From: Paraurantiacibacter namhicola
GTDB taxonomy: Bacteria; Pseudomonadota; Alphaproteobacteria; Sphingomonadales; Sphingomonadaceae
Direction of reading: 5' to 3'
Length of the DNA: 64,000 nucleotides
Assembly: GCF_001687545.1 (NCBI RefSeq)
Contig: NZ_CP016545.1
Coordinates: forward strand, 1,783,001 to 1,847,000
Part shown: positions 1 through 64,000 of the stretch, one piece after another
Numbering within the stretch: the first letter of the stretch is position 1
Layout of the letters: each line of letters begins with the position of its first letter
Made by a program: the position numbers and the translations under genes
The notes under the pieces: generated by a model
Told to the model about the DNA's origin: nothing
The model's input: only the letters and a program-made list of their open reading frames with translations
Databases searched by the model: none

Positions 1-398
1 TCTGGCGCGTAGCGATCCGTCCGGGAAAGCCGCTGATGCTGGCGCGCAAGGGCAAGACGACTGTCGTCGGCCTGCCGGGTAATCCGGTGTCCGCCTATGT
101 CACGGCCGTCCTGTTCGTGATGCCGCTCCTGCGTGCGCTGGGAGGAGCCAGCGATCCCCGAATGCAGACAATGGCGATGCCGCTTGCCGCGCCGATGCCG
201 GAAGGCGGGCCGAGGATGGAGTTCCACCGCGCCGTGCTGGACGAGGCTGGAGCCGCACCTATCGCCGAGCGTGACAGCAGCGCCCTTCGCGCCCTCGCAA
301 CGGCGCAGGCGCTCATCATCCGGCCCGCAGGATGCCCTGCATCACGGGCTGGCGACATCGTGCAGGTCTGTTGCCTCGAAAATGGCGGAATCGCTTGA
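1..398 (+). CDS. moeA: Molybdopterin molybdenumtransferase, C-terminal part (partial)
   Basis: This is the 3' end of a gene entering from the left; the frame is open from base 3 to the TGA at 396-398. The translation contains RPGKPLMLARKGKTTVVGLP followed by GNPVSAYVTAVLFVMPLL, the substrate-binding signature of the MoeA/gephyrin E domain, and then the small C-terminal beta domain. MoeA inserts molybdate into adenylylated molybdopterin in the cytoplasm. It lies just upstream of lexA on the same strand, but an SOS-type operator in the 88-bp gap suggests lexA has its own promoter. The N-terminal domains are outside the window. Confidence 0.9.
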   Translation, partial: WRVAIRPGKPLMLARKGKTTVVGLPGNPVSAYVTAVLFVMPLLRALGGASDPRMQTMAMPLAAPMPEGGPRMEFHRAVLDEAGAAPIAERDSSALRALATAQALIIRPAGCPASRAGDIVQVCCLENGGIA

Positions 399-422
399 CG
401 CACTGATGAATGTTGCTTAATC

Positions 423-437
423 GTTCCCTGTCCGTTC
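423..437 (+). promoter_or_regulatory. SOS box (LexA operator), GTTC-N7-GTTC
   Basis: GTTC (423-426), seven bases, then GTTC (434-437): an exact match to the direct-repeat SOS box known for Alphaproteobacteria (GTTCN7GTTC), unlike the CTG-N10-CAG box of Gammaproteobacteria. It ends 49 bp upstream of the lexA ATG at 487, the expected place for LexA autoregulation. That LexA binds here is inferred from motif and position. Confidence 0.85.
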
Positions 438-486
438 ACCAATCGACCCACTCGGGTTGACGTGTCCGCTGCAAGGAGGCCTTGGC

Positions 487-1173
487 ATGCTCACAGCCAA
501 GCAACACGAATTGCTCCAGTTCATCCAGCGCCGCCTGGAAGAATCCGGAATCTCCCCGTCTTTCGAGGAAATGAAGGAAGCGCTGGACCTGAAATCCAAG
601 TCCGGCGTCCACCGCCTGATTTCCGCCCTTGAAGAACGCGGCTTCATTCGCCGCCTGCCGAACCGCGCCCGTGCACTCGAAGTGCTGCGCGAGCCGGAAG
701 ATGTGAATGCCGGCGGTCGCAAGACGCCGACCAGCAACGACAATGTCGTCGAGTTCAAGGCTCCGGCGGCGGCTCCGGCTCCCGCCAACGACGTGGTCGA
801 GATCCCTCTGCATGGCCGCATTGCTGCCGGTGCGCCGATCGAGGCCTTCGAAGATCACCAGAGCCTGCCCGTCCCCGCCGCCCTGCTGGGCGCAGGTGAA
901 CATTACGCGCTCGAAGTTTCAGGCGATTCGATGATCGAGGCCGGCATCTTCGATGGCGACTTCGCCCTAGTCCGCAAGACCGACACCGCGCGCGATGGCG
1001 AAATCGTGGTCGCGCTGGTGCGCGGCGAGGAAGCCACGCTCAAATACCTGCGCCGCGACAGCGGGCAGGTGGTGCTGGACCCCGCGAACGCAAGCTATGA
1101 GCCGCAGATCTACAGCCAGAACGAAGTGCAGGTTCAGGGCAAGCTCGCAGGGCTGCTCCGCCGCTACCACTGA
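487..1173 (+). CDS. lexA: LexA repressor / self-cleaving peptidase
   Basis: 228 aa. The N-terminal winged helix (residues 1-70, starting [13 protein letters not shown]) binds SOS operators. The C-terminal S24 peptidase domain carries the Ala114-Gly115 cleavage site ([10 protein letters not shown]), the nucleophile Ser148 in SGDSM, and the general base Lys186 in EATLKYL. A TTG at 457 would give ten extra residues, but the ATG at 487 has AAGGAGG eight bases upstream and gives the family's conserved N-terminus. A low-complexity linker (about residues 71-102, rich in Ala/Pro) joins the domains. DNA damage via RecA filaments should trigger self-cleavage; the SOS box upstream indicates autoregulation. 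Confidence 0.97.
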
Positions 1174-1235
1174 TCCGGCATTTCGCCGCAGTTTGAGGCT
1201 GTGGGCGGCGCAGGACCGGACTTGCTCCGCTGTGC

Positions 1236-3422
1236 CTAGCGCCGCCCCCGGTCGCCCCACCAGCCATGTTCGCCCTGGCTTTGCGCAACCGTGGTGACCC
1301 GCGCATCCTCGCCGTCCAGCACGATGGCGAGGCCGCCACTTTCGGACAGCATACGCATATCCGCCTTCAATACACGCGGCTCGCATGTGCGCGGCAGCCA
1401 GCGCTCGGAAATGACGATGTCCGATCGTTCGCAGGCCGCGGCAAGGTCTCGCTCGGCAATCAGTTCACGACTCCGGCTGATCAGGACCTGCCAGGTGCGA
1501 CCGTCTCGCTCTACGCCGATCACGCAGAAGTCCGGGCTGCACCGCGCACCGGGCCAGTCTGCCAGCGGCACGGCTTCGCCCTGCACGCCCGCAAGCTCCA
1601 TCAGATTGCCGCGCGCATAGCTTGACCGGCTGTCCCGGAGCACCAGCAGCCGCTCGTCCTCCCCGGTGATACCGACATGCCGCCCGTCGCCTGAAACCAG
1701 CAGGTCCGGAACGGGCGTCGCAATCATCATCGCGGTGGCGACTGCCGCGGGCACAAAGCCCAGCAGTCTCGCCCTCCCTCGCCAGAGCGCCAGCCACAAT
1801 CCTCCCGCCACGAACAGCGCGAAGGCGGCATTGCCCATATGCGGCATCAGCTTGACCGCGCCCGGCTGCGCCGAAACCGTGTGCGCTATGCCCAGCAGCA
1901 GGTCGAGCGTCTGCCCTGCAAGCCACCACGCCGGTGCGCCCAGCCCGAACAGGTCCAGGAACAGCGCCAGCGCGATCAGCGGCATGGACAGGAATGTCAC
2001 CAGCGGGATGGCAACGACATTGGCCAGCGCCCCGTAAACGCCTGCCCGGTGGAAGTGGAACAGGACGATCGGCATCAAGGCTATCTCGATCACCATCCCA
2101 GTCACCAGAAGCATGAAAGCGCCCCGCCCCGTCCTCCGCAGCCAACCCTCTTCGCGCGGCCTCAGGAAGGCACGGACGGGCGCGCTGTTGTGCAAGGCGA
2201 CGATGGCTATCACGGCGGAAAAGCTCATCTGGAAGCTGGGCCCGACCAGCGTCTCCGGCCACAGCAGCAGCACGAAGGCCGCCGCCACGGCTACCATGCG
2301 CAGGCTCAGCGGCTCTCGCCCCAGTGCAAGGGCGATAAGCACCAGCACCGCGCCCACGCAGCTTCGCACCGTGGGCACCTGCGCGCCGGTCAGCAGGGTA
2401 TATCCAATCCCCGCCAGGGCCGCGATCCCGGCGGCCAGCACCGGCAGCCTGACACGCAGGACCAACCAAGGCCAGAGCGCCAGCAACCGGATTGCCAGCA
2501 TGTAAGCCGCCGCAATCACCGCGCTGACATGCAGTCCGCTGATCGAAAGCAGGTGCGTCAGCCCCGCGTCCCGCATCGCCTCCTCGTCTACCGACGAAAT
2601 GGCGCCGCGGTCCCCGCTGGCAAAGGCCGCCGCGATGGATCCCGCCGATCCGCCCAGATTGTCCCGGACATGCCCCGACAGGCGCCTTTGCAGGCTGCCG
2701 ATAAGCGAGCCCCTCTCGGCGCCCTCCAGCACCTCGACCTCGCCCAAAGCGCTGCCGGTGGCGGCATACCCCTGGAACCAGGCGGTGCGCGCAAAATCGT
2801 ATCCTCCTGGCAGCATGGGCGCTGCTGGCGGCATCAGGCGAGCGCGAAGGCGGACCACTGCGCCTTCCGTCAGGTCTGCCCGGTCGTTCTCCAACGGCAC
2901 GTTGACCCGCACCTTGATGGCCGAGCCGTCCTCTGGCGAGCGTGTGGCCATGACCAGCCTGACCCGTTCCTGCGAGGGTTGCTCGATACGCTCCAGCACC
3001 GTGCCCTCGAACGTGCCGAATACAGGCCTCTCCAACGCAGGCTGGCCGACCGTGGCCGAGCGCGCCCACGCCAATGCCAGCCCGATCGCAAACACCAGCC
3101 CCACCGCCATGCAGGCCCGCAGCAGCGCATCGCGATCCTCCCGCCCACGCCATGCGGCCAGCGCGCCCAGCACGAGAAATCCCGCCGCGGCCATGCTGGC
3201 AATCCAGCTCGCCGGCCCCGGAAGCGTGAACCACGATGCGATGCCCGCAGCAAAAGCCACCACCAGCCAAGGGCCCTTGTCGAAGCCTGCACGGCCCAGG
3301 GCGCCTTCAAGCGTGTCCGCGATGCTGGACAAAGCCGCGCGCATTCGCCAAGGCGTGTGCTGCAACGCAACATCGCCATCGCCCTCCCCCATGGGCACCA
3401 GTGGTGGCACGCGCGTGGCCAT
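1236..3422 (-). CDS. comEC: ComEC/Rec2-family DNA-uptake channel protein
   Basis: 728 aa integral membrane protein. After a short cytoplasmic start come membrane segments ([18 protein letters not shown] and a second hydrophobic stretch), an OB-like DUF4131 region (about 130-240), then the multi-spanning Competence domain. The latter has the hallmark [19 protein letters not shown] and [13 protein letters not shown] segments, and there is a C-terminal soluble domain lacking a clear metallo-beta-lactamase HxHxDH motif. ComEC carries single-stranded DNA across the inner membrane in competence. I chose the ATG at 3422 (MATRVPPL), since the longer GTG-type start at 3458 would overlap the divergent gltX. 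Other competence genes are not in view, so actual transformation is unproven. Confidence 0.85.
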
Positions 3423-3451
3423 CAAATCGATTGGATAGGAAAGACAGCCCA

Positions 3452-4888
3452 ATGGCAAGCGGCAGCGACGGCAATTTCGGCTCTGACCGCCAGGTCGTCA
3501 CCCGTTTTGCACCATCGCCCACCGGTTTCCTGCATATCGGCGGCGCGCGTACGGCGCTGTTCAACTGGCTGTTCGCAAAGCATCACGGCGGCAAGGCGCT
3601 GCTGCGGATCGAGGATACGGACCGCAAGCGCAGCACGCAGGATGCGATCGACGCGATCCTGGATGGCCTGTCCTGGCTTGGCCTCGAATATGATGCGGAC
3701 CCGATCTACCAGTCGCAGCGGGCGGACCGGCACCGCGAAGTGGCGCTGAAGCTGCTCGAAGCAGGCCATGCTTACAAGTGCTTCGCAACGCCCGAAGAGC
3801 TGGAGCAGATGCGCGCAGAGCAGCGGGCCAACAAGCAGCCGATGCGCTACGATGGCCGCTGGCGCGATCGCGACCCGTCCGAAGCGCCCGGCGGCACGCC
3901 CTTCACCGTGCGCCTGAAGACCGCGACCGAAGGCGAGACCGTTATCGAGGACGCCGTGCAGGGGCGCGTCGCGGTGAAGAATGCCGAAATCGACGATTAT
4001 ATCCTGCTTCGCGCCGATGGCACGCCGACTTACATGCTCGCCGTGGTGGTCGACGATATCGACATGGGCTGCACGCACATCATCCGCGGCGACGATCACC
4101 TCAACAACGCCTTCCGCCAGCTGCCGATCATCCATGCCATGCAGGGGATCGAGGACGGTTGGGAGCAGCCCGTCTATGCCCATGTCCCGCTGATCCACGG
4201 CAATGACGGCGCCAAGCTCTCCAAGCGCCATGGCGCAACCGGCGTGGAAGCTTACCGCGACGAGCTGGGCATCCTGCCCGAGGCCATGTGCAATTACCTG
4301 CTGCGCCTTGGCTGGGGCCACGGCGACCAGGAAGAATTCAGCCGCGAGGAAGCGATTGCCGCTTTCGACCTCGCCGGTGTCGGCAAGAGCCCGAGCCGCT
4401 TCGACATGAAGAAGCTGCTGAACATGAACGGCAATTACATTCGCGAGGCCGACGATGTGCGTCTGGCCACGCTGGCCGCACAGGAAATGGGCGGCAAGGT
4501 AGACGAGACGCTACTTGCCGAAGCCATGCCTGTGCTGAAGACCCGGGCGCGCGACATCAAGGAACTGGCCGAAGGGGCAGCATTCCTCTTCACGCAGCGT
4601 CCGCTGGAACTTACCGAGAAGGCCGCTGGTTTACTCGGTGACGATGCCCGCGCGATGCTGGCAAAAATCTCTTCGCGGCTGCGCGGGATAAGCGACTGGA
4701 CGACAGACGCTTTGGAAGCCAGTCTGAAGGCATATGCGGAAGAGCTGGGGCTTGGCCTCGGCAAGCTTGCGCAGCCGCTTCGTGCGGCACTGACCGGGAC
4801 GACAACCTCGCCCGGGATATTCGATGTGCTGGTGCTTCTTGGGAAAGAAGAAAGCCTCGCCCGGATCGACGATCAAGCGAACGGCTGA
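3452..4888 (+). CDS. gltX: Glutamate--tRNA ligase
   Basis: 478 aa class I aminoacyl-tRNA synthetase that charges tRNA-Glu with glutamate (possibly also tRNA-Gln for amidation, common where GlnRS is missing). The HIGH-type motif is HIGG (about 28-31, in [14 protein letters not shown]) and the KMSKS-type motif is KLSKRHG (about 255). The C-terminal helical anticodon-binding domain is complete. The ATG at 3452 has AGGA a few bases upstream and gives the normal N-terminus; an open frame continues upstream only as antisense of comEC. It reads into gltA 41 bp further on. Confidence 0.97.
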
Positions 4889-4929
4889 ACAGGCCCGGCA
4901 ACAGACAAGACGTTAACAGGAGAAGCCAG

Positions 4930-6216
4930 GTGGCTGACAAACAGGCGAAACTAGAGCTTGGCGGCGAGAGCCACGATTTCCCGGTGCTGGAAGGCACCTG
5001 CGGCCCCGACGTGGTCGATATCCGCAAGATGTACGGCACGACCGGCAAGTTCACCTACGATCCGGGCTACAAGTCCACGGCCAGCTGCGAAAGCGCGCTG
5101 ACCTATATCGACGGCCAGGAAGGCGTCCTGCTTCACCGCGGCTATCCCATCGGCCAGCTGGCCGAGAAATCCAGCTTCATGGAAGTCAGCTACCTGCTGC
5201 TGAACGGCGAACTGCCGAGCTCGGACGAGCTGGACGATTTCACTTACACCATCACGCGGCACACCATGCTGCATGACCAAATGCGCCAGTTCTACCAGGG
5301 TTTCCGCCGCGATGCGCACCCGATGGCCATCATGTGCGGTGTCGTGGGCGCGCTTTCGGCATTCTACCATGACAGCACGGACATTTCCGATCCCGAACAC
5401 CGGAAGATTTCCAGCCACCGCCTGATCGCCAAGATGCCCACGATTGCGGCGATGGCTTACAAGTATTCGGTCGGCCAACCCTTCCTCTATCCGGACAATT
5501 CGCTCAGCTACACGGGCAATTTCCTGCGCATGACCTTCGGCGTTCCGGCCGAGGAATACGAGGTCATCCCCGAGGTCGAGAGCGCGATGGACAAGATCTT
5601 CATCCTGCACGCCGATCACGAGCAGAACGCTTCCACCTCCACGGTGCGACTGGCCGGTTCTTCGGGCGCAAACCCCTTCGCCTGTATCTCGGCCGGCATC
5701 GCCTGCCTTTGGGGCCCGGCCCATGGCGGCGCGAACGAGGCAGCGCTGAACATGCTGCGCGAAATCGGCACGCCGGACCGCATCCCACATTACATCGAGC
5801 GCGCGAAGGACAAGAACGACCCGTTCCGCCTGATGGGTTTCGGCCACCGCGTGTACAAGAATTACGATCCCCGCGCGGCGGTGATGCAGAAGACGGTGCG
5901 CGAAGTGTTCGAGGCGCTGAACGTGAAGGACCCGGTGTTCGAAACGGCCCTGCAGCTGGAAGAAATCGCCCTGAACGACGATTATTTCCGCGAGAAGAAG
6001 CTGTTCCCCAATGTGGACTTCTATTCCGGCATTATCCTGTCGGCCATCGGCTTCCCGACCACCATGTTCACCGCGCTGTTTGCGCTCGCCCGCACCGTGG
6101 GCTGGGTTGCGCAGTGGAACGAGATGATCTCCGATCCCGGCCAGGTCATCGGCCGTCCGCGCCAGCTCTACACCGGTCCCACGCAGCGCGACTACGTGCC
6201 GCTGGACCAGAGGTAA
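4930..6216 (+). CDS. gltA: Citrate synthase
   Basis: 428 aa, the length of the NADH-sensitive type II bacterial enzyme. It condenses oxaloacetate and acetyl-CoA to citrate at the entry to the TCA cycle. The catalytic triad is visible and falls at almost the same positions as in E. coli: His in [11 protein letters not shown] (about 265), His in [13 protein letters not shown] (about 304) and Asp in NVDFYSG (about 362). The N-terminal domain seen in hexameric type II enzymes is present. The start is a GTG at 4930 with AGGAGA at 4918-4923. It is probably co-transcribed with gltX and the small membrane gene after it. Confidence 0.97.
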
Positions 6217-6225
6217 GAGGGCGAC

Positions 6226-6423
6226 ATGGGCAAGCTACTCGTCATAATCGGAGCCACCGTTGCCGTTTTCGGTGGGTTTTTCATGCTGCAGGGCCTGGGC
6301 ATCATCATGTGGCCGGCCGAAAGCTTCATGCTCGCAAACGAGACATGGGTGACCAATGGCGCCATCATCATGGTGGCAGGCCTGCTGGTGGTGATCCTCG
6401 GCCGGCGGATCGGCCGGCGCTGA
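6226..6423 (+). CDS. Small two-helix membrane protein, unknown function
   Basis: 65 aa, starting 10 bp after the gltA stop with GAGGGCG as ribosome-binding site, so it is probably translated from the gltA transcript. Two hydrophobic helices (about 4-24 and 44-60) flank a short loop, and the tail is basic (GRRIGRR), which suggests a cytoplasmic C-terminus. I do not recognise a characterised family. Its stop is 19 bp from the stop of the convergent kinase-like gene. A spurious frame is possible but unlikely given spacing and the clean transmembrane pattern. Confidence 0.7.
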   Translation: MGKLLVIIGATVAVFGGFFMLQGLGIIMWPAESFMLANETWVTNGAIIMVAGLLVVILGRRIGRR

Positions 6424-6442
6424 CGACAGATTGGCGGGCTTC

Positions 6443-7816
6443 TCAGCTCGCTTCGACAGGCAATGAAAGCGTGAAGCGGGCACCCTGCCCTTTCGCGCTT
6501 TCGACTGTCAGGTCTCCGCCCATTGCCCGGGCCAGCCTGCGCGAGATGTAAAGGCCAAGGCCCGAGCCTCCATCGCCGGAGCGACCAAGCCGCTCGAACT
6601 TCTCGAACACCTTTTCCTGCTGGTCCTCGTCCAGTCCCTCACCCTGGTCGGCCACGGTGATGCGGGCGATCTTGCCGTCCTGCTCTGCACGGAGCCACAC
6701 TTGCGATTCCTCGGGCGCATAGCGAAGCGCATTGCCGAGCAGGTTAAGCAGGATCTGTAGGACACGGCGGAATTCGCCCACTGCGGCTACGGACTCGTCC
6801 TGTTTGGGCGCGTCTATCGTAATGCCACTATCGCGCGCACGGACTGACAGGATGCCGGCGGCGCGCCGCGCCACGTCGGCCAGGTCGATCTCGTCCGGTG
6901 CGGTCGAAAATTCGTCTGCTTCGACGATCTCCAGCGTGGACAGGTCCTCCAGCAGGGCCAACAAATGCTCGCCCGCCTGCGCGATGTCGGCGGCGTAATT
7001 GCTGTATTCGTCGGCCAGCGGACCGGCCAGCTGGGTACGGATCGTCTCCGCATTGGCGATGATGCGCGCGATGGGCTGGCGCAGCACTGGGGCGATATCC
7101 TTGCCGATGGCTGCGTTGAAGCCGCGCGGTTTGCTCGCGCGTTTGGCCGATGACCTGTCCTCCGGCGCACGGACGGAGCTGAAGAACAGCTCGAAGCCCT
7201 GGCTGCCCGGCTTTGCGCGGCCCAGAGGGACGAGCACAGCCTTCCACTCTCGGCTCGAGCCCGGAATGCTGACAGCGGCGCCATCCAGCAGGCGCCAGTG
7301 CATGGGTTGTTCCTGCTCGAATCCCGGCAGATCCACAAAATCCGTCCATGGGCGACCTCGCCCGCCTCGCATGGCTTCTGCCAGCGGAGCGAGCCCTTCG
7401 CTTTCCAGCGTGACGGCCTGGACTTCCTGGTCAGGGCCGAGCCGCGCGCCGAACTCGGCCACCTGCCGCTCGATGGCGATACGGCGTTCTTCGGCCAGTT
7501 CCTGGTCTTCCTTGGGCAGCGGGAATGTACGCCAGTTGGCAAGGCCGATGGTACAGCCATCGCCCGCCTCGTCAGGTTCCACTTCGACCCAGGCCGTGAT
7601 CCGCTCCTCGGAATCACGCGCCTCGATCGCGCGGGCCAGCTTCATGCCGTAACGGCGGCACTTGCGGACCAGCTCCAGCAGGGCCGGCGTCGCGATACGG
7701 CCCGGCAGCTCCCCGCCGTTGCGCAATTGCAGCCCGGCGAGCGGCTCGTCTGCCTCGACGAGCCGGTCCTGCCCGTCGGTGCGGGCCTGTGCCAGGAAGG
7801 GTACGGTTGCGCTCAT
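6443..7816 (-). CDS. Histidine-kinase-like protein without the phosphoacceptor histidine
   Basis: 457 aa, soluble, no membrane segments. The first 230 residues are an unassigned sensory region. Residues 235-300 resemble a DHp dimerisation helix, but the usual S-H-E-L-R-x-P-L reads A-P-V-L-R-Q-P-I (242-249), so the phosphorylatable His is replaced by Pro243. The ATP-binding domain looks intact: N box with NALRY (362-366), G1 DQGEG (390-394), F box FEKFERL (404-410) and G2 GSGLGLYI (418-425). It may be a pseudokinase, or may bind ATP and control a partner. It follows an uncharacterised gene by 8 bp, forming a two-gene operon. No response regulator is adjacent. Confidence 0.8.
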   Translation of the reverse strand: MSATVPFLAQARTDGQDRLVEADEPLAGLQLRNGGELPGRIATPALLELVRKCRRYGMKLARAIEARDSEERITAWVEVEPDEAGDGCTIGLANWRTFPLPKEDQELAEERRIAIERQVAEFGARLGPDQEVQAVTLESEGLAPLAEAMRGGRGRPWTDFVDLPGFEQEQPMHWRLLDGAAVSIPGSSREWKAVLVPLGRAKPGSQGFELFFSSVRAPEDRSSAKRASKPRGFNAAIGKDIAPVLRQPIARIIANAETIRTQLAGPLADEYSNYAADIAQAGEHLLALLEDLSTLEIVEADEFSTAPDEIDLADVARRAAGILSVRARDSGITIDAPKQDESVAAVGEFRRVLQILLNLLGNALRYAPEESQVWLRAEQDGKIARITVADQGEGLDEDQQEKVFEKFERLGRSGDGGSGLGLYISRRLARAMGGDLTVESAKGQGARFTLSLPVEAS

Positions 7817-7824
7817 GGGAAGGG

Positions 7825-8778
7825 TCAGCCGAAATCGGGCTCCGGCTCTTCCGCAAGCAGGGATGCGGCGCGGTCGGCGGACATGGTGTCGAAACCGTCA
7901 GGCATGGTGATCTGCGGGTGCAGGTAAAGGAATTGCTCCTCCACATCGCGCGGGTTCAGGCCGGATGCGCGCAGCGCCAGCGCAAGGCGGGCGAACTGGC
8001 GATCGGTGAAGGACAGCACGGCGAGGTCACGCTGCTGGCCCGATGCCATGGCCAGGGCGCTGGCGAAGATCGCCACACCGGCATGGTCGATATCGAGAGC
8101 CTTTACGGCCTTGTCACCCATGCGGCTGAGCAGGCGCGAGATCTGGCCAAGGCGGCTGGCGCTTTCGTCATAGGCATCGCGCAGCGCGCGTTCCGCCTTT
8201 TCGACGGGCTCTTCGGGCTCGCCCTCGTCTTCCGCCACATTGCGCATGACGAGCAGCGCGCGGTGGAGAAGGTCGCCCGGCAATTCGGCAATAGGTAGCG
8301 CCATGCGCTCTACCCCTTGCGAGAACCGCGCCTGCGCGCTCAGCACGCCCATCGCTGCGCTGGCCATCGCCGGGTCGGACGATGCGACCAGTTCCTGGAG
8401 CAGCGGGGAGAGGACCCCGTCGATATTGCTGCGCTTCTGCAGGCGGGAGGCGACCTGCGCCTCCACCACCAGCGATTGCGCGTGGGAAAGCAGCGGCACT
8501 TCGCACAGCAGTGCGTGGAGCAGCGGCTCCTGCCGTTTCTGGGCGAAATGGCCGGCATCTGGCACTCCGGCGGCGTCGGCCTGCGCAAACAGCATGTCGC
8601 GGGCGATGCGCGTCATCATGCCGCGGACGCGGGCGATAACCTCGTCCCCGAACAGGCCGTTTTCGTCATTGGCGAGCAAATGTTGCAGGATCGGCCCGCA
8701 GCTCGCAATCACAGCGTCGCCCAGCGCCAATTCGTGGCGCATCGTTTCCTCAACCGGAAGGACGGCAGTATCGTTCAT
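7825..8778 (-). CDS. Uncharacterised alpha-helical cytoplasmic protein, partner of the kinase-like gene
   Basis: 317 aa, with no signal peptide or membrane helix. It is mostly Ala/Leu-rich helix resembling the helical-repeat DUF2336-type proteins of Alphaproteobacteria, but that assignment is only a resemblance. The chosen ATG (8778, MNDTAVLPVEE) has GAGGG seven bases upstream; a start at 8808 would add ten residues without a good ribosome-binding site. The stop is 8 bp before the start of the His-less kinase-like protein, so the two are probably made together and may act in one signalling pathway. No catalytic motif was found. Confidence 0.7.
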   Translation of the reverse strand: MNDTAVLPVEETMRHELALGDAVIASCGPILQHLLANDENGLFGDEVIARVRGMMTRIARDMLFAQADAAGVPDAGHFAQKRQEPLLHALLCEVPLLSHAQSLVVEAQVASRLQKRSNIDGVLSPLLQELVASSDPAMASAAMGVLSAQARFSQGVERMALPIAELPGDLLHRALLVMRNVAEDEGEPEEPVEKAERALRDAYDESASRLGQISRLLSRMGDKAVKALDIDHAGVAIFASALAMASGQQRDLAVLSFTDRQFARLALALRASGLNPRDVEEQFLYLHPQITMPDGFDTMSADRAASLLAEEPEPDFG

Positions 8779-8831
8779 GTAAGCCCTCGGTAATCGCACG
8801 ATTTCCATAGGCCCATAGGGTTAAGACCGTA

Positions 8832-9989
8832 TTAGCCGCGTGCTCTTTCCGGCCAGAGGGCCAGCAGGGCAAGCGCAAGGATGGTCCAGAGCATGGCGGC
8901 CGGTGCGAACTGACCCGCCGCCGCGGCAATCGACGCCCCGGCGCAGAGCAGCCCCCGATCCCGCAGGATGTCGGACAGCGTCAGCCGCAACCGCGCGAGG
9001 GAGCGGATGGACAACACCAGCACGAGCGGCACGAAGATCCGCGGGCCGAGCGGACCGAGCGAGGACAGCACGACGACAACCACGAATGCAGCGTCGATGA
9101 CCAGCAGCCCAGCCATGGGCATGCGCGCCTGTTTGACAATGTTTTTCAGTCCCTTGCGGGCGATCCTGTGCCGCGCGGCGCCGAGATGGTGGACCAGCGC
9201 GGCAAGCGCCAGCAGGGCAAGCCCCCAGGCCGTCTCCCGGTATGCACCCGATGCCAGCGCCCCGCCGACCAGCAAGGCCGAAAGCAGGGGCCAGGCATAG
9301 CCCGGCAGGCCCGGAAGGCGGGCCGCGGCCAAGCGCGCGAGCAGGCCGCCCAGCCAGCGCGACGGCGCTGCCGGCAGGACGCCGCCTGCGGATATCAGGA
9401 ATTTCGGTGCGTAATCCTCGACCTGGCTGCGGGCGACAAAAAGGCGCCAGTCACCGCGATCGAGGTGCTCCTTGCTAACCGGCACGAGGCGGACATTGGA
9501 TTGCCGCGCGCCGCGCAGCAGCCCGGAAACCGGGTCGGCATCGTCGGGCAGAACGCTGAGGCGCTCCACCACCTGTCCCGGCGCGACTAGAACGCCGGCC
9601 CATGCGGTATCCGCATCGATGCGCTCGAAACCCGCCGACATTCCGGCATCGGCCGGGAAGGCGAGCACGCCGCGCTCCTTCGCCAGCGATTGCAGCGCCG
9701 GGTCACGCCGGTCGTTGATCAGCAGGCCCGGCGCGAGCACGATGATATCGTCTGCCGCGCCCACCAGGCCCAGCAGTCGGCGCGCAATGGCCGGAACGCA
9801 CTGGAAGGAAAGTCCCGCACCCTCCGCCTGCGTGCGCAGGGCGATGGCGGCGGGATCGGCCCCGTGGCCCAGCGCAATCACACGCTCCGCCCCAAGGTCC
9901 ATGGCAAGGTCCAGCTGCCGCTCGGCCAGCGTTGCCCCGGCCAGCTCTGCCCCAGCGCCGCCATTGATCCCGATTATCGCTATTCGCAT
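8832..9989 (-). CDS. Two-domain protein: soluble Rossmann-like N-terminus plus multi-spanning membrane C-terminus
   Basis: 385 aa from the ATG at 9989 (MRIAIIGINGGAGAELAGAT). Residues 1-190 look like an alpha/beta nucleotide-binding or nucleotidyltransferase-like domain: a hydrophobic strand, a Gly-rich turn, then conserved-looking PADAG and LLRGARQSN stretches. Residues 230-385 hold about five hydrophobic segments. The layout recalls bifunctional cytidylyltransferase/CDP-alcohol phosphotransferase enzymes, but I could not find the CDP-alcohol motif (DGxxAR...GxxxDxxxD), so that function is not supported. Function unknown. It is transcribed between two signalling-type genes. Confidence 0.65.
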   Translation of the reverse strand: MRIAIIGINGGAGAELAGATLAERQLDLAMDLGAERVIALGHGADPAAIALRTQAEGAGLSFQCVPAIARRLLGLVGAADDIIVLAPGLLINDRRDPALQSLAKERGVLAFPADAGMSAGFERIDADTAWAGVLVAPGQVVERLSVLPDDADPVSGLLRGARQSNVRLVPVSKEHLDRGDWRLFVARSQVEDYAPKFLISAGGVLPAAPSRWLGGLLARLAAARLPGLPGYAWPLLSALLVGGALASGAYRETAWGLALLALAALVHHLGAARHRIARKGLKNIVKQARMPMAGLLVIDAAFVVVVVLSSLGPLGPRIFVPLVLVLSIRSLARLRLTLSDILRDRGLLCAGASIAAAAGQFAPAAMLWTILALALLALWPERARG

Positions 9990-10040
9990 GGTGCGCGGTT
10001 TACCCGCCGCGCCCTGCCCTGCCAAGCAAACTGTGGCGAC

Positions 10041-10343
10041 TCAGCGCGTTTGCAGGTCCTGTTCGAATTCCCTCAGCTTGCGCAGTGCCACCGGGTCGCC
10101 CGGAGCGCTGGAGAGCGCGTCTTCGGCCAGCTGCGCAAGCCTTTCCGAATGGAAGCTGTGGCCAAGGCCCCGCAGGCGCGAGGCGGCCATTTCCCAGTTT
10201 CCATCGCACCGTGCGCGCGAAAGCAGGTCGACATGCTGGGCCACGCTTTGCGCAAATGCCGCGCGCAGCTCTGCCATCAGCACCGGGTCCTCGCCCGCCG
10301 CCGCTGCCAGATTGGCGTCCATCCTGCCGCTGTCGTAAGCCAT
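10041..10343 (-). CDS. Hpt-domain-like protein lacking the active-site histidine
   Basis: 100 aa from the ATG at 10343 (AAGGGTG upstream); a GTG two codons earlier is possible. It has the helical pattern of a histidine phosphotransfer domain, but where Hpt proteins have A-H-x-L-K-G it reads A-S-R-L-R-G (54-59): the phospho-accepting His is Ser55. Two histidines lie nearby (GHSFHS, 62 and 65) but not in the classical position. It may be a degenerate Hpt that binds kinases or regulators without relaying phosphate, as some anti-kinases do. It is divergent from the coiled-coil gene and 51 bp from the membrane protein downstream. Confidence 0.65.
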   Translation of the reverse strand: MAYDSGRMDANLAAAAGEDPVLMAELRAAFAQSVAQHVDLLSRARCDGNWEMAASRLRGLGHSFHSERLAQLAEDALSSAPGDPVALRKLREFEQDLQTR

Positions 10344-10412
10344 CCACACCCTTTGCCATAAGCATGGTTAAGGTGGGGTTTCTCCGCGTCCAACCTGTGA
10401 TATCGTGCCGCA

Positions 10413-12956
10413 ATGGCACGGAAAAACCTTGTGGCGATCGGCAGCGAAGCCGAGACGGCCGAGCTCGAGAGCGAACTGCACGGCGCTGACACGCCCGAAG
10501 AAACACAGGCGGATGACGCCATTTTCGCGGAGGAAGAGGTCTGGGAAGAGGACGAGATGTCCTCCCGGCGCAGCTACGGCTGGCTTATCCCCGCGCTTTG
10601 CGTGCTCGCGATCATCGGCTGGACCGCATTCTTCGGCTGGGTCCACCAGGCAGAGGTACTTGGCGGCGCAGATCCGCGCGCATGGTCGCAGATGATCGTG
10701 GACTGGTCCGTGCCGGTCCTGCTCGCCCTCGCCATCTGGCTGCTCTCCGTGCGCAATTCGCGGCGCGAGGCGAAGCGGTTCGGCGAAGTGGCCTCGTCGC
10801 TGTCCGAAGAGAGCGCGCGGCTCGAAACCCGTCTTTCGACAGTCAACCGCGAGCTGTCACTGGCGCGGGACTTCATCGCTGCACAATCGCGCGATCTGGA
10901 ATCGCTTGGCCGCGTTGCCAGCGAGCGTATTTCCGGCGATGCGGACCGGCTGCAGACGCTGATCCACGATAATGGCGCGCAGGTTGACCGGATCGGCAGT
11001 GTCAGCACGACCGCGCTGGAAAACATGGAACGGCTGCGCGACGACCTGCCGGTAATTTCGAACTCCGCGCGCGATGTCGCGAACCAGATCGGCCATGCAG
11101 GCGAGACCGCCAATGGCCGCCTGGAACAGCTGGTGAACGGCTTCAAGCGCCTGAACGAATTCGGCGAAGCGAGCGAAAGCCAGGTGGAATCGCTGCGCGT
11201 CCGCGTCGACGAACTGATTGCCGCCTTCGAGGCGCAGCTCGGCGGGATCGGTGACAATGCCGATGCGCGCTTTGCCTCTCTGGCCGAGCGAAGCGATGAA
11301 TTCCGCACCGATTTCGACAGCCGCGAAGTGGAAGCGCTGGCCGCTTTCCGCCGCCGTGCCGACGATCTGAAGGCCGAGCTGGAGGCCCAGGACACTAACC
11401 TGCGCGCTGCGACCGACGCCCAGCTTGCCACAATGCGCGAAATGCTCGGCACGATGGACGTGGACGGCATGGCGCTGCTGGAGACCATGCGCGAGGGCCA
11501 GAGCAAATGGGGCGCGGACTGGGCTGCCGCCATCGATGCGATGCGCGCCCGGATGCAGAACGCCATCAAGCTGGTCGCCGACACCGACGCCAAGGCGCTG
11601 GAAAACGCACAGGCCCATCTCGACGCCCTGACCGAAGAAGCCGTGAAACGCGCCGAAGCCTTCGACACATTGCAGGCCGGACGCCTCGCCCAGATCGAGG
11701 CGCGCGAACAGGACGCAGCCAGCAGCGTCGCCGACCGCATGGCCCGCTTCGATGCGGAGCTGGCCGAGCGGCAGGAAGAGCAGGTCGCGCATATTTCCGG
11801 CATCACCGAGCGCGGTGAGGCACTGGCCGCCCGCCTGGCGCGCCTGTCGGAACAGTTCGATGCTATACAGTCGGTTGGCGCAGAGAGCGGGGAGGCACTG
11901 GATGCAACGACCCTGTCGCTCACCACACGCCTCGCCGATGCCCGCGAGAGCCTCGAAAGCAGCCGCCAGACCATCGATACGCTGACGAATGACAGCGTCC
12001 GCCTGCTGGAACTGATCCGCGGCAGTGCCGAACATGTGCAGACGGACCTGCCGCAGGCGCTGGCCGACGCGCAATCGGGGCTGGAGGACTATGACAGCCG
12101 CGTGCGCGCGCTGCATGAGCTGCTTTCCGGCGTGCAGGAAAGCGGTGCAGACCTGTCCGCTGCCGTCGAGAAGGCGCGCGAGGACAGCGCCGCGACCGGC
12201 GAGAATATCGAGACGCTGCAGGCCCGCATCGGTGAGGCGCAGGATGCGCATGCCGAGCGCCTTGGCCAGCTGGAAGCGCAGCTGGAGGCCCTCGCCGCGA
12301 AATCGGACGATGTTGCCCAGCAGGCACGTGCCGGCCTTGGTGACGCGCTGGAGGGCATGGCCGACGATATCGGGCGCGACAGTGCGACCCGCATCGAATC
12401 CGCAATCCGCGAACAGCTGTCGACACTCACCGACGACCTTGAAGCTGCCGCCGAGCGCGCGGGCGAGAGCAGCCGCGAAACCATCGTGCACCTGCGCGAC
12501 CAGCTATCGCGCGTGAACGAGCTGGCCGGCAATTTGGAAAGCCGCGTCTCCCGCGCCCGCGAACAGGCCGAGGAGCAGGTCGACAACGATTTCGCCCGCC
12601 GTGTCGCGCTGATTACCGATGCGCTGAATTCCAGCGGGATCGACATCGCGCGCGCCATGTCGAGCGAGGTTACGGACACTGCATGGGCAAGCTACCTGCG
12701 CGGCGACCGCGGCATCTTCACGCGCCGGGCGGTCAAGCTGCTCGACACTCAGGAAGTCCGCGATCTGCACGACATCTATGACGATGATCCGGATTTCCGC
12801 GAAACGGTGAACCGCTACATCCACGACTTCGAGGCGATGCTGCGCAGCGTGCTTTCCACCCGCGATGGCAATGCCTTGGCGGTCACACTTCTCAGTTCCG
12901 ACATGGGTAAGCTGTATGTTGCGCTCGCACAGGCGATTGACCGCTTGCGCGACTGA
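10413..12956 (+). CDS. Long coiled-coil inner-membrane protein
   Basis: 847 aa. A short acidic cytoplasmic N-terminus (residues 1-50, many Glu/Asp) is followed by two membrane helices (about 54-76 and 94-113), then about 600 residues of heptad-rich, Ala/Glu/Arg-rich sequence with no enzymatic motif. A distinct globular C-terminal domain (about 720-847, including SYLRGDRGIFTRRAVKLLD) closes it. The shape suits a cell-envelope scaffold or polarity factor. Similar sphingomonad proteins are, as I recall, often labelled ATPase, but I see no Walker motif here. No strong ribosome-binding site precedes the ATG. The function is not known. Confidence 0.75.
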   Translation: MARKNLVAIGSEAETAELESELHGADTPEETQADDAIFAEEEVWEEDEMSSRRSYGWLIPALCVLAIIGWTAFFGWVHQAEVLGGADPRAWSQMIVDWSVPVLLALAIWLLSVRNSRREAKRFGEVASSLSEESARLETRLSTVNRELSLARDFIAAQSRDLESLGRVASERISGDADRLQTLIHDNGAQVDRIGSVSTTALENMERLRDDLPVISNSARDVANQIGHAGETANGRLEQLVNGFKRLNEFGEASESQVESLRVRVDELIAAFEAQLGGIGDNADARFASLAERSDEFRTDFDSREVEALAAFRRRADDLKAELEAQDTNLRAATDAQLATMREMLGTMDVDGMALLETMREGQSKWGADWAAAIDAMRARMQNAIKLVADTDAKALENAQAHLDALTEEAVKRAEAFDTLQAGRLAQIEAREQDAASSVADRMARFDAELAERQEEQVAHISGITERGEALAARLARLSEQFDAIQSVGAESGEALDATTLSLTTRLADARESLESSRQTIDTLTNDSVRLLELIRGSAEHVQTDLPQALADAQSGLEDYDSRVRALHELLSGVQESGADLSAAVEKAREDSAATGENIETLQARIGEAQDAHAERLGQLEAQLEALAAKSDDVAQQARAGLGDALEGMADDIGRDSATRIESAIREQLSTLTDDLEAAAERAGESSRETIVHLRDQLSRVNELAGNLESRVSRAREQAEEQVDNDFARRVALITDALNSSGIDIARAMSSEVTDTAWASYLRGDRGIFTRRAVKLLDTQEVRDLHDIYDDDPDFRETVNRYIHDFEAMLRSVLSTRDGNALAVTLLSSDMGKLYVALAQAIDRLRD

Positions 12957-12972
12957 TCGCCGCGTCGCCGGA

Positions 12973-13257
12973 TCAGGCCGGATCTTCGGGCAGCGGGAAG
13001 AAGTTGATGTCCTCGACCGTCACCCACCCTTGCGCATAATTGGCAACGTAAAGGCCGCATAGCAACGCGGCGAGCACGGTCGCACGGATGACAACCTTGC
13101 GCGGCTGGAAGTTGGTCGGGGCGCTGTCCGCCTGGCCAGGCACTTTCTCCGCGCCCGTCTCGTCAGCCGTGCGGATGCCCACGGGTAGCAGGATAAAGGC
13201 GCAGACCACCCAGAACAGGGTGTAGATCGCCACGATCGAAGTCCATTCCATCGGCAT
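12973..13257 (-). CDS. DUF1467-family small membrane protein
   Basis: 94 aa with two membrane helices (about 6-24 and 57-74) separated by a hydrophilic loop. The opening WTSIVAIYTLFWVVCAFILL and the GIRTADE that follows match what I recall of DUF1467, a small alphaproteobacterial family of unknown function. It is the last gene of the nuo-birA-coaX-rnj operon, 8 bp after the RNase J stop. The start could be the ATG at 13257 or the one two codons later. Its stop is 16 bp from that of the convergent coiled-coil gene. Confidence 0.8.
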   Translation of the reverse strand: MPMEWTSIVAIYTLFWVVCAFILLPVGIRTADETGAEKVPGQADSAPTNFQPRKVVIRATVLAALLCGLYVANYAQGWVTVEDINFFPLPEDPA

Positions 13258-13265
13258 CGCGGCGC

Positions 13266-14918
13266 TTACTCCTGCCCTGCAATGATGACGCGGGTCTGCG
13301 GGCGCTTACCGCACCAGCGCGTCGCGGCGCGGCGGGCGGCCAGGCGCGCTGCTTCCTTGATGCGGGCGGCGTCCTGCCGGTCCTTGCCCTTCAGCAGCGA
13401 AATTGCCTTGCGGATATCGGCCACGGCCTCTTCCACGAACTCGCCGGAATCTTCGTCCAGCGGCAGGCCATAGCCTTCCACCTGCGGATCGAGCTTCGGC
13501 CCCAGCACCACCATCAGCATGCCTTCGCGCATCAGGCGGCGGCGCATGGTCATGGTCTTGCCATCGGCCGGGATGATCAGATCGCCATCCAGCACCAGCC
13601 TTCCGGTCGGGACCTTGGCCAGCGTCTCCGGCTTGCCGGGCGCGAGGCGCACGATATCGCCGTTCTGCTGCAGGATGTTGTGCGCGATGCCGTTGGCCTT
13701 ACCCAGCCTGGCCTGTTCCTGCATGTGCCGCATCTCGCCATGGACCGGCACGAGCACGTCCGGCCGCAGCCAGCCATACAGCGCCTCCAGCTCCGGCCGG
13801 CCGGGATGGCCCGACACGTGGATCTCGCTTTGCCGGTCGGTCACCATCTGGACGCCGCGCTCGGCGAGCCGGTTCTGCACCTTGCCGATGCTGATTTCGT
13901 TGCCCGGGATCTGCCTGCTGGAGAACAGCACCACATCGCCGCGGGACAGGTCGATCGGGTGGTTCGATTCCGCGATGCGGGAAAGGGCGGCGCGCGGCTC
14001 CCCCTGCCCGCCGGTGGCCACGATCATGATCTCGCCCCGCGGCAGGCGCATGGCTGTGTCGAAATCGACCGGCTCCGGGAAATCTTCGAGATAGCCATTG
14101 TCCTGGCTCACCTCGATCATGCGGTCGAGCGAGCGGCCCGCTACGCATAACCGCCGTCCTGTCGCCTCGGCCACATGGCCAAGGGTCTGCAGCCGCGCGA
14201 CATTGCTGGCGAAGGTCGTCACCAGCACGCGCTTGCCGGAATGCTTCTGCACCTCTTCCAGCAGGCCGCGATAGACCGCGCCCTCGCTGCCGGAGGGGAC
14301 CGGATTGAAGACATTGGTGGAATCGCACACCAGCGCCAGGACGCCCTCGTCGCCGATCTCGGAAAGCTCCTCCTCGGTCGCCGGCTCGCCGATCATCGGC
14401 TCCTCGTCCAGCTTCCAGTCGCCGGTGTGGAAGATGCGGCCGTGAGGCGTCTCGATCTGCAGCGCGTTGCCCTCGGCAATGGAGTGCGCCAGCGGGATGT
14501 AGGTCACCTCAAACGGGCCGATGGCGATATGGCCGTGATCTTCCTCGATGACATTCAGCTCGACCTCGCCCGCAAGGCCCGCTTCCTGCAGCTTGCGGCG
14601 GATCAGTTCGGCGGTGAAGGGCGTCGCGTAGAGCGGTACGCCGAGGTCAGCTGCGAAATACGGGATTGCGCCGATATGATCCTCGTGCCCGTGCGTCAGG
14701 ACAATGCCCAGCAGGTCATCGGCGCGCTCCTCGATGAATTCGGGGTCGGCAAAGACCAGGTCCACGCCGGGATATTCATTGCCACTGAAGGTCATGCCCA
14801 GGTCGACCATCAGCCACTTGCCCTGGCAGCCATAGAGGTTGACGTTCATCCCGATTTCGCCGGATCCGCCCAGCGCCAGGAACAGCAATTCGTCTTCGGG
14901 GGTGAAGTCCTTCTTCAC
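13266..14918 (-). CDS. rnj: Ribonuclease J
   Basis: 550 aa metallo-beta-lactamase/beta-CASP ribonuclease with 5'-3' exonuclease and endonuclease activity in RNA maturation and decay. The zinc motif [10 protein letters not shown] is at about residues 72-81, with further metal ligands in [10 protein letters not shown] and [10 protein letters not shown]. The beta-CASP signature and the exonuclease loop ([21 protein letters not shown]) follow in the C-terminal half. The start codon overlaps the coaX stop by 4 nt, so translation is probably coupled. Together with RNase E (48947-51739), this organism has both main mRNA-decay nucleases, as is usual in Alphaproteobacteria. Confidence 0.95.
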
Positions 14919-15691
14919 GCGGCTGTGCGCCGGGCGAGGATCTGCAGGCCACGAATGGTCAGGTCGGCATCGATCACGTCGAAAATATCCGTTTTCTGGT
15001 CGAACAGGATGGCAAGGCCCCCGGTAGCGACGGTTTTGACAGGGCGGCCGATTTCCGCCTTCATGCGCGCGATCAGCCCTTCCATCATGGCGACATAGCC
15101 CCAGAAGACGCCGATCAGCATCTGCTCCTCTGTGTTACGCCCGATGACGCTGGTTGTTTCCGGCGCACGGATGGCGATGCGCGGCAGCTTGGCCGTCTTG
15201 CCCACCAATGCGTCCAGCGAGAGGTTGATGCCGGGCGCAATGATGCCGCCTTTGTAAGCACCCGTGTAATCGACCACTTCGAACTTCGTCGCCGTGCCGA
15301 AATCGACCACGATCATGTCCCCGCCAACACGTTCATGCGCGGCAATGCAGTTAAGTGCGCGGTCGGCACCAAGCGATGCTGGCCGCTCCACATCGATCTC
15401 GAAATCCCAGGTGGCGGCGCCCTGCCCTGCGATCAGCGGCTCTATCCCGAAATACTTTTGCGCCAGCACGGTCAGATTGTGGTCCGCGCGCGGGACGACG
15501 GAGCCGAAGATGATCTGTTTGATGGCGGAGCGCTCGATGCCCTCCATGGCGAGCAGCTGCATCAGCCAGGTGGCATATTCGTCACCCGTGCGGCGGCCGT
15601 CTGTGGCGATGCGCCAGCGCGCGCGGATTTCGTCCCCGTCGAACAGGGCGAAAACGACATTGGTGTTGCCGACATCGATTGCGAGCAGCAT
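14915..15691 (-). CDS. coaX: Type III pantothenate kinase
   Basis: 258 aa, ASKHA-fold kinase that phosphorylates pantothenate in the first step of CoA synthesis. The N-terminal phosphate-binding motif [14 protein letters not shown] (6-19) and the downstream [13 protein letters not shown] and [14 protein letters not shown] motifs are typical of CoaX, and the length fits. It shares one base with the birA stop and overlaps rnj by 4 nt. The trio birA-coaX-rnj after nuoN is a recurring alphaproteobacterial arrangement. Confidence 0.95.
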
Positions 15692-16464
15692 CAGCTTTCC
15701 TCCAGCATCACATCGCCGGCGTGGATGGCACGGCGCGAGCCATCGGGCAAACGCAGCAGCAAGGCTCCGTCCGTATCGAGGCCGTCGAACGTGCCGGAAA
15801 GGCGCGCGCCCGTGGCATCGTGAACTGACAGCCTCGTGCCAAGCCGGTGAGCGGCGGCCTGCCAGCGCGCCAGGATCGGCTCCAACCCGAATTGCCGCCA
15901 GCGGACCAGCTCTTTATCGAAGGACGCTGCGAGCAGGCCGGCGAAATCATCGCGCGAGGGTGCGGGCCCGAAATCGGCCAGTGCAGCCGTACGGCGATCC
16001 GGCAGGTCCGGCGCGCTTGCGAGGTTCACGCCGATGCCGACAACGGCGCTGTCGCCGTGCCGCTCCAGCAGGATGCCGCTCGCCTTGCCGCCATTCAGCA
16101 TCACGTCATTCGGCCATTTCAGCTGCAGCACCGCGGGATCGGCCAGAAGTCCCACCAACGCTTCGTAAATAGCAAGGCTGGCGACGAAGGAGAGGCTGGC
16201 GGCGGGCGGTTCCTGCCCGGTCAGGTGCACGGCGGTGGAGCCGGTGAAGTTGCCGCTGGCGGATTTCCACGCGCGGCCCTGTCTGCCCTTGCCGGCCGTC
16301 TGCCGGTCCGCGACAAGCCATTGGCCCTTGGGCCAGCGTTCCCCGGATTTCAAGACGGATACGAGGTCGGCATTGGTGGAGCCAGTCTCCGCAATCACGC
16401 GGATCCGGCCCGCGCGGTCAGGCGCCAAGGAACAGCGCCGCAGCGGCCCCGTCGGCCAGCTCAC
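15691..16464 (-). CDS. birA: Biotin--[acetyl-CoA carboxylase] ligase
   Basis: Up to 257 aa. The catalytic core begins at ETGSTN and has the biotinyl-AMP loop GKGRQGRAW, the KWPNDVML motif and the C-terminal SH3-like domain. There is no N-terminal helix-turn-helix, so it is a monofunctional ligase, not the repressor form. The start is uncertain: the GTG at 16464 lies 47 nt inside nuoN and gives an odd leader ([10 protein letters not shown]), while a TTG at 16428 or a GTG at 16398 would start closer to the conserved core. None has a good ribosome-binding site, so coupling to nuoN is likely. Confidence 0.9.
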
Positions 16465-17881
16465 CCAGCCACGGCGTCAGCAGGTAACCCAGCGGCGAGA
16501 TGATCACCGCGCAGATCGCCAGCAGCGCCCAGTGCGACCAGTCGCCCGTCTGCTTGATCGTGTCCGCCGGTTCGTCGAAATACATGACCTTGACGATCTT
16601 GATGTAATAGAACGCGCCGATCACGCTGGCGGCGATACCCAGGGCAGCGAGCGCGATCAGGTCAGCCTCCACGGCGGCCTGGAAGACCACGAACTTGCCC
16701 CAGAAGCCGAACAGCGGCGGGATACCGGCCAGGCTGAACATCAGCATGGCAAGACACAGCGCAAGCAGCGGCTGCGTACGGCTGAGGCCTGCCAAGTCGG
16801 CGATGCCTTCGACGTTATTCCCATCCGCACCGCGCATCATCAGAACCGCGACGAAACTGCCGATCGTCATCACGACGTAGATGGCGAGGTACACCATCAT
16901 CGCAGAAAGGCCCGCAGCGGTCGCGGCAGCCAGACCGATCAGGATGAAGCCGACATTGTTGATGCTGGAATAGGCCAGCAGGCGCTTCACATTGCTCTGG
17001 CCGATGGCGCCGAGCGCCCCCACCACGATGCTGGCGAGCGCCGCAAAGATCACGATCTGGCGCCAGGCGTCGACCTGCCCGCCAAATGCTTCCAGCGCGA
17101 CGCGCGCCGTCAGGGCAATGGCTGCGACCTTGGGAGCGCTGGCGAAGAAGGCGGTGACCGGCGTCGGCGCGCCCTCGTACACGTCCGGCGTCCACATGTG
17201 GAACGGCACGGCGCTGATCTTGAAGGCGAGGCCCGCCAGGACGAAAGTCAGGCCGAACAGCGCGCCGGTGGAAAGGCCGCCGTCCAGCGACGCGGCAATG
17301 CCAGCGAAATTGGTGGTGCCGGTAAAGCCGTAGACCAGGCTCATACCGAACAACAGGATGCCGCTGGCGAGCGCGCCGAGCACGAAATACTTCAGGCCCG
17401 CTTCGGCGGAGCGCGTATCGTCGCGCAGCATGGCAGCGAGGACGTAAGCGGCGAGCGAGTTCAGTTCCAGGCCGATATACAGCGTCAGCAGGTCCGCGGC
17501 GGACACCATCACGCTCATGCCCAGCGTCGCGAGCAGGATGAGGATCGGATATTCCGTCTTCATCGCGCCCAGGCGCTGGAAGAAGGGCGTGGCAATCACC
17601 AGCGCAGCACCTGCGGCGGCGTAGATCATCAGCTTGGCCATGCCGGCAAAGGCATCGGCGCGGAACTGGTCGAAAAAGGCAATCGTGCCTGCACCGCTAT
17701 CTGCCCCGCACACCGATGGTGCGACGAGGAAGAAGGCCCCGCCAAGGGTGACGGCGGCGGCAATCGAAGTCGCGCGGGCTGCCTTGTCGCCAATATAGGC
17801 GGCGACCAACAGCAGGACGAGCGAGGCGACCGTCAGCAGGATTTCGGGCGCAATCAGGCCGAGGGAGATGTTCATATCCAT
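16418..17881 (-). CDS. nuoN: NADH-quinone oxidoreductase subunit N
   Basis: 487 aa, about 14 membrane helices, one of the three antiporter-like proton-pumping subunits of complex I. The conserved core includes KRLLAYSSINNVGF and the lysine-bearing helices LAGLAFKISAVPFHMWTPDV. It begins on the last base of the nuoM stop (TGATG). The C-terminus overlaps the 5' end of the birA frame. Confidence 0.95.
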   Translation of the reverse strand: MDMNISLGLIAPEILLTVASLVLLLVAAYIGDKAARATSIAAAVTLGGAFFLVAPSVCGADSGAGTIAFFDQFRADAFAGMAKLMIYAAAGAALVIATPFFQRLGAMKTEYPILILLATLGMSVMVSAADLLTLYIGLELNSLAAYVLAAMLRDDTRSAEAGLKYFVLGALASGILLFGMSLVYGFTGTTNFAGIAASLDGGLSTGALFGLTFVLAGLAFKISAVPFHMWTPDVYEGAPTPVTAFFASAPKVAAIALTARVALEAFGGQVDAWRQIVIFAALASIVVGALGAIGQSNVKRLLAYSSINNVGFILIGLAAATAAGLSAMMVYLAIYVVMTIGSFVAVLMMRGADGNNVEGIADLAGLSRTQPLLALCLAMLMFSLAGIPPLFGFWGKFVVFQAAVEADLIALAALGIAASVIGAFYYIKIVKVMYFDEPADTIKQTGDWSHWALLAICAVIISPLGYLLTPWLGELADGAAAALFLGA

Positions 17882-19422
17882 CAGTTCGCGCCCTCAGCGG
17901 CAGTTTCCTGGTCTTTTGTTTCGGCCTCCGGCGCAGTGGTCATCGCCAGCTTGGCATCCCCTTCCGGCGCGGCACGGGCAAGGCGCGCGTCGAGCGCCGC
18001 GATGTCCTGCCGCATGGGTGCGAGGAAGCTTTCAGGATAGACGCCCATCCAGAGCACGGCCGCTGCGAGCGGTGCCAGCATGGCCCATTCGCGCTTGTCG
18101 ATATCGGGCATGGCGGCGGCATCGGCGTTCTTCTGCTCGCCGAAGCACACCCGGCGGTAGAGGTACAGCATATAGGCCGCGCCCAGGATGATGCCGGTGG
18201 TCAGCACAAAGGTCGCCCAGCTGCTGACTTCGTACACGCCCATCAGGCTAAGGAATTCGGCCACGAAGCCGCTCGTGCCCGGCAGGCCGATGCTGGCCAT
18301 GGTGAACAGCAGGAAAAAGATCGCGTACTTCGGCATGTTGATGGAAAGGCCGCCGTAACGGTCGATCTCACGCGTGTGCAGCCGATCGTAGATGATGCCC
18401 ACGCTGAGGAACAGCGCGCCAGACACCAGCCCGTGGCTCAACATCATGATCATCGCGCCTTCCAGCCCCTGCTGGTTGAAGGCGAACAGGCCCGCCGTCA
18501 CGATCGCCATGTGGGCGACGGAGGAATAGGCGATCAGCTTCTTCATGTCGTGCTGCACCAGAGCGATCAGGCTGGTGATGACGACAGCCGCCATGCTGAG
18601 GCCGAAGATCAGCCACACGAATTGCGCGGACGCTTCGGGGAACATCGGCAGGCTGAAGCGGATGAAGCCGTAACCGCCCATCTTCAGCAGCACGCCGGCC
18701 AGGATGATGGAGCCTGCCGTGGGTGCCTGCACGTGGGCGTCCGGCAGCCAGGTATGCACCGGCCACATCGGCATCTTCACCGCGAAGCTGGCGAAGAAGG
18801 CCAGCCACAGCCAGGTCTGCGCGGCCGGCGGGAAATCATACGCCATCAGCGTGGGAATGTCCGTCGTCCCCGCCTCGTTCACCATCCAGAACATCGCGAT
18901 CAGCATCAGGACGGAGCCGAGCAGCGTGTAGAGGAAGAACTTGTAACTGGCGTAAATCCGGTTGTCCCCGCCCCAGATGCCGATGATCAGGTACATCGGG
19001 ATCAGGCCGGCTTCGAAGAAGATGTAGAACAGGAACAGGTCCTGCGCGGCAAACACGCCGATCATCAGCACTTCGACCAGCAGGAAAGCCGCCATGTACT
19101 CGCCGACGCGCTTGGTGATGCTGGTCCAGCTCGCCCCGATACAGATGGGCATCAGGAAGACGCTGAGCACGATCAGCATCAGCGCGATACCGTCGATGCC
19201 GAGGGCGTAGGAGAAGCCCGCAAACAGCGGCGCGCTTTCCACGAACTGCCACTGCGGCCCGCCGATTTCGTAGTTCAGCCACAGGGCGACGCCGAGCGCG
19301 AGGTTCACCAGTGTTGCGGCAAGCGCGGTTGCACGAGCAGCGGATGCGCTGAGGAACAGGCACGCGATGGCCGCAACCAGCGGAACGGCCAGCATGGTCG
19401 AAAGGATCGGAAAGCCCCCCAT
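17881..19422 (-). CDS. nuoM: NADH-quinone oxidoreductase subunit M
   Basis: 513 aa polytopic antiporter-like subunit of complex I. Diagnostic features are the conserved Glu in helix 5 (LLVEVLMIGVF), the lysine helix KMPMWPVHTWLPDAHVQAPT, and KKLIAYSSVAHM. The C-terminal tail (about 470-513) is rich in Ala/Glu/Thr and may be disordered. Start and stop both overlap neighbours by a single base, so translation of L, M and N is probably tightly coupled. Confidence 0.95.
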   Translation of the reverse strand: MGGFPILSTMLAVPLVAAIACLFLSASAARATALAATLVNLALGVALWLNYEIGGPQWQFVESAPLFAGFSYALGIDGIALMLIVLSVFLMPICIGASWTSITKRVGEYMAAFLLVEVLMIGVFAAQDLFLFYIFFEAGLIPMYLIIGIWGGDNRIYASYKFFLYTLLGSVLMLIAMFWMVNEAGTTDIPTLMAYDFPPAAQTWLWLAFFASFAVKMPMWPVHTWLPDAHVQAPTAGSIILAGVLLKMGGYGFIRFSLPMFPEASAQFVWLIFGLSMAAVVITSLIALVQHDMKKLIAYSSVAHMAIVTAGLFAFNQQGLEGAMIMMLSHGLVSGALFLSVGIIYDRLHTREIDRYGGLSINMPKYAIFFLLFTMASIGLPGTSGFVAEFLSLMGVYEVSSWATFVLTTGIILGAAYMLYLYRRVCFGEQKNADAAAMPDIDKREWAMLAPLAAAVLWMGVYPESFLAPMRQDIAALDARLARAAPEGDAKLAMTTAPEAETKDQETAAEGAN

Positions 19423-21485
19423 CAGAACAGCACCCAGGTGATGGCGGCCACGAGGCCGAGCAGCATGATCAGCGCATAGCTGGTGAGGTATCCGGACTGC
19501 ACACGCTTGGCGAGGCCGCTACCCTGCCCGACCAGCCAGGCCGCGCCATTCGGACCAAAGCGGTCAATCAGGCCGACATCGCCCTTCTGCCAGAAGATGC
19601 GCCCGATCCAGAAGGCCGGCTTCACGAACAGCAGGTTGTAAAGCTCGTCGAAATACCACTTGTTGAACACGAAATTGTACACCGGCCCCAGCTGCTTGGT
19701 GGTCTCACCCGGCAGGCTGGTGTTGCGGATATAGGCATACCACGCGCCCAGCAGGCCGAGCAGCATCACTACCAGCGCGGAATACTTCACCCAGTACGGC
19801 ACTTCAGTCATGGCCTGCATCAGTGCAGGATCGAAGGCGAGCGAGCCGGCCCAGAAGTTGCCCTCCACGCTCAGGAAAGCGTCGTGGAAGATCTGGCCCG
19901 CGAAGATCGCGCCGATGCTTAGCACCGCAAGCGGGACGAGCATGGAAATCGGGCTTTCATGCGGATGGTAGCCCGCCGTCCCGTCATACTGGTCAGCCGC
20001 AGGCACGGCATGCGTGGCGTCGTCGCCCGCGTCTTCCTGGCTGGCGGGATTGTGCTCTTCCGGCGTATCGTGCCCGTGATGGACGGCGTGCTGGATATGC
20101 TCGCTCTCGGCCCAGCGCGGCTTGCCCCAGAAGGTCAGGAACATCAGGCGCCAGCTGTAGAAACTGGTCAGCAGGGCCGCGAAAACGCCGACCCAGAATG
20201 CGCCCGTGCCGTGGCCACCCGCCGCGTAGGACACTTCGAGGATCGCGTCCTTGGACCAGAAACCGGCAAAGCCTGCGCCGAGGTGGTAGATGCCGACGCC
20301 GGTAATCGCCAGCGTGCCGACCAGCATGGCCCAGAATGTGAAGGGGATCTGCTTACGCAGGCCGCCGTAATAGCGCATGTCCTGCTCGTGATGCATGGCG
20401 TGGATCACGCTGCCCGCGCCCAGGAACAGCAGCGCCTTGAAGAAGGCGTGCGTGAACAGGTGGAACATGGCGGCGCCATAAGCGCCCACGCCTGCTGCGA
20501 AGAACATGTAGCCCAGCTGCGAGCAGGTGGAATAGGCGATGACGCGCTTGATGTCCCACTGCGTCGTTCCGACGGTGGCAGCGAACAGGCAGGTGGCCGC
20601 GCCGATGAAGATCACGAAGTTCAGCGCGATCGGCGCGGCTTCGAACATCGGCGACAGGCGGCAGACCATGAACACGCCCGCCGTAACCATGGTGGCTGCG
20701 TGGATCAGCGCGGAGACGGGTGTGGGCCCCTCCATCGCGTCCGGAAGCCATGTGTGCAGGCCCAGCTGCGCGGACTTGCCCATCGCGCCCACGAACAGCA
20801 GCAGGCAGATGATCGTCATCGTATCGATGCGCATGCCGAGGAAGCCAATGCTGCTGGCCCCTTCCATGGCGGGCGCGGCGGAAAGGATTTCCGGGATGGA
20901 AACCGTGCCGAACACCAGGAAGGTGCCGAAGATGCCGAGCATGAAGCCAAGGTCGCCCACGCGGTTGACCACGAAGGCCTTGATCGCGGCGGCATTCGCG
21001 CTGGGTTTCTTGAACCAGAAGCCGATCAGCAGGTAACTGGCGAGGCCCACCCCTTCCCAACCGAAGAACATCTGGACGAGGTTGTCCGCCGTCACCAGCA
21101 TCAGCATGGCGAAGGTGAACAGCGAGAGATAAGCGAAGAAGCGCGGCTGGTCCGGATCTTCGTCCATATAGCCCCAGCTGTAGACATGGACGAGTGCGGA
21201 GACGGTAGTGATCACCACCAGCATCACCGCCGTCAGCGTGTCGACGCGCAGCGCCCAGTCGAAGCTGAGATCGCCGGACTGGATCCATTGCAGCACGGGG
21301 ACGACGCTGGCGTCCATGCTGCCATTTAGGAAGCCGAAAAAGATCGGCCAGCTGAGCGCGCAGGACACCAGCAGCGCACCGGTCGTGAGCGATTTCACGA
21401 CCGTATTGCCCAGCGCCCTGTTGCCGAGGCCGCCAATGATGGCCGCCAGCAAGGGCAGGAATACGATGATCAGGATCGATTGCAC
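19422..21485 (-). CDS. nuoL: NADH-quinone oxidoreductase subunit L
   Basis: 687 aa, the distal antiporter-like pump subunit with the long lateral helix at the C-terminus. It has [38 protein letters not shown] and [15 protein letters not shown]. It starts with GTG at 21485, 7 bp after nuoK. Between helices near residues 470-515 is an extended hydrophilic loop rich in His, Asp and Glu ([13 protein letters not shown] and more). Such a loop is common in the subunit's alphaproteobacterial versions, but its metal-like composition is notable. Confidence 0.95.
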
Positions 21486-21492
21486 CGGCGGA

Positions 21493-21798
21493 TTACCCCT
21501 TCATCCGGCTGGGATCGTCGACCGCGATGGTGCCGCGGCCGCGGAAATAGATGACCAGGATGGCAAGCCCGATGGCTGCCTCGCCCGCCGCGACGGTCAG
21601 CACGAACATGGCGAAGACCTGCCCCACCAGATCGCCCAGGAAGGCGCTGAATGCGACGAGGTTGATGTTCACGCTGAGCAGGATCAGCTCGATCGCCATC
21701 AGGATGACGATGATGTTCTTGCGATTGAGGAAGATGCCCAGCACGCCGATCACGAACAGGATCGAACTGACGATGACGTAATGTTCGATACCGATCAC
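21493..21798 (-). CDS. nuoK: NADH-quinone oxidoreductase subunit K
   Basis: 101 aa, three membrane helices. It has the conserved glutamates in the second and third helices ([18 protein letters not shown] and [11 protein letters not shown]) that form part of the proton path in the membrane arm. The start is a GTG overlapping the nuoJ stop by 4 nt (GTGA). Confidence 0.95.
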
Positions 21799-22430
21799 AG
21801 CTCGACCCCCTTGCCCACTTCCGGTCGCTGTAGCTCCGTCGCGTCCTGCGGACGGCGCGAGACCTGCTTGCCGATGTTCTGGTGGCCGCGTTCGGTGCGC
21901 GGCGGACGGTGGGTGAGCACAATGGCGCCGACCATGGCGACCAGCAGGATCATCCCTGCGCCTTCGAACAGCAGCAGGTACTCACTGAACATCAGCGCGC
22001 CGAGGCCGGCGGTGTTGCTGCCGCCAAGTGCCTCTGCGCCCGTGGGCGTTACCGCAGCCGCAGTGGCGCTGCCGATCTCCAGCGCGCCTGCACGATAGGC
22101 GCCGATGCCCAGCACCAGTTCCGCCAGCAGGACCAGCGCGATGGCGATGCCTAGCGGGAAGTTCTTCATGAAACCGGCGCGCAATTCGGCGAAATCGATG
22201 TCCAGCATCATCACCACGAACAGGAACAGCACCGCGACCGCGCCGACATAGACGATGACCAGCAGCATCGCGATGAATTCCGCCCCCACCAGAACCATCA
22301 GGCCGGCGGCGTTGAAGAAAGCCAGGATCAGCCACAGCACGGAATGCACCGGGTTGCGGGCCATGATGACCATCACCGCGCTGGCGATGACGATCGTGGC
22401 GAACAGGTAAAAGGCTATTGTCTGGATCAT
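21795..22430 (-). CDS. nuoJ: NADH-quinone oxidoreductase subunit J
   Basis: 211 aa, five predicted membrane helices. The motif [20 protein letters not shown] and the glycine-rich third helix [16 protein letters not shown] match NuoJ/ND6, whose pi-bulge links quinone reduction to pumping. The hydrophilic tail (about 180-211) is a little longer than in E. coli. It begins 15 bp after nuoI, one of the few real gaps in the operon. Confidence 0.95.
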
Positions 22431-22445
22431 CGGATCGCGCGGCCC

Positions 22446-22931
22446 CTACCGATACGGCGCATCGGCTTCAAGATTGGCAGCGATCGCGCGCTCCCACTTG
22501 TCCCCGTTGGCCAGCAGTTTCGCCTTATCGTAGAGCAGTTCCTCGCGCGTTTCGGTCGCGTATTCGAAGTTCGGCCCCTCGACCACCGCATCCACCGGGC
22601 AGGCTTCCTGGCAGAAACCGCAATAGATGCACTTGGTCATGTCGATGTCGTAGCGCGTCGTGCGGCGGCTGCCGTCTTCGCGCGGTTCGCTCTCGATGGT
22701 GATCGCCTGCGCCGGGCATACAGCCTCGCACAGCTTGCAGGCGATGCAGCGTTCCTCCCCGTTGGGATAGCGCCGCAGCGCATGCTCGCCGCGGAAGCGA
22801 GGGCTCAGCGGGTTCTTCTCGTACGGGTAATTGATCGTGACCTTGGGCTTGAAGAAATACTTCAGCGTCAGGGCGTGCGCCTTCACGAACTCCCACAGGG
22901 TAAAGGACTTGAGCAGTTGCAGGGCGGTCAT
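22446..22931 (-). CDS. nuoI: NADH-quinone oxidoreductase subunit I
   Basis: 161 aa ferredoxin-like subunit carrying clusters N6a and N6b. The two CxxCxxCxxxCP motifs are visible: [12 protein letters not shown] and [12 protein letters not shown]. The frame stays open far upstream, but the proper start is the ATG at 22931, which overlaps the nuoH stop by 4 nt and gives the family N-terminus. It passes electrons from NuoG toward NuoB. Confidence 0.96.
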
Positions 22932-23986
22932 GCCGCACCTCCGTATCGGGTAAGCATCAGCCATCCGGAAATCAGGACGACGAAGATCAGGCTCATTGGC
23001 AGGAAGACCTTCCAGCCAAGCCGCATCAGCTGGTCGTAGCGATAGCGCGGAACGGTCGCCATCACCCAGCTGAACATGAAGAAGAAGAAGAAGGTCTTCA
23101 GCAGGAACCACACGATGCCCGGGATGTCGAACCAGGGGATCAAGTCGATATTCAGCGGGGGCAGCCAGCCACCGAAGAACAGCAGTGTATTGAGGCTGCA
23201 CATCAGCAGGATGTTGGCATATTCGCCCAGCCAGAACAGCGCGAAGCTCATGGAGCTGTATTCGGTCTGGTAACCGGCGACGAGCTCGGATTCCGCTTCG
23301 GTCAGGTCGAAGGGCACGCGCTGCGTTTCCGCCAGCGAGCTGATGAAGAACACCACCCACATCGGGAATAGCAGCAGGTTGAACCAGTACCCGTTCACGA
23401 TGCCGAAGCCGTGGCCGAGCTGCGAATTGACGATATCGGTCAGGTTGAACGTGCCGGCATAGAGCACCACGCACACCAGGATGAAGCCGATGGAGACCTC
23501 GTAGGAGATCATCTGCGCCGCGGCGCGCATGGCGGAGAAGAACGGGTATTTGGAGTTACTCGCCCACCCGCTCATCACGATGCCGTAAACCGACAGGCTG
23601 CTTACAGCGAGAATATAGAGCAGGCCGACATTGATGTCCGCCAGCAGCACGCCCTCGTCGAAGGGGATCACCGCCCAGGCGGCCAGCGCCACGGTGAAGG
23701 TGACGATGGGCGCGAGCAGGAAAATGCCCTTGTTCGCAGCCGAAGGAATGATGGTTTCCTGCAGGAAGACCTTCAGGCCGTCCGCGAAGCTCTGCAGCAG
23801 GCCGAAGGGCCCCACCACATTCGGCCCGCGACGCAGGTTGATGGCAGCCCAGACCTTGCGGTCCACATAGATGATCATGGCCACGGCCAGCATCAACGGC
23901 AGCGCAATCAGCAGGATGCCGGCGATCGTGGCGACGAACCACGCCCATTCATAGGACATGCCGAGGGATTGGAAGAATTCGGTCAT
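22928..23986 (-). CDS. nuoH: NADH-quinone oxidoreductase subunit H
   Basis: 352 aa, eight-helix subunit that forms much of the quinone chamber at the junction of the arms. It shows [20 protein letters not shown], the acidic loop [19 protein letters not shown] and the C-terminal [12 protein letters not shown]. The start shares one base with the stop of the 57-aa gene before it. Confidence 0.96.
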
Positions 23987-24159
23987 CAGTCGCCGCCTCC
24001 GCCGCAGCCGCCTTCTCCGTAACTGCCACCAGCAGCACTCGATCCTCCCGCGTCAGATCCACCACCGAGCCGGTCGAGGAAAAAGGGAGCGAACTTCTGC
24101 AACGTCAGCAAAACGACCAACAGGGTCGCCGCGCTTCCGAGTAACACCAAGAAGTTCAT
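23986..24159 (-). CDS. Tiny single-helix, glycine-rich membrane protein between nuoG and nuoH
   Basis: 57 aa, shorter than usual gene-calling cut-offs. The ATG at 24159 overlaps the nuoG stop by 4 nt, and the TGA at 23986-23988 shares one base with the nuoH ATG, so it is exactly fitted between them. A hydrophobic helix (about 3-23, [20 protein letters not shown]) is followed by FFLDRLGGG and a tail of about 25 residues made almost only of Gly, Ser, Ala and one Cys ([13 protein letters not shown]). I know of no matching family. Coupling implies dosage near that of the membrane arm; a complex I accessory or assembly role is inference. Confidence 0.75.
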
Positions 24160-26144
24160 TCCGCTGCCTCCCGCACGTCCTCGCCGTGGACCAGTTCGGC
24201 CGAGCAGCGCTGCATGGTCGGGCTGGAGCGGGCGATGGGATTGGTCAGGTAGAAATCGCTTATTGGATAGGCGTCGATGAAGCCTTCCGCCTTTGCCTTG
24301 GCGTCCGGTTTGGGCAGCGCACCGTAATCGGCCAGGCCTTCCTTGCCCAGCGCGGGCACAGCCTTGGTCATAGCGGCGCGCAATTCGGCGAAGCTGTCGA
24401 AGCCGACACTCACGCCCAGCGCATCGGCGAGTGCCCGCAGGATCGTCCAGTCCTCGCGCGCGTCACCGGGGGCGAACACGGCCTTGTCGGCGAACTGCAC
24501 GCGCCCTTCGGTGCTGACATAGGTGCCAGCCTTTTCGGTATAGGCGGCGGCAGGCAGGATGATGTCCGCCGCATGCGCGCCCTTGTCGCCGTGATGGCCG
24601 ATATAGACCTTCAGGCTGCCTTCGAATGCGGCGTAATCCACCTCGTCCGCGCCCAGTGCCAGCAGCACTTTCGGCTTGGCGTCAGCCACATCCGCAATGC
24701 CGCCCTTCTGCGCAAAGCCCAGCATCAGAGCGCCCATGCGCGCGGCGGAGAAATGCAGCACGTTGAAGGCAGCGTCCCAGCCTGCGGCCAGCGCCATCGC
24801 CTTGCCATGCGCGCCCTTCAGGCACGCGCCGCCGACGATCACCGCCGGGCGCTCAGCCTTGTCAAAAACGTCGGTCACATCGCTGGAAAGCGCGTTCAGC
24901 ACGCCGAGATCGTTGCCCAGGAACTCGGCCGGATAGGTCGTGTCCCACTTGGGCCCGACCACGAACACCTTCGCGCCGCGCTTTACGGCCTTGCGGATGC
25001 GGACATTGACCAGCGGCGCTTCGCGGCGGATGTGGCTGCCCACGATCAGGATCGCGTCGGCTTCCTCGATCCCGGCAAAGGTGGAGTTGAAGTTCACCGC
25101 GGCCAGGTTGGACGTGTCGTAAGCCATGCCGGTCTGGCGGCTTTCGAGCAGGTCGGACCCGCTGGCCTTCAGCAGCGCCTTGGCCGCGAACATCGTCTCG
25201 CAATCGACCATGTCGCCCGCGATGGCAGCAATGGACTTGCCAGGCTTGGCAGCAGCAATCTTCTTGAACGCTTCGTCCCAGCTCGCCTGCTGGAGCTTGC
25301 CCTTCTTGCGGATCCAGACCTTGTCGAGGCGGCGCTGTGTCAGGCCTTCGCACTGGTAGCGCGCCTTGTCCGAAATCCACTCCTCGTTCACGTCGTCATT
25401 GATGCGCGGCAATACCCGCATGACTTCGCGGCCCCGGCTGTCGACGCGGATATTCGAACCCATCGCGTCCGAGACATCGATGCTCAGCGTCTTCTTGAGC
25501 TCCCACGGACGCGCTTCATAAGCGTAGGGGCGGCTTGTCAGCGCGCCGACCGGGCACAGGTCGATGACATTCGCGGACAGCTCATGCTCCGCCGCCTGTT
25601 CCAGATACGTCGTGATCTGCATGTTCTCGCCGCGGTAAAGCGCGCCGATCTCGTCAACGCCGGCCACTTCTTCGGAGAAGCGCACGCAGCGGGTGCAATG
25701 GATGCAGCGGGTCATGATCGTCTTGATCAGCGGGCCCATGTATTTCTCGGTCACCGCGCGCTTGTTCTCGTGATAGCGCGTGGCCCCGCGGCCATACATG
25801 ACCGACTGGTCCTGCAGGTCGCATTCGCCGCCTTGGTCGCAGATGGGGCAATCGAGCGGGTGGTTGATCAGCAGGAATTCCATCACGCCTTCGCGCGCGG
25901 TTTTCACCAGCTCGCTATCGGTGCGGATTTCCTGGCCTTCGGTGGCCGGCAGGGCGCAGCTCGCCTGCGGCTTGGGCGGCCCAGGCTTCACTTCCACCAG
26001 GCACATGCGGCAATTGCCCGCGATGCTCAGGCGTTCGTGATAGCAGAAGCGCGGGATTTCCTTGCCTGCCAGCTCGCAAGCCTGGAGCACCGTGGCTCCA
26101 TCCGGAACCTCGATTTCCTGGCCGTCGACGGTGACTTTGGGCAT
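24156..26144 (-). CDS. nuoG: NADH-quinone oxidoreductase subunit G
   Basis: 662 aa, of the shorter alphaproteobacterial/mitochondrial 75-kDa type, not the about 900-aa enterobacterial one. The N-terminal 2Fe-2S ferredoxin domain has CYHERLSIAGNCRMC, then the HxxxCxxCxxxxxC site of cluster N5 (HPLDCPICDQGGECDLQ), then the 4Fe-4S motif TRCIHCTRC. The rest is the molybdopterin-oxidoreductase-like domain without the cofactor. It is preceded by 129 bp of non-coding DNA after the insertion of four paralogues, so it may need its own promoter or readthrough. Confidence 0.95.
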   Translation of the reverse strand: MPKVTVDGQEIEVPDGATVLQACELAGKEIPRFCYHERLSIAGNCRMCLVEVKPGPPKPQASCALPATEGQEIRTDSELVKTAREGVMEFLLINHPLDCPICDQGGECDLQDQSVMYGRGATRYHENKRAVTEKYMGPLIKTIMTRCIHCTRCVRFSEEVAGVDEIGALYRGENMQITTYLEQAAEHELSANVIDLCPVGALTSRPYAYEARPWELKKTLSIDVSDAMGSNIRVDSRGREVMRVLPRINDDVNEEWISDKARYQCEGLTQRRLDKVWIRKKGKLQQASWDEAFKKIAAAKPGKSIAAIAGDMVDCETMFAAKALLKASGSDLLESRQTGMAYDTSNLAAVNFNSTFAGIEEADAILIVGSHIRREAPLVNVRIRKAVKRGAKVFVVGPKWDTTYPAEFLGNDLGVLNALSSDVTDVFDKAERPAVIVGGACLKGAHGKAMALAAGWDAAFNVLHFSAARMGALMLGFAQKGGIADVADAKPKVLLALGADEVDYAAFEGSLKVYIGHHGDKGAHAADIILPAAAYTEKAGTYVSTEGRVQFADKAVFAPGDAREDWTILRALADALGVSVGFDSFAELRAAMTKAVPALGKEGLADYGALPKPDAKAKAEGFIDAYPISDFYLTNPIARSSPTMQRCSAELVHGEDVREAAE

Positions 26145-26273
26145 GGTGAATCCGTTCCTTGGGCGAGACTTCCCGCGCCTTTAGAGCGTCAGGTCGCCCA
26201 CGTCCATGCCGCGAACCCGGAAATTGGCCGGTTTTTTGATAAGCTTCCGCCGGTTGGCGGAGGATCGTCAATT

Positions 26274-26693
26274 CTAGGAGGCAGGGCTGCGCGCCAGCGT
26301 CTCCTTGGCTGCACTGCGCAGCAGGCTGAGACTGGTGACCATCGCCTGGCTGTGACACCCCGGAGCGTGCTGCATCATCCGGCGTGCGGCCCAGCGCTCT
26401 GCCCTGCTGCCGATCGGCTGCGCGAGGAACTTCGTGATGCGATCCGGGCTGTTGCGTTGCACACAATTCGTGAACTCGAGCGCCGCGAGATAGGCGGAAT
26501 CGGGCTCCGATCCATGCTCCACTTCAAAAGTGGTCGCGCGCTGGGAATGCGGATAGAAATTGCCGGTGGGCGGAGACGCGGCGCCGGTTGGCTTGTCGTA
26601 CGCGCCATATTCCATATTCTGGGCCGCAACATGCGGTGCGAATCCGATGGAAAGTGCCGCCGCTGCGATCGCTATCATTCCCTTACGCATCAC
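26274..26693 (-). CDS. Exported cysteine-pair protein, single-repeat paralogue (D)
   Basis: 139 aa. A Sec signal peptide (MRKGMIAIAAAALSIGFAPH, cleavage near VAAQ) is followed by one copy of a repeat also found in the three genes upstream: a Cys in TNCVQRNSPDR, a GS.AER segment, a Cys in HAPGCHSQ about 35 residues on, and LLRSAAKETL at the end. The other paralogues have two copies; here the protein stops right after the first, so it is either a natural half-size member or a truncated one. Nearest to paralogue C (shared CVQR, QPIGS, AERRAA-type stretches). Function unknown, probably periplasmic. Confidence 0.75.
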   Translation of the reverse strand: MMRKGMIAIAAAALSIGFAPHVAAQNMEYGAYDKPTGAASPPTGNFYPHSQRATTFEVEHGSEPDSAYLAALEFTNCVQRNSPDRITKFLAQPIGSRAERWAARRMMQHAPGCHSQAMVTSLSLLRSAAKETLARSPAS

Positions 26694-26739
26694 CAGGTCT
26701 CCTTACATATCCCGCCGCTGATTTGATTGCCGCTCCCGC

Positions 26740-27513
26740 TCAGACATCCCGCGCGAATTCGCCGCTGCGGGTCCAGTGATACAGAGCCTCGGCAAGATAC
26801 GAGCGGTAAGTCACGGCCGCGAGGTCGTTCTTCGCCTCCATCGTGCCGCACATGCCGGTGACACTCGCGATCTGCTCACGCAGCGCCTTTTCCTCGTCAC
26901 TGCCGTGGTCTGCCAGGATGAGCTTTCGTGCGAGACCGGGCGCAACCATGACCTGGCACTGGGTGTAGCGGGCCAAGGCGCGCACATCCGGGTCGTTCCT
27001 GTCCGAAATAGCCGGATTGTAAGCCATGAAACGCTCGATCCGCTCGCTATCCAGCGTCCCGGCCCGGTCGATATCCGGCGAAGCGTAATTCTGGAGGATC
27101 GTTTCCGAAGCCGCACCGCGCAGGAAGCGGACGCTCACCACGAAGCTGCGGCTGGAACAGCCAGGCGCACTGCGCAGGAGCGCGCTTGCGGCGCGGCGTT
27201 CGGCGGAGCTGCCGATCGGCTGGCGCAGGAAACGCTCGAGCCGCTTTGGCGTCACGCGTTGCACGCAGTCCGTGAAGCCGAGCGATTTCGTATATTGTTC
27301 CCGATAGCCCGAGCCGCCGGTCAGCATGCGCGAGGCGTCCAGCGAATTGCGCTGTTCGAAATCCTGGAACGTGGTCGGCGGGGCCGGCAGTGGCGGCGGC
27401 ATCGGGGCCGGCGTGGGCGTTGGCGTGCCGCCACTGCTCTGCGCCAGGGCAGGCCCAGCCATGCCCATCAGCACGGCCGCAATCGCTGCGAAGCTGGCGC
27501 GCCCTGCCCTCAT
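26740..27513 (-). CDS. Exported cysteine-pair protein, two-repeat paralogue (C)
   Basis: 257 aa. Signal peptide MRAGRASFAAIAAVLMGMAG ending in PALAQ, then a Pro-rich stretch (PTPTPAPMPPPLPAPP). Repeat 1 has TDCVQRVTPKRLERFL, SAPGCSSR and FLRGAASE; repeat 2 has TQCQVMVAPGLARKLI, HGSDEEKAL, TGMCGTME and YLAEALYHW. The paired cysteines in each repeat suggest a disulfide in the periplasm. The start overlaps the stop of paralogue B by 4 nt, so the two are translationally coupled. I do not recognise a named family. Confidence 0.8.
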   Translation of the reverse strand: MRAGRASFAAIAAVLMGMAGPALAQSSGGTPTPTPAPMPPPLPAPPTTFQDFEQRNSLDASRMLTGGSGYREQYTKSLGFTDCVQRVTPKRLERFLRQPIGSSAERRAASALLRSAPGCSSRSFVVSVRFLRGAASETILQNYASPDIDRAGTLDSERIERFMAYNPAISDRNDPDVRALARYTQCQVMVAPGLARKLILADHGSDEEKALREQIASVTGMCGTMEAKNDLAAVTYRSYLAEALYHWTRSGEFARDV

Positions 27514-28220
27514 CCCGCGTCGCCTGCGAAATCGATCCAGTAATACAGCGCCAGCGCGGTGTAGGCCCGCTGGAAGTAAGGCGTCAGCTCCGTCACATCG
27601 GACAGCAGCACGTCGCAGGACGGCGTGATTTCCTTCAGCGTGGCGAGCGCGGCGCTCTCCTCATCCGATCCCGGTTCCGTGCTCAGCACGGCGCGTGCGG
27701 GAAACGGTGCGATCGCCACCCGGCATTGCCCTGCCAGCTGGTGCATCGTGAAGGGATCCTTCTTGTCCACCTTGGGCACGATCACAGCCTTCATGAAGCC
27801 GTTGACCTGCTCCACCGACCCACCCTGCGGGATTGTGGTGGTATGTTCAGGGTCCAGCACGCTCTGTTCGGCGATACCTGCGCGCATGAGGTCGAAATCG
27901 ACGATGGTCCGCACCGGCGTGCATACATCGACGCGGGCAACATATTCGCCGAAGCGCAGCGTCTTCTCAGCCTTGCCTTCCACCATCTGGTCCAGCGCCA
28001 GGCGCGCGCGATCCGGATTGCGGCCATAAGCGCATTTGCCGAAAGTACGGGCGAATTCGGCCTGTTCCTTCTGCTTCACGGCGTTGACGGACAGCTCCGC
28101 GCGGCTGTTGCGCTCCTGCGACTGGCTCATGTCGAAGCCGGTCGCGACATCCTGCGCACCAGCGGGACTGGCGACAAAAGAGAGAGCGACGGCCGTGGCG
28201 GCAGCAGAGACAATACGCAT
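27510..28220 (-). CDS. Exported cysteine-pair protein, two-repeat paralogue (B)
   Basis: 236 aa from the ATG at 28220 (AAGGTG upstream), which gives the signal peptide MRIVSAAATAVALSFVASPA, cleaved after GAQ. A longer frame upstream gives no signal peptide and is rejected. Repeat 1: GKCAYGRNPDRARLAL ... VDVCTPVR ... MRAGIAEQSVL. Repeat 2: GQCRVAIAPFPARAVL, GSDEESAAL, TPSCDVLLS, AYTALALYYW. Same two-cysteine spacing as its neighbours. Coupled to paralogue C by a 4-nt overlap; a 205-bp gap separates it from paralogue A. Confidence 0.8.
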   Translation of the reverse strand: MRIVSAAATAVALSFVASPAGAQDVATGFDMSQSQERNSRAELSVNAVKQKEQAEFARTFGKCAYGRNPDRARLALDQMVEGKAEKTLRFGEYVARVDVCTPVRTIVDFDLMRAGIAEQSVLDPEHTTTIPQGGSVEQVNGFMKAVIVPKVDKKDPFTMHQLAGQCRVAIAPFPARAVLSTEPGSDEESAALATLKEITPSCDVLLSDVTELTPYFQRAYTALALYYWIDFAGDAG

Positions 28221-28425
28221 TAGGGACACCTTGTTTATTGGACCACGTCTTAGGAAAGCGACATGAAGCCCGGATGAAGGACAGGCGGATTGCCGCCAGT
28301 ATCCTGCCACGCTCGGTCCAAGACGCACCGCGTGGGAGCGCCAATCCGCCAACGGCATTGGCAGTCCGACGAACGGCATCCGTGGTGGGGTCGGCCCTAA
28401 GGCCCACCAGCCTTTTCACCGCGAG

Positions 28426-29205
28426 CTATGAGGCGTCCTTGGCGGAAGAAAACATCTGCAAATAGTAGAGCGCGCGTGCGGTGAAGCCGCGCTCGAACCA
28501 GTGCGTCAGACGTTCACCGCGGCCGAAGAACCTGTCGCACAGCGGTGTGTCCGCATAGAATTCTTCCAAGGTATCCCGCTCCTGCGCGCTTCCGACCTCA
28601 TGATCCAGCACATCTCGGGCAAGATATGGCGAAAGCGCAACTCGGCACTGATATCCCAGTTGCAGGGTCGTTAGGATATCGCCCGCCGAAGCATTGCGAG
28701 CCTCGACACTGCCAAGGAATGCGAGCAGCTCCGCTTCCGACCCGACAGGCCTGAAGCTGGAGGCCGGATACATCTTCGTGACAAAAATCTCGGCCATGGA
28801 GCCACGGACGAAATTCGTATCCACCAGGCCGCTGACAGGGGCGCAGGTGTCGAACCGCTCGTAATAGCGCGTCTCGAGAGTGCTCGTCTCTTTGACCCCG
28901 GCGAAGAAGGAGTCGAGCATCTGTTTTGCGCGGGACTCGCTCAGCCTGACCGCGCAGCCTGCGAATCTTGACGCCTTCCAGTACCCCTTTCTCTGCGCAC
29001 GATCGCCGCGATAGATAAGCGGTATCTGCTGCTCCACCGATTGCTGGGCAAAATCGAAGTCCACGAGATCGTTGGCGCCTGGGGCAAAGGTGACCGTGGG
29101 GCGTGGTCCGGTGTTGCCGCGAGATGGCTGTGCGGCAGCCGGCGTCCATTGGAAGGCGAGCAGCAAAAGCGCAGCGGGCCAGAACCTGAGAAAAATCTTC
29201 AGCAC
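28426..29205 (-). CDS. Exported cysteine-pair protein, two-repeat paralogue (A)
   Basis: 259 aa from a GTG at 29205 with AAGGGGA just upstream; this start gives a good signal peptide (MLKIFLRFWPAALLLLAFQW ... AAAQ), whereas the longer frame from 29322 buries it. Repeat 1: AGCAVRLSESRAKQML, FDTCAPVSG, RGSMAEIFV. Repeat 2: YQCRVALSPYLARDVL, GSAQERDTL, TPLCDRFFG, FTARALYYL. It is the first of four tandem paralogues that sit between nuoF and nuoG. Family not recognised; no catalytic motif seen. Confidence 0.8.
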   Translation of the reverse strand: MLKIFLRFWPAALLLLAFQWTPAAAQPSRGNTGPRPTVTFAPGANDLVDFDFAQQSVEQQIPLIYRGDRAQRKGYWKASRFAGCAVRLSESRAKQMLDSFFAGVKETSTLETRYYERFDTCAPVSGLVDTNFVRGSMAEIFVTKMYPASSFRPVGSEAELLAFLGSVEARNASAGDILTTLQLGYQCRVALSPYLARDVLDHEVGSAQERDTLEEFYADTPLCDRFFGRGERLTHWFERGFTARALYYLQMFSSAKDAS

Positions 29206-29340
29206 GATCGTCCCCTTCAATCTCAGCAATCGCTTCCCAACAAAGCGATTGGCGAGCGGAGGATTGACCCTGCTAGCTTTCCCGGAAGTGAATGGCCGGA
29301 TTACATCTCTGAAATCCGGCACGAATCTGCGTAGGTACCC

Positions 29341-30633
29341 CTACTCAGCCGCTTCCCGGATTGCGCTTTCGCGTTCGGCGATGCGGCGCTCCATTTCGGG
29401 GCGGAAGTGCTTGATCAGGCCCTGGATCGGCCAAGCGGCGGCATCGCCCAGCGCGCAGATCGTGTGGCCTTCCACCTGCTTGGTCACCTGCTGCAGCATG
29501 TCGATTTCCTCGACTGCCGCCTCGCCGGTGCGCAGGCGTTCCATCACGCGCCACATCCAGCCCGTGCCTTCGCGGCAGGGCGTGCACTGGCCGCAGCTTT
29601 CGTGCTTGTAAAAATAGCTGATGCGGGAAATGGCGCGCACGATATCGGTGGACTTGTCCATCACGATGACCGCTGCGGTGCCGAGGCCGCTGCCGACTTC
29701 CTTCAGGCCGTCGAAATCCATCGGCGCGTCCATGATCTGCTCGGCCGGGACCAGCGGGACGGAGGATCCGCCCGGGATCACGGCGAGAAGGTTATCCCAC
29801 CCGCCGGTGATGCCGCCGCAATGCTTCTCGATCAGCTCGCGGAAGGGGATGCTCATCGCCTCCTCCACCACGCAGGGCTTCTCGACATGGCCGGAGATCT
29901 GGAAGAGCTTGGTGCCCTTGTTGTTCTCGCGCCCGAAGCTGGCGAACCACGCGCCGCCGCGCCGCATGATCGTGGGGACGACCGCGATGCTTTCGACATT
30001 GTTGACCGTGGTGGGGCAGCCATAGAGGCCCGCGCCTGCCGGGAACGGCGGCTTCAGGCGCGGCTGGCCCTTCTTGCCTTCAAGGCTCTCGATCATCGCG
30101 GTTTCCTCACCGCAGATGTAAGCGCCCGCGCCGCGGTGCAGGAAGACATCGAAATCATAGCCGGACTTGGCGGCGTTCTTGCCGATCAGGCCCGCCTCGT
30201 AAGCCTCGTCGATCGCGGCCTGCATGGTCTCGGCCTCGCGGATGTATTCGCCGCGGATGTAGATATAGGCCGCGCGCGCACGCATGGCGAAACCGGCGAT
30301 CAGCGCGCCTTCGATCAGCTTGTGCGGATCGTGGCGGATAATCTCGCGGTCCTTGCAGGAACCGGGCTCGGATTCATCGGCATTGATGACCAGGAAGCTG
30401 GGCCGTCCGTCCTTCGATTCCTTGGGCATGAAGGACCATTTCATGCCGGTGGGGAAGCCTGCCCCGCCTCGCCCGCGCAGGCCGGAGGCTTTCACCTCGT
30501 CGATGATGGCATCCTGGCCACGCGCGATGATGGCCTTGGTATCGTCCCAGTCGCCGCGCTTCTGCGCAGCGTCCAGGTTCCACGGCTGGAAGCCATAAAG
30601 GTTGGTGAAGATACGGTCTTTATCGGCGAGCAT
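29341..30633 (-). CDS. nuoF: NADH-quinone oxidoreductase subunit F
   Basis: 430 aa flavoprotein that oxidises [21 protein letters not shown] and [19 protein letters not shown] form the FMN/NADH site, and the 4Fe-4S cluster N3 ligands are in [11 protein letters not shown] plus a later Cys ([13 protein letters not shown]). The start shares one base with the stop of the 45-aa gene. After its stop there is a 135-bp gap and then the four-gene insertion, not nuoG as usual. Confidence 0.96.
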
Positions 30634-30770
30634 CAGAAATTACCCTGCGACAGAAAGTAGAGCGCGGCGAGGATCACCACGACGATAACGCCGAACTTGG
30701 CCACACCCATCAGCAGTTTCCATGCGATGAAGATGACAACAAGCGCGATCAGGATCGTGGCTATGCTCAT
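30633..30770 (-). CDS. Tiny two-helix membrane protein (45 aa) before nuoF
   Basis: 45 aa, too short for most gene finders. Its ATG at 30770 overlaps the stop of the 56-aa gene by 4 nt, and its TGA shares a base with the nuoF ATG. It is almost wholly hydrophobic: a helix in [20 protein letters not shown], a short basic turn (MGVAK), a second helix ([15 protein letters not shown]) and the tail SQGNF. The exact fit at both ends is strong evidence that it is translated. No known family. It could be a small accessory subunit or assembly factor of complex I; that is inference. Confidence 0.7.
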
Positions 30771-30937
30771 GCTGCGTCGCCACCGTCCTTGTTACTTTTG
30801 AACAGGCTGAATGCGCCAAACAGGAAGGCCAGCAGGAACCAGACGATCCAGCCACCGCCTTGCAGCAGCTTCACGACACCGACGCCGAGAAAAATGGCGC
30901 CAATCAGCGGAAATCCGCGCTTCTTCAAGCCGTCCAT
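30767..30937 (-). CDS. Tiny two-helix membrane protein (56 aa) after nuoE
   Basis: 56 aa. The ATG at 30937 shares one base with the nuoE stop, and the stop overlaps the 45-aa gene by 4 nt. It opens MDGLKKRGFPLIGAIFLGVG, with a helix about 9-25, then QGGG, a Trp/Phe-rich second helix (WIVWFLLAFLFGAFSLF) and a charged tail ([10 protein letters not shown]). It looks like a small hairpin membrane protein. No family recognised. Together with the 45-aa gene it forms a micro-protein pair in the NADH-module part of the operon, which is odd because NuoE and NuoF are soluble subunits. Confidence 0.72.
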   Translation of the reverse strand: MDGLKKRGFPLIGAIFLGVGVVKLLQGGGWIVWFLLAFLFGAFSLFKSNKDGGDAA

Positions 30938-31605
30938 CACCATTCACTCCGGTAATCGTGGTTCTCGGTGACCATGTCCTTCAGCGTGGTCGGCCCGCCG
31001 CTCGGCTCGCTGGTGTGGCGGCCGGGTTCCTGCGTGCCTTCCTTCGGCGTCTCGCCCGCGGCCAGCGCGTCCAGCACGGCATCAAGGCGATCCACCGTCA
31101 GGTCTTCGTAATTGCCGTCATTGATCTGGACCATCGGCGCGGTGGCGCAATTGCCCATGCATTCCACCTCGGTCAGCGTCCAAAGGCCATCGTCGGTGGT
31201 GTGGCCCTTCTTCATCCCGCGAGCATAGCAGGCACCCAGGATATCGTCGGACCCGCGCAGCATGCACGGTGTGGTGCCGCAGACCTGCACATGGAATTTG
31301 CCGACCGGCGCGAGGTTGTACATCGTGTAGAAGGTCGCGACTTCCAGCACGCGGATCACCGGCATGCCGAGATAATCGGCGATATATTCCATCACCGGCA
31401 GCGGCAGCCATCCCTGCGTATCGGTCTCCGCCCCGACCTGCCGCTGGGCAAGGTCGAGCAGCGGCATGACGGCCGATTTCTGCCGCCCTTCCGGATAGCG
31501 CGCGATGGCAGTGTCGGCCTTCGCCTTCGTCTCCTCGGAGAACGTCCAGTCGCCCCAGCGCTTGCGCAGTTCGGGCGTATCGGGTGCGGGTGCGCGGTCA
31601 GCCAT
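30937..31605 (-). CDS. nuoE: NADH-quinone oxidoreductase subunit E
   Basis: 222 aa thioredoxin-like 2Fe-2S subunit (cluster N1a). The four ligands are in CGTTPCMLRGS and CMGNCATAP. The tail (about 185-222, with EPGRHTSEPSGGPT) is longer than in E. coli, as in mitochondrial 24-kDa homologues. It starts one base into the stop of the exported 157-aa protein's gene (TAATG). Confidence 0.95.
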   Translation of the reverse strand: MADRAPAPDTPELRKRWGDWTFSEETKAKADTAIARYPEGRQKSAVMPLLDLAQRQVGAETDTQGWLPLPVMEYIADYLGMPVIRVLEVATFYTMYNLAPVGKFHVQVCGTTPCMLRGSDDILGACYARGMKKGHTTDDGLWTLTEVECMGNCATAPMVQINDGNYEDLTVDRLDAVLDALAAGETPKEGTQEPGRHTSEPSGGPTTLKDMVTENHDYRSEW

Positions 31606-32078
31606 TAATTTTCGCTTTTAATCCAAATTGTTCTGTCCGGCGCGAAGTCACGCACCTGACGCGGCTTATCGCTTTCGAAATCCACGATACTGAAACCGTC
31701 TTCGACATCGCCACATGCCCACTCGACGCGAACTGCGTCCATGCCCTTGTATGCATACAGATCACGGACCGCACATTCGCTTCTCCACGTAACCCTATGC
31801 GTCGATATTGCGGCGCACATACCGTCAGAACAATCGTTAGCTACAACGAGAAAAGGCAATTCTTCGCCAGCGAGCATTTTGCCGACAATCTCCGCACGCG
31901 CTTCGTCGACTGGTGATGCCCCTACATCTCCAAAAGTATATTCGGTTTCCCAGTATCCGCGATCATTCAATACCGAATTGCCGGCGACCAACCCTTCGCC
32001 ATGCGCGTATTCGATCACATCGCCGGGTAGATAGGGCGCAGTAGCGACCACCGCTGCTGCAAGCAGCAATTTAATCAC
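31605..32078 (-). CDS. Exported cysteine-containing protein between nuoD and nuoE
   Basis: 157 aa. A short hydrophobic N-terminus ([20 protein letters not shown]) looks like a signal peptide, with no clear cleavage site. The rest is hydrophilic with four cysteines after the leader ([16 protein letters not shown]), which would suit two disulfides in the periplasm. It overlaps nuoD by 4 nt and nuoE by 1 nt, so it is made with the peripheral arm. Its base composition is visibly less GC-rich than the nuo genes beside it, which hints at later acquisition. No family recognised. Confidence 0.75.
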
Positions 32079-33292
32079 CGGTCACACTCCCCGAACACGA
32101 CGTCGATTGCGCCGAGGATGGCGGTGGCGTCGGGCAGCATGTGGCCCCTCGTCATCATTTCCATCGCCTGGAGGTGACTGAAGGCGGTGGGGCGGATCTT
32201 GCAGCGATAGGGTTTGTTGCTGCCGTCGCTGACCAGGAACACGCCGAATTCGCCCTTGGGGCTTTCGGTCGCGACATACACTTCGCCCGCCGGCACGTGG
32301 AAGCCTTCGGTGTAGAGCTTGAAGTGGTGGATCAGCGCTTCCATCGACTGCTTCATCTCCGCGCGCTTGGGCGGGGAGACCTTGCGGTCGGAGCTGGCGA
32401 TGGGCCCTTCCGGGATTTCCGCCAGGCATTGCTTGATGATCTTGGCGCTCTGGTAGACTTCCTGAACGCGGACCATGAAGCGGTCGTAGCAGTCCGAATT
32501 CGTGCCCACCGGGATGTCGAAGTCCATCCGGTCATACACGTCGTAAGGCTGCGATTTGCGCAGGTCCCACGGGATGCCGGCGGCGCGGATCATCGGGCCG
32601 CTAAAGCCCCAGGCCAGCGCGTCTTCCTTGCTGACATGGGCGATATCGACATTGCGCTGCTTGAAGATGCGGTTGTCGATGACGAGGCTCATCGCGTCGC
32701 CGAACAGTTCGGGCAGGCGCGTGTCGACCCAGTCGCCGATGTCCGTCAGCAGCTTCAGCGGCACATCCTGGTGGACGCCGCCCGGGCGCAGGTAAGCGTG
32801 GTGCATGCGCGCGCCGCTCATCCGCTCGAAGAAATTCATGCAGTCTTCGCGCAGCTCGAACACCCAGAGGTTGGGCGTCATCGCGCCCACGTCCATCACA
32901 TGTGCGCCGATGTTGAGCATGTGGTTGCAGATGCGCGTAAGCTCCGCAAACAGCACGCGAAGGTACTGCGCGCGCTCCGGAACCTCGACGTTCAGCAGCT
33001 TCTCGATGGCGAGGATGTAGCTGTATTCCTGCGCCAGCGGGCTGCAGTAATCGAGCCGGTCGAAATAGGGCAGCGCCTGCAGGTATGTCTTGTGCTCGAT
33101 CAGCTTCTCGGTGCCGCGGTGCAGCAGGCCGATATGCGGATCGACACGCTCCACGATCTCGCCGTCCAGTTCCATCACCATGCGCAATACGCCGTGCGCT
33201 GCGGGATGCTGCGGACCGAAATTGATCGTGTAGCTGGAAATAACCTCGTCGCCGGTGGTCGGCGCGTCTTCCAGGACCATTGAATGACTCAT
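32075..33292 (-). CDS. nuoD: NADH-quinone oxidoreductase subunit D
   Basis: 405 aa, the 49-kDa quinone-site subunit related to NiFe-hydrogenase large subunits. Recognisable stretches are [41 protein letters not shown] and the C-terminal [15 protein letters not shown]. The ATG at 33292 ([10 protein letters not shown]) overlaps the stop of the lipoprotein gene by 4 nt, so it is preferred over one five codons upstream. C and D are separate genes, not the fused NuoCD of E. coli. Confidence 0.96.
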
Positions 33293-33879
33293 ACGCCGCA
33301 AGTCCATGTGCCGGAGCGATAAACGCGTTCGGGGCCAAGGCCGCTGCGGACGGAAAGGTCGGCCGGCCAGCGCACGCTTTCGGCGCCATAAGCCTCGCCC
33401 TCGCCCGCGCCGCGGCGCACTTCCACGCTGATCGTGCCGTCCGTCAGGCTGGGCCCTTCGGTCACGTAGTCAGCGCCAGTGGTTTCCTCGCCCTGCAGCA
33501 GCATGTCTTCCGCATCGACCTGGACGACGCCCTTGGCGCGCGAAATCTCGTTATCGCGGGCACCGGCCACCAGCAGCGTAACATCGCCCAGTGCGAAGGT
33601 GCACGCGCCCATGGTGGGTCCGAGGTCTACGGCCTGCGTATCGGCAATCGGCTGCAGCATGGGCGGAGCGGGCGTTTCCGCACCGCCGGCCACTGCCACA
33701 ACGTCGCCTTCCAGATTGACCAGCGAGGGATCGTCCAGCGCAGTTACGCTTTCGCGCTCCTGATCGGTCGTCAGCGTTTCCACGCCGTCTTCGTCGCCCG
33801 GGTTGGCATCGCCGGAACCGCAGGCGGCCAGCGCGAGTGAAAGCGGCAACGCCGCCAGCAGGATGGAACTACGGATCAT
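33289..33879 (-). CDS. Lipoprotein between nuoC and nuoD
   Basis: 196 aa from the ATG at 33879. A type II signal peptide ([20 protein letters not shown]) puts a lipidated Cys at residue 20, followed by an acidic linker ([18 protein letters not shown]). The mature part has two more cysteines (MGACTFALG and the C-terminal TWTCGV), possibly a disulfide. It overlaps both nuoC and nuoD by 4 nt. Function unknown; that a lipoprotein is translationally coupled to cytoplasmic-arm subunits is unusual. Confidence 0.8.
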
Positions 33880-34727
33880 GCCTTGTCCTCCTCGATTTCG
33901 GTCGCACCGGGATTGTCGCGGCCCTTGCCCTTGCGCGGGGCCTTGCCCTTGCGGTCCTCGGTAGGTTCGGGCGCGTCGGGCTCCTCGACGCCGGTGTCTT
34001 CCTCGGCCGGCGAACCGGCAGAGACCTTCTCCGCAGCCTTGGCGTCGGTTTTCGGGCCTGCGCCGGTCTGCTTCGGGCTCTCGGTCGTCTTGGGCTCGTC
34101 CACCGGCGGGGTGCTGGCCTTCTCGTCGCCCGGCAGCACGTAATCCGCGCCTTCCCATGGGGACATGAAGTCGAAAGTGCGCAGGTCCTGCGCCAGCTTC
34201 ACCGGCTCGTACACCACGCGCTTCTCCTCCTCGGAGTAACGCAGTTCGTGATAGCCGGTGAGCGGGAAGTCCTTGCGGAAAGGATGCCCTTCGAAGCCAT
34301 AATCTGTCAGGATGCGGCGCAGGTCCGTATTCCCGTCGAACAGCACACCGTACATGTCGAACACTTCACGCTCCAGCCAGCCGGCATTGGGCCAGAGGGT
34401 CGTGACGGTGGGCACGGGCGTCGCCTCGTCCGTGGAGCACTTCAGCATCACACGGTGGTTCTTCGTGACGGAGAGCAGCATGTAAACCACTTCGAACCGC
34501 TCGGGGCGGCCCGGATAGTCGACACCGGCGATTTCCATCAGCTGCTGGTATTCATGCTCGTCCCGCAGCGTGCGCAGGGCATCCTCGATGCCATCGCGCT
34601 GCACGGTGAACAGCAGCTCGCCGTGCTCTTCGTGCGCAGACACCAGCGCATCGCCGATGGCGGCGGACAGCGTATCGGCCACACCATCGTTGGAGGCATA
34701 TTTCGGGGCGGAGTGCAGGACTGTCAT
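33876..34727 (-). CDS. nuoC: NADH-quinone oxidoreductase subunit C, with long disordered tail
   Basis: 283 aa. Residues 1-190 are the 30-kDa subunit fold, with the signature [20 protein letters not shown] followed by [18 protein letters not shown]. Residues 195-283 form a low-complexity extension of Pro, Glu, Lys, Thr and Ala ([30 protein letters not shown]) that most NuoC proteins lack. It starts in a 4-nt overlap with nuoB. Confidence 0.95.
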
Positions 34728-35302
34728 CGTTCGATCGTCCCTTCGCGGCGGATCTTCCGCTGCAATTGCATCACGCCGTAAAGCAGCGCCTCAGCCGTGG
34801 GCGGGCAGCCGGGAATGTAGATGTCCACCGGCACGATGCGGTCGCATCCTCGCACCACGGAATAGCTGTAGTGGTAATAACCGCCGCCATTGGCGCAGCT
34901 GCCCATGGAGATGACGTATTTCGGGCTGCTCATCTGGTCATAGACCTTCCGCAGCGCCGGGGCCATCTTGTTGCACAGCGTGCCAGCCACGATCATCACA
35001 TCGCTCTGGCGCGGGGATGCGCGCGGGGCGACGCCGAAGCGCTCCATGTCGTAACGCGGCATGTTGACGTGGATCATCTCCACGGCGCAACATGCCAGGC
35101 CGAAGGTCATCCACCACAGCGAGCCGGTACGGGCCCACTGGAACAAGTCTTCGGTGCTGGTGACCAGGAAGCCCTTGTCATTCACCTCTGCCTGCATGGC
35201 GTTGAAGTATTCGGCATCGGGCAGGCGCACTTCGCCGGGCTTGGCCGTCGGCTGCACCAAGGCGTCGCGGCCATAGGGGGATTGGGTGATCTGCTCGCTC
35301 AT
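34724..35302 (-). CDS. nuoB: NADH-quinone oxidoreductase subunit B
   Basis: 192 aa, carries the terminal 4Fe-4S cluster N2 that reduces quinone. The ligands are the tandem cysteines in [11 protein letters not shown] and the later [10 protein letters not shown] and [11 protein letters not shown]. The ATG at 35302 (MSEQITQSP) lies one base after the nuoA stop and is chosen over a start 12 codons upstream. Confidence 0.96.
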
Positions 35303-35303
35303 G

Positions 35304-35678
35304 TCATTCCCACTCCAGCGCGCCTTTCTTCCACTCATATGCGAAGCCGACCGCCAGGATCAGCAGGAAGATCATCATGCCGATCCAGCCGGTCCAGCCG
35401 GTGGTTTCCAGGCTGACCGCCCAAGGGAACAGGAAGGCTGCTTCCAGGTCGAAGATGATGAACAGGATTGCGACGAGATAGAAGCGCACATCGAAACGGC
35501 TGCGCGAGTCTTCGAAGGCGGGAAAGCCGCATTCGTACTCACTCAGCTTCTCGGCATTGGGCTTGTGCGCGCCGGTCAGGCGGCTGACGCCCATCGGAAG
35601 GAAGACGAACGCTGCCGAAAGCACCACGGCAATGCCGAGGAACAGCAGGATCGGGAGATATTGACCTAGGTCGACCAA
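35304..35678 (-). CDS. nuoA: NADH-quinone oxidoreductase subunit A
   Basis: 124 aa, three membrane helices, with the conserved [20 protein letters not shown] loop that contacts the quinone site and [13 protein letters not shown]. It is the first gene of the nuo operon and starts with TTG at 35678: no ATG or GTG is available, since the only upstream ATG in frame is followed at once by TGA. A weak start codon on the lead gene may limit expression of the coupled genes behind it. Confidence 0.93.
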
Positions 35679-35737
35679 GGGCCTGACTCACATGCAATTG
35701 CTATCCCGCGCGCCCTAGCCCCCGCTACGTCCGGGTT

Positions 35738-35780
35738 CAAGGGCGGGCACGGGCTTTTCGCCAAGCCCGGCCCGCCTTTC
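35738..35780 (-). terminator. Strong hairpin between the aldehyde dehydrogenase gene and nuoA
   Basis: GGGCGGGCACGGGCTT (35741-35756) pairs with AAGCCCGGCCCGCC (35763-35776) around a TTCGCC loop. It lies downstream of the aldehyde dehydrogenase stop and upstream of nuoA. The T-run on the minus strand is weak, so it may be a Rho-independent terminator of low efficiency or a leader structure for nuo. Confidence 0.45.
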
Positions 35781-35808
35781 CTGCCCCAATGCGCGATCGG
35801 GGCCATAC

Positions 35809-37233
35809 TTACTTGCGCAACATCAGTTTCATCGTCTTGCGGGCACGCTCGCCATAGGGCGGCTTAATACCGGCAAGGCCTGCAATATCGACCTTGGGCT
35901 GCGTGAAGACGGACCGGGCGTGGCTGAACTCGCGGAAGCCTTCCGGGCCGTGATAGGCACCGATGCCGCTGGACCCCACGCCGCCGAAGGGCAGGTCCTC
36001 TGCGGTGACATGGAACACCACGTCATTCACCGTGACGCCGCCCGATATGGTACGGGACAGCACCTGCTCACGCTCCGCATTGTCGCTGCCGAAGAAATAC
36101 AGGCCCAGCGGCCGGTCGCGGCTGTTGATGTAGTCGATCGCCTCGTCCAGCGTCTCGTAAGTCTTGATCGGCAGGACCGGCCCGAAGATTTCCTCTTCCA
36201 TGCAGGCAAGGCTGTCGGACGGATTGCGTACGATAGTCAGCGGCAGCTTGCGCTTGTCGGCTGAAGCCGTACCGCCCGGTGCAATCTCCACCACATCCGC
36301 CCCGCCCGCCTTTGCGTCTGCCACCATGTCGCGCAGCCTCTCGGCCTTGTCGTCGGTGATGATGGTTGCATAGTCCTCGTTCTCGGTAAGATCCGGATAC
36401 TGGTCCATCATGGCCAGCTCCAGCGCGGCGATGACGCCTTCTTCCATGTCTGCGGGCACGAGCAGGTAATCGGGCGCGAGGCAGATCTGGCCCGCATTCA
36501 TCATCTTGCCCATGACGATCCGCTCACCCGCCCGCGTCAAATCCGCACTGCGGCCGATGACGACGGGGCTTTTCCCGCCGAGTTCCAGGGTGACCGGAGT
36601 AAGGTTATCGGCAGCGGCCTGCATCACCTTGCGCCCGGTCTCGGTGGAGCCGGTGAAGACCAGGTGATCGAAGGGCAGCGCGCTGAAGGCCTGCGCCACA
36701 TCCGGGCCGCCGGCGGCCACGGCCACTTCGTCCGGGCGGAACTTCTCGGCAATCAGCCGCGCCATGACTTCGCTGGTCTTGGGCGTGAATTCGCTGGGCT
36801 TCAGCATGGCGCGATTGCCGGCTGCCAGCACCTGCGCCAGCGGACCGAAGGCCAGGTTCACCGGGAAATTCCACGGGCTCAGGATGCCCACGACGCCCTT
36901 CGGCTCGAAGCGCAGCTCCGCCTTGCCACCCAGCGCGCCCAGGGGGAATTGCACCTTGCGCTTTTCCGGCTTGGCCCAGCCCTTCAGGTTGGAAAGGCAG
37001 TATTTGGCGAAGTTCACCGTCGCCATGATGTCGGTCACCATGCTCTGCGTCCATGCGCGGTTGCCGAAGTCCTCGCTCATGGCGGCGCAGAGCTCATCCG
37101 CATTGTCCACCATCAGCGCCACAAGGCGCTCTATGCGGTCGCGGCGGACGGAAAGCGGTTCGGGACGCGCAGCCATAAAAGCGGCGCGCTGCGCCTTCAG
37201 CATGGGTTCGAGTTCTTCGGGAGTGGTGGTCAT
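35809..37233 (-). CDS. Aldehyde dehydrogenase, coniferyl-aldehyde type
   Basis: 474 aa NAD(P)-dependent aldehyde dehydrogenase, close in style to class 3 and coniferyl aldehyde dehydrogenases (short, no N-terminal extension). Catalytic Cys251 is in NAGQICLAPDY, general base Glu217 in LELGGKSP, and the cofactor-binding segment is VVGILSPWNFPVNL. The ATG at 37233 (MTTTPEELEPML) is used; a longer frame adds 14 residues. It is divergent from the thiolase gene, with 140 bp between the starts. The true substrate cannot be told from sequence. Confidence 0.85.
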   Translation of the reverse strand: MTTTPEELEPMLKAQRAAFMAARPEPLSVRRDRIERLVALMVDNADELCAAMSEDFGNRAWTQSMVTDIMATVNFAKYCLSNLKGWAKPEKRKVQFPLGALGGKAELRFEPKGVVGILSPWNFPVNLAFGPLAQVLAAGNRAMLKPSEFTPKTSEVMARLIAEKFRPDEVAVAAGGPDVAQAFSALPFDHLVFTGSTETGRKVMQAAADNLTPVTLELGGKSPVVIGRSADLTRAGERIVMGKMMNAGQICLAPDYLLVPADMEEGVIAALELAMMDQYPDLTENEDYATIITDDKAERLRDMVADAKAGGADVVEIAPGGTASADKRKLPLTIVRNPSDSLACMEEEIFGPVLPIKTYETLDEAIDYINSRDRPLGLYFFGSDNAEREQVLSRTISGGVTVNDVVFHVTAEDLPFGGVGSSGIGAYHGPEGFREFSHARSVFTQPKVDIAGLAGIKPPYGERARKTMKLMLRK

Positions 37234-37373
37234 CGGGAAATATGCTCCGGCTGGCGGGTTTATGTGTTCGAGCATCCAACGGGCGGCGTTTGCTTTTGTT
37301 GCATCGCACCACTAATTCGATGCCCGAACATATCTCTACGACCACCCAGACCCTTCGAAAGGCAGGACTTCCC

Positions 37374-38570
37374 ATGGCCGCATTCTCCGCAAACGACCCG
37401 ATCGTGATCCTCTCCTACGCCCGCACGCCAATGGGCGCGATGCAGGGTGCGCTTTCCGACGTCGCGGCGACGGACCTTGGCGCGACTGCCGTGAAGGCCG
37501 CCGTGGAGCGTGCCGGGATCGCCGGCGGCGATGCCAACCGCATCTACATGGGCTGCGTCCTTCCCGCGGGCCTCGGCCAGGCGCCTGCCCGCCAGGCGGC
37601 GCTGAAGGCGGACCTTCCCAAGAGCGTGCAGGCCACCACGGTCAACAAGGTCTGCGGCAGCGGCATGCAGACGGTCATCATGGCCGGCGAGGCACTGGCC
37701 AGCGGCACGATCGATATCGCCATCGCTGGCGGCATGGAGAGCATGACCAATGCGCCCTACCTGCTGAAGAAGCACCGCGGCGGCGCGCGCCTTGGCCATG
37801 ACCGCGTGTATGACCACATGTTCCTGGACGGTCTGGAAGATGCCTATGAGGAAGGCCGCGCCATGGGCACTTTCGCGCAGGACATGGCCGACAAGTACAG
37901 CCTGACGCGCGAGCAGATGGACGATTACTCCATCGCCAGCCTCGACCGGGCCAACAAGGCGATCGAAAGCGGCGCGTTCGATGACGAGATCGTCCCCGTA
38001 ACCTTCTCCACCCGCAAGGGCGATGTCACGGTCGACACCGATGAAAGCCCCAGCAAGGGCCGTCCGGACAAGATCCCGACGCTGCGCCCCGCCTTTGCCA
38101 AGGACGGCACGATCACGGCGGCGACCTCCAGCTCCATCTCCGACGGTGCGGCAGCTGTCGTGGTGGCGCGCGAGAGCGTGGCCAGGGACAAGGGCCTTAC
38201 GCCGGTCGCGAAGATCGTGGGCATGACAGCCCATGCGCAGGCTCCGGAAGAATTCACCATCGCCCCCGTCGGCGCGATCGAGAAGCTGCTGGAGCAGACC
38301 GGCTGGAGCGCGGATGACGTGGACCTGTGGGAAGTGAACGAGGCGTTTGCCTGCGTGACCATGTTCGCCATGCAGGACATCGGCATCCCGCACGAGAAGA
38401 TCAACGTGAACGGCGGCGGCACGGCGCTGGGCCATCCCATCGGTGCCAGCGGCACGCGCATCCTCGTCACCCTGCTCGCGGCCCTGAAGGCACGCGGCGG
38501 CAAGCGCGGCATTGCCAGCCTGTGCATCGGCGGCGGCGAGGCAACCGCCGTGGCCGTGGAACTTTGCTAG
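37374..38570 (+). CDS. Acetyl-CoA C-acetyltransferase (thiolase)
   Basis: 398 aa thiolase. The nucleophile Cys94 is in NKVCGSGMQT, the catalytic His is in GHPIGASGTR (about 353), and the second Cys (384) is in SLCIGGGEA. This matches biosynthetic or catabolic thiolases of the acetoacetyl-CoA type. The ATG at 37374 follows GGCAGGA; the open frame upstream is not needed. No PHB or mevalonate genes adjoin it, so the pathway is undecided. Confidence 0.93.
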   Translation: MAAFSANDPIVILSYARTPMGAMQGALSDVAATDLGATAVKAAVERAGIAGGDANRIYMGCVLPAGLGQAPARQAALKADLPKSVQATTVNKVCGSGMQTVIMAGEALASGTIDIAIAGGMESMTNAPYLLKKHRGGARLGHDRVYDHMFLDGLEDAYEEGRAMGTFAQDMADKYSLTREQMDDYSIASLDRANKAIESGAFDDEIVPVTFSTRKGDVTVDTDESPSKGRPDKIPTLRPAFAKDGTITAATSSSISDGAAAVVVARESVARDKGLTPVAKIVGMTAHAQAPEEFTIAPVGAIEKLLEQTGWSADDVDLWEVNEAFACVTMFAMQDIGIPHEKINVNGGGTALGHPIGASGTRILVTLLAALKARGGKRGIASLCIGGGEATAVAVELC

Positions 38571-38614
38571 GTTCCATTCGCTCTTTGCCTAGAATTCATG
38601 AGGAGGAATACACA

Positions 38615-39037
38615 ATGAAGAAGCTGATCCTGATCGCCGCGGCCCCGCTCGCGCTTGCCGCATGCGGAGGTTCCGACGAGGAAGCGACGACCGAAGACAC
38701 CATGGCTGCCGACAACAGCACGGTTGCCACGACGGATACCTATGTCACCGGCAACACCATGGGTGATGGCGGCGCGATGGCCGGTACTTACACCACCACC
38801 GCATCCGACGGCACGACCTCGACCGAGACGATCAATGCCGACGGCACTTATTCGGTCAGCAACGAAGCTGGTGAAGAAGTGGTCAGCGGCACGGTCGCGA
38901 CCCAGAACGGCCAGGTCTGCTACACGCCCGAAGGCGAAACCGCCTCGCTGTGCTACAACCAGACGCAGGCCGGCCCCGATGGCACCTGGGAAACCGTCAG
39001 CCAGACGGGCGAGCGTTACACCGTGACGCGCAACTGA
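38615..39037 (+). CDS. Small Thr/Ser-rich lipoprotein
   Basis: 140 aa. Signal peptide with lipobox MKKLILIAAAPLALAAC, lipidated Cys17, followed by an acidic, Thr-rich linker (DEEATTEDTMAADNST) and a compact C-terminal part with two cysteines (QVCYTPEGE, SLCYNQT) that could form a disulfide. AGGAGGA lies just before the ATG, and a clear terminator follows, so it may be its own short transcript. A family name is not recognised. Confidence 0.8.
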   Translation: MKKLILIAAAPLALAACGGSDEEATTEDTMAADNSTVATTDTYVTGNTMGDGGAMAGTYTTTASDGTTSTETINADGTYSVSNEAGEEVVSGTVATQNGQVCYTPEGETASLCYNQTQAGPDGTWETVSQTGERYTVTRN

Positions 39038-39063
39038 GCCCAGCGCTCCAGACGATAATGAAG

Positions 39064-39089
39064 AGGGCGGCCTGCGGGTCGCCCTTTTT
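39064..39089 (+). terminator. Rho-independent terminator after the small lipoprotein gene
   Basis: AGGGCG (39064-39069) pairs with CGCCCT (39080-39085) around a ten-base loop, followed directly by a run of T (39085-39089). It is 27 bp after the lipoprotein stop, on the same strand. Confidence 0.8.
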
Positions 39090-39110
39090 GTTAGCGGGAT
39101 GGGCGAGGAA

Positions 39111-39578
39111 TTAGGGCTCGCCCGCGCCCCACAGGCGGTCCTGCTCGATCCAGCCTTCGCGGCCAGAAACGTCGAACAGGCACCACCCGTCCTCGCAATT
39201 GCCCAGCTTGCCGACCACGCCGGGCTCCGCATTCCACATCAGTTTTGCGGTGTCCGCCGGTTCCGCCCGCATGGCGGCCAGCCCTTCCCCGGTCACGATG
39301 GCGGTGCGCTGCGGATTGAGCAGGCGTGCCACGATCCAGCCCTGCGTGCCGTCCGGATCCTGCACCAGACGCCAGCCCTGCATCACCCGCACCACTTTCA
39401 CCGGCAGGCCCTGCCGCTTGTACACCCAGTCGATGGGATAATCCGCGCTCGGCCCCACGCGCATATTCACTTCGTCCGCCCGCAGGCTGGCCCAATAAGG
39501 CACTTCGCGGTCCTGCGCAGCGGCGGGAGCGGTCAGGAGGATGGCAGCGAGGAGCGAGAATAGCAGGCGGGATAGCAT
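39111..39578 (-). CDS. Exported SH3-like domain protein
   Basis: 155 aa from the ATG at 39578: signal peptide MLSRLLFSLLAAILLTAPAA ending AQ, then a bacterial SH3-like fold with the landmark VNMRVGPSADYPIDWVYKRQ and a second, related stretch (EGWIEQDRLWG). Such proteins usually bind peptidoglycan in the periplasm. Two cysteines (NCEDGWC) are close together. It stands alone, convergent with the lipoprotein gene and divergent from amtB. Confidence 0.8.
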   Translation of the reverse strand: MLSRLLFSLLAAILLTAPAAAQDREVPYWASLRADEVNMRVGPSADYPIDWVYKRQGLPVKVVRVMQGWRLVQDPDGTQGWIVARLLNPQRTAIVTGEGLAAMRAEPADTAKLMWNAEPGVVGKLGNCEDGWCLFDVSGREGWIEQDRLWGAGEP

Positions 39579-39695
39579 AGACGCACTGCCTATCGCGCGC
39601 ACCGGAGTCGCAGCAAGCGGCAAAGCGTTGTTAAACCTTGTGCGCTATGCGGGCCTGGCGCGCGTGGGCGCGCTGGTTTCAGGAGCCGTACGACG

Positions 39696-40988
39696 ATGTA
39701 CCGCCAATTCGCTTGCCTAATTGCCGCAGGGGCCGCGGCCTTGCCGTTTGCCGCCATGGCGCAGGACCCGCTGGCCGCCGCCGGAGACAGCGGCGACACC
39801 GCATGGGTCATGGCCGCTGCCGCGCTGGTTCTGGCCGGTGCGCTGCCAGGCCTGGGCCTGCTGTATGGCGGGCGGGTGAAGGCGCGCAATTTCCTGTCCG
39901 TGCTTATGCAGTTGGGCGCGGTAGCCTGCGTGGCCTCGCTGGCATGGATAATTGCCGGTTACACGCTGGCCTTCGGCAATCCGGTGAACGGCTTCATCGG
40001 GGACGGCTCGCGCTGGATGATGGTCTATCTCGACGCGATGCGCGTTGGCACCTTCATCCCGGAAAGCGCATTTGCGCTGTTCCAGATGGCGCTGGCGATC
40101 ATGGCCGCCGCCCTGATGGTGGGCGCATGGATCGGGCGCGCGCGCTTCGGCTGGGCGATTGCCTTTGCCATGCTGTGGGTGCTGGCCGTCTATGCCCCCG
40201 TGGCGCACTGGACCTGGGGCGGAGGCTGGCTTGCGGCCGCGGGCCTGATGGACTTTGCGGGCGGCCTGCCCATCCACGTGACCGCAGGCGTATCCGCCGT
40301 GGTGGTCGCGCTGCTGATCGGACGGCGCAAGCTGGCCGGAGACACGGCCTCCCCCTCACAATCGCCGGAGCTTGCCATGGTGGGCGCGACCCTGCTGTGG
40401 GTCGGCTGGTTCGGGCTGGTGGGCGGCAATGCGCTGTCCGCGACAGACGATGCCAGCACCGCGATCATCAACGCGCAGGCGGCGGCCAGTGCAGGCGCGC
40501 TGGCATGGCTGCTCTCCGCCCGCCTCGGTGGCGGCAAGCCGACCGCGGCGATGGTCGGCGGCGGCGCCATGGCCGGCCTCGTCAGCATATCGCCCGCCGC
40601 AGTCTTTGTGTCCCCGGGTGCAGCGATCGTCATCGGCCTGGCCGGAGCGATTGCCGTGCGCTGGGCCGCCATGGCGCTGAAGCACCGCTGGAAGGTGGAC
40701 GATGCGATGGACGTGTTCGCGCTGCATGCAGTCGGCGGCGCCGTGGGCCTGCTGCTCACGGGCGTCTTCGCCTCGCCATACCTGGGCGGAACGGGCTTCG
40801 TGCAGGACGGCATGGCGATCCTGACGCAGGTCAGCGTGCAGGCATTCGGCATCGCGGCCGTGGCGGTCTATGCCGCCATCGCGACCGCTCTCATCGCCGT
40901 CGCGGTGAACCTGGTAATCCCGATGCGCGTCAGCGCGGAGGAAGAGGCCGCCGGCCTCGACGTCGCCAGCCACGGTGAAGCTGGCTGA
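39696..40988 (+). CDS. amtB: Ammonium transporter (AmtB family), atypical pore residues
   Basis: 430 aa with a signal peptide (ends AMAQ) and 11 membrane helices. The paired pore histidines are kept: His194 in GGLPIHVTAG and His344 in DVFALHAVGG. By eye-alignment with E. coli AmtB, the two Phe-gate residues are Leu here (Leu133 in FQMALA, Leu241 in GWFGLVGG), and the S1-site Ser is Asn. No glnK/PII gene is adjacent, although they are partners in most bacteria. It is still best called an Amt family channel; transport properties may differ. AGGAGCC is upstream of the start. Confidence 0.88.
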   Translation: MYRQFACLIAAGAAALPFAAMAQDPLAAAGDSGDTAWVMAAAALVLAGALPGLGLLYGGRVKARNFLSVLMQLGAVACVASLAWIIAGYTLAFGNPVNGFIGDGSRWMMVYLDAMRVGTFIPESAFALFQMALAIMAAALMVGAWIGRARFGWAIAFAMLWVLAVYAPVAHWTWGGGWLAAAGLMDFAGGLPIHVTAGVSAVVVALLIGRRKLAGDTASPSQSPELAMVGATLLWVGWFGLVGGNALSATDDASTAIINAQAAASAGALAWLLSARLGGGKPTAAMVGGGAMAGLVSISPAAVFVSPGAAIVIGLAGAIAVRWAAMALKHRWKVDDAMDVFALHAVGGAVGLLLTGVFASPYLGGTGFVQDGMAILTQVSVQAFGIAAVAVYAAIATALIAVAVNLVIPMRVSAEEEAAGLDVASHGEAG

Positions 40989-41004
40989 CGCGCGAGCGGG
41001 CGGC

Positions 41005-42411
41005 TCAGTCCCCCGTCAGGATCCGGTCGACCAGCTGCTTCACGCTGGGCGTGAAATTGTTGGAATAGAACGGGTCCTGCTTGAAGCGGTATGCCGCGTG
41101 GCCTGCAAAGGCCAGGTTCTGGTCCGGATCGCCGCCATGGGCGATGTTCTGCAACGTCTTCTGGATGCAGAAGCTGCGCGGATCGGCGAGGCGCCCGGTT
41201 GTGTGCGTGTCATGGTCCATCCAGCTGGAAAACTGGCAGTGTGACAGGCAGCCCATGCAATTCTGCTGGTCCGTGCGGATCTGCTCGGCACTTTCCGGTG
41301 TCACGAAAACCACGGTATCATCCGGCGTCTTCAGCGCTTCGGTATAGCCTTCCGCCATCCAGCGAAGCGCCTTCTGCCGGTCTTCGGAGGTGATGTAAAA
41401 GCTCTTCGCCTTGCCCTTGTCGGCCAGCGGGCTCGTGCCTTCTTCCTGATCGCGCTTGTAGACCGGGATCTGCCGTTCGGAACGGTGCATCAGATCATAC
41501 AGGAATGATGTCTTCACCGCGCTGGAATAGAAGCCGGTGGGGCTGAACTTGTGCAGCAGCACGTCGCCCGGTTCCACATTGCGCAGCAGGTCCTTCCAGA
41601 CCTGCGGGATCGGGCTTTCCTCCGTCAGCAAGGGCCGCGTGCCGAACTGGAAAGCGATCTTGCCCAGTTCCGGATTGTCGATCCAGTCTTCCCACTCGCG
41701 CAGGAACCATACGCCGCCCGCCATCACGATGGCGGTGTCTTCGGACACGCCTTCCTTGCGCATGGTCTCGCGCAATTCCTTCACCCGCGGATAGGGATCC
41801 TGCGGCTGGCGCGGGTCTTCCGCGTTGGACAGGCCATTGTGCCCGCCGGCCAGCCAGGGGTCTTCATAGACCACTGCAGCCATCAGTTCGGGCACCTTGG
41901 AATAGCTGCGCTTCCACAGCGCACGGAATGCGCGGGCGGAGCTGATGATGGGCAGGTAATGCACGTTAAAGCGCTGGGCGATCTCCGCCAGCTTGTATGG
42001 CATTCCGGCACCGCAGGTTACGCCGGTGACCAGCCCCTTGCAGTTTTCCAGCACGCCTTCGAGCACACGCTGCGCGCCGCCCATTTCCCACAGCACGTTG
42101 ATGTTGATCGCGCCGCGGCCATTGGACATCTCATGCGCCCGCTTCACCTGTTCGGTCGCGCCATCGATGGCGTAGCGCACCAGCTGTTCGAAACGCTCCA
42201 GCCGCGTCGCCTGCGGATAAACCTGTGGGATCGGGTTGCCGACCTCGTCATAGGTATCCGCATTCACGGCGCTGACCGTGCCGATACCGCCCGCCGCGGC
42301 CCATGCGCCGCTGGACAGGTGGTTTGTGGCCGAAACGCCCTTGCCGCCTTCGATCAGCGGCCAGACTTCGCGTCCGCCATAATTGATGGGTGTGAGACCC
42401 TTGAATGCCAT
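41005..42411 (-). CDS. Nitronate monooxygenase-like flavoprotein with C-terminal cysteine cluster
   Basis: 468 aa TIM-barrel FMN enzyme of the 2-nitropropane dioxygenase/nitronate monooxygenase type: GLVTGVTCGAGMPYKLAE, VHYLPIISSARAF, AAVVYEDPWLAGGHNG and VMAGGVWF are the flavin and substrate loops. Unlike short NMOs (about 320-350 aa) it carries an extra C-terminal region with CMGCLSHC (about 385-392) and a further Cys in RSFCIQKTL. Such a C-x2-C-x3-C set could bind metal or an Fe-S cluster. The role is unknown. It ends 16 bp from the convergent amtB stop. Confidence 0.8.
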   Translation of the reverse strand: MAFKGLTPINYGGREVWPLIEGGKGVSATNHLSSGAWAAAGGIGTVSAVNADTYDEVGNPIPQVYPQATRLERFEQLVRYAIDGATEQVKRAHEMSNGRGAININVLWEMGGAQRVLEGVLENCKGLVTGVTCGAGMPYKLAEIAQRFNVHYLPIISSARAFRALWKRSYSKVPELMAAVVYEDPWLAGGHNGLSNAEDPRQPQDPYPRVKELRETMRKEGVSEDTAIVMAGGVWFLREWEDWIDNPELGKIAFQFGTRPLLTEESPIPQVWKDLLRNVEPGDVLLHKFSPTGFYSSAVKTSFLYDLMHRSERQIPVYKRDQEEGTSPLADKGKAKSFYITSEDRQKALRWMAEGYTEALKTPDDTVVFVTPESAEQIRTDQQNCMGCLSHCQFSSWMDHDTHTTGRLADPRSFCIQKTLQNIAHGGDPDQNLAFAGHAAYRFKQDPFYSNNFTPSVKQLVDRILTGD

Positions 42412-42443
42412 GATGTGCCCTAAATGCGGAAGGTGTCGCCCTG

Positions 42444-43199
42444 TCAGGCGTCGCCTCCAATGTGCGCCCTATCCTCCTGCGGCAATGCGCAGGGTTCTAT
42501 TTCTGCCGGTTCCGGTCTGGGTCCGGCTATCTCGAAAGATGCGTAATAACCGGCCATCTCCGGCTTACGGACAAATTCACGCAGGCGAAAGCCCAAGCGT
42601 TCGAATTCGCAGAACAACACCTTGGGCGGCAGGCCGTGCTCGTTGGATGGCCTGTCGGTGTCCACGACGATCACCTTCCCGCCTTCGCGCAGCGCGGGAT
42701 ACAGCCGCCAGAGGAAGGCGTATGGCTCCTCCACCTCGTGATACATGTGCACCATGAAGACGCGGTCGAAGCTGTCGGCGGGCAAATGCGGATCGTCCGG
42801 TCCGCCCAGCGCGATGGAGACGTTTTCCAGCCTGTCCCCTTCGACCCGGCGGCCAAGGCGGGACAGCGCATCGGGATCGATGTCCTGCGCCAGCACGCGC
42901 CCACGCTGGCCGACGCGTTCTGCCAGGCGCACGGTATAATACCCCTCGCCTGCGCCGATATCGGCCACGGTCATGCCTGGCTCGATGCCAGCAAGGTCCA
43001 TCACCGTCACCGCCTCGCCGCGATTGTCACGCGCCTGTTCGGTGGAGAAGGAGTTGGCGCCCAAGTCCGAGACAGGCCGGGTCGCCTGGGGAAAATCGCG
43101 CGCGGTCTCGGGCCGGTCGCTATCGACCTGCTGGACCTCGCAGCCGCCAAGCAGTGCAAGCGCCCCGATACCGGCGAAGACTCCCCCTGCGCGTATCAT
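42444..43199 (-). CDS. Class I methyltransferase-fold lipoprotein
   Basis: 251 aa. The N-terminus [20 protein letters not shown] is a lipoprotein signal with Cys20 at the lipobox, yet residues 65-200 are a class I SAM-methyltransferase fold with motif I VADIGAGEGYYTVRL and the acidic strand-2 end (AQDID). Exported methyltransferase folds are hard to reconcile with SAM, which is cytoplasmic, so it may be tethered, be inactive, or the signal may not be used. Its start overlaps the prfB stop by 4 nt. Confidence 0.75.
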   Translation of the reverse strand: MIRAGGVFAGIGALALLGGCEVQQVDSDRPETARDFPQATRPVSDLGANSFSTEQARDNRGEAVTVMDLAGIEPGMTVADIGAGEGYYTVRLAERVGQRGRVLAQDIDPDALSRLGRRVEGDRLENVSIALGGPDDPHLPADSFDRVFMVHMYHEVEEPYAFLWRLYPALREGGKVIVVDTDRPSNEHGLPPKVLFCEFERLGFRLREFVRKPEMAGYYASFEIAGPRPEPAEIEPCALPQEDRAHIGGDA

Positions 43200-44323
43200 T
43201 CGACGTCTTCCACCTCGACAGTCTCGCCGGTCACCTTCTGGGCCAGCGCGGCAGCGATATATTCGTCGATCTTGCCGTCCAGCACGTCATCCGGGCTGGA
43301 ACTGGTCACGCCGGTGCGCAGGTCCTTCACCATCTGATACGGCTGGAGGACGTAGCTGCGGATCTGGTGGCCCCAGCCAATGTCGGTCTTTTCCTGATAT
43401 TCCCCGGCGGCCGCCGCTTCCCGCTCCGCCATCTCGCGTTCGAACAGGCGGGCCTTCAGCATGTTCATGGCCGTGGCGCGGTTCTTGTGCTGGCTGCGAT
43501 CGTTCTGGCTGGCGACCACGATTCCGGTGGGAATATGCGTGATGCGCACGGCGGAATCGGTCGTATTGACGTGCTGGCCACCAGCACCGGACGCGCGATA
43601 GGTATCGATGCGCAGTTCGCTGTCATTCACCTCGATATCGATGTCGTCATCGATAACGGGATAGACCCACACGCTGGAAAAACTGGTGTGGCGGCGCGCG
43701 CTGGAATCGTAGGGGCTGATGCGGACGAGGCGGTGCACGCCGCTTTCCGTCTTGGCATAGCCATAGGCGTTTTCGCCCTTCACCAGCAGCGTGGCGGACT
43801 TGATGCCCGCCGCTTCGCCGGCCTGGTATTCCACCGTTTCCACCTTGAAGCCGCGCTGTTCGGCCCAGCGGGCGTACATGCGCAGCAGCATTTCAGCCCA
43901 GTCCTGGCTTTCCGTGCCCCCGGCGCCTGCGTGGATTTCGATGTAAGTGTCGTTGCCGTCGGCCTCGCCGCTCAGCAGGGCCTGCACCTTGTCCGCATCG
44001 GCGCGGTCGGCCAGCCGCTTCAGCGTAGCCAGCCCGTCGGCGACGATATCGTCCTCGCCCTCGGCCTCACCCATATCGATGAACTCGATGGCGTCGGATT
44101 TCTCGCTGTCGATCTCGCGCACCGTGTTGATGGCGTTTTCGAGGCGCTTCTGTTCCTGCGTGATGGCCTGTGCCTGCTTGGGATCGTCCCACAGCGTGGG
44201 GTCCTGCACGCGCGCGTCCAGCTCTTCCAGCCGGCGCAGCGCCGCATCCCAGTCGAGCGACTTCCTGACCAGCGCAAGTGCGGCGTCGATCCGGTCGATA
44301 TGGGCCTGTCCTTCGGCCCGCAT
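43196..44323 (-). CDS. prfB: Peptide chain release factor 2
   Basis: 375 aa. The GGQ peptidyl-hydrolysis motif is in [15 protein letters not shown] and the stop-codon-recognition tripeptide is SPY ([14 protein letters not shown]), where E. coli has SPF. The whole gene reads in one frame: at the place of the E. coli programmed +1 shift (CTTTGAC) the sequence is CTCGAC, so no frameshift is needed. It terminates at UAA and UGA codons. It lies downstream of the penicillin-binding protein and peroxiredoxin genes on the same strand. Confidence 0.96.
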
Positions 44324-44382
44324 TATGCGATTTTCCTGTTCACGCCGCCGCGCCTAGCGCAGCCACGCGGGATGGGAAAGAC

Positions 44383-44928
44383 TTAGCGTTTGAGCTTGCG
44401 CACAGCTGCGAGCGAGCGGCTGACATGTTCGCGCCAGTCACCGTCGGTATAAACCATGGCGATCGTGCCGTCCTGCGCAATGACGTAGCTGGTGCGGTCG
44501 GACAGGCCGGTCTGCTTGCCATTCATCACCAGCGACACGTCATAGGCCTTGATGATGGCAGGCGTGGCGCGGGCCACGGCAAACTCGTCGCGGCATTCCT
44601 CGGTGCTGAAGCGCTTCAGCGTCGGCAGGTCATCGGCGGAAAGGCCCACGACTGTGGCGCCTGCCGCTTCGAAATCGTCCATCGCCTCGGCAAAGGCGTT
44701 CGATTCCAGCGTACAACCCCGGGTGAAGGCCTTGGGGAAGAAGTATAGCACCACCGGCCCGCGCTCCAGCGCGCGGCGAAGGTTGAAGCTTTCGGCCTTA
44801 CCCGCTTTCGCCCCGCTGGTGGTGAACAGCGGCGCGCTCTGCCCGCGCTTCAGCGCTGCATGGGCCGGGATCGCGGCGAGCGATGCAGCGGCGAGAGCGG
44901 CGGTGATGAGCTTCACGGTGCGTCGCAT
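44383..44928 (-). CDS. Exported peroxiredoxin (Bcp/AhpC-TSA type)
   Basis: 181 aa. Signal peptide MRRTVKLITAALAAASLAAI ... AHA is followed by a peroxiredoxin domain with the peroxidatic Cys in KAFTRGCTLESNAF (canonical: FTPGCTxE). The usual Bcp resolving Cys five residues on is absent; a Cys in EECRDEF may serve, or it may be a 1-Cys type. The export signal places it in the periplasm, unlike cytoplasmic Bcp. It is 22 bp after the PBP1A stop. Confidence 0.85.
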   Translation of the reverse strand: MRRTVKLITAALAAASLAAIPAHAALKRGQSAPLFTTSGAKAGKAESFNLRRALERGPVVLYFFPKAFTRGCTLESNAFAEAMDDFEAAGATVVGLSADDLPTLKRFSTEECRDEFAVARATPAIIKAYDVSLVMNGKQTGLSDRTSYVIAQDGTIAMVYTDGDWREHVSRSLAAVRKLKR

Positions 44929-44950
44929 GGTCAGTCTCCTTGCAGGGCCA

Positions 44951-47506
44951 TCAGTAGATGCCGCCCTGCTCCTCGGCGAAATTGTCCGGCTCGGCGGTTG
45001 GCTTGGGCGCGGGGGCGCGGCGCGTCACATTGCCGCGGCGCAGCTGGGCCAGCACGATTTCGCGCATCGCGTCAATCTCGTCCTGCCGGGCGCTGCGGCG
45101 CGGTTCGGTGTCGGGCTTGAACGCTTCCCAGATCACCCCGGCCTTGGCATCGCCGGTGGGCCAACCCTCGAACACGCGCTTGCCGCTGCGCCGGTCGATG
45201 CGGACCATGCGGATGCCCGCAGGCGCCAGGAAGGGCCGGCCGTTCCAGCGGTCCTTGGACCCTGCGACGAACTGCTTGAAGATCGGTGCGGCCAGTGTCC
45301 CGCCCTGCGCGTATCCGCCCATGTTCTTGGGCTGGTCGAAGCCGAGGTAAACACCGCCGACGATGTCCGGCGAACCGCCCACGAACCACACATTGGTGGG
45401 GCCCGTGCTCGTCCCGGTCTTGCCGAACAGCGGAACGCCCAGCGAATTGAGCGTGGTGGCCGTGCCGCGCTGCACCACGCCTTCCAGCATGTGGACGACC
45501 TGGAATGCCGTGCCCGGATCCATTACCTGCCGCCCGTCCTCTTCGAAGCGGGGCATGGGATTGCCGTCCCACTCGGCCATGTTGCAGCCGGTGCATTCGC
45601 GCTCATCCGCGCGCCAGATCACCTTGCCGCTGCGGTCCTGTACGTAATCGACGACGGTCGGTTCGTGCTGCACGCCGTGATTGACCAACGCGGAATAGGC
45701 GTTGACCATCTTCTCCACCGTGGTGTCGCCAGCGCCCAGCGCGAAGGCGAGGTACGGCTCGTAATCGCCGATACCCACGCGCTTGAAGGTATTGTTGACG
45801 TTCTCCATCCCCGCATCGGCGGCGATGTGCACGGTCATGAGGTTCTTCGACTGCTCCAGGCCATAGCGCATCGGGTATTCCCCGCCGCCACGGCCGCCGC
45901 CGAAATTGGTGAAGCACTTTTGCCCCAGCTGGCTGCCCTGGTAAACGCAATACTGCTTGTCAGGGACCATGCTGGCAGGCGTCATCCCGGCGTCCAGCCC
46001 GCTGGCATAGACGAAGGGTTTGATCGTGGAGCCGGGCTGGCGATTGGCCTGCGTCGCGCGGTTGAAGTCCGACAGGCGGAAATCGAAACCGCCCTGCATG
46101 GCCAGGATGCGCCCGGTGTTCGGGTCCTGCGCCAGGAAACCGCCGGACACTTCCGGCACGGTGCGCACGCGCCAGCCATCGCCCTGCGGCGAGGCGGCGA
46201 TAATGTCGCCCTTCTTGAGAGCGTTGGGCAGGCCGGTGAGCGGCTCTTCACTGCCGTCCGAAAAGCCGATGGTCGCGCTATTGCCGTCGCGCGCAGTGAC
46301 CACGCCGATGCGCCAGTCCTCGTAATTGATGGACATGAAGGTGCTGGCGAGCTGCTGAGTCAGGTCGCCATCTTCTTCCTTCAGCGTGTTGATCGGGCCG
46401 GTCCAGCCGCGATTGCCGTGATAGCGCATCATGCCTGCGCGCAGCGCGTCCTGCGCACTGTCCTGCAGCTCCGTATCGAGCGAGGTGCGGACCCACAGGC
46501 CCCCGGCATAGACGCTGTGCGGCCCGTCTTCGGCCTGTTCGCCATAACGGCCGATCAGCTGGCGGCGCACCTCTTCAAGGAAATAGCCTGCATCGGCATT
46601 GCCCGCGCGGCTGCGCTGGCTGACGATGCCGAGCGGCTGGCGCTTGGCAAGATCGGCAGCGGCCTGCGTCACATGGCCGTTGCCAACCATGTTCTGCAGC
46701 ACCCAGTTGCGGCGTGCGGTCGCCGTTTCCTCGTTGCCCTTGCGGCCATAGACCTCCGGGGCGCGCGGCAGGATGGCCAGGAATGCCATCTCGTGCAGCT
46801 CCAGGTCGCCCACATCCTTGTCGAAGTAGGCGCGCGCGGCAGCCTGCACGCCGAAGCTGCGGCGGCCGACGGGAATCTCGTTCAGGTAGAGAGTCATGAT
46901 CTCTTCCTTTTCAAGAACTCCTTCGATGCGGCGGGCCAGCACGATTTCCTTCAGCTTGCGCGTGATGGAATATTCATTGCCGACCAGAATGTTCTTCGCG
47001 ACCTGTTGCGTGATGGTGGAGCCGCCAACGGCACGCTCCCCACTGCCGATCTTGGTCACGTAATCGATCACGGCCCCGGCGAAACCGCCCAGGTCCACGC
47101 CGCCATGGGACCAGAATGTCTTGTCCTCCGCGCTGGTGTAAGCGTTCACCAGCATGGGCGGGAAATCGCCATATTGCAGCTGCACGCGCCGATCGCGGGC
47201 GTATGTGTGCACGATCTCGCCATCGATGCCGCGCACCACGGATGGCAGCGGCGGCTGGTAGCTGAGCAGCGTCTTTGCGTCAGGCAGGTTGCGGGCCAGC
47301 AGCAGCCAGAACATCAGATACACCAGCAGCAGCGCGCCCAGCACGATGGCCAGCCACTTGAACCAGCGCTTGTCACGCCAGTTGGTGCGGAACCACGAAA
47401 CCATGCCGCCGGCATCGCGGCGGATGCGGTACTTGAAATACTCCCCGCGGGACTGGCCTTCCGGCTGCGTCCCCGGATCCATGCTGGCATCGCTGGTGTC
47501 GGTCAT
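44951..47506 (-). CDS. mrcA: Penicillin-binding protein 1A (bifunctional transglycosylase/transpeptidase)
   Basis: 851 aa. One N-terminal membrane helix (about 51-70) follows a cytoplasmic tail. The GT51 glycosyltransferase has the catalytic Glu127 (TSAEDKTFWSHGGVD) and GGSTITQQVAKN. The transpeptidase has the active Ser in PGSTIKPFVYASG (about 494), the SxN-type EQSKNLMTV, and KTG in FGKTGTSTGPTN (about 693). It makes and crosslinks peptidoglycan in the periplasm. The neighbouring amidase gene upstream, in the same direction, is a common partner. Confidence 0.95.
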   Translation of the reverse strand: MTDTSDASMDPGTQPEGQSRGEYFKYRIRRDAGGMVSWFRTNWRDKRWFKWLAIVLGALLLVYLMFWLLLARNLPDAKTLLSYQPPLPSVVRGIDGEIVHTYARDRRVQLQYGDFPPMLVNAYTSAEDKTFWSHGGVDLGGFAGAVIDYVTKIGSGERAVGGSTITQQVAKNILVGNEYSITRKLKEIVLARRIEGVLEKEEIMTLYLNEIPVGRRSFGVQAAARAYFDKDVGDLELHEMAFLAILPRAPEVYGRKGNEETATARRNWVLQNMVGNGHVTQAAADLAKRQPLGIVSQRSRAGNADAGYFLEEVRRQLIGRYGEQAEDGPHSVYAGGLWVRTSLDTELQDSAQDALRAGMMRYHGNRGWTGPINTLKEEDGDLTQQLASTFMSINYEDWRIGVVTARDGNSATIGFSDGSEEPLTGLPNALKKGDIIAASPQGDGWRVRTVPEVSGGFLAQDPNTGRILAMQGGFDFRLSDFNRATQANRQPGSTIKPFVYASGLDAGMTPASMVPDKQYCVYQGSQLGQKCFTNFGGGRGGGEYPMRYGLEQSKNLMTVHIAADAGMENVNNTFKRVGIGDYEPYLAFALGAGDTTVEKMVNAYSALVNHGVQHEPTVVDYVQDRSGKVIWRADERECTGCNMAEWDGNPMPRFEEDGRQVMDPGTAFQVVHMLEGVVQRGTATTLNSLGVPLFGKTGTSTGPTNVWFVGGSPDIVGGVYLGFDQPKNMGGYAQGGTLAAPIFKQFVAGSKDRWNGRPFLAPAGIRMVRIDRRSGKRVFEGWPTGDAKAGVIWEAFKPDTEPRRSARQDEIDAMREIVLAQLRRGNVTRRAPAPKPTAEPDNFAEEQGGIY

Positions 47507-47581
47507 GATCGGCGCAGCCCTAGCATGGTGAAACTGACTCGCACCAGAATGAAAACGCTCGGGTCGTCGCGCTTCGGGCGA

Positions 47582-48451
47582 TCACGCGCCGGACTGCCGG
47601 GCAAAGAAGATGCGCACCGCCCGCGACATGACATCGGCAAAGCGGCGCTGGCCTTCGGGACTGGCGAGCCGCGCGGCATCGCCCTCGTTCGTAATAAAGC
47701 CCGCCTCGTACAGTACGCTGGGCACATCGGGGGCGCGCAGCACGCGCAGGCCCGCGCTGCGCTGCGTCTGCGGATGGAAGGTCAGCGTCCCGCGCCCTTC
47801 CCGCTCGATCAGCGCAGCAAAAGTGCCGGATCCTTCGCTGCTGCGCCGCTGCGCCAGGTCGACGAGGATGTCGTTTACGTTCTGGCTGGTCCCGGCCAGC
47901 ACCACGCCATTGACCTGGTCCGCCTCGTTCTCCCGTTCGGCGAAGCGGGCTGCGGCCTCGCTCGATGCCTCGTCGGACAGGACATAGATGCTGGCGCCGG
48001 ACACGCTGGCCTGCTCGCCCGCACTGTCCGCATGGATGGAGATGAACAGGTCCGCCCCCAGCGCGCGGGCGATCTGGAAGCGTTCCTCCACCACCAGGAA
48101 GCGGTCGTCGCTGCGGGTCAGGGCCACGCGCACCCCGCCCTGCCGCAGCAATTCGTCGCGCAGCGCAAGGGCCAGGCCCAGCACCACTGTCTTCTCCTTG
48201 TAGCCGCCGCCGCTTGCACCCGGATCGTGCCCGCCATGGCCCGCGTCGATCACCACCAGCGGGCGGCTGGAATCTTCCGGCCCCAGCACTTCGGGCAGGT
48301 CACGCGGCGCGTCGGGATCGGGCAAGGCCAGGCGCACGACATAATCGCGGCCCAGATGGGGCACGGGGATCGTCAGTCCGAAAACGTACAGCCCGCCCAT
48401 CAGGACAACCGGCGCCAGGAAGACGAGCGCAATTTGCAGCCGGTGCCACAT
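47582..48451 (-). CDS. N-acetylmuramoyl-L-alanine amidase (Amidase_3)
   Basis: 289 aa from the ATG at 48451 (MWHRLQIALVFLAP); one membrane helix (about 5-27) anchors it. The zinc amidase motifs are VIDAGHGGHDPG (His72), Glu86 (GYKEKTVVLG), SIHAD (His140), and YEAGFITN for the catalytic Glu. It cuts the stem peptide from glycan strands during cell separation. It has no AMIN domain, so targeting is not evident. It is transcribed toward the PBP1A gene and divergent from rne. Confidence 0.92.
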   Translation of the reverse strand: MWHRLQIALVFLAPVVLMGGLYVFGLTIPVPHLGRDYVVRLALPDPDAPRDLPEVLGPEDSSRPLVVIDAGHGGHDPGASGGGYKEKTVVLGLALALRDELLRQGGVRVALTRSDDRFLVVEERFQIARALGADLFISIHADSAGEQASVSGASIYVLSDEASSEAAARFAERENEADQVNGVVLAGTSQNVNDILVDLAQRRSSEGSGTFAALIEREGRGTLTFHPQTQRSAGLRVLRAPDVPSVLYEAGFITNEGDAARLASPEGQRRFADVMSRAVRIFFARQSGA

Positions 48452-48946
48452 GCACAGGGTTAAAGGGGCATTATCCGCCGGGCACAAGAGGCAATGCGCG
48501 GCTTATCCCGCGCCCACGCACACTTCCTTGTCAGCTGATATTCAGCAATTTCGTTTGCCCGCTTGCCAGCGCGGTGCTAGCCATCGCTGCAATCGCCGGG
48601 GCCCTCCCCGCCGATACCCGGACCGGGTGGCCACGGCCGATCCCGGTTCCGCAACAGGTTGATGACACGATGAATTGCAACGCCCAGCCCATCGCCACGC
48701 CGCCGCAAGGCCGCGTCGCATTGGCTGGCCCCGCGCGGTACGAAAACCCGCGCCATTCCATCTTGGCAGACACACATCGCAGCGTCCGCAGTCCACATGG
48801 ACAGGGCGCCATTTCACATTCCGCCAGCGGGGCCGGCATGCCGGGCCCGGGACGCGGATTTCCAACACTATCGCGCGCCGCCACCCGGATACGGGTTGCA
48901 GGCTTGAAACCTGCCCTCGGGGTCCGGCGCGCCTGGAGACTATTCA
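48452..48946. promoter_or_regulatory. Divergent amidase/rne regulatory region with probable long rne leader
   Basis: 495 bp between the two start codons with no convincing gene. It is very GC-rich and holds several GC stems (for example around the GGGCCCGGG at about 48843). In many bacteria the rne mRNA has a long 5' leader through which RNase E controls its own level; a leader here is inferred only from length and structure. Open frames crossing it on either strand lack ribosome-binding sites and conserved-looking protein. Confidence 0.5.
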
Positions 48947-51739
48947 ATGGCAACGCGCATGCTAATCGATGCGCGCCACCCGGAAGAAACACGGGTGGCG
49001 GTGCTCAAGGGCAATCGGATCGAAGAATTTGATTTCGAATCCGCAGAACACAAACAGATAAAGGGTAACATCTACCTCGCGAAAGTAACGCGAGTGGAAC
49101 CATCCCTGCAGGCCGCATTCGTGGACTTTGGCGGCAATCGCCACGGCTTCCTGGCGTTCAGCGAAATCCACCCCGACTATTATCAGATCCCCGCCGCCGA
49201 CCGGCAGGCCCTGCTGGACGAGGAACAGGCCCATGCCGAGGAGGAGGAAAAACTCCGCGCGGCTGAGGAAGAGGAAAGCGGCGAGCCGGTAGAGCTGGAA
49301 GCCGAAGAAGACGAGGACGAGGACGACGAGCCGGTCCTGGAGGAAATCGACACGTCCGAGAAGGACGAGGTTTCCACCATCGAGGAAGGCCATGTCGACG
49401 GGAAATCCGACGACGATACCGACGATTCATCCGACGACGAAGACGAGGATTCCGACGGGGATTCGGACGAAGAGAGCGATGGCCGGAAGGGCCGTGGCCG
49501 CCGTGGCCGTGGCCGCCGCCAGGGCCGCCAGGGATCGTCCAGGGGTGGTGGCAGCCGCGCCAAGGAAATGGACGAGCTGCGCGCCAAGCGCGTCGCCCTG
49601 CGCCGCCGTTACAAGATCCAGGACGTCATCCATCGCCGCCAGGTGCTGCTCGTCCAGGTCGTGAAGGAAGAACGTGGCAACAAGGGCGCTGCCCTCACCA
49701 CCTACCTCAGCCTGGCCGGCCGCTACTGCGTGCTGATGCCCAATTCCAGCCATGGCGGCGGCATCAGCCGCAAGATCTCCAACGCCGGGGACCGCAAGCG
49801 CCTGAAATCCATCGTCGGCGACCTGAAGCTGCCCAAGAGCATGGGCCTGATCGTCCGCACCGCCGGCCTCAGCCGCACGAAGACGGAGATCAAGCGCGAC
49901 TTCGACTACCTTGCCCGCCTGTGGGACGAGATCCGGGAGAAGACGCTGGGCTCCAGCGCGCCGAGCAAGATCCATTCCGACAGCGACCTGATCAAGCGGG
50001 CCATCCGCGACATCTACAATCGCGAGATCGAGGAAGTCGTGGTCGAAGGTGAGGACGGCTACAAGGCCGCAAAGGCCTTCATGAAGCTGCTGATGCCCAG
50101 CCACGCACGCCGGGTGAAAGCCTATTCCGACCCCGTGCCGCTGTTCCAGCGTTACGGCGCGGAAGACCAGCTGAAAGCCATGTACGATCCCATGGTGCAG
50201 CTGAAGAGCGGCGGTTACCTGATCATCAATCCCACCGAGGCGCTGGTGTCGATCGACATCAACTCCGGCCGTTCCACCAAGGAACACGGGATCGAGCAGA
50301 CTGCCCTGCACACCAACCTCGAAGCGGCGAAGGAAATCGCTCGCCAGCTGCGCCTGCGCGACATGGCCGGCCTGGTGGTGATCGACTTCATCGACATGGA
50401 GCGCACCGGCAATATCCGCAAGGTCGAGCGGTGCATGAAGGATTCGCTCAAGAACGACCGTGCGCGCATCCAGGTGGGCCGCATTTCCGGTTTCGGCCTG
50501 ATGGAAATGAGCCGCCAGCGCCTGCGCACCGGCGTGCTGGAGGCGACCACGCGCGAATGCCCGCATTGCGACGGCACCGGCCTGGTCCGCACGGCCAGCA
50601 GCGCCGGGCTTTCCGCCCTGCGCCTGATCGAGGACGAGGCAGCCAAGGGCAAGGGTACGGTCATCACGCTGTACGCCTCCACCGAAGCGGCCGTGTACCT
50701 GCTCAACACCAAGCGCGGCGACCTGCAGGAAATCGAAACGCGCTACGGCGTGACGGTGGAAGTGCAGCCGGAAGGCGAGGACGAAGGCGCCAAGATGCGC
50801 GTGCAGTCCAGCGGACCCAAGCCTTCCTCCGCCCCCAAGTTCGAGCCCATCGTCGATGACGACGCGGACGATGACGACGTGGACGCCGATGACGACGATC
50901 ACGACGAGGAAGATGACGAGCGCGGTGACCGCGGTGACCGCGACGATCGTGGTCCGAAGCGCCGCCGTCGCCGGGGTGGCCGCGGCCGCAACAAGAAGCG
51001 CCAGGATGGCGGTGACGGTAACGAGACCGGGTCCGACGGCGATGATGGCGAAAACCGCCAGCAGGCCGACAATCGCGGCAACGATGACGACGATGACGGC
51101 GAAGGCCGGCCCAAGCGCCGCCGCCGCCGTGGTGGCCGTGGCCGTCGCCGCAAGTCCGGTGATGCCGAGGGCGGCGACACCGATACGCAGGCGCAGGAAG
51201 ATATCGGCGAGAAGGCCGGAGAGGAAATCGCCGAACAGCTCGACGAGACCGAGGCTGCCAATGCGCAGGCCGAAACCGCCGGTGACGATGCGACTGCGGA
51301 GGAAAAGCCCAAGGCCAAGGCCAAGCGCGCCCCCCGCAAGAAAGCCGCAGCCAAATCCGACGATACGGACGAGGCCGAGGCCGAGAAGCCCAAGCGCCGC
51401 GCGCGCAAGAAGAAGGCTGACGTAGAAGCCGAAGCCGATGCTGCGCCTGCAGCCGAGGCGACGGAAGACGCGCCCAAGCCGAAAGCCAAACGTGCGCCCC
51501 GCAAGAGGAAGACGGACGCCGAAGCTGAAAGCGCCCCGGAAGCAGCCGCAGCTGCCGAGGAAGCGCCCAAGCCCAAGGCGAAGCGCGCTCCTCGCAAGAA
51601 AAAGGCAGACGTCGAAGCCGAAGCTCCTGCAGATGCTGCTCCCGCAGCACCGGCAAAGGATGCGTCCGATGAGGGTGAGACGGCAGAAGACGGCAGCCCG
51701 AAGCGCGGCGGATGGTGGCAGCGCACCTTCGGCGCCTGA
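48947..51739 (+). CDS. rne: Ribonuclease E
   Basis: 930 aa endoribonuclease, the scaffold of the RNA degradosome. The N-terminal RNase H-like/S1 region (MATRMLIDARHPEETRVAVL) is split by a highly acidic insert (about residues 88-170, with runs of Asp/Glu) and an Arg/Gly patch (RKGRGRRGRGRRQGRQG). The catalytic core contains the DNase I-like acidic site (SIDINSG, VVIDFIDME) and the Zn-link CPHCDGTG (about 542). The C-terminal third is unstructured: Asp/Arg tracts, then four near-repeats of KPKAKRAPRKKKADVEAEA type. GGAG precedes the ATG. Confidence 0.95.
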   Translation: MATRMLIDARHPEETRVAVLKGNRIEEFDFESAEHKQIKGNIYLAKVTRVEPSLQAAFVDFGGNRHGFLAFSEIHPDYYQIPAADRQALLDEEQAHAEEEEKLRAAEEEESGEPVELEAEEDEDEDDEPVLEEIDTSEKDEVSTIEEGHVDGKSDDDTDDSSDDEDEDSDGDSDEESDGRKGRGRRGRGRRQGRQGSSRGGGSRAKEMDELRAKRVALRRRYKIQDVIHRRQVLLVQVVKEERGNKGAALTTYLSLAGRYCVLMPNSSHGGGISRKISNAGDRKRLKSIVGDLKLPKSMGLIVRTAGLSRTKTEIKRDFDYLARLWDEIREKTLGSSAPSKIHSDSDLIKRAIRDIYNREIEEVVVEGEDGYKAAKAFMKLLMPSHARRVKAYSDPVPLFQRYGAEDQLKAMYDPMVQLKSGGYLIINPTEALVSIDINSGRSTKEHGIEQTALHTNLEAAKEIARQLRLRDMAGLVVIDFIDMERTGNIRKVERCMKDSLKNDRARIQVGRISGFGLMEMSRQRLRTGVLEATTRECPHCDGTGLVRTASSAGLSALRLIEDEAAKGKGTVITLYASTEAAVYLLNTKRGDLQEIETRYGVTVEVQPEGEDEGAKMRVQSSGPKPSSAPKFEPIVDDDADDDDVDADDDDHDEEDDERGDRGDRDDRGPKRRRRRGGRGRNKKRQDGGDGNETGSDGDDGENRQQADNRGNDDDDDGEGRPKRRRRRGGRGRRRKSGDAEGGDTDTQAQEDIGEKAGEEIAEQLDETEAANAQAETAGDDATAEEKPKAKAKRAPRKKAAAKSDDTDEAEAEKPKRRARKKKADVEAEADAAPAAEATEDAPKPKAKRAPRKRKTDAEAESAPEAAAAAEEAPKPKAKRAPRKKKADVEAEAPADAAPAAPAKDASDEGETAEDGSPKRGGWWQRTFGA

Positions 51740-51762
51740 CACGGCCTGATTGACACGGAATT

Positions 51763-51803
51763 GGCCGGGATTGCCTCAAAAGGCGGTCCCGGCCTTTCCT
51801 TTT
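51763..51803 (+). terminator. Rho-independent terminator after rne
   Basis: GGCCGGGA (51763-51770) pairs with TCCCGGCC (51787-51794), with an inner GCC/GGC extension, followed by TTTCCTTTT. It is 24 bp after the rne stop, in the gap to the convergent transferase gene. Confidence 0.85.
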
Positions 51804-51827
51804 GCCCCGAGAGTCCCTCTTTAGGCG

Positions 51828-52583
51828 TCAGCCCTGCTGGCGAGCCAGGATAGCGCGTATATCTGCAAGGTCGCTCGGCTTGTCCGCATCGACCGCAGCC
51901 AGCCCGCTCGGTGCCTCCACCAGCGCGGCGCGCACGCCGATCCGCTTGCCCAGCCTCGCAATGCCCTCCGCCAGCGTCAGCCGCCCGAGAGCGTAATCCA
52001 GCAGCGTGCCCAGCCCCAGCTTCGCCACGATGCGCCAGGGCCGCTTGCGATCTGCCTCGATCCCCTGCCACGCGGCAATGGCCTTCGCGGCATCCGGCGT
52101 GCGCAGGAAGAAGAGGTTGCACCCGCTCCAGTGCCCGTCCGCAAAGCGCAGATACGTGCGCCGGCTTCCGGGCAGCTCCGCCTTGATCGCCTCGCGCCGC
52201 GCCAGCATCACACCGACATCGGCATCGTCCGGGGTGCCCTCTATCGCGGCCCGGACCCATCCCGGTTGCAGCAGCGCATGATCCGCCGTGGTTACCAGCA
52301 GCGGCGCACCGGTCACATCGAGGCCGCGCTGGACACTCCCCGCAGGGCCGCGGGCAGGCTGCACCACTTCGCAATCCTGCGCGCGCGCCAACTCCGCCAC
52401 CGGGCCTTCATCGCAAGCGACCACGATGCGCCCCGCCCCGGCCCCTCGCACGGCGCCTATAACGCGGCTCAGCATCGCCTCGCCGTCCACCGTAACCAGC
52501 GCCTTGGCCGCCACGCCCTCAGCCTCTGCCAGCGGATCGCCGCCGGGGCGCGTGCCCGCCAGCACCAACGCGGCAAAGCTCAC
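51828..52583 (-). CDS. MobA-like NTP transferase
   Basis: 251 aa from a GTG at 52583 that overlaps the flippase stop by 4 nt. The start FAALVLAGTRPGGDPL is the nucleotide-binding loop of the MobA/GT-A-like nucleotidyltransferases, with AKALVTVDGEAML and a metal-site VTTADHALL. The context, next to a flippase and polysaccharide transferases, suggests sugar or alcohol nucleotide activation for a surface polymer and not molybdenum cofactor work. Substrate unknown. Confidence 0.75.
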   Translation of the reverse strand: MSFAALVLAGTRPGGDPLAEAEGVAAKALVTVDGEAMLSRVIGAVRGAGAGRIVVACDEGPVAELARAQDCEVVQPARGPAGSVQRGLDVTGAPLLVTTADHALLQPGWVRAAIEGTPDDADVGVMLARREAIKAELPGSRRTYLRFADGHWSGCNLFFLRTPDAAKAIAAWQGIEADRKRPWRIVAKLGLGTLLDYALGRLTLAEGIARLGKRIGVRAALVEAPSGLAAVDADKPSDLADIRAILARQQG

Positions 52584-53911
52584 GCCGCCCGCTCCGCCTT
52601 CACGAGCCGGCGCAACACGGCCCAGACCGCCAGCGTCATCAGCGCATAGATCGCGCCCTGCGCCAGCGTGACCATCCACCCCACCGCCAGCGAGCTGACA
52701 TCCCGCACGGCCCAGACGGCCGCCGCCAGGACCATCAGGCCGATGATCCGGACATAGAGCTGGTAGCGCGCCTTGCCGGTGGAATGCAGGACGGATTCGT
52801 AAGAGACACTGGCAAGCTCGAAACTGGCTGCCAGCACCAGCGGCACCATGATCGCGCCGCCTGCGATGAAAGCCTCGCCGGAAATGAGCACCAATATGTC
52901 CTCACCCAGCCACACAGCCAGCGCCACGGCCGCGACGCTGACGACGAGGACGGAGAGACTGACCTGCCGGACGAGGCGCTGGAACTGGCGCGCGGGGCTG
53001 CCGTGGCGCTCCTTGTTCAGCTCCGGATAGATCGAATCCGAGAGGATGATGGCCAGCTTGCCGAGGCCCATCGCAAGCTGTTCCGCAATCCGGTAAACAC
53101 CCGCCGCGCTCGTCCCGAAAAGGTATCCGACGGCCAACAGTGGCCCCTGCGCGATCAGCGCGTGGACGGAAGAGCTCATGTAAGTGACGCCCAGGAACCG
53201 CCGCAGACCGGGATTCTCCGCCAGCGACTGCCGCCACTCCTTGAGCGCAGACAAGCGCAGGACATCGGGCCTCAGCCGCCAGGCGGTGTACCAGGTGACG
53301 GCAGCGGACAGGAATTCCACCGCCGCCCAGGCAAACAGGAACCGGCCCACACTTGGGTCCGTCAGCCAGATGGCCACGGCGGCAAGCAGGCGGCCCGCCG
53401 GGGTAACCGCGCCGACATAGACCGACAGGTCAAACCGATCGAGCGCGCGCAAGATGCCGTAAGGCGCGGAAACGCGGGCCCATTGCATCGCCACCACGAA
53501 TAGCAGCGCCATGTCGCGATATGCCGGGTTCACCTCCAGCGCGTCTGCCAGCAGGAAAAACCCGATTACGGCCAGCACGCTGCCGATCAGGGCGCCGAAT
53601 GCGTCCACCAATCCGCCCAGTATGGACAGGCGACCAAAGGCCCGGTCGCGCCCGGCAGCAAGATGTTCCGTCCCGAACCGGATGATCATCTGCCAGGTGG
53701 CGAAACTGCACAGGGCATTGACGGTCAGCGTAATGCCGAAAATCAGCGAGAAGTGGCCGAAATCCTTAACGCCCAGCGACCGGGACAGGATCGCGAGATA
53801 CGCCAGCGAGCTTACCGCGCCAAATCCCTTGCCGCCCAGCAGCATGCCCACATTGCGCAGGATCCGCTTGCCCGCGCCCGGCCCCTCTTTCGCTGACTGC
53901 GCGCCGTCCAT
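52580..53911 (-). CDS. Polysaccharide flippase (Wzx/MATE-like, oligosaccharide translocase)
   Basis: 443 aa from the ATG at 53911 (MDGAQSAKEG). About twelve membrane helices, with an early helix-linker typical of the Polysacc_synt family (NVGMLLGGKGFGAVSSLAYL, LGVKDFGHFSLIFG) and YLFGTSAAGVYRIAEQLAM. It probably flips a lipid-linked glycan across the inner membrane. It is divergent from a CDP-glycerol-type transferase gene, 64 bp apart. Confidence 0.85.
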   Translation of the reverse strand: MDGAQSAKEGPGAGKRILRNVGMLLGGKGFGAVSSLAYLAILSRSLGVKDFGHFSLIFGITLTVNALCSFATWQMIIRFGTEHLAAGRDRAFGRLSILGGLVDAFGALIGSVLAVIGFFLLADALEVNPAYRDMALLFVVAMQWARVSAPYGILRALDRFDLSVYVGAVTPAGRLLAAVAIWLTDPSVGRFLFAWAAVEFLSAAVTWYTAWRLRPDVLRLSALKEWRQSLAENPGLRRFLGVTYMSSSVHALIAQGPLLAVGYLFGTSAAGVYRIAEQLAMGLGKLAIILSDSIYPELNKERHGSPARQFQRLVRQVSLSVLVVSVAAVALAVWLGEDILVLISGEAFIAGGAIMVPLVLAASFELASVSYESVLHSTGKARYQLYVRIIGLMVLAAAVWAVRDVSSLAVGWMVTLAQGAIYALMTLAVWAVLRRLVKAERAA

Positions 53912-53975
53912 GCCAGCGCCTTGGCGCAGAAAGCCCGCTTGCACAAGCAGGCCCCGATGCTAACCGGATGGCGTC

Positions 53976-55181
53976 ATGCCAGCCCCGCCCCGCATCATGT
54001 TCCTGTACAATCACGATGCTGCCCACCAGGCGGCCCATATCGCCGGGATCATGCGCGCGCTGGCGCTGCGCCATCCGCAGGTGGAGGTGTATGCCGGGGT
54101 GGCCGGACCGGCTATCGAAGCGGAAATCCGCCGTATCGCCGGAGGCGATGCTGCGGCGCGCATCCACTGGCAGGACCTGTCGCTCAGCCCCGCGCTCGAT
54201 ACGCTGCTGTCCCTGCCCAACCGCCTGCTCCCGGCCAAGCGGCTTGCCCGCCTGCGCACGAACGAGGGGCTGTTCGCGCAGATGAGCCTGATCGTCTCGA
54301 CGGAGCGCACATGCCTGCGCGTTCGGCGAAGGCTCCGCGCGAAGTTTGGCGATAAAGCGCCGCGCTTCGCCTATGTCCCCCATGGGTCGGGCGACAGGAA
54401 CGTGGCCTACCACCCGGAGCTGGCACAATTCGATCTGAAGCTGGTCAGCGGGCAGAAGCTGGTGGACGAGATGGTGGCGCGCGGAATTGCGACGCCCGAC
54501 CAGTGCCGCCTGATCGGCTATCCCAAGTTCGACACGATCGACACGTCCGCGAAGCCGCAGCTGTTCGATAACGACAGGCCCGTCTTCGTCTACAATCCAC
54601 ATTTCGACCCGAAACTGTCGAGCTGGTACGACCATGGCCCCGCCCTGCTGGAGTGGTTTGCCGGCCAGCAGGACCGCTTCAACCTGGTCTTTGCCCCGCA
54701 TGTGATGCTGTTCCGCAAGGCGCTGCATGTCTCGCCCGAATACAGGCTCGCACGGCGCAGGCCGGACGTGCCGCAGGCGGCGCTGGATGCGCCTAATGTG
54801 CTGGTCGATACCGATAGCGAGCGCCTGTTCGACATGACCTACACGCTGGGCGCCGACGCCTATATCGGCGACATGTCGAGCCAGGTGTACGAGTTCCTCG
54901 TGCGGCGGCGGCCGTGCTTCTTCATCGACACCCATGCGGCCGATCTGCCCGGTGAAGCGGCCAATCGCGCATTCTGGGGCAATGGTCCTGTGGTGCAATC
55001 CGTGCCCGAGCTGACCGCCATGATCCCGCAATGGCAGGACATCGGCGAGGCGTATCGGGACACGCAGGATCGGCTGTTCTCTTACACGATAGACGACCGG
55101 CCCGGCGAGACTTCCGTAGACCGTGCCGCCGATGCGCTTGCCGGCTGGCTTGCACCGTCATCCGGGGCAGAAAGCCATTGA
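53976..55181 (+). CDS. CDP-glycerol glycerophosphotransferase-like polymer transferase
   Basis: 401 aa, GT-B fold. The region YIGDMSSQVYEFLVRRRPCF resembles the ITDYSS...F motif of the CDP-glycerol:poly(glycerophosphate) transferases (TagB/TagF) that add glycerol- or ribitol-phosphate units. VFAPHVMLFR and FVYNPHFDPKLSSWYDHG fit the same family. It suggests that the surface polymer contains polyol phosphates, an inference from family. The GT2 gene follows 55 bp on. Confidence 0.75.
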   Translation: MPAPPRIMFLYNHDAAHQAAHIAGIMRALALRHPQVEVYAGVAGPAIEAEIRRIAGGDAAARIHWQDLSLSPALDTLLSLPNRLLPAKRLARLRTNEGLFAQMSLIVSTERTCLRVRRRLRAKFGDKAPRFAYVPHGSGDRNVAYHPELAQFDLKLVSGQKLVDEMVARGIATPDQCRLIGYPKFDTIDTSAKPQLFDNDRPVFVYNPHFDPKLSSWYDHGPALLEWFAGQQDRFNLVFAPHVMLFRKALHVSPEYRLARRRPDVPQAALDAPNVLVDTDSERLFDMTYTLGADAYIGDMSSQVYEFLVRRRPCFFIDTHAADLPGEAANRAFWGNGPVVQSVPELTAMIPQWQDIGEAYRDTQDRLFSYTIDDRPGETSVDRAADALAGWLAPSSGAESH

Positions 55182-55236
55182 CCGCAAAGGGGAATTCCGC
55201 GACTTGCCTCCCTTCGGGGGGAAATCAGGGACGCAT

Positions 55237-56283
55237 ATGATGACCGCAGCGCAAGCAACGCGCGCAGACGATGCTGGTGCATCGGCGCAGCAGCCATGGC
55301 TCAGCATCATGCTGCCGGTTTATAACGTCGCGCCCTATCTGGAAGAGTGCCTGCTATCGATCCTGTCGCAGGCCGATGAGGGCGTCGAAATCCTCCTGTG
55401 CGACGATTGCTCAACCGATGACAGTATGGATGTGGCGCGCAAGGTCGCCGACGAGCATCCGGGCCGCATCACCATCATGCAGAACCCGCAGAACCTGGGG
55501 CTATCGGGCACGCGCAACGCGATGAAGGACCGGGCGAGCGGCCGCTATTTCTGGTTTGTGGATTCGGACGACTACCTGCTGCCCGGTGCGATTTCCGCGC
55601 TGAAGACTTGGATCGACCGCGAGGCACCGGACGTCCTCAGTTTCAAGTATCGCCGCGGCCACATGCGGAAGAAGGCCTTCCGTGGCCCGTCGAACACTGT
55701 CGTGCATACGCCGGCAAAGATCCTCGCGGGCATTTACCGGTCCCGCAAGATGTACAGCTGGGCCAAGGTCAGCCACCGCAAACTGTGGGAAGGCGGGCTG
55801 GAATTCCCCGTCGGCAAGCTATTCGAAGACCAGTACAACACCCCGCTCCTGGCGCTGGCGGCGCAAACGCTGGTGCATATCGACAAGAGCCTACTAGTCT
55901 ATCGCAAGCGTCCCGGCAGCATCCTTGCGCAGGCCGTGCGCGAGAAGGAACAGTTTGCCGAGAAAGCGCACCGCGACATGGCCCATGCCGCGGACCGTGT
56001 GCGAGAGGAAATGGCCCGCACGCCCGATGCCGAAACACCGGAATCCCGTTTCGCCATGAGCCATTTCCTGGCCCGCGAATTTGCCAAGACCTGCGAGCGG
56101 ATCGAGCGCGCCGGAAGCGAAGGCTGCGGCGGGAAGGATCCGCGCGAACTGGCACGCGAATTCCGCGCCATCATGGATGGCAACAGCCCCATTCCCTTCG
56201 AAGAAATGCTGCGCCTCTACCGGCGCCCGCGCCACGCCTATTCCTACACCCAGCTGCGCAAGGCGCTGCGTTTCACGGCCTGA
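55237..56283 (+). CDS. Family 2 glycosyltransferase
   Basis: 348 aa from the ATG at 55237 (AGGG upstream; the next codon is also ATG). GT-A fold: SIMLPVYNVAPYLEECLLSI, LLCDDCSTDDSMDVA, NLGLSGTRNAMKD, and the metal-binding DxD in VDSDDYLLPG (109-112). The C-terminal part is helical and charged. It likely adds a sugar to the polymer made by this cluster. Acceptor and donor are unknown. Confidence 0.88.
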   Translation: MMTAAQATRADDAGASAQQPWLSIMLPVYNVAPYLEECLLSILSQADEGVEILLCDDCSTDDSMDVARKVADEHPGRITIMQNPQNLGLSGTRNAMKDRASGRYFWFVDSDDYLLPGAISALKTWIDREAPDVLSFKYRRGHMRKKAFRGPSNTVVHTPAKILAGIYRSRKMYSWAKVSHRKLWEGGLEFPVGKLFEDQYNTPLLALAAQTLVHIDKSLLVYRKRPGSILAQAVREKEQFAEKAHRDMAHAADRVREEMARTPDAETPESRFAMSHFLAREFAKTCERIERAGSEGCGGKDPRELAREFRAIMDGNSPIPFEEMLRLYRRPRHAYSYTQLRKALRFTA

Positions 56284-56286
56284 CGC

Positions 56287-56925
56287 TCAGGGTGCGCGCC
56301 AGCCCCGCTCGGCGGCCCGCTCCCTCTCGCCCTCGCTATCGGTCACGAATACCGGGTCCTTCACCCGGTCCAGCAGGGGCGCGTCTGCAAAGCTGTCGCT
56401 GTAAAACCTTGTCTCGGCGGCAGCGAGGGATGCGCCCTCTCCTTCCAGCCAGGCTTCCACCCGCGCCAGCTTCTCCTCGCCATAGCAATTGCCGCCCGGG
56501 ATGCCGTCGCCGTCCCAGCGCGTGCCGATGACGGTGTCGATACGCAGCAATTTCGCAAAGGCAGCGGCGTAGAATTCGAAGGCTGCCGTGGCGATGATGG
56601 GCCGGTAGCCCGCAGCCCTGTCCTGCTCCAGCGCGCGGATTATATCCTGCCTCCAGCCCCCGCGCGCGATATGCGCCTGCGAAAAGGCCTGGGCCGTGCC
56701 CGCCAGGTCGCCCCGTGCATGCTCGCCCAGCATCAGCCGCATGCCGAAAGCCTTCAGTGCCGTGCGGCTGCACAACCCCAGCTTGTAATACAGCATCGCC
56801 AGCACCCAAACCGGCGCCAGCAGCAGCCGCAGCGGCGCCAGCCTGCGTGCGGCGAACAGCAGGAAGGGCGTGAATGTCGCCCGTGCAGTCAGCGTCCTGT
56901 CGAGATCGTAAATGGCGATACGCAT
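56287..56925 (-). CDS. HAD-superfamily hydrolase (HAD-IB type phosphatase)
   Basis: 212 aa. The nucleophile motif DLDRTLTARATF is at residues 7-18, motif II Thr in IIATAAFEFY, and the motif IV acidic pair in YSDSFADAPLLD. A hydrophobic stretch (LLLAPVWVLAMLYYKLGL, residues 34-51) between motifs I and II is in the cap region, as in HAD-IB phosphatases like those acting on phosphatidylglycerol-phosphate or phosphoserine. The substrate is unknown. It is convergent with the GT2 gene, stops 4 bp apart. Confidence 0.8.
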   Translation of the reverse strand: MRIAIYDLDRTLTARATFTPFLLFAARRLAPLRLLLAPVWVLAMLYYKLGLCSRTALKAFGMRLMLGEHARGDLAGTAQAFSQAHIARGGWRQDIIRALEQDRAAGYRPIIATAAFEFYAAAFAKLLRIDTVIGTRWDGDGIPGGNCYGEEKLARVEAWLEGEGASLAAAETRFYSDSFADAPLLDRVKDPVFVTDSEGERERAAERGWRAP

Positions 56926-57023
56926 GGCCGCGCTTTCCTACACGATTGCAGCGCGGGCAGAAGGCCTCACATGACCTCGCCGGCAAACCCCTCCCCCATC
57001 CGAAAAACTTCGCCACTGGACAG

Positions 57024-57041
57024 TGTAACACCTGTAACACC
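57024..57041. repeat. Tandem 9-mer TGTAACACC x2 upstream of sdhB
   Basis: TGTAACACC (57024-57032) is followed directly by a second perfect copy (57033-57041), 81 bp before the sdhB start. Direct repeats like this in a promoter region can be regulator-binding sites; the regulator is not known. Confidence 0.6.
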
Positions 57042-57121
57042 TTGGCCTCCCCGCGCCCTTGTGTTGCAGGCACGAAACGCTAGATAGGGCGCACACGCAA
57101 CGCGCAGGAAGCGAGCAGCAA

Positions 57122-57901
57122 ATGGCCACCTTCACCCTCCCCAAGAACAGCCGCATCAAGCAGGGCGATAGCTATCGCACGGAAGGGGCCACGCGGACGA
57201 AAAGCTTCAAGATCTATCGCTACGATCCGGAAAGCGGCGAAAACCCGCGCTATGACACCTTCGAGATCGACCTCGACGATTGCGGCCCGATGGTGCTGGA
57301 CGCCCTGTTCAAGATCAAGAACGACATGGATCCGACGCTGACCTTCCGCCGCTCCTGCCGCGAAGGCATCTGCGGGTCATGCTCCATGAACCTCAACGGC
57401 AAGAACGGCCTGGCCTGCACCACTGCGATCGAGGACCTGAAGGGCGAAATCCGCATCACGCCGCTGCCGCACATGGAAGTGATCAAGGACCTCGTCCCCG
57501 ATTTCACGCACTTCTACGCGCAGTATGCCTCCATCCGCCCCTGGCTGCAGACCGTCACCCCCACCCCCAGCGGCAAGGAACGCCTGCAATCGCCGGAACA
57601 GCGCGAGAAGCTGGATGGGCTGTACGAGTGCATCCTGTGCGCCTGCTGCTCCACCAGCTGCCCCAGCTATTGGTGGAACAGCGACAAGTTCCTCGGCCCT
57701 GCTATCCTGCTGCAGGCCTATCGCTGGCTGGCGGACAGCCGCGACGAGATGACGGGTGAGCGGCTGGACGATCTGGAAGATCCGTTCCGCCTGTATCGCT
57801 GCCACACGATCATGAACTGCGCGAATGCCTGCCCCAAGGGCCTCAGCCCGGCCAAGGCCATCGCCGAAACCAAGAAGATGATGGCGGAGCGGCACGTCTG
57901 A
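57122..57901 (+). CDS. sdhB: Succinate dehydrogenase iron-sulfur subunit
   Basis: 259 aa, the Fe-S subunit of complex II that relays electrons from flavin to quinone. All three clusters are visible: 2Fe-2S in [13 protein letters not shown] plus ACTTA, 4Fe-4S in [12 protein letters not shown], and 3Fe-4S in [14 protein letters not shown]. The ATG at 57122 follows AGGAAGCGAG. sdhC, sdhD and sdhA are not beside it in the window: the upstream gene runs the other way, so sdhB is detached from them. It overlaps zapE if that gene starts at CTG. Confidence 0.97.
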
Positions 57902-59022
57902 GCGGACTGCTCAGCCGCTACGAAGCCCTCCTGGCCGCAGGCGAACTGCGACCGGACGATGAGCAGCGCGTAGCTGCCGAGCGGCTCGATCGCCTGCAAC
58001 AGGAGCTGGAGGCGCAGCGCGGCTCGGCTGGCAAGGGCGGCTTCCTCTCGCGCATGTTCCGCAAGGCGGACCGGGTGCAGGGCGTGTACATGTGGGGCGG
58101 CGTCGGGCGCGGGAAGTCCATGCTGATGGACCTGTTCGTCGAGACATTGGACATAGAGCGAAAGCGCCGCGTCCATTTCCACGCCTTCATGCTGGAAGTC
58201 GACGCGATGATCCGCGAGGCGCGCAAGAGCGAGAGCGGCGATCCCATCGGCCCGGTGGCGGAGCAGCTGGGCAAGGACATCCGCCTGCTCGCTTTCGACG
58301 AAATGGTGGTCAACAACACGGCCGACGCTGCCATCATGTCCCGCCTGTTCACCGCGCTGATCTGCGAGCAGGAGGTGACGGTGGTCACCACCAGCAACCG
58401 CCCGCCGCGCGACCTCTACAAGGATGGGCTCAACCGATCGCTGTTCCTGCCCTTCATCGACCTCGTGCAGGCGGAACTGGACGTGGTCCCGCTCAACGGC
58501 CCGACGGATTACCGCATGGACCGGCTTGGCGGCATCGACAGCTGGCACACACCGCTGGGCGATGCCGCTACGGCGCAGGTGCGCGAGGCCTTCTTCCGCC
58601 TCACCGACTACAAGCCCGAAGACGCAGAGCACGTCCCCAGCATGGAGCTGGACCTCGGCGGTGGGCGGAGCCTGCATGTGCCAAAAGCGCTCAAGGGTGT
58701 CGGCGTGTTCAGCTTCAAGCGGCTGTGCGGAGAGAACCGCGGCGCGGCGGACTACCTCGCCATCGCCCGCGCCTTCCACACGGTAATCGTGGTCGGCATT
58801 CCCATCATGGGCCCGGACATGCGCAACGAGGCGATCCGCTTCACCAAGCTGGTCGACGCGCTGTACGAAATGCGCGTGAAGCTGTTTGCGACAGCGGATG
58901 CGGAGGCCGAAGCGCTCTATCCCTCAGGCGATGGCAGTTTCGAATTTGCCCGCACGGTCAGCCGCCTGAAGGAAATGCAGAGCAAGGAATACATGGCGCT
59001 GGGCCACGGCAGCGAGGGTTGA
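57898..59022 (+). CDS. zapE: Cell division protein ZapE / AFG1-family ATPase, probable CTG start
   Basis: 374 aa. Walker [13 protein letters not shown] is at about residue 66 and Walker [12 protein letters not shown] at about 131; [16 protein letters not shown] and the arginine-rich C-terminal lid follow. The family N-terminus ([20 protein letters not shown] when started here) reads from CTG at 57898, which overlaps the sdhB TGA as CTGA. There is no ATG, GTG or TTG in frame upstream of 58054; the ATG there would remove 52 residues and start 14 codons before the P-loop. Hence a rare CTG start coupled to sdhB is preferred. Confidence 0.82.
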
Positions 59023-59024
59023 AG

Positions 59025-59089
59025 CCCGCCGATGTGACACTATCTCACATGCGTTCCGGCGGACACTGACCCGAACCCCGCCGATGTGA
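59025..59089. promoter_or_regulatory. Repeated ATGTGA operator-like region upstream of the pirin gene
   Basis: CCCGCCGATGTGA occurs at 59025-59037 and again at 59077-59089, a 13-bp direct repeat 52 bp apart. The first copy also forms an inverted repeat, ATGTGA (59032-59037) and TCACAT (59045-59050). The region is between zapE and the pirin start. A regulator-binding site is inferred; the regulator is unknown. Confidence 0.5.
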
Positions 59090-59097
59090 GAATACCC

Positions 59098-59793
59098 ATG
59101 ATCGATATCCGACCCTTCGACACCCTCGGTGCAGCCAACCACGGCTGGCTCGATGCGCGCCATCACTTCAGCTTCGCAAGCTACCACAACCCGGATCGCA
59201 TGGCCTGGGGCCGCATCCGCGTATGGAATGACGACACGATTGCCGCGAAGTCCGGCTTCCCGCCCCACCCGCACAACGACATGGAAATCGTCACCTTCGT
59301 GCGGAAGGGCGCAATCAGCCACAAGGATTCCATGGGCAATGAAGGCCGCACCGCCGCTGGCGACGTGCAGGTGATGAGCGCCGGGACCGGCGTGACGCAT
59401 GCCGAATACAACCTAGAGGACGAGGAAACCCAGCTGTTCCAGATCTGGATCCTGACGGACAAGGTCGGGGCGAAGCCGTCTTGGGACATGCGCGAATTCC
59501 CCAAGGCTTCCCGCGAAGGCGGTTTCGAGGTGCTCGCCAGCGGTGACGAGGCGGCGGATACGCTGCACATCAATGCCGATGCGCAGATCGCGGCGGCCAA
59601 GTTGGAGCAAGGCCAGAGTGCGACATGGCAGGCCGATCCGGCGCGTCACCAGTATCTGGTCGCAACCGGCGGCCGCGTGCGCGTGAACGGACAGGATGCG
59701 AACCCGCGTGACGGGATCGCCGTGACTGGAGAGGCCGCAATCACGGTAGAGGCGCTGGAAGACGCCGAACTGGTGCTGGTGGATTCGCGCTGA
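59098..59793 (+). CDS. Pirin-family bicupin protein
   Basis: 231 aa. Two cupin halves; the metal ligands of pirin are seen in PPHPHNDMEIVTFV (two His), TGVTHAEYN (His) and a Glu nearby. Pirins include quercetinase-like dioxygenases and redox-linked regulators; which applies is not clear. The ATG at 59098 is chosen over a GTG at 59086. Upstream lies the ATGTGA repeat region. Confidence 0.9.
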   Translation: MIDIRPFDTLGAANHGWLDARHHFSFASYHNPDRMAWGRIRVWNDDTIAAKSGFPPHPHNDMEIVTFVRKGAISHKDSMGNEGRTAAGDVQVMSAGTGVTHAEYNLEDEETQLFQIWILTDKVGAKPSWDMREFPKASREGGFEVLASGDEAADTLHINADAQIAAAKLEQGQSATWQADPARHQYLVATGGRVRVNGQDANPRDGIAVTGEAAITVEALEDAELVLVDSR

Positions 59794-59823
59794 CGCTCGA
59801 TCAGCCGAGGTGGCCGGCCAAGG

Positions 59824-60771
59824 TCAGGCTGCCTCGGCAACCCGCCTTTGCGCGCTGGTGAGGCGGTTCATCATCTTCAGGTCGCTTTCGGACAGCTGCA
59901 GGGCGGTATCGGCCCACAACTTCACGATCTCGCACAGCTCATCCAGCATCAGCGGATTGACGAGGCGGGCAGCACGGCGCGCGCCAACAAGGCCGGGATG
60001 GCGGCGTTCGGACTTCTTGATGAAGTCGCGGCACGCCTCCAGCCCCTCGCCCGGCTCGGCCAGTACGTGGACCAGTCCCATCTCGTACAGCTCTTCTGCC
60101 GTGTAGGTCTGATTCGAGGTGATAATGCGGTCAGCCAGTGCCGCACCGACCTTGCGCGTCAGGATTGCGTGCGCGCCCATGCCGGGGAACAGGCCGAACA
60201 GCACTTCCGGCAGGCCGAACGTCGCATCCCGTTCCGCAACGAGGTAATCGAAGGACAGAAGGGCTTCGAAACCGCCGCCCAGCGCAGCGCCCTGCACCAG
60301 TCCGATGGTCAGCATCGGCAGGTCCAGCGTCTGCATGTTCCGGTGCAGGATCTCCACACAGGCGAAGCCGTACTTCTCCAGCCCTTCGCGGTCCTGGTCG
60401 CGGATCAACTTCTGGAACAGGGCCAGGTCACCGCCGAAGCAGAAGACGCCGGGCGCCCGGCTACCAAGAACGAGGTAGCGCAGCGGCACCTTGCCCGGAC
60501 CGAAGTCCTTGGCGATCAGGCGCTGCCAGGTGTTGAAATCGTCCAGCATCGGCGGCGTGAAGCTCGGCCGCTCCGCCGGGCGCATGTAAGTCCACAGCGC
60601 TGCTCGATCATCGTCGTAGAAACAATCGAGCTCGGCCATGTTGAACAACCCTGGATCGATCGCATCGTGCAACGCGCTCTTGTGAACCAGGTTCTCTTCA
60701 TCTTGCCCGAGTGCAAAGACGGGATCGCCCCCTGTCTGCACATCTCGCAATTCACCCGTCAGTCGGTCCAT
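59824..60771 (-). CDS. rpfF: RpfF-like crotonase, probable DSF-type signal synthase
   Basis: 315 aa. It is an enoyl-CoA hydratase fold much closer to RpfF than to fatty-acid crotonases: FGGDLALFQKLIRDQDREGL, LVQGAALGGGFEALLS and GLPEVLFGLFPGMGA, and the C-terminal LWADTALQLSESDLKMMNRL, all recall Xanthomonas RpfF. The two catalytic glutamates align at Glu169 and Glu189. RpfF makes the cis-2-unsaturated DSF fatty acid quorum signal from acyl-ACP. No rpfC or rpfG is adjacent, so the receptor, if any, is elsewhere. GAGGG precedes the ATG. The gene downstream of it on the other strand is the pirin. Confidence 0.85.
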   Translation of the reverse strand: MDRLTGELRDVQTGGDPVFALGQDEENLVHKSALHDAIDPGLFNMAELDCFYDDDRAALWTYMRPAERPSFTPPMLDDFNTWQRLIAKDFGPGKVPLRYLVLGSRAPGVFCFGGDLALFQKLIRDQDREGLEKYGFACVEILHRNMQTLDLPMLTIGLVQGAALGGGFEALLSFDYLVAERDATFGLPEVLFGLFPGMGAHAILTRKVGAALADRIITSNQTYTAEELYEMGLVHVLAEPGEGLEACRDFIKKSERRHPGLVGARRAARLVNPLMLDELCEIVKLWADTALQLSESDLKMMNRLTSAQRRVAEAA

Positions 60772-60957
60772 GCCGCCCTCAATTCTGCGTCCCGTCGCGC
60801 CGAATTGTAATTATATTGCGCGACAGGAAAGAGCGTATGCGACGGCAGAGTCGATTGGCAACTTAAAGTTTTGCCATCTTGGTGCTCGGCCGGGTCCAGT
60901 TCCCGAAATGACACAGATGATAAATAGCAAGTCTTGCCAAGGGGTCGCGCGGCGTCG

Positions 60958-62856
60958 CTAGCTGTTCACACCCAGTTTCGTCAGCGATTTTTCGAGCATG
61001 ACGAGCTGCCACAGGAGCCGGGAATGATCCGCCCTTCCCGCGATGTGCGCATCGGCAATATCGCGCAGCCTGGAGCTTTCGAACCAGCCCGTCCTCGCCA
61101 ATGTCGCGCTGGTGCCGATGGCCCGTGCATCACCCGCCAGCGGCCCGCGAAGCCACTCCGCAATCGGGGTGACGAAGCCCTGTTTCGGCCGGAAGAGTAT
61201 GTCGTCCGGAAGGTATCGCTCCATTGCCTTCTTCAGCAGGTACTTGCCCTGCGTGCCCTTGATCCGCGCCCTGCGCGGCAGGCGGGCGGCAAATTCCACG
61301 AGGCGGTGGTCGAGCAAAGGCTCGCGCGCTTCCAGGCTGACCGCCATGCTGGTGCGGTCCACCTTGGTGAGGATGTCCCCGGGCATCCAGAACTTGAGGT
61401 CCGCATATTGCGCCCGGTCCAGCGCATCGCGGGCCGGTGCCTTGCCCATCAGGTCCAGCAGCGGCCTTTCGGCATGGTAATCGCCCAATTGCCGCGCGAA
61501 GTCCTGCGAATAGAGTGTTGCGCGCACTTCGGGGGCGGTCGTGGCGAGCGCGCGGGCGTAGCCTTCGTCGGCTTCCCCGGCGAGCGATAGCAGCGTGGTC
61601 TTGAAACGCAGCGGCCGCGGCGCCCAATCGGCTTTCGGATACATCCGGCCAAGCGGACCCAGCACTTTCTCACGTAGCAGCCGCGGCATCAGGCTGCGCG
61701 CGCGCGCTTCGTGCGCATGGAAGACCTGGCGGCGATAGCCAGCCATGGCCTCGTCCGCGCCGTCACCCGAAAGCGCCACCGTCACATGCTCGCGCGCCAA
61801 CTGGCACACGCGCCAGGTTGGCAGGGCGCTGGCATCGGCAAAAGGCTCGTCGAACATGCCGGCCAGCGTATCGATGGCGTCGAACTGGTCGGAAGAGACC
61901 GTGCGCGCGTGATGGTTCGTACCAAAGCGCAGCGCGACCTGCGCGGCGTAGGATGTCTCGTCCGCGCTGGCGACGTCGAAGCCGATCGAGCAGGTCGTCA
62001 CCGGATCGGGGCTGATCTCGCTCATCAGCGCGACCACGCTGGAGCTATCCACGCCGCCCGACAGGAAAGCGCCCAGCGGCACATCGGCCACCATCCGGCT
62101 TTCGACACCTTCGCGCAGGTGATGCAGCAGCTCCGCTTCCATCTCCGGCATGCGGCCGGAATGCCGCTCGGCAAAGCTGATGTCCCACCACTGCTTGGGC
62201 TGCGGCATGCCCTTGCCATGTTCCAGCAGCATGAAATGGCCGGCTGGCAGCTTGTGCACGCCCTTCAGGATGGATCGGTGATCGGGGACGTAGCCCCACG
62301 CCAGGTAGTCCTCCACAGCCAGCGGATCGACTTCGCGGCGCAGCAGCGGATGGGCCAGCAGGCCTTTCAGCTCGCTGGCAAAGGCCACGCTGCCATCGGA
62401 CAGCTCGGAAAGGAACAGCGGCTTCACGCCGAACCGGTCCCGCGCAAGGAACAGTTGGCGGCTAGCATGGTCGTACAGCGCGAAGGCGAACATGCCGTCC
62501 AGGTGCTGCAGGCAGTCAGGGCCCCATGCCTGCCACGCGGCAAGGATGACCTCCGTATCGCCATCCGTGCGGAAACTTGCGCCCAGCTGCTCCAGCTGAC
62601 GGCGCAACTCGCGGAAATTGTAGATTTCGCCGTTGAAGACGATGGTCGCCCGCCCGTCCGGCGAGTGCATCGGCTGCGGCGATCCGGCGATATCGATGAT
62701 GGACAGGCGGCGATGGCCGAGCCCGACGCCGGCCTCCACCCAGACACCCGAGCCGTCCGGGCCGCGGTGATGCAGCGCATCGGTCATGGCCTCGACCCGG
62801 CGCGAGTCGACCGGCTTGATCGTGCCGCAATGGTAAATGCCTGCTATCCCGCACAT
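60958..62856 (-). CDS. XrtA-associated asparagine synthase-like amidotransferase
   Basis: 632 aa from the ATG at 62856, so that Cys2 (MCGIAGIYHC) is the glutaminase nucleophile. The N-terminal Ntn domain is followed by an asparagine synthetase domain with the ATP loop SGGVDSSSVVALM and SGDGADEAMAGY. The size and position next to exosortase A match the amidotransferase family of XrtA/PEP-CTERM exopolysaccharide clusters. It probably amidates a sugar or peptide component. It starts 11 bp after the exosortase stop and ends in a tail with two lysines and VNS. Confidence 0.88.
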   Translation of the reverse strand: MCGIAGIYHCGTIKPVDSRRVEAMTDALHHRGPDGSGVWVEAGVGLGHRRLSIIDIAGSPQPMHSPDGRATIVFNGEIYNFRELRRQLEQLGASFRTDGDTEVILAAWQAWGPDCLQHLDGMFAFALYDHASRQLFLARDRFGVKPLFLSELSDGSVAFASELKGLLAHPLLRREVDPLAVEDYLAWGYVPDHRSILKGVHKLPAGHFMLLEHGKGMPQPKQWWDISFAERHSGRMPEMEAELLHHLREGVESRMVADVPLGAFLSGGVDSSSVVALMSEISPDPVTTCSIGFDVASADETSYAAQVALRFGTNHHARTVSSDQFDAIDTLAGMFDEPFADASALPTWRVCQLAREHVTVALSGDGADEAMAGYRRQVFHAHEARARSLMPRLLREKVLGPLGRMYPKADWAPRPLRFKTTLLSLAGEADEGYARALATTAPEVRATLYSQDFARQLGDYHAERPLLDLMGKAPARDALDRAQYADLKFWMPGDILTKVDRTSMAVSLEAREPLLDHRLVEFAARLPRRARIKGTQGKYLLKKAMERYLPDDILFRPKQGFVTPIAEWLRGPLAGDARAIGTSATLARTGWFESSRLRDIADAHIAGRADHSRLLWQLVMLEKSLTKLGVNS

Positions 62857-62867
62857 GTGGCCGGTCG

Positions 62868-64000
62868 CTAGTCGCTTTGCGCGATGCCGTCCATCCACGC
62901 TGCCAGCGGGCCGCTGTCGGCGCGGAAGCGGGCGATGGCGGCTTCGGGATCGGTCGCGTCTGTGGTTTGCGCGGACAGGATCAGCAGCATGGTGGGTTCG
63001 GACCGCAAAGCCAGCTTGTCGAGCATGTTGGCGAGCTTGAGGCGCGCATTGCTGCCCGTGATCAGATCACCGCTGCGATACCAGGTCACGGCGTAGCGGC
63101 GATTGTCGGTGTAAGCCTGCAGCCACGCGCCCGCACCGCCATCGATGGACGGCCCAGGGTGGGACCAACGCCAGGGCGTGGCTGGCGGCAGAGCGCCCTC
63201 GTTGAAGCCGCCAGCCTCGCGCCCCTCACCCTGCGAGGCATAGAGCGCGTAGAACACATCGACTTGCTCGCCGTCTGCATTGCGGTAACGGCCCAGCAGG
63301 CGATGGTCGTTGCCAGCCGCGCGGGGCTCCCACCAGACAGGCGGCTCGTACGGCACGATGTCCCATCCCTCGACTTGCGGCAGCGCGATCTGCTGCGGCA
63401 TAGGCGCAGAACGGGTCGATGCTGCCTGCGACCACGCCAGCACGCCAAGCGCCATCAGCGCGATGCCCATCAGTGCTGCCTTGCCGGGGATGGCAAGAGC
63501 CTCGGCCTTGGTAAGCGGCCGCGACGCTGAGACTTCCTGCGGGCGCACGTAGGGATCGTCCGGCCACCGCTCGAAAAACCGCCACCCGGCGCCAAGCAGG
63601 ATGACCAGCACGATTGCGAAGAAGACCCAGCCATAAAAGATGTGATCGAAACCCTCGGCGAACTCCAGCCCCTGGGACTGTGCGATGTAGATCGTGCCCC
63701 ATGCCCGGATACCATTGGCGAGGATGGGGATGATCGCTGCCATCGCCATGAAGAGCGCACGGCGCTTCCACGATGTGAAGCAGACATGCGCCACCAGCGC
63801 GCCAAGGGCGATCATGGCGATCAGGAATTTCACGCCCGAACACGCCTCTGCCACCTCGAACAGGCCCACCGGTGTATCAATGAAGACGCCCTCGATGACC
63901 GCCGGGATGCCGGATGCTTCGGTCAGCCAGATCACGATGGCGGCCGTCACCATCTGCAACGCCGGGACCAGCTCGTCACCGAATGGGACGAGAAACAGCA
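62868..64000 (-). CDS. xrtA: Exosortase A fused to EpsI domain (5' end outside the window)
   Basis: Partial: the frame continues past 64000 upstream, and the bases beyond the ATG at 63959 read LFLVPFGDELVPALQMVTAA, typical of exosortase. The active triad is present: Cys in EVAEACSGVKFLIAM, Arg in ANGIRAWGTIYI and His in DHIFYGWVFF. After a membrane helix (about 160-177 from 63959) the C-terminal 190 residues look like a periplasmic EpsI domain. XrtA sorts PEP-CTERM proteins and works with exopolysaccharide export. No PEP-CTERM substrate was found in this window. Confidence 0.88.
   Translation of the reverse strand, partial: LFLVPFGDELVPALQMVTAAIVIWLTEASGIPAVIEGVFIDTPVGLFEVAEACSGVKFLIAMIALGALVAHVCFTSWKRRALFMAMAAIIPILANGIRAWGTIYIAQSQGLEFAEGFDHIFYGWVFFAIVLVILLGAGWRFFERWPDDPYVRPQEVSASRPLTKAEALAIPGKAALMGIALMALGVLAWSQAASTRSAPMPQQIALPQVEGWDIVPYEPPVWWEPRAAGNDHRLLGRYRNADGEQVDVFYALYASQGEGREAGGFNEGALPPATPWRWSHPGPSIDGGAGAWLQAYTDNRRYAVTWYRSGDLITGSNARLKLANMLDKLALRSEPTMLLILSAQTTDATDPEAAIARFRADSGPLAAWMDGIAQSD

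Follow-up and report, generated by a model that had tools for sequence, protein, structure and literature searches.

The four tandem genes A–D, located between nuoF and nuoG in the complex I operon of Paraurantiacibacter namhicola, are best explained as periplasmic cargo that occupies a permissive slot with exchangeable contents in the Sphingomonadaceae nuo operon, and not as an obligate part of complex I; we assign this reading a probability of roughly 0.45. It is supported by the occupancy of the slot (28 of 70 genera and 41 of 52 family copies), its permissiveness and the fast turnover of its contents, and by the flat identity of about 20% between genera, raised dN/dS, mixed deep clades and lack of detected co-variation with complex I subunits. 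It is weakened by the finding that one family, not random cargo, fills the slot in approximately 40% of genera, by the overlap or spacing within 10 bp between the last copy and nuoG at 25 of 34 loci, and by the apparently ancestral nature of the nuo site. Complex I operons are usually treated as conserved housekeeping blocks. Here, a junction between two catalytic subunit genes of such an operon constitutes a slot that is hypervariable throughout a bacterial family and, if the encoded proteins do not act on complex I, a core operon would be used to express envelope proteins that change rapidly.

An earlier note on the window (the whole stretch of 64,000 nucleotides analysed here) had described A–D as exported paralogues sharing a repeat of about 70 residues, with a single copy in D and two in each of the others, and a second cysteine 35–40 residues after the first. 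All four open reading frames are present (Table 1), and their products start with a Sec/SPase-I-type signal peptide with an AxA-type cleavage site, called from sequence and hydropathy without a trained predictor. Cleavage is predicted between TPAAA and QP in A, PAGA and QD in B, PALA and QS in C, and HVAA and QN in D; in C, the signal peptide is followed by a Pro/Thr-rich linker. The repeat is real and its copy numbers were reproduced by a domain profile, but its length is about 75 residues. The profile, built from 102 domains of which none came from the window, gave 67.6 (A), 75.6 (B), 89.1 (C) and 37.8 bits (D), compared with top scores of 6.1–9.7 bits for 500 shuffles per protein. Within the family, the first domain matches the second with an HHalign probability of 98.7% (E 2e-16), and the two are homologous. 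A chance repeat was therefore rejected. In each of the seven window domains, the second cysteine follows the first by 36 or 37 residues, and A–D contain no cysteine beyond one pair per domain. The alignment of 64 family members contains two invariant Cys columns and two others with at least 90% conservation; the approximate domain signature is FAxCVxxxPxxAxxLLxTxxGSxxExxAxxxLxxxxxxC ... RxxLAEALY.

Table 1. Genes of the nuoF–nuoG slot in the window, their domains and the bordering nuo genes.
Feature	Coordinates	Strand	Description
nuoF	29341..30633	-	upstream border of slot
Gene A	28426..29205	-	exported two-domain protein, 259 aa, GTG start
Gene A domain 1	28777..29001	-	residues 69-143, Cys84/Cys121 (domain profile)
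Gene A domain 2	28444..28665	-	residues 181-254, Cys187/Cys223 (domain profile)
Gene B	27510..28220	-	exported two-domain protein, 236 aa, 4 bp overlap with C
Gene B domain 1	27861..28073	-	residues 50-120, Cys63/Cys100 (domain profile)
Gene B domain 2	27528..27746	-	residues 159-231, Cys166/Cys202 (domain profile)
Gene C	26740..27513	-	exported two-domain protein, 257 aa
Gene C domain 1	27082..27300	-	residues 72-144, Cys83/Cys119 (domain profile, AlphaFold)
Gene C domain 2	26764..27000	-	residues 172-250, Cys186/Cys222 (domain profile, single-domain model)
Gene D	26274..26693	-	exported single-domain protein, 139 aa
Gene D domain	26289..26504	-	residues 64-135, Cys77/Cys113 (domain profile)
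nuoG	24156..26144	-	downstream border of slot

Gene A is most closely related to the copy that comes first in the corresponding slot of genome G100 (locus L037; phmmer E 1.2e-37), and gene B to slot copies at loci L036 and L037. Gene D, which more probably starts at the ATG at 26690, shares 42% identity with residues 2–147 of C and, judging from this alignment, is most likely a shortened duplicate that covers the first half of C. No further family copies were found in the genome from which the window was taken.

The AlphaFold2 model of C, for which 64 family sequences were used as input, is all-helical with two domains (mean pLDDT 85.7, pTM 0.80). Domain 2 of C alone was modelled with 109 domain sequences as four helices (pLDDT 88.3, pTM 0.78). 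The cysteines are placed where helix 1 ends and immediately past helix 3, which makes one disulfide per domain likely in this model. Foldseek searches of PDB and BFVD with the whole C model or one domain yielded no matches at E ≤ 0.001, and the top VIA-align Z scores were 3.1 for the whole model and 5.5 for the single domain. The middling helical likeness to a type I-A Cascade subunit (Z 5.5) and to Psb27 (Z 3.5) was taken to reflect common helical arrangements. No Pfam or NCBIfam model reached its curated cut-off for A–D, and no family of either database recurred among the other 60 members, which gave scattered weak matches (top E 0.0019 for Pfam, and 3.6e-5 for NCBIfam in two members). PADLOC profiles revealed no defence protein (top E 0.0074, in one of 64 members), and no PDB sequence matched the family with a meaningful score. 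A plasmid or viral origin was rejected, as there was no match in IMG/VR or PLSDB. These results, together with the paralogy, signal peptides and Cys pairs, support the earlier suggestion of a duplicated, periplasmic, possibly disulfide-bonded and unrecognised family, which we describe as exported Cys-paired tandem-domain proteins without a name or recognised relatives.

Of 70 genera searched with a profile, all from the GTDB family to which the window belongs, 33 contained members of the A–D family, with 52 copies in total. In 28 genera copies lie at the nuoF–nuoG site, with one to four per genome; they include G038, in which nuoF was not found and two copies were placed via nuoG alone. The slot is occupied, for example, in Aurantiacibacter rhizosphaerae, Novosphingobium marinum, Sphingobium sp. 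SYK-6 with a single copy, Sphingobium ummariense, Sphingomonas deserti and a Blastomonas MAG. A single copy is located directly past nuoG in G069, and the remaining 10 copies are sited elsewhere, including that of G012, in the assembly of which neither nuoF nor nuoG was found. Some carrier genomes have copies solely away from nuo. No member was detected at E 1e-5 in 285 genomes of other Alphaproteobacteria, and nearly all genera without the family still have complex I. The copies thus align well above chance and relatives hold homologues at the same place between nuoF and nuoG, so that a strain-specific insertion was rejected. An SH3-like protein of the window (39111–39623) had matched the profile through drift into the signal peptide and was taken out of the family. 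We found no literature on sphingomonad nuo operons with such open reading frames.

That the family belongs to the operon structure across carriers is shown by its consistent location and by its stop/start overlaps with nuoG: at 25 of 34 carrier loci the stop codon of the last copy overlaps the nuoG start or ends within 10 bp of it, and in several loci the first copy overlaps the nuoF stop by 4 bp. The spacing in the window is looser than at typical carrier loci (135 bp for nuoF–A, 205 bp for A–B, 46 bp for C–D and 129 bp for D–nuoG), and its gaps contain no RNA element in Rfam and no visible sigma-70-like promoter site. The earlier claim that gaps above 100 bp occur nowhere else in the operon is correct if small open reading frames at the nuoC–D, D–E, E–F and G–H junctions are counted as genes, and incorrect otherwise. 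The gap between nuoF and nuoG is smaller than 150 bp in 25 of 66 linked genera. Without the family, the slot is either closed (2–50 bp) or filled by unrelated open reading frames, which by eye encode, for example, small membrane proteins and aspartyl-protease-like or DUF2158-like proteins. The slot is therefore permissive.

Three loci have a retropepsin-like open reading frame in the slot, recognised by eye from a VDSGA motif (L063, 511–987; L085, 602–1009; L123, 5339–6001); in one of these three Sphingomonadales loci it lies beside a family member. In G048, the nuoF–nuoG gap measures 3.9 kb and holds two family members and, at L094 724–2946, non-family genes, among which an apparent polysaccharide pyruvyl transferase.

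Stop/start coupling is commoner for genes with cooperating products. The overlaps with nuoF and nuoG accordingly favour a tentative alternative that we consider nearly as likely as cargo of an exchangeable slot, namely that A–D are lineage-specific, dispensable periplasmic accessory or assembly factors, which would dock on the membrane arm of complex I from the periplasmic side and aid its assembly, stability or supercomplex formation. This is also favoured by the location in the complex I operon in 28–29 of 33 carrier genera, when the copy just past nuoG is included, and by the exported, helical and Cys-paired nature of the family. To our knowledge, no periplasmic accessory factors of bacterial complex I have been known so far; if the A–D family acts on complex I, its members would be the first. 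Against this alternative, roughly half of the genera in the sample lack the family, and almost all of these do have complex I; its copy number varies from 0 to 4, and some genomes carry it only away from nuo. Nor was co-variation of its presence with complex I detected: when carriage was compared with sites of NuoF, G, H, I, J, K, L and M, using labels simulated on the NuoG tree as the null, none of 1768 columns passed correction (best BH q 0.44), at low power for effects of few sites. A signal at the NuoM C-terminus was probably an artefact of loci cut off at their ends.

On the same face of mammalian complex I, four helix-turn-helix subunits with disulfides are found, which speaks for accessory factors; these CX9C (CHCH) subunits of the mitochondrial complex, NDUFA8, NDUFS5, NDUFB7 and NDUFB10, face the intermembrane space (PMC8762328). 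The A–D family resembles them in consisting of small helical, probably disulfide-bonded proteins on the periplasm-equivalent side and in its connection to complex I, which for A–D is by operon only. It differs in its Cys spacing of 36–37 instead of the twin CX9C motif, in its four-helix domain instead of a helix-turn-helix, in its bacterial Sec signal peptide and lack of a sequence match, and in being dispensable and fast evolving. The parallel is therefore analogous, not homologous. That sphingomonads possess a periplasmic, disulfide-pinned complex I accessory set of their own, encoded in line with nuoF and nuoG, expendable and fast-turning, which would have converged with the CX9C subunits, is in our judgement unlikely. 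Known supernumerary subunits of alphaproteobacterial complex I comprise homologues of NDUFS4, NDUFS6 and NDUFA12 and the PIMT subunit of Paracoccus (PMC11522691), a set distinct from the A–D family (PMC11522691, PMC8115037). Both are extra complex I-connected proteins in Alphaproteobacteria, but mitochondrial homologues exist for three of the Paracoccus proteins, whereas none is recognised for the A–D family, which moreover is exported and limited to Sphingomonadaceae in our sample. An extra gene also occurs at the same nuoF–nuoG junction in Rhizobiales (L172 and L173, 5072–5776); in its product, unlike those of A–D, neither a signal peptide nor a Cys pair is evident, and the protein is helix-hairpin-helix-like by eye.

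The rate at which the family evolves likewise argues against accessory factors, since its identity between genera is about 20%, compared with about 90% for NuoF. Where NuoG identity is below 90%, the best-pair identity of the family stays flat at about 20%, with a Spearman correlation to NuoG identity of 0.015 (528 pairs). Within genera, its dN/dS is 0.08–0.29 for correctly framed pairs and that of nuoF/nuoG in the same genomes is 0.02–0.10, so that the family value is approximately 2–7 times as high; first-copy rows pairing L046 with others were in the wrong frame and were left out. These pairwise values indicate that the family genes are under purifying selection, yet diverging far faster than nuoF/nuoG. 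Presence and absence require 19 changes on the 70-row NuoG tree, near the random expectation (shuffled mean 23.7); starred branches force at least 13 of them. Copies from the same genome frequently fall in different deep clades of the family tree, for example in G006, and locus L035 retains nothing but a signal-less fragment of a C-like gene. The sampled non-nuo copies form one clade (100/99). Because they are few and belong to this one clade, the nuo site looks ancestral for the family on the tree. Either repeated loss from an ancient multi-copy cluster or slot exchange by recombination in the conserved flanks would account for the overall pattern. Members of the non-nuo clade (L041, L043, L044, L049 and L050) share an IVVTG/IVVxG motif shortly past the signal peptide, which resembles an N-terminal motif of TonB-dependent receptors, and L050 has four copies in tandem.

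Fast divergence, tandem copies, patchy presence and truncated or remnant copies (D and L035) could also reflect an arms race, in which the proteins would provide periplasmic immunity or receptor shielding against bacteriocins, contact-delivered toxins or phages, and tandem diversification and rapid turnover would be its outcome. We consider such conflict proteins improbable, given that no effector gene lies beside the family genes, that neither PADLOC nor the Pfam immunity families gave a match, and that the pairwise tests point to purifying and not diversifying selection. The truncation of D, the fragment at L035 and the fast turnover of presence might even be taken as signs of selfish or decaying passengers without a current function. 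This is made very improbable by dN/dS values clearly below 1, intact reading frames, the presence of a signal peptide in almost every member and nearly invariant cysteines across 64 members.

The earlier note had left it undecided whether the genes have a link to complex I or merely reside in its operon. They are built into the operon, and the evidence leans somewhat towards the second option because of the patchy presence, the fast divergence, the unrelated slot genes and the lack of detected co-variation with eight subunits. As cargo of an exchangeable slot, the genes would be transcribed with the housekeeping nuo genes, to which they would be translationally coupled in most carriers, and the nuo transcript would provide a steady supply of expression in respiring cells. 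The products would leave by Sec, lose their signal peptide and fold into four-helix domains of about 75 residues, each pinned by one disulfide from the end of helix 1 to the loop past helix 3. In the periplasm they may act as small binding or protecting proteins with a quickly changing partner, of an envelope or conflict type. Homologous recombination in the conserved nuoF and nuoG flanks could swap the contents of the slot between strains.

Additional open reading frames are found at other nuo junctions. The nuoD–nuoE gap of Sphingomonadales has a median of 328 bp and often holds a SnoaL-like protein (by eye). In the window, this junction encodes an exported-looking, Cys-containing protein of 157 aa without a Pfam match (31605–32078, reverse strand), in place of the conserved SnoaL/NTF2-like protein of approximately 115 aa in many other Sphingomonadales. 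A lipoprotein-like open reading frame with a LAAC lipobox and no Pfam match, present in no other fetched locus, lies between nuoC and nuoD (33289–33880, reverse strand). The nuoG–nuoH junction contains a 57-aa open reading frame that encodes a hydrophobic helix at the N-terminus and a tail rich in Gly (23986–24159, reverse strand). Mini membrane proteins are often present between nuoE and nuoF in Sphingomonadales loci; in the window, two coupled ones of 58 and 45 aa are encoded there (30633–30943, reverse strand), both of which are conserved in many of these loci.
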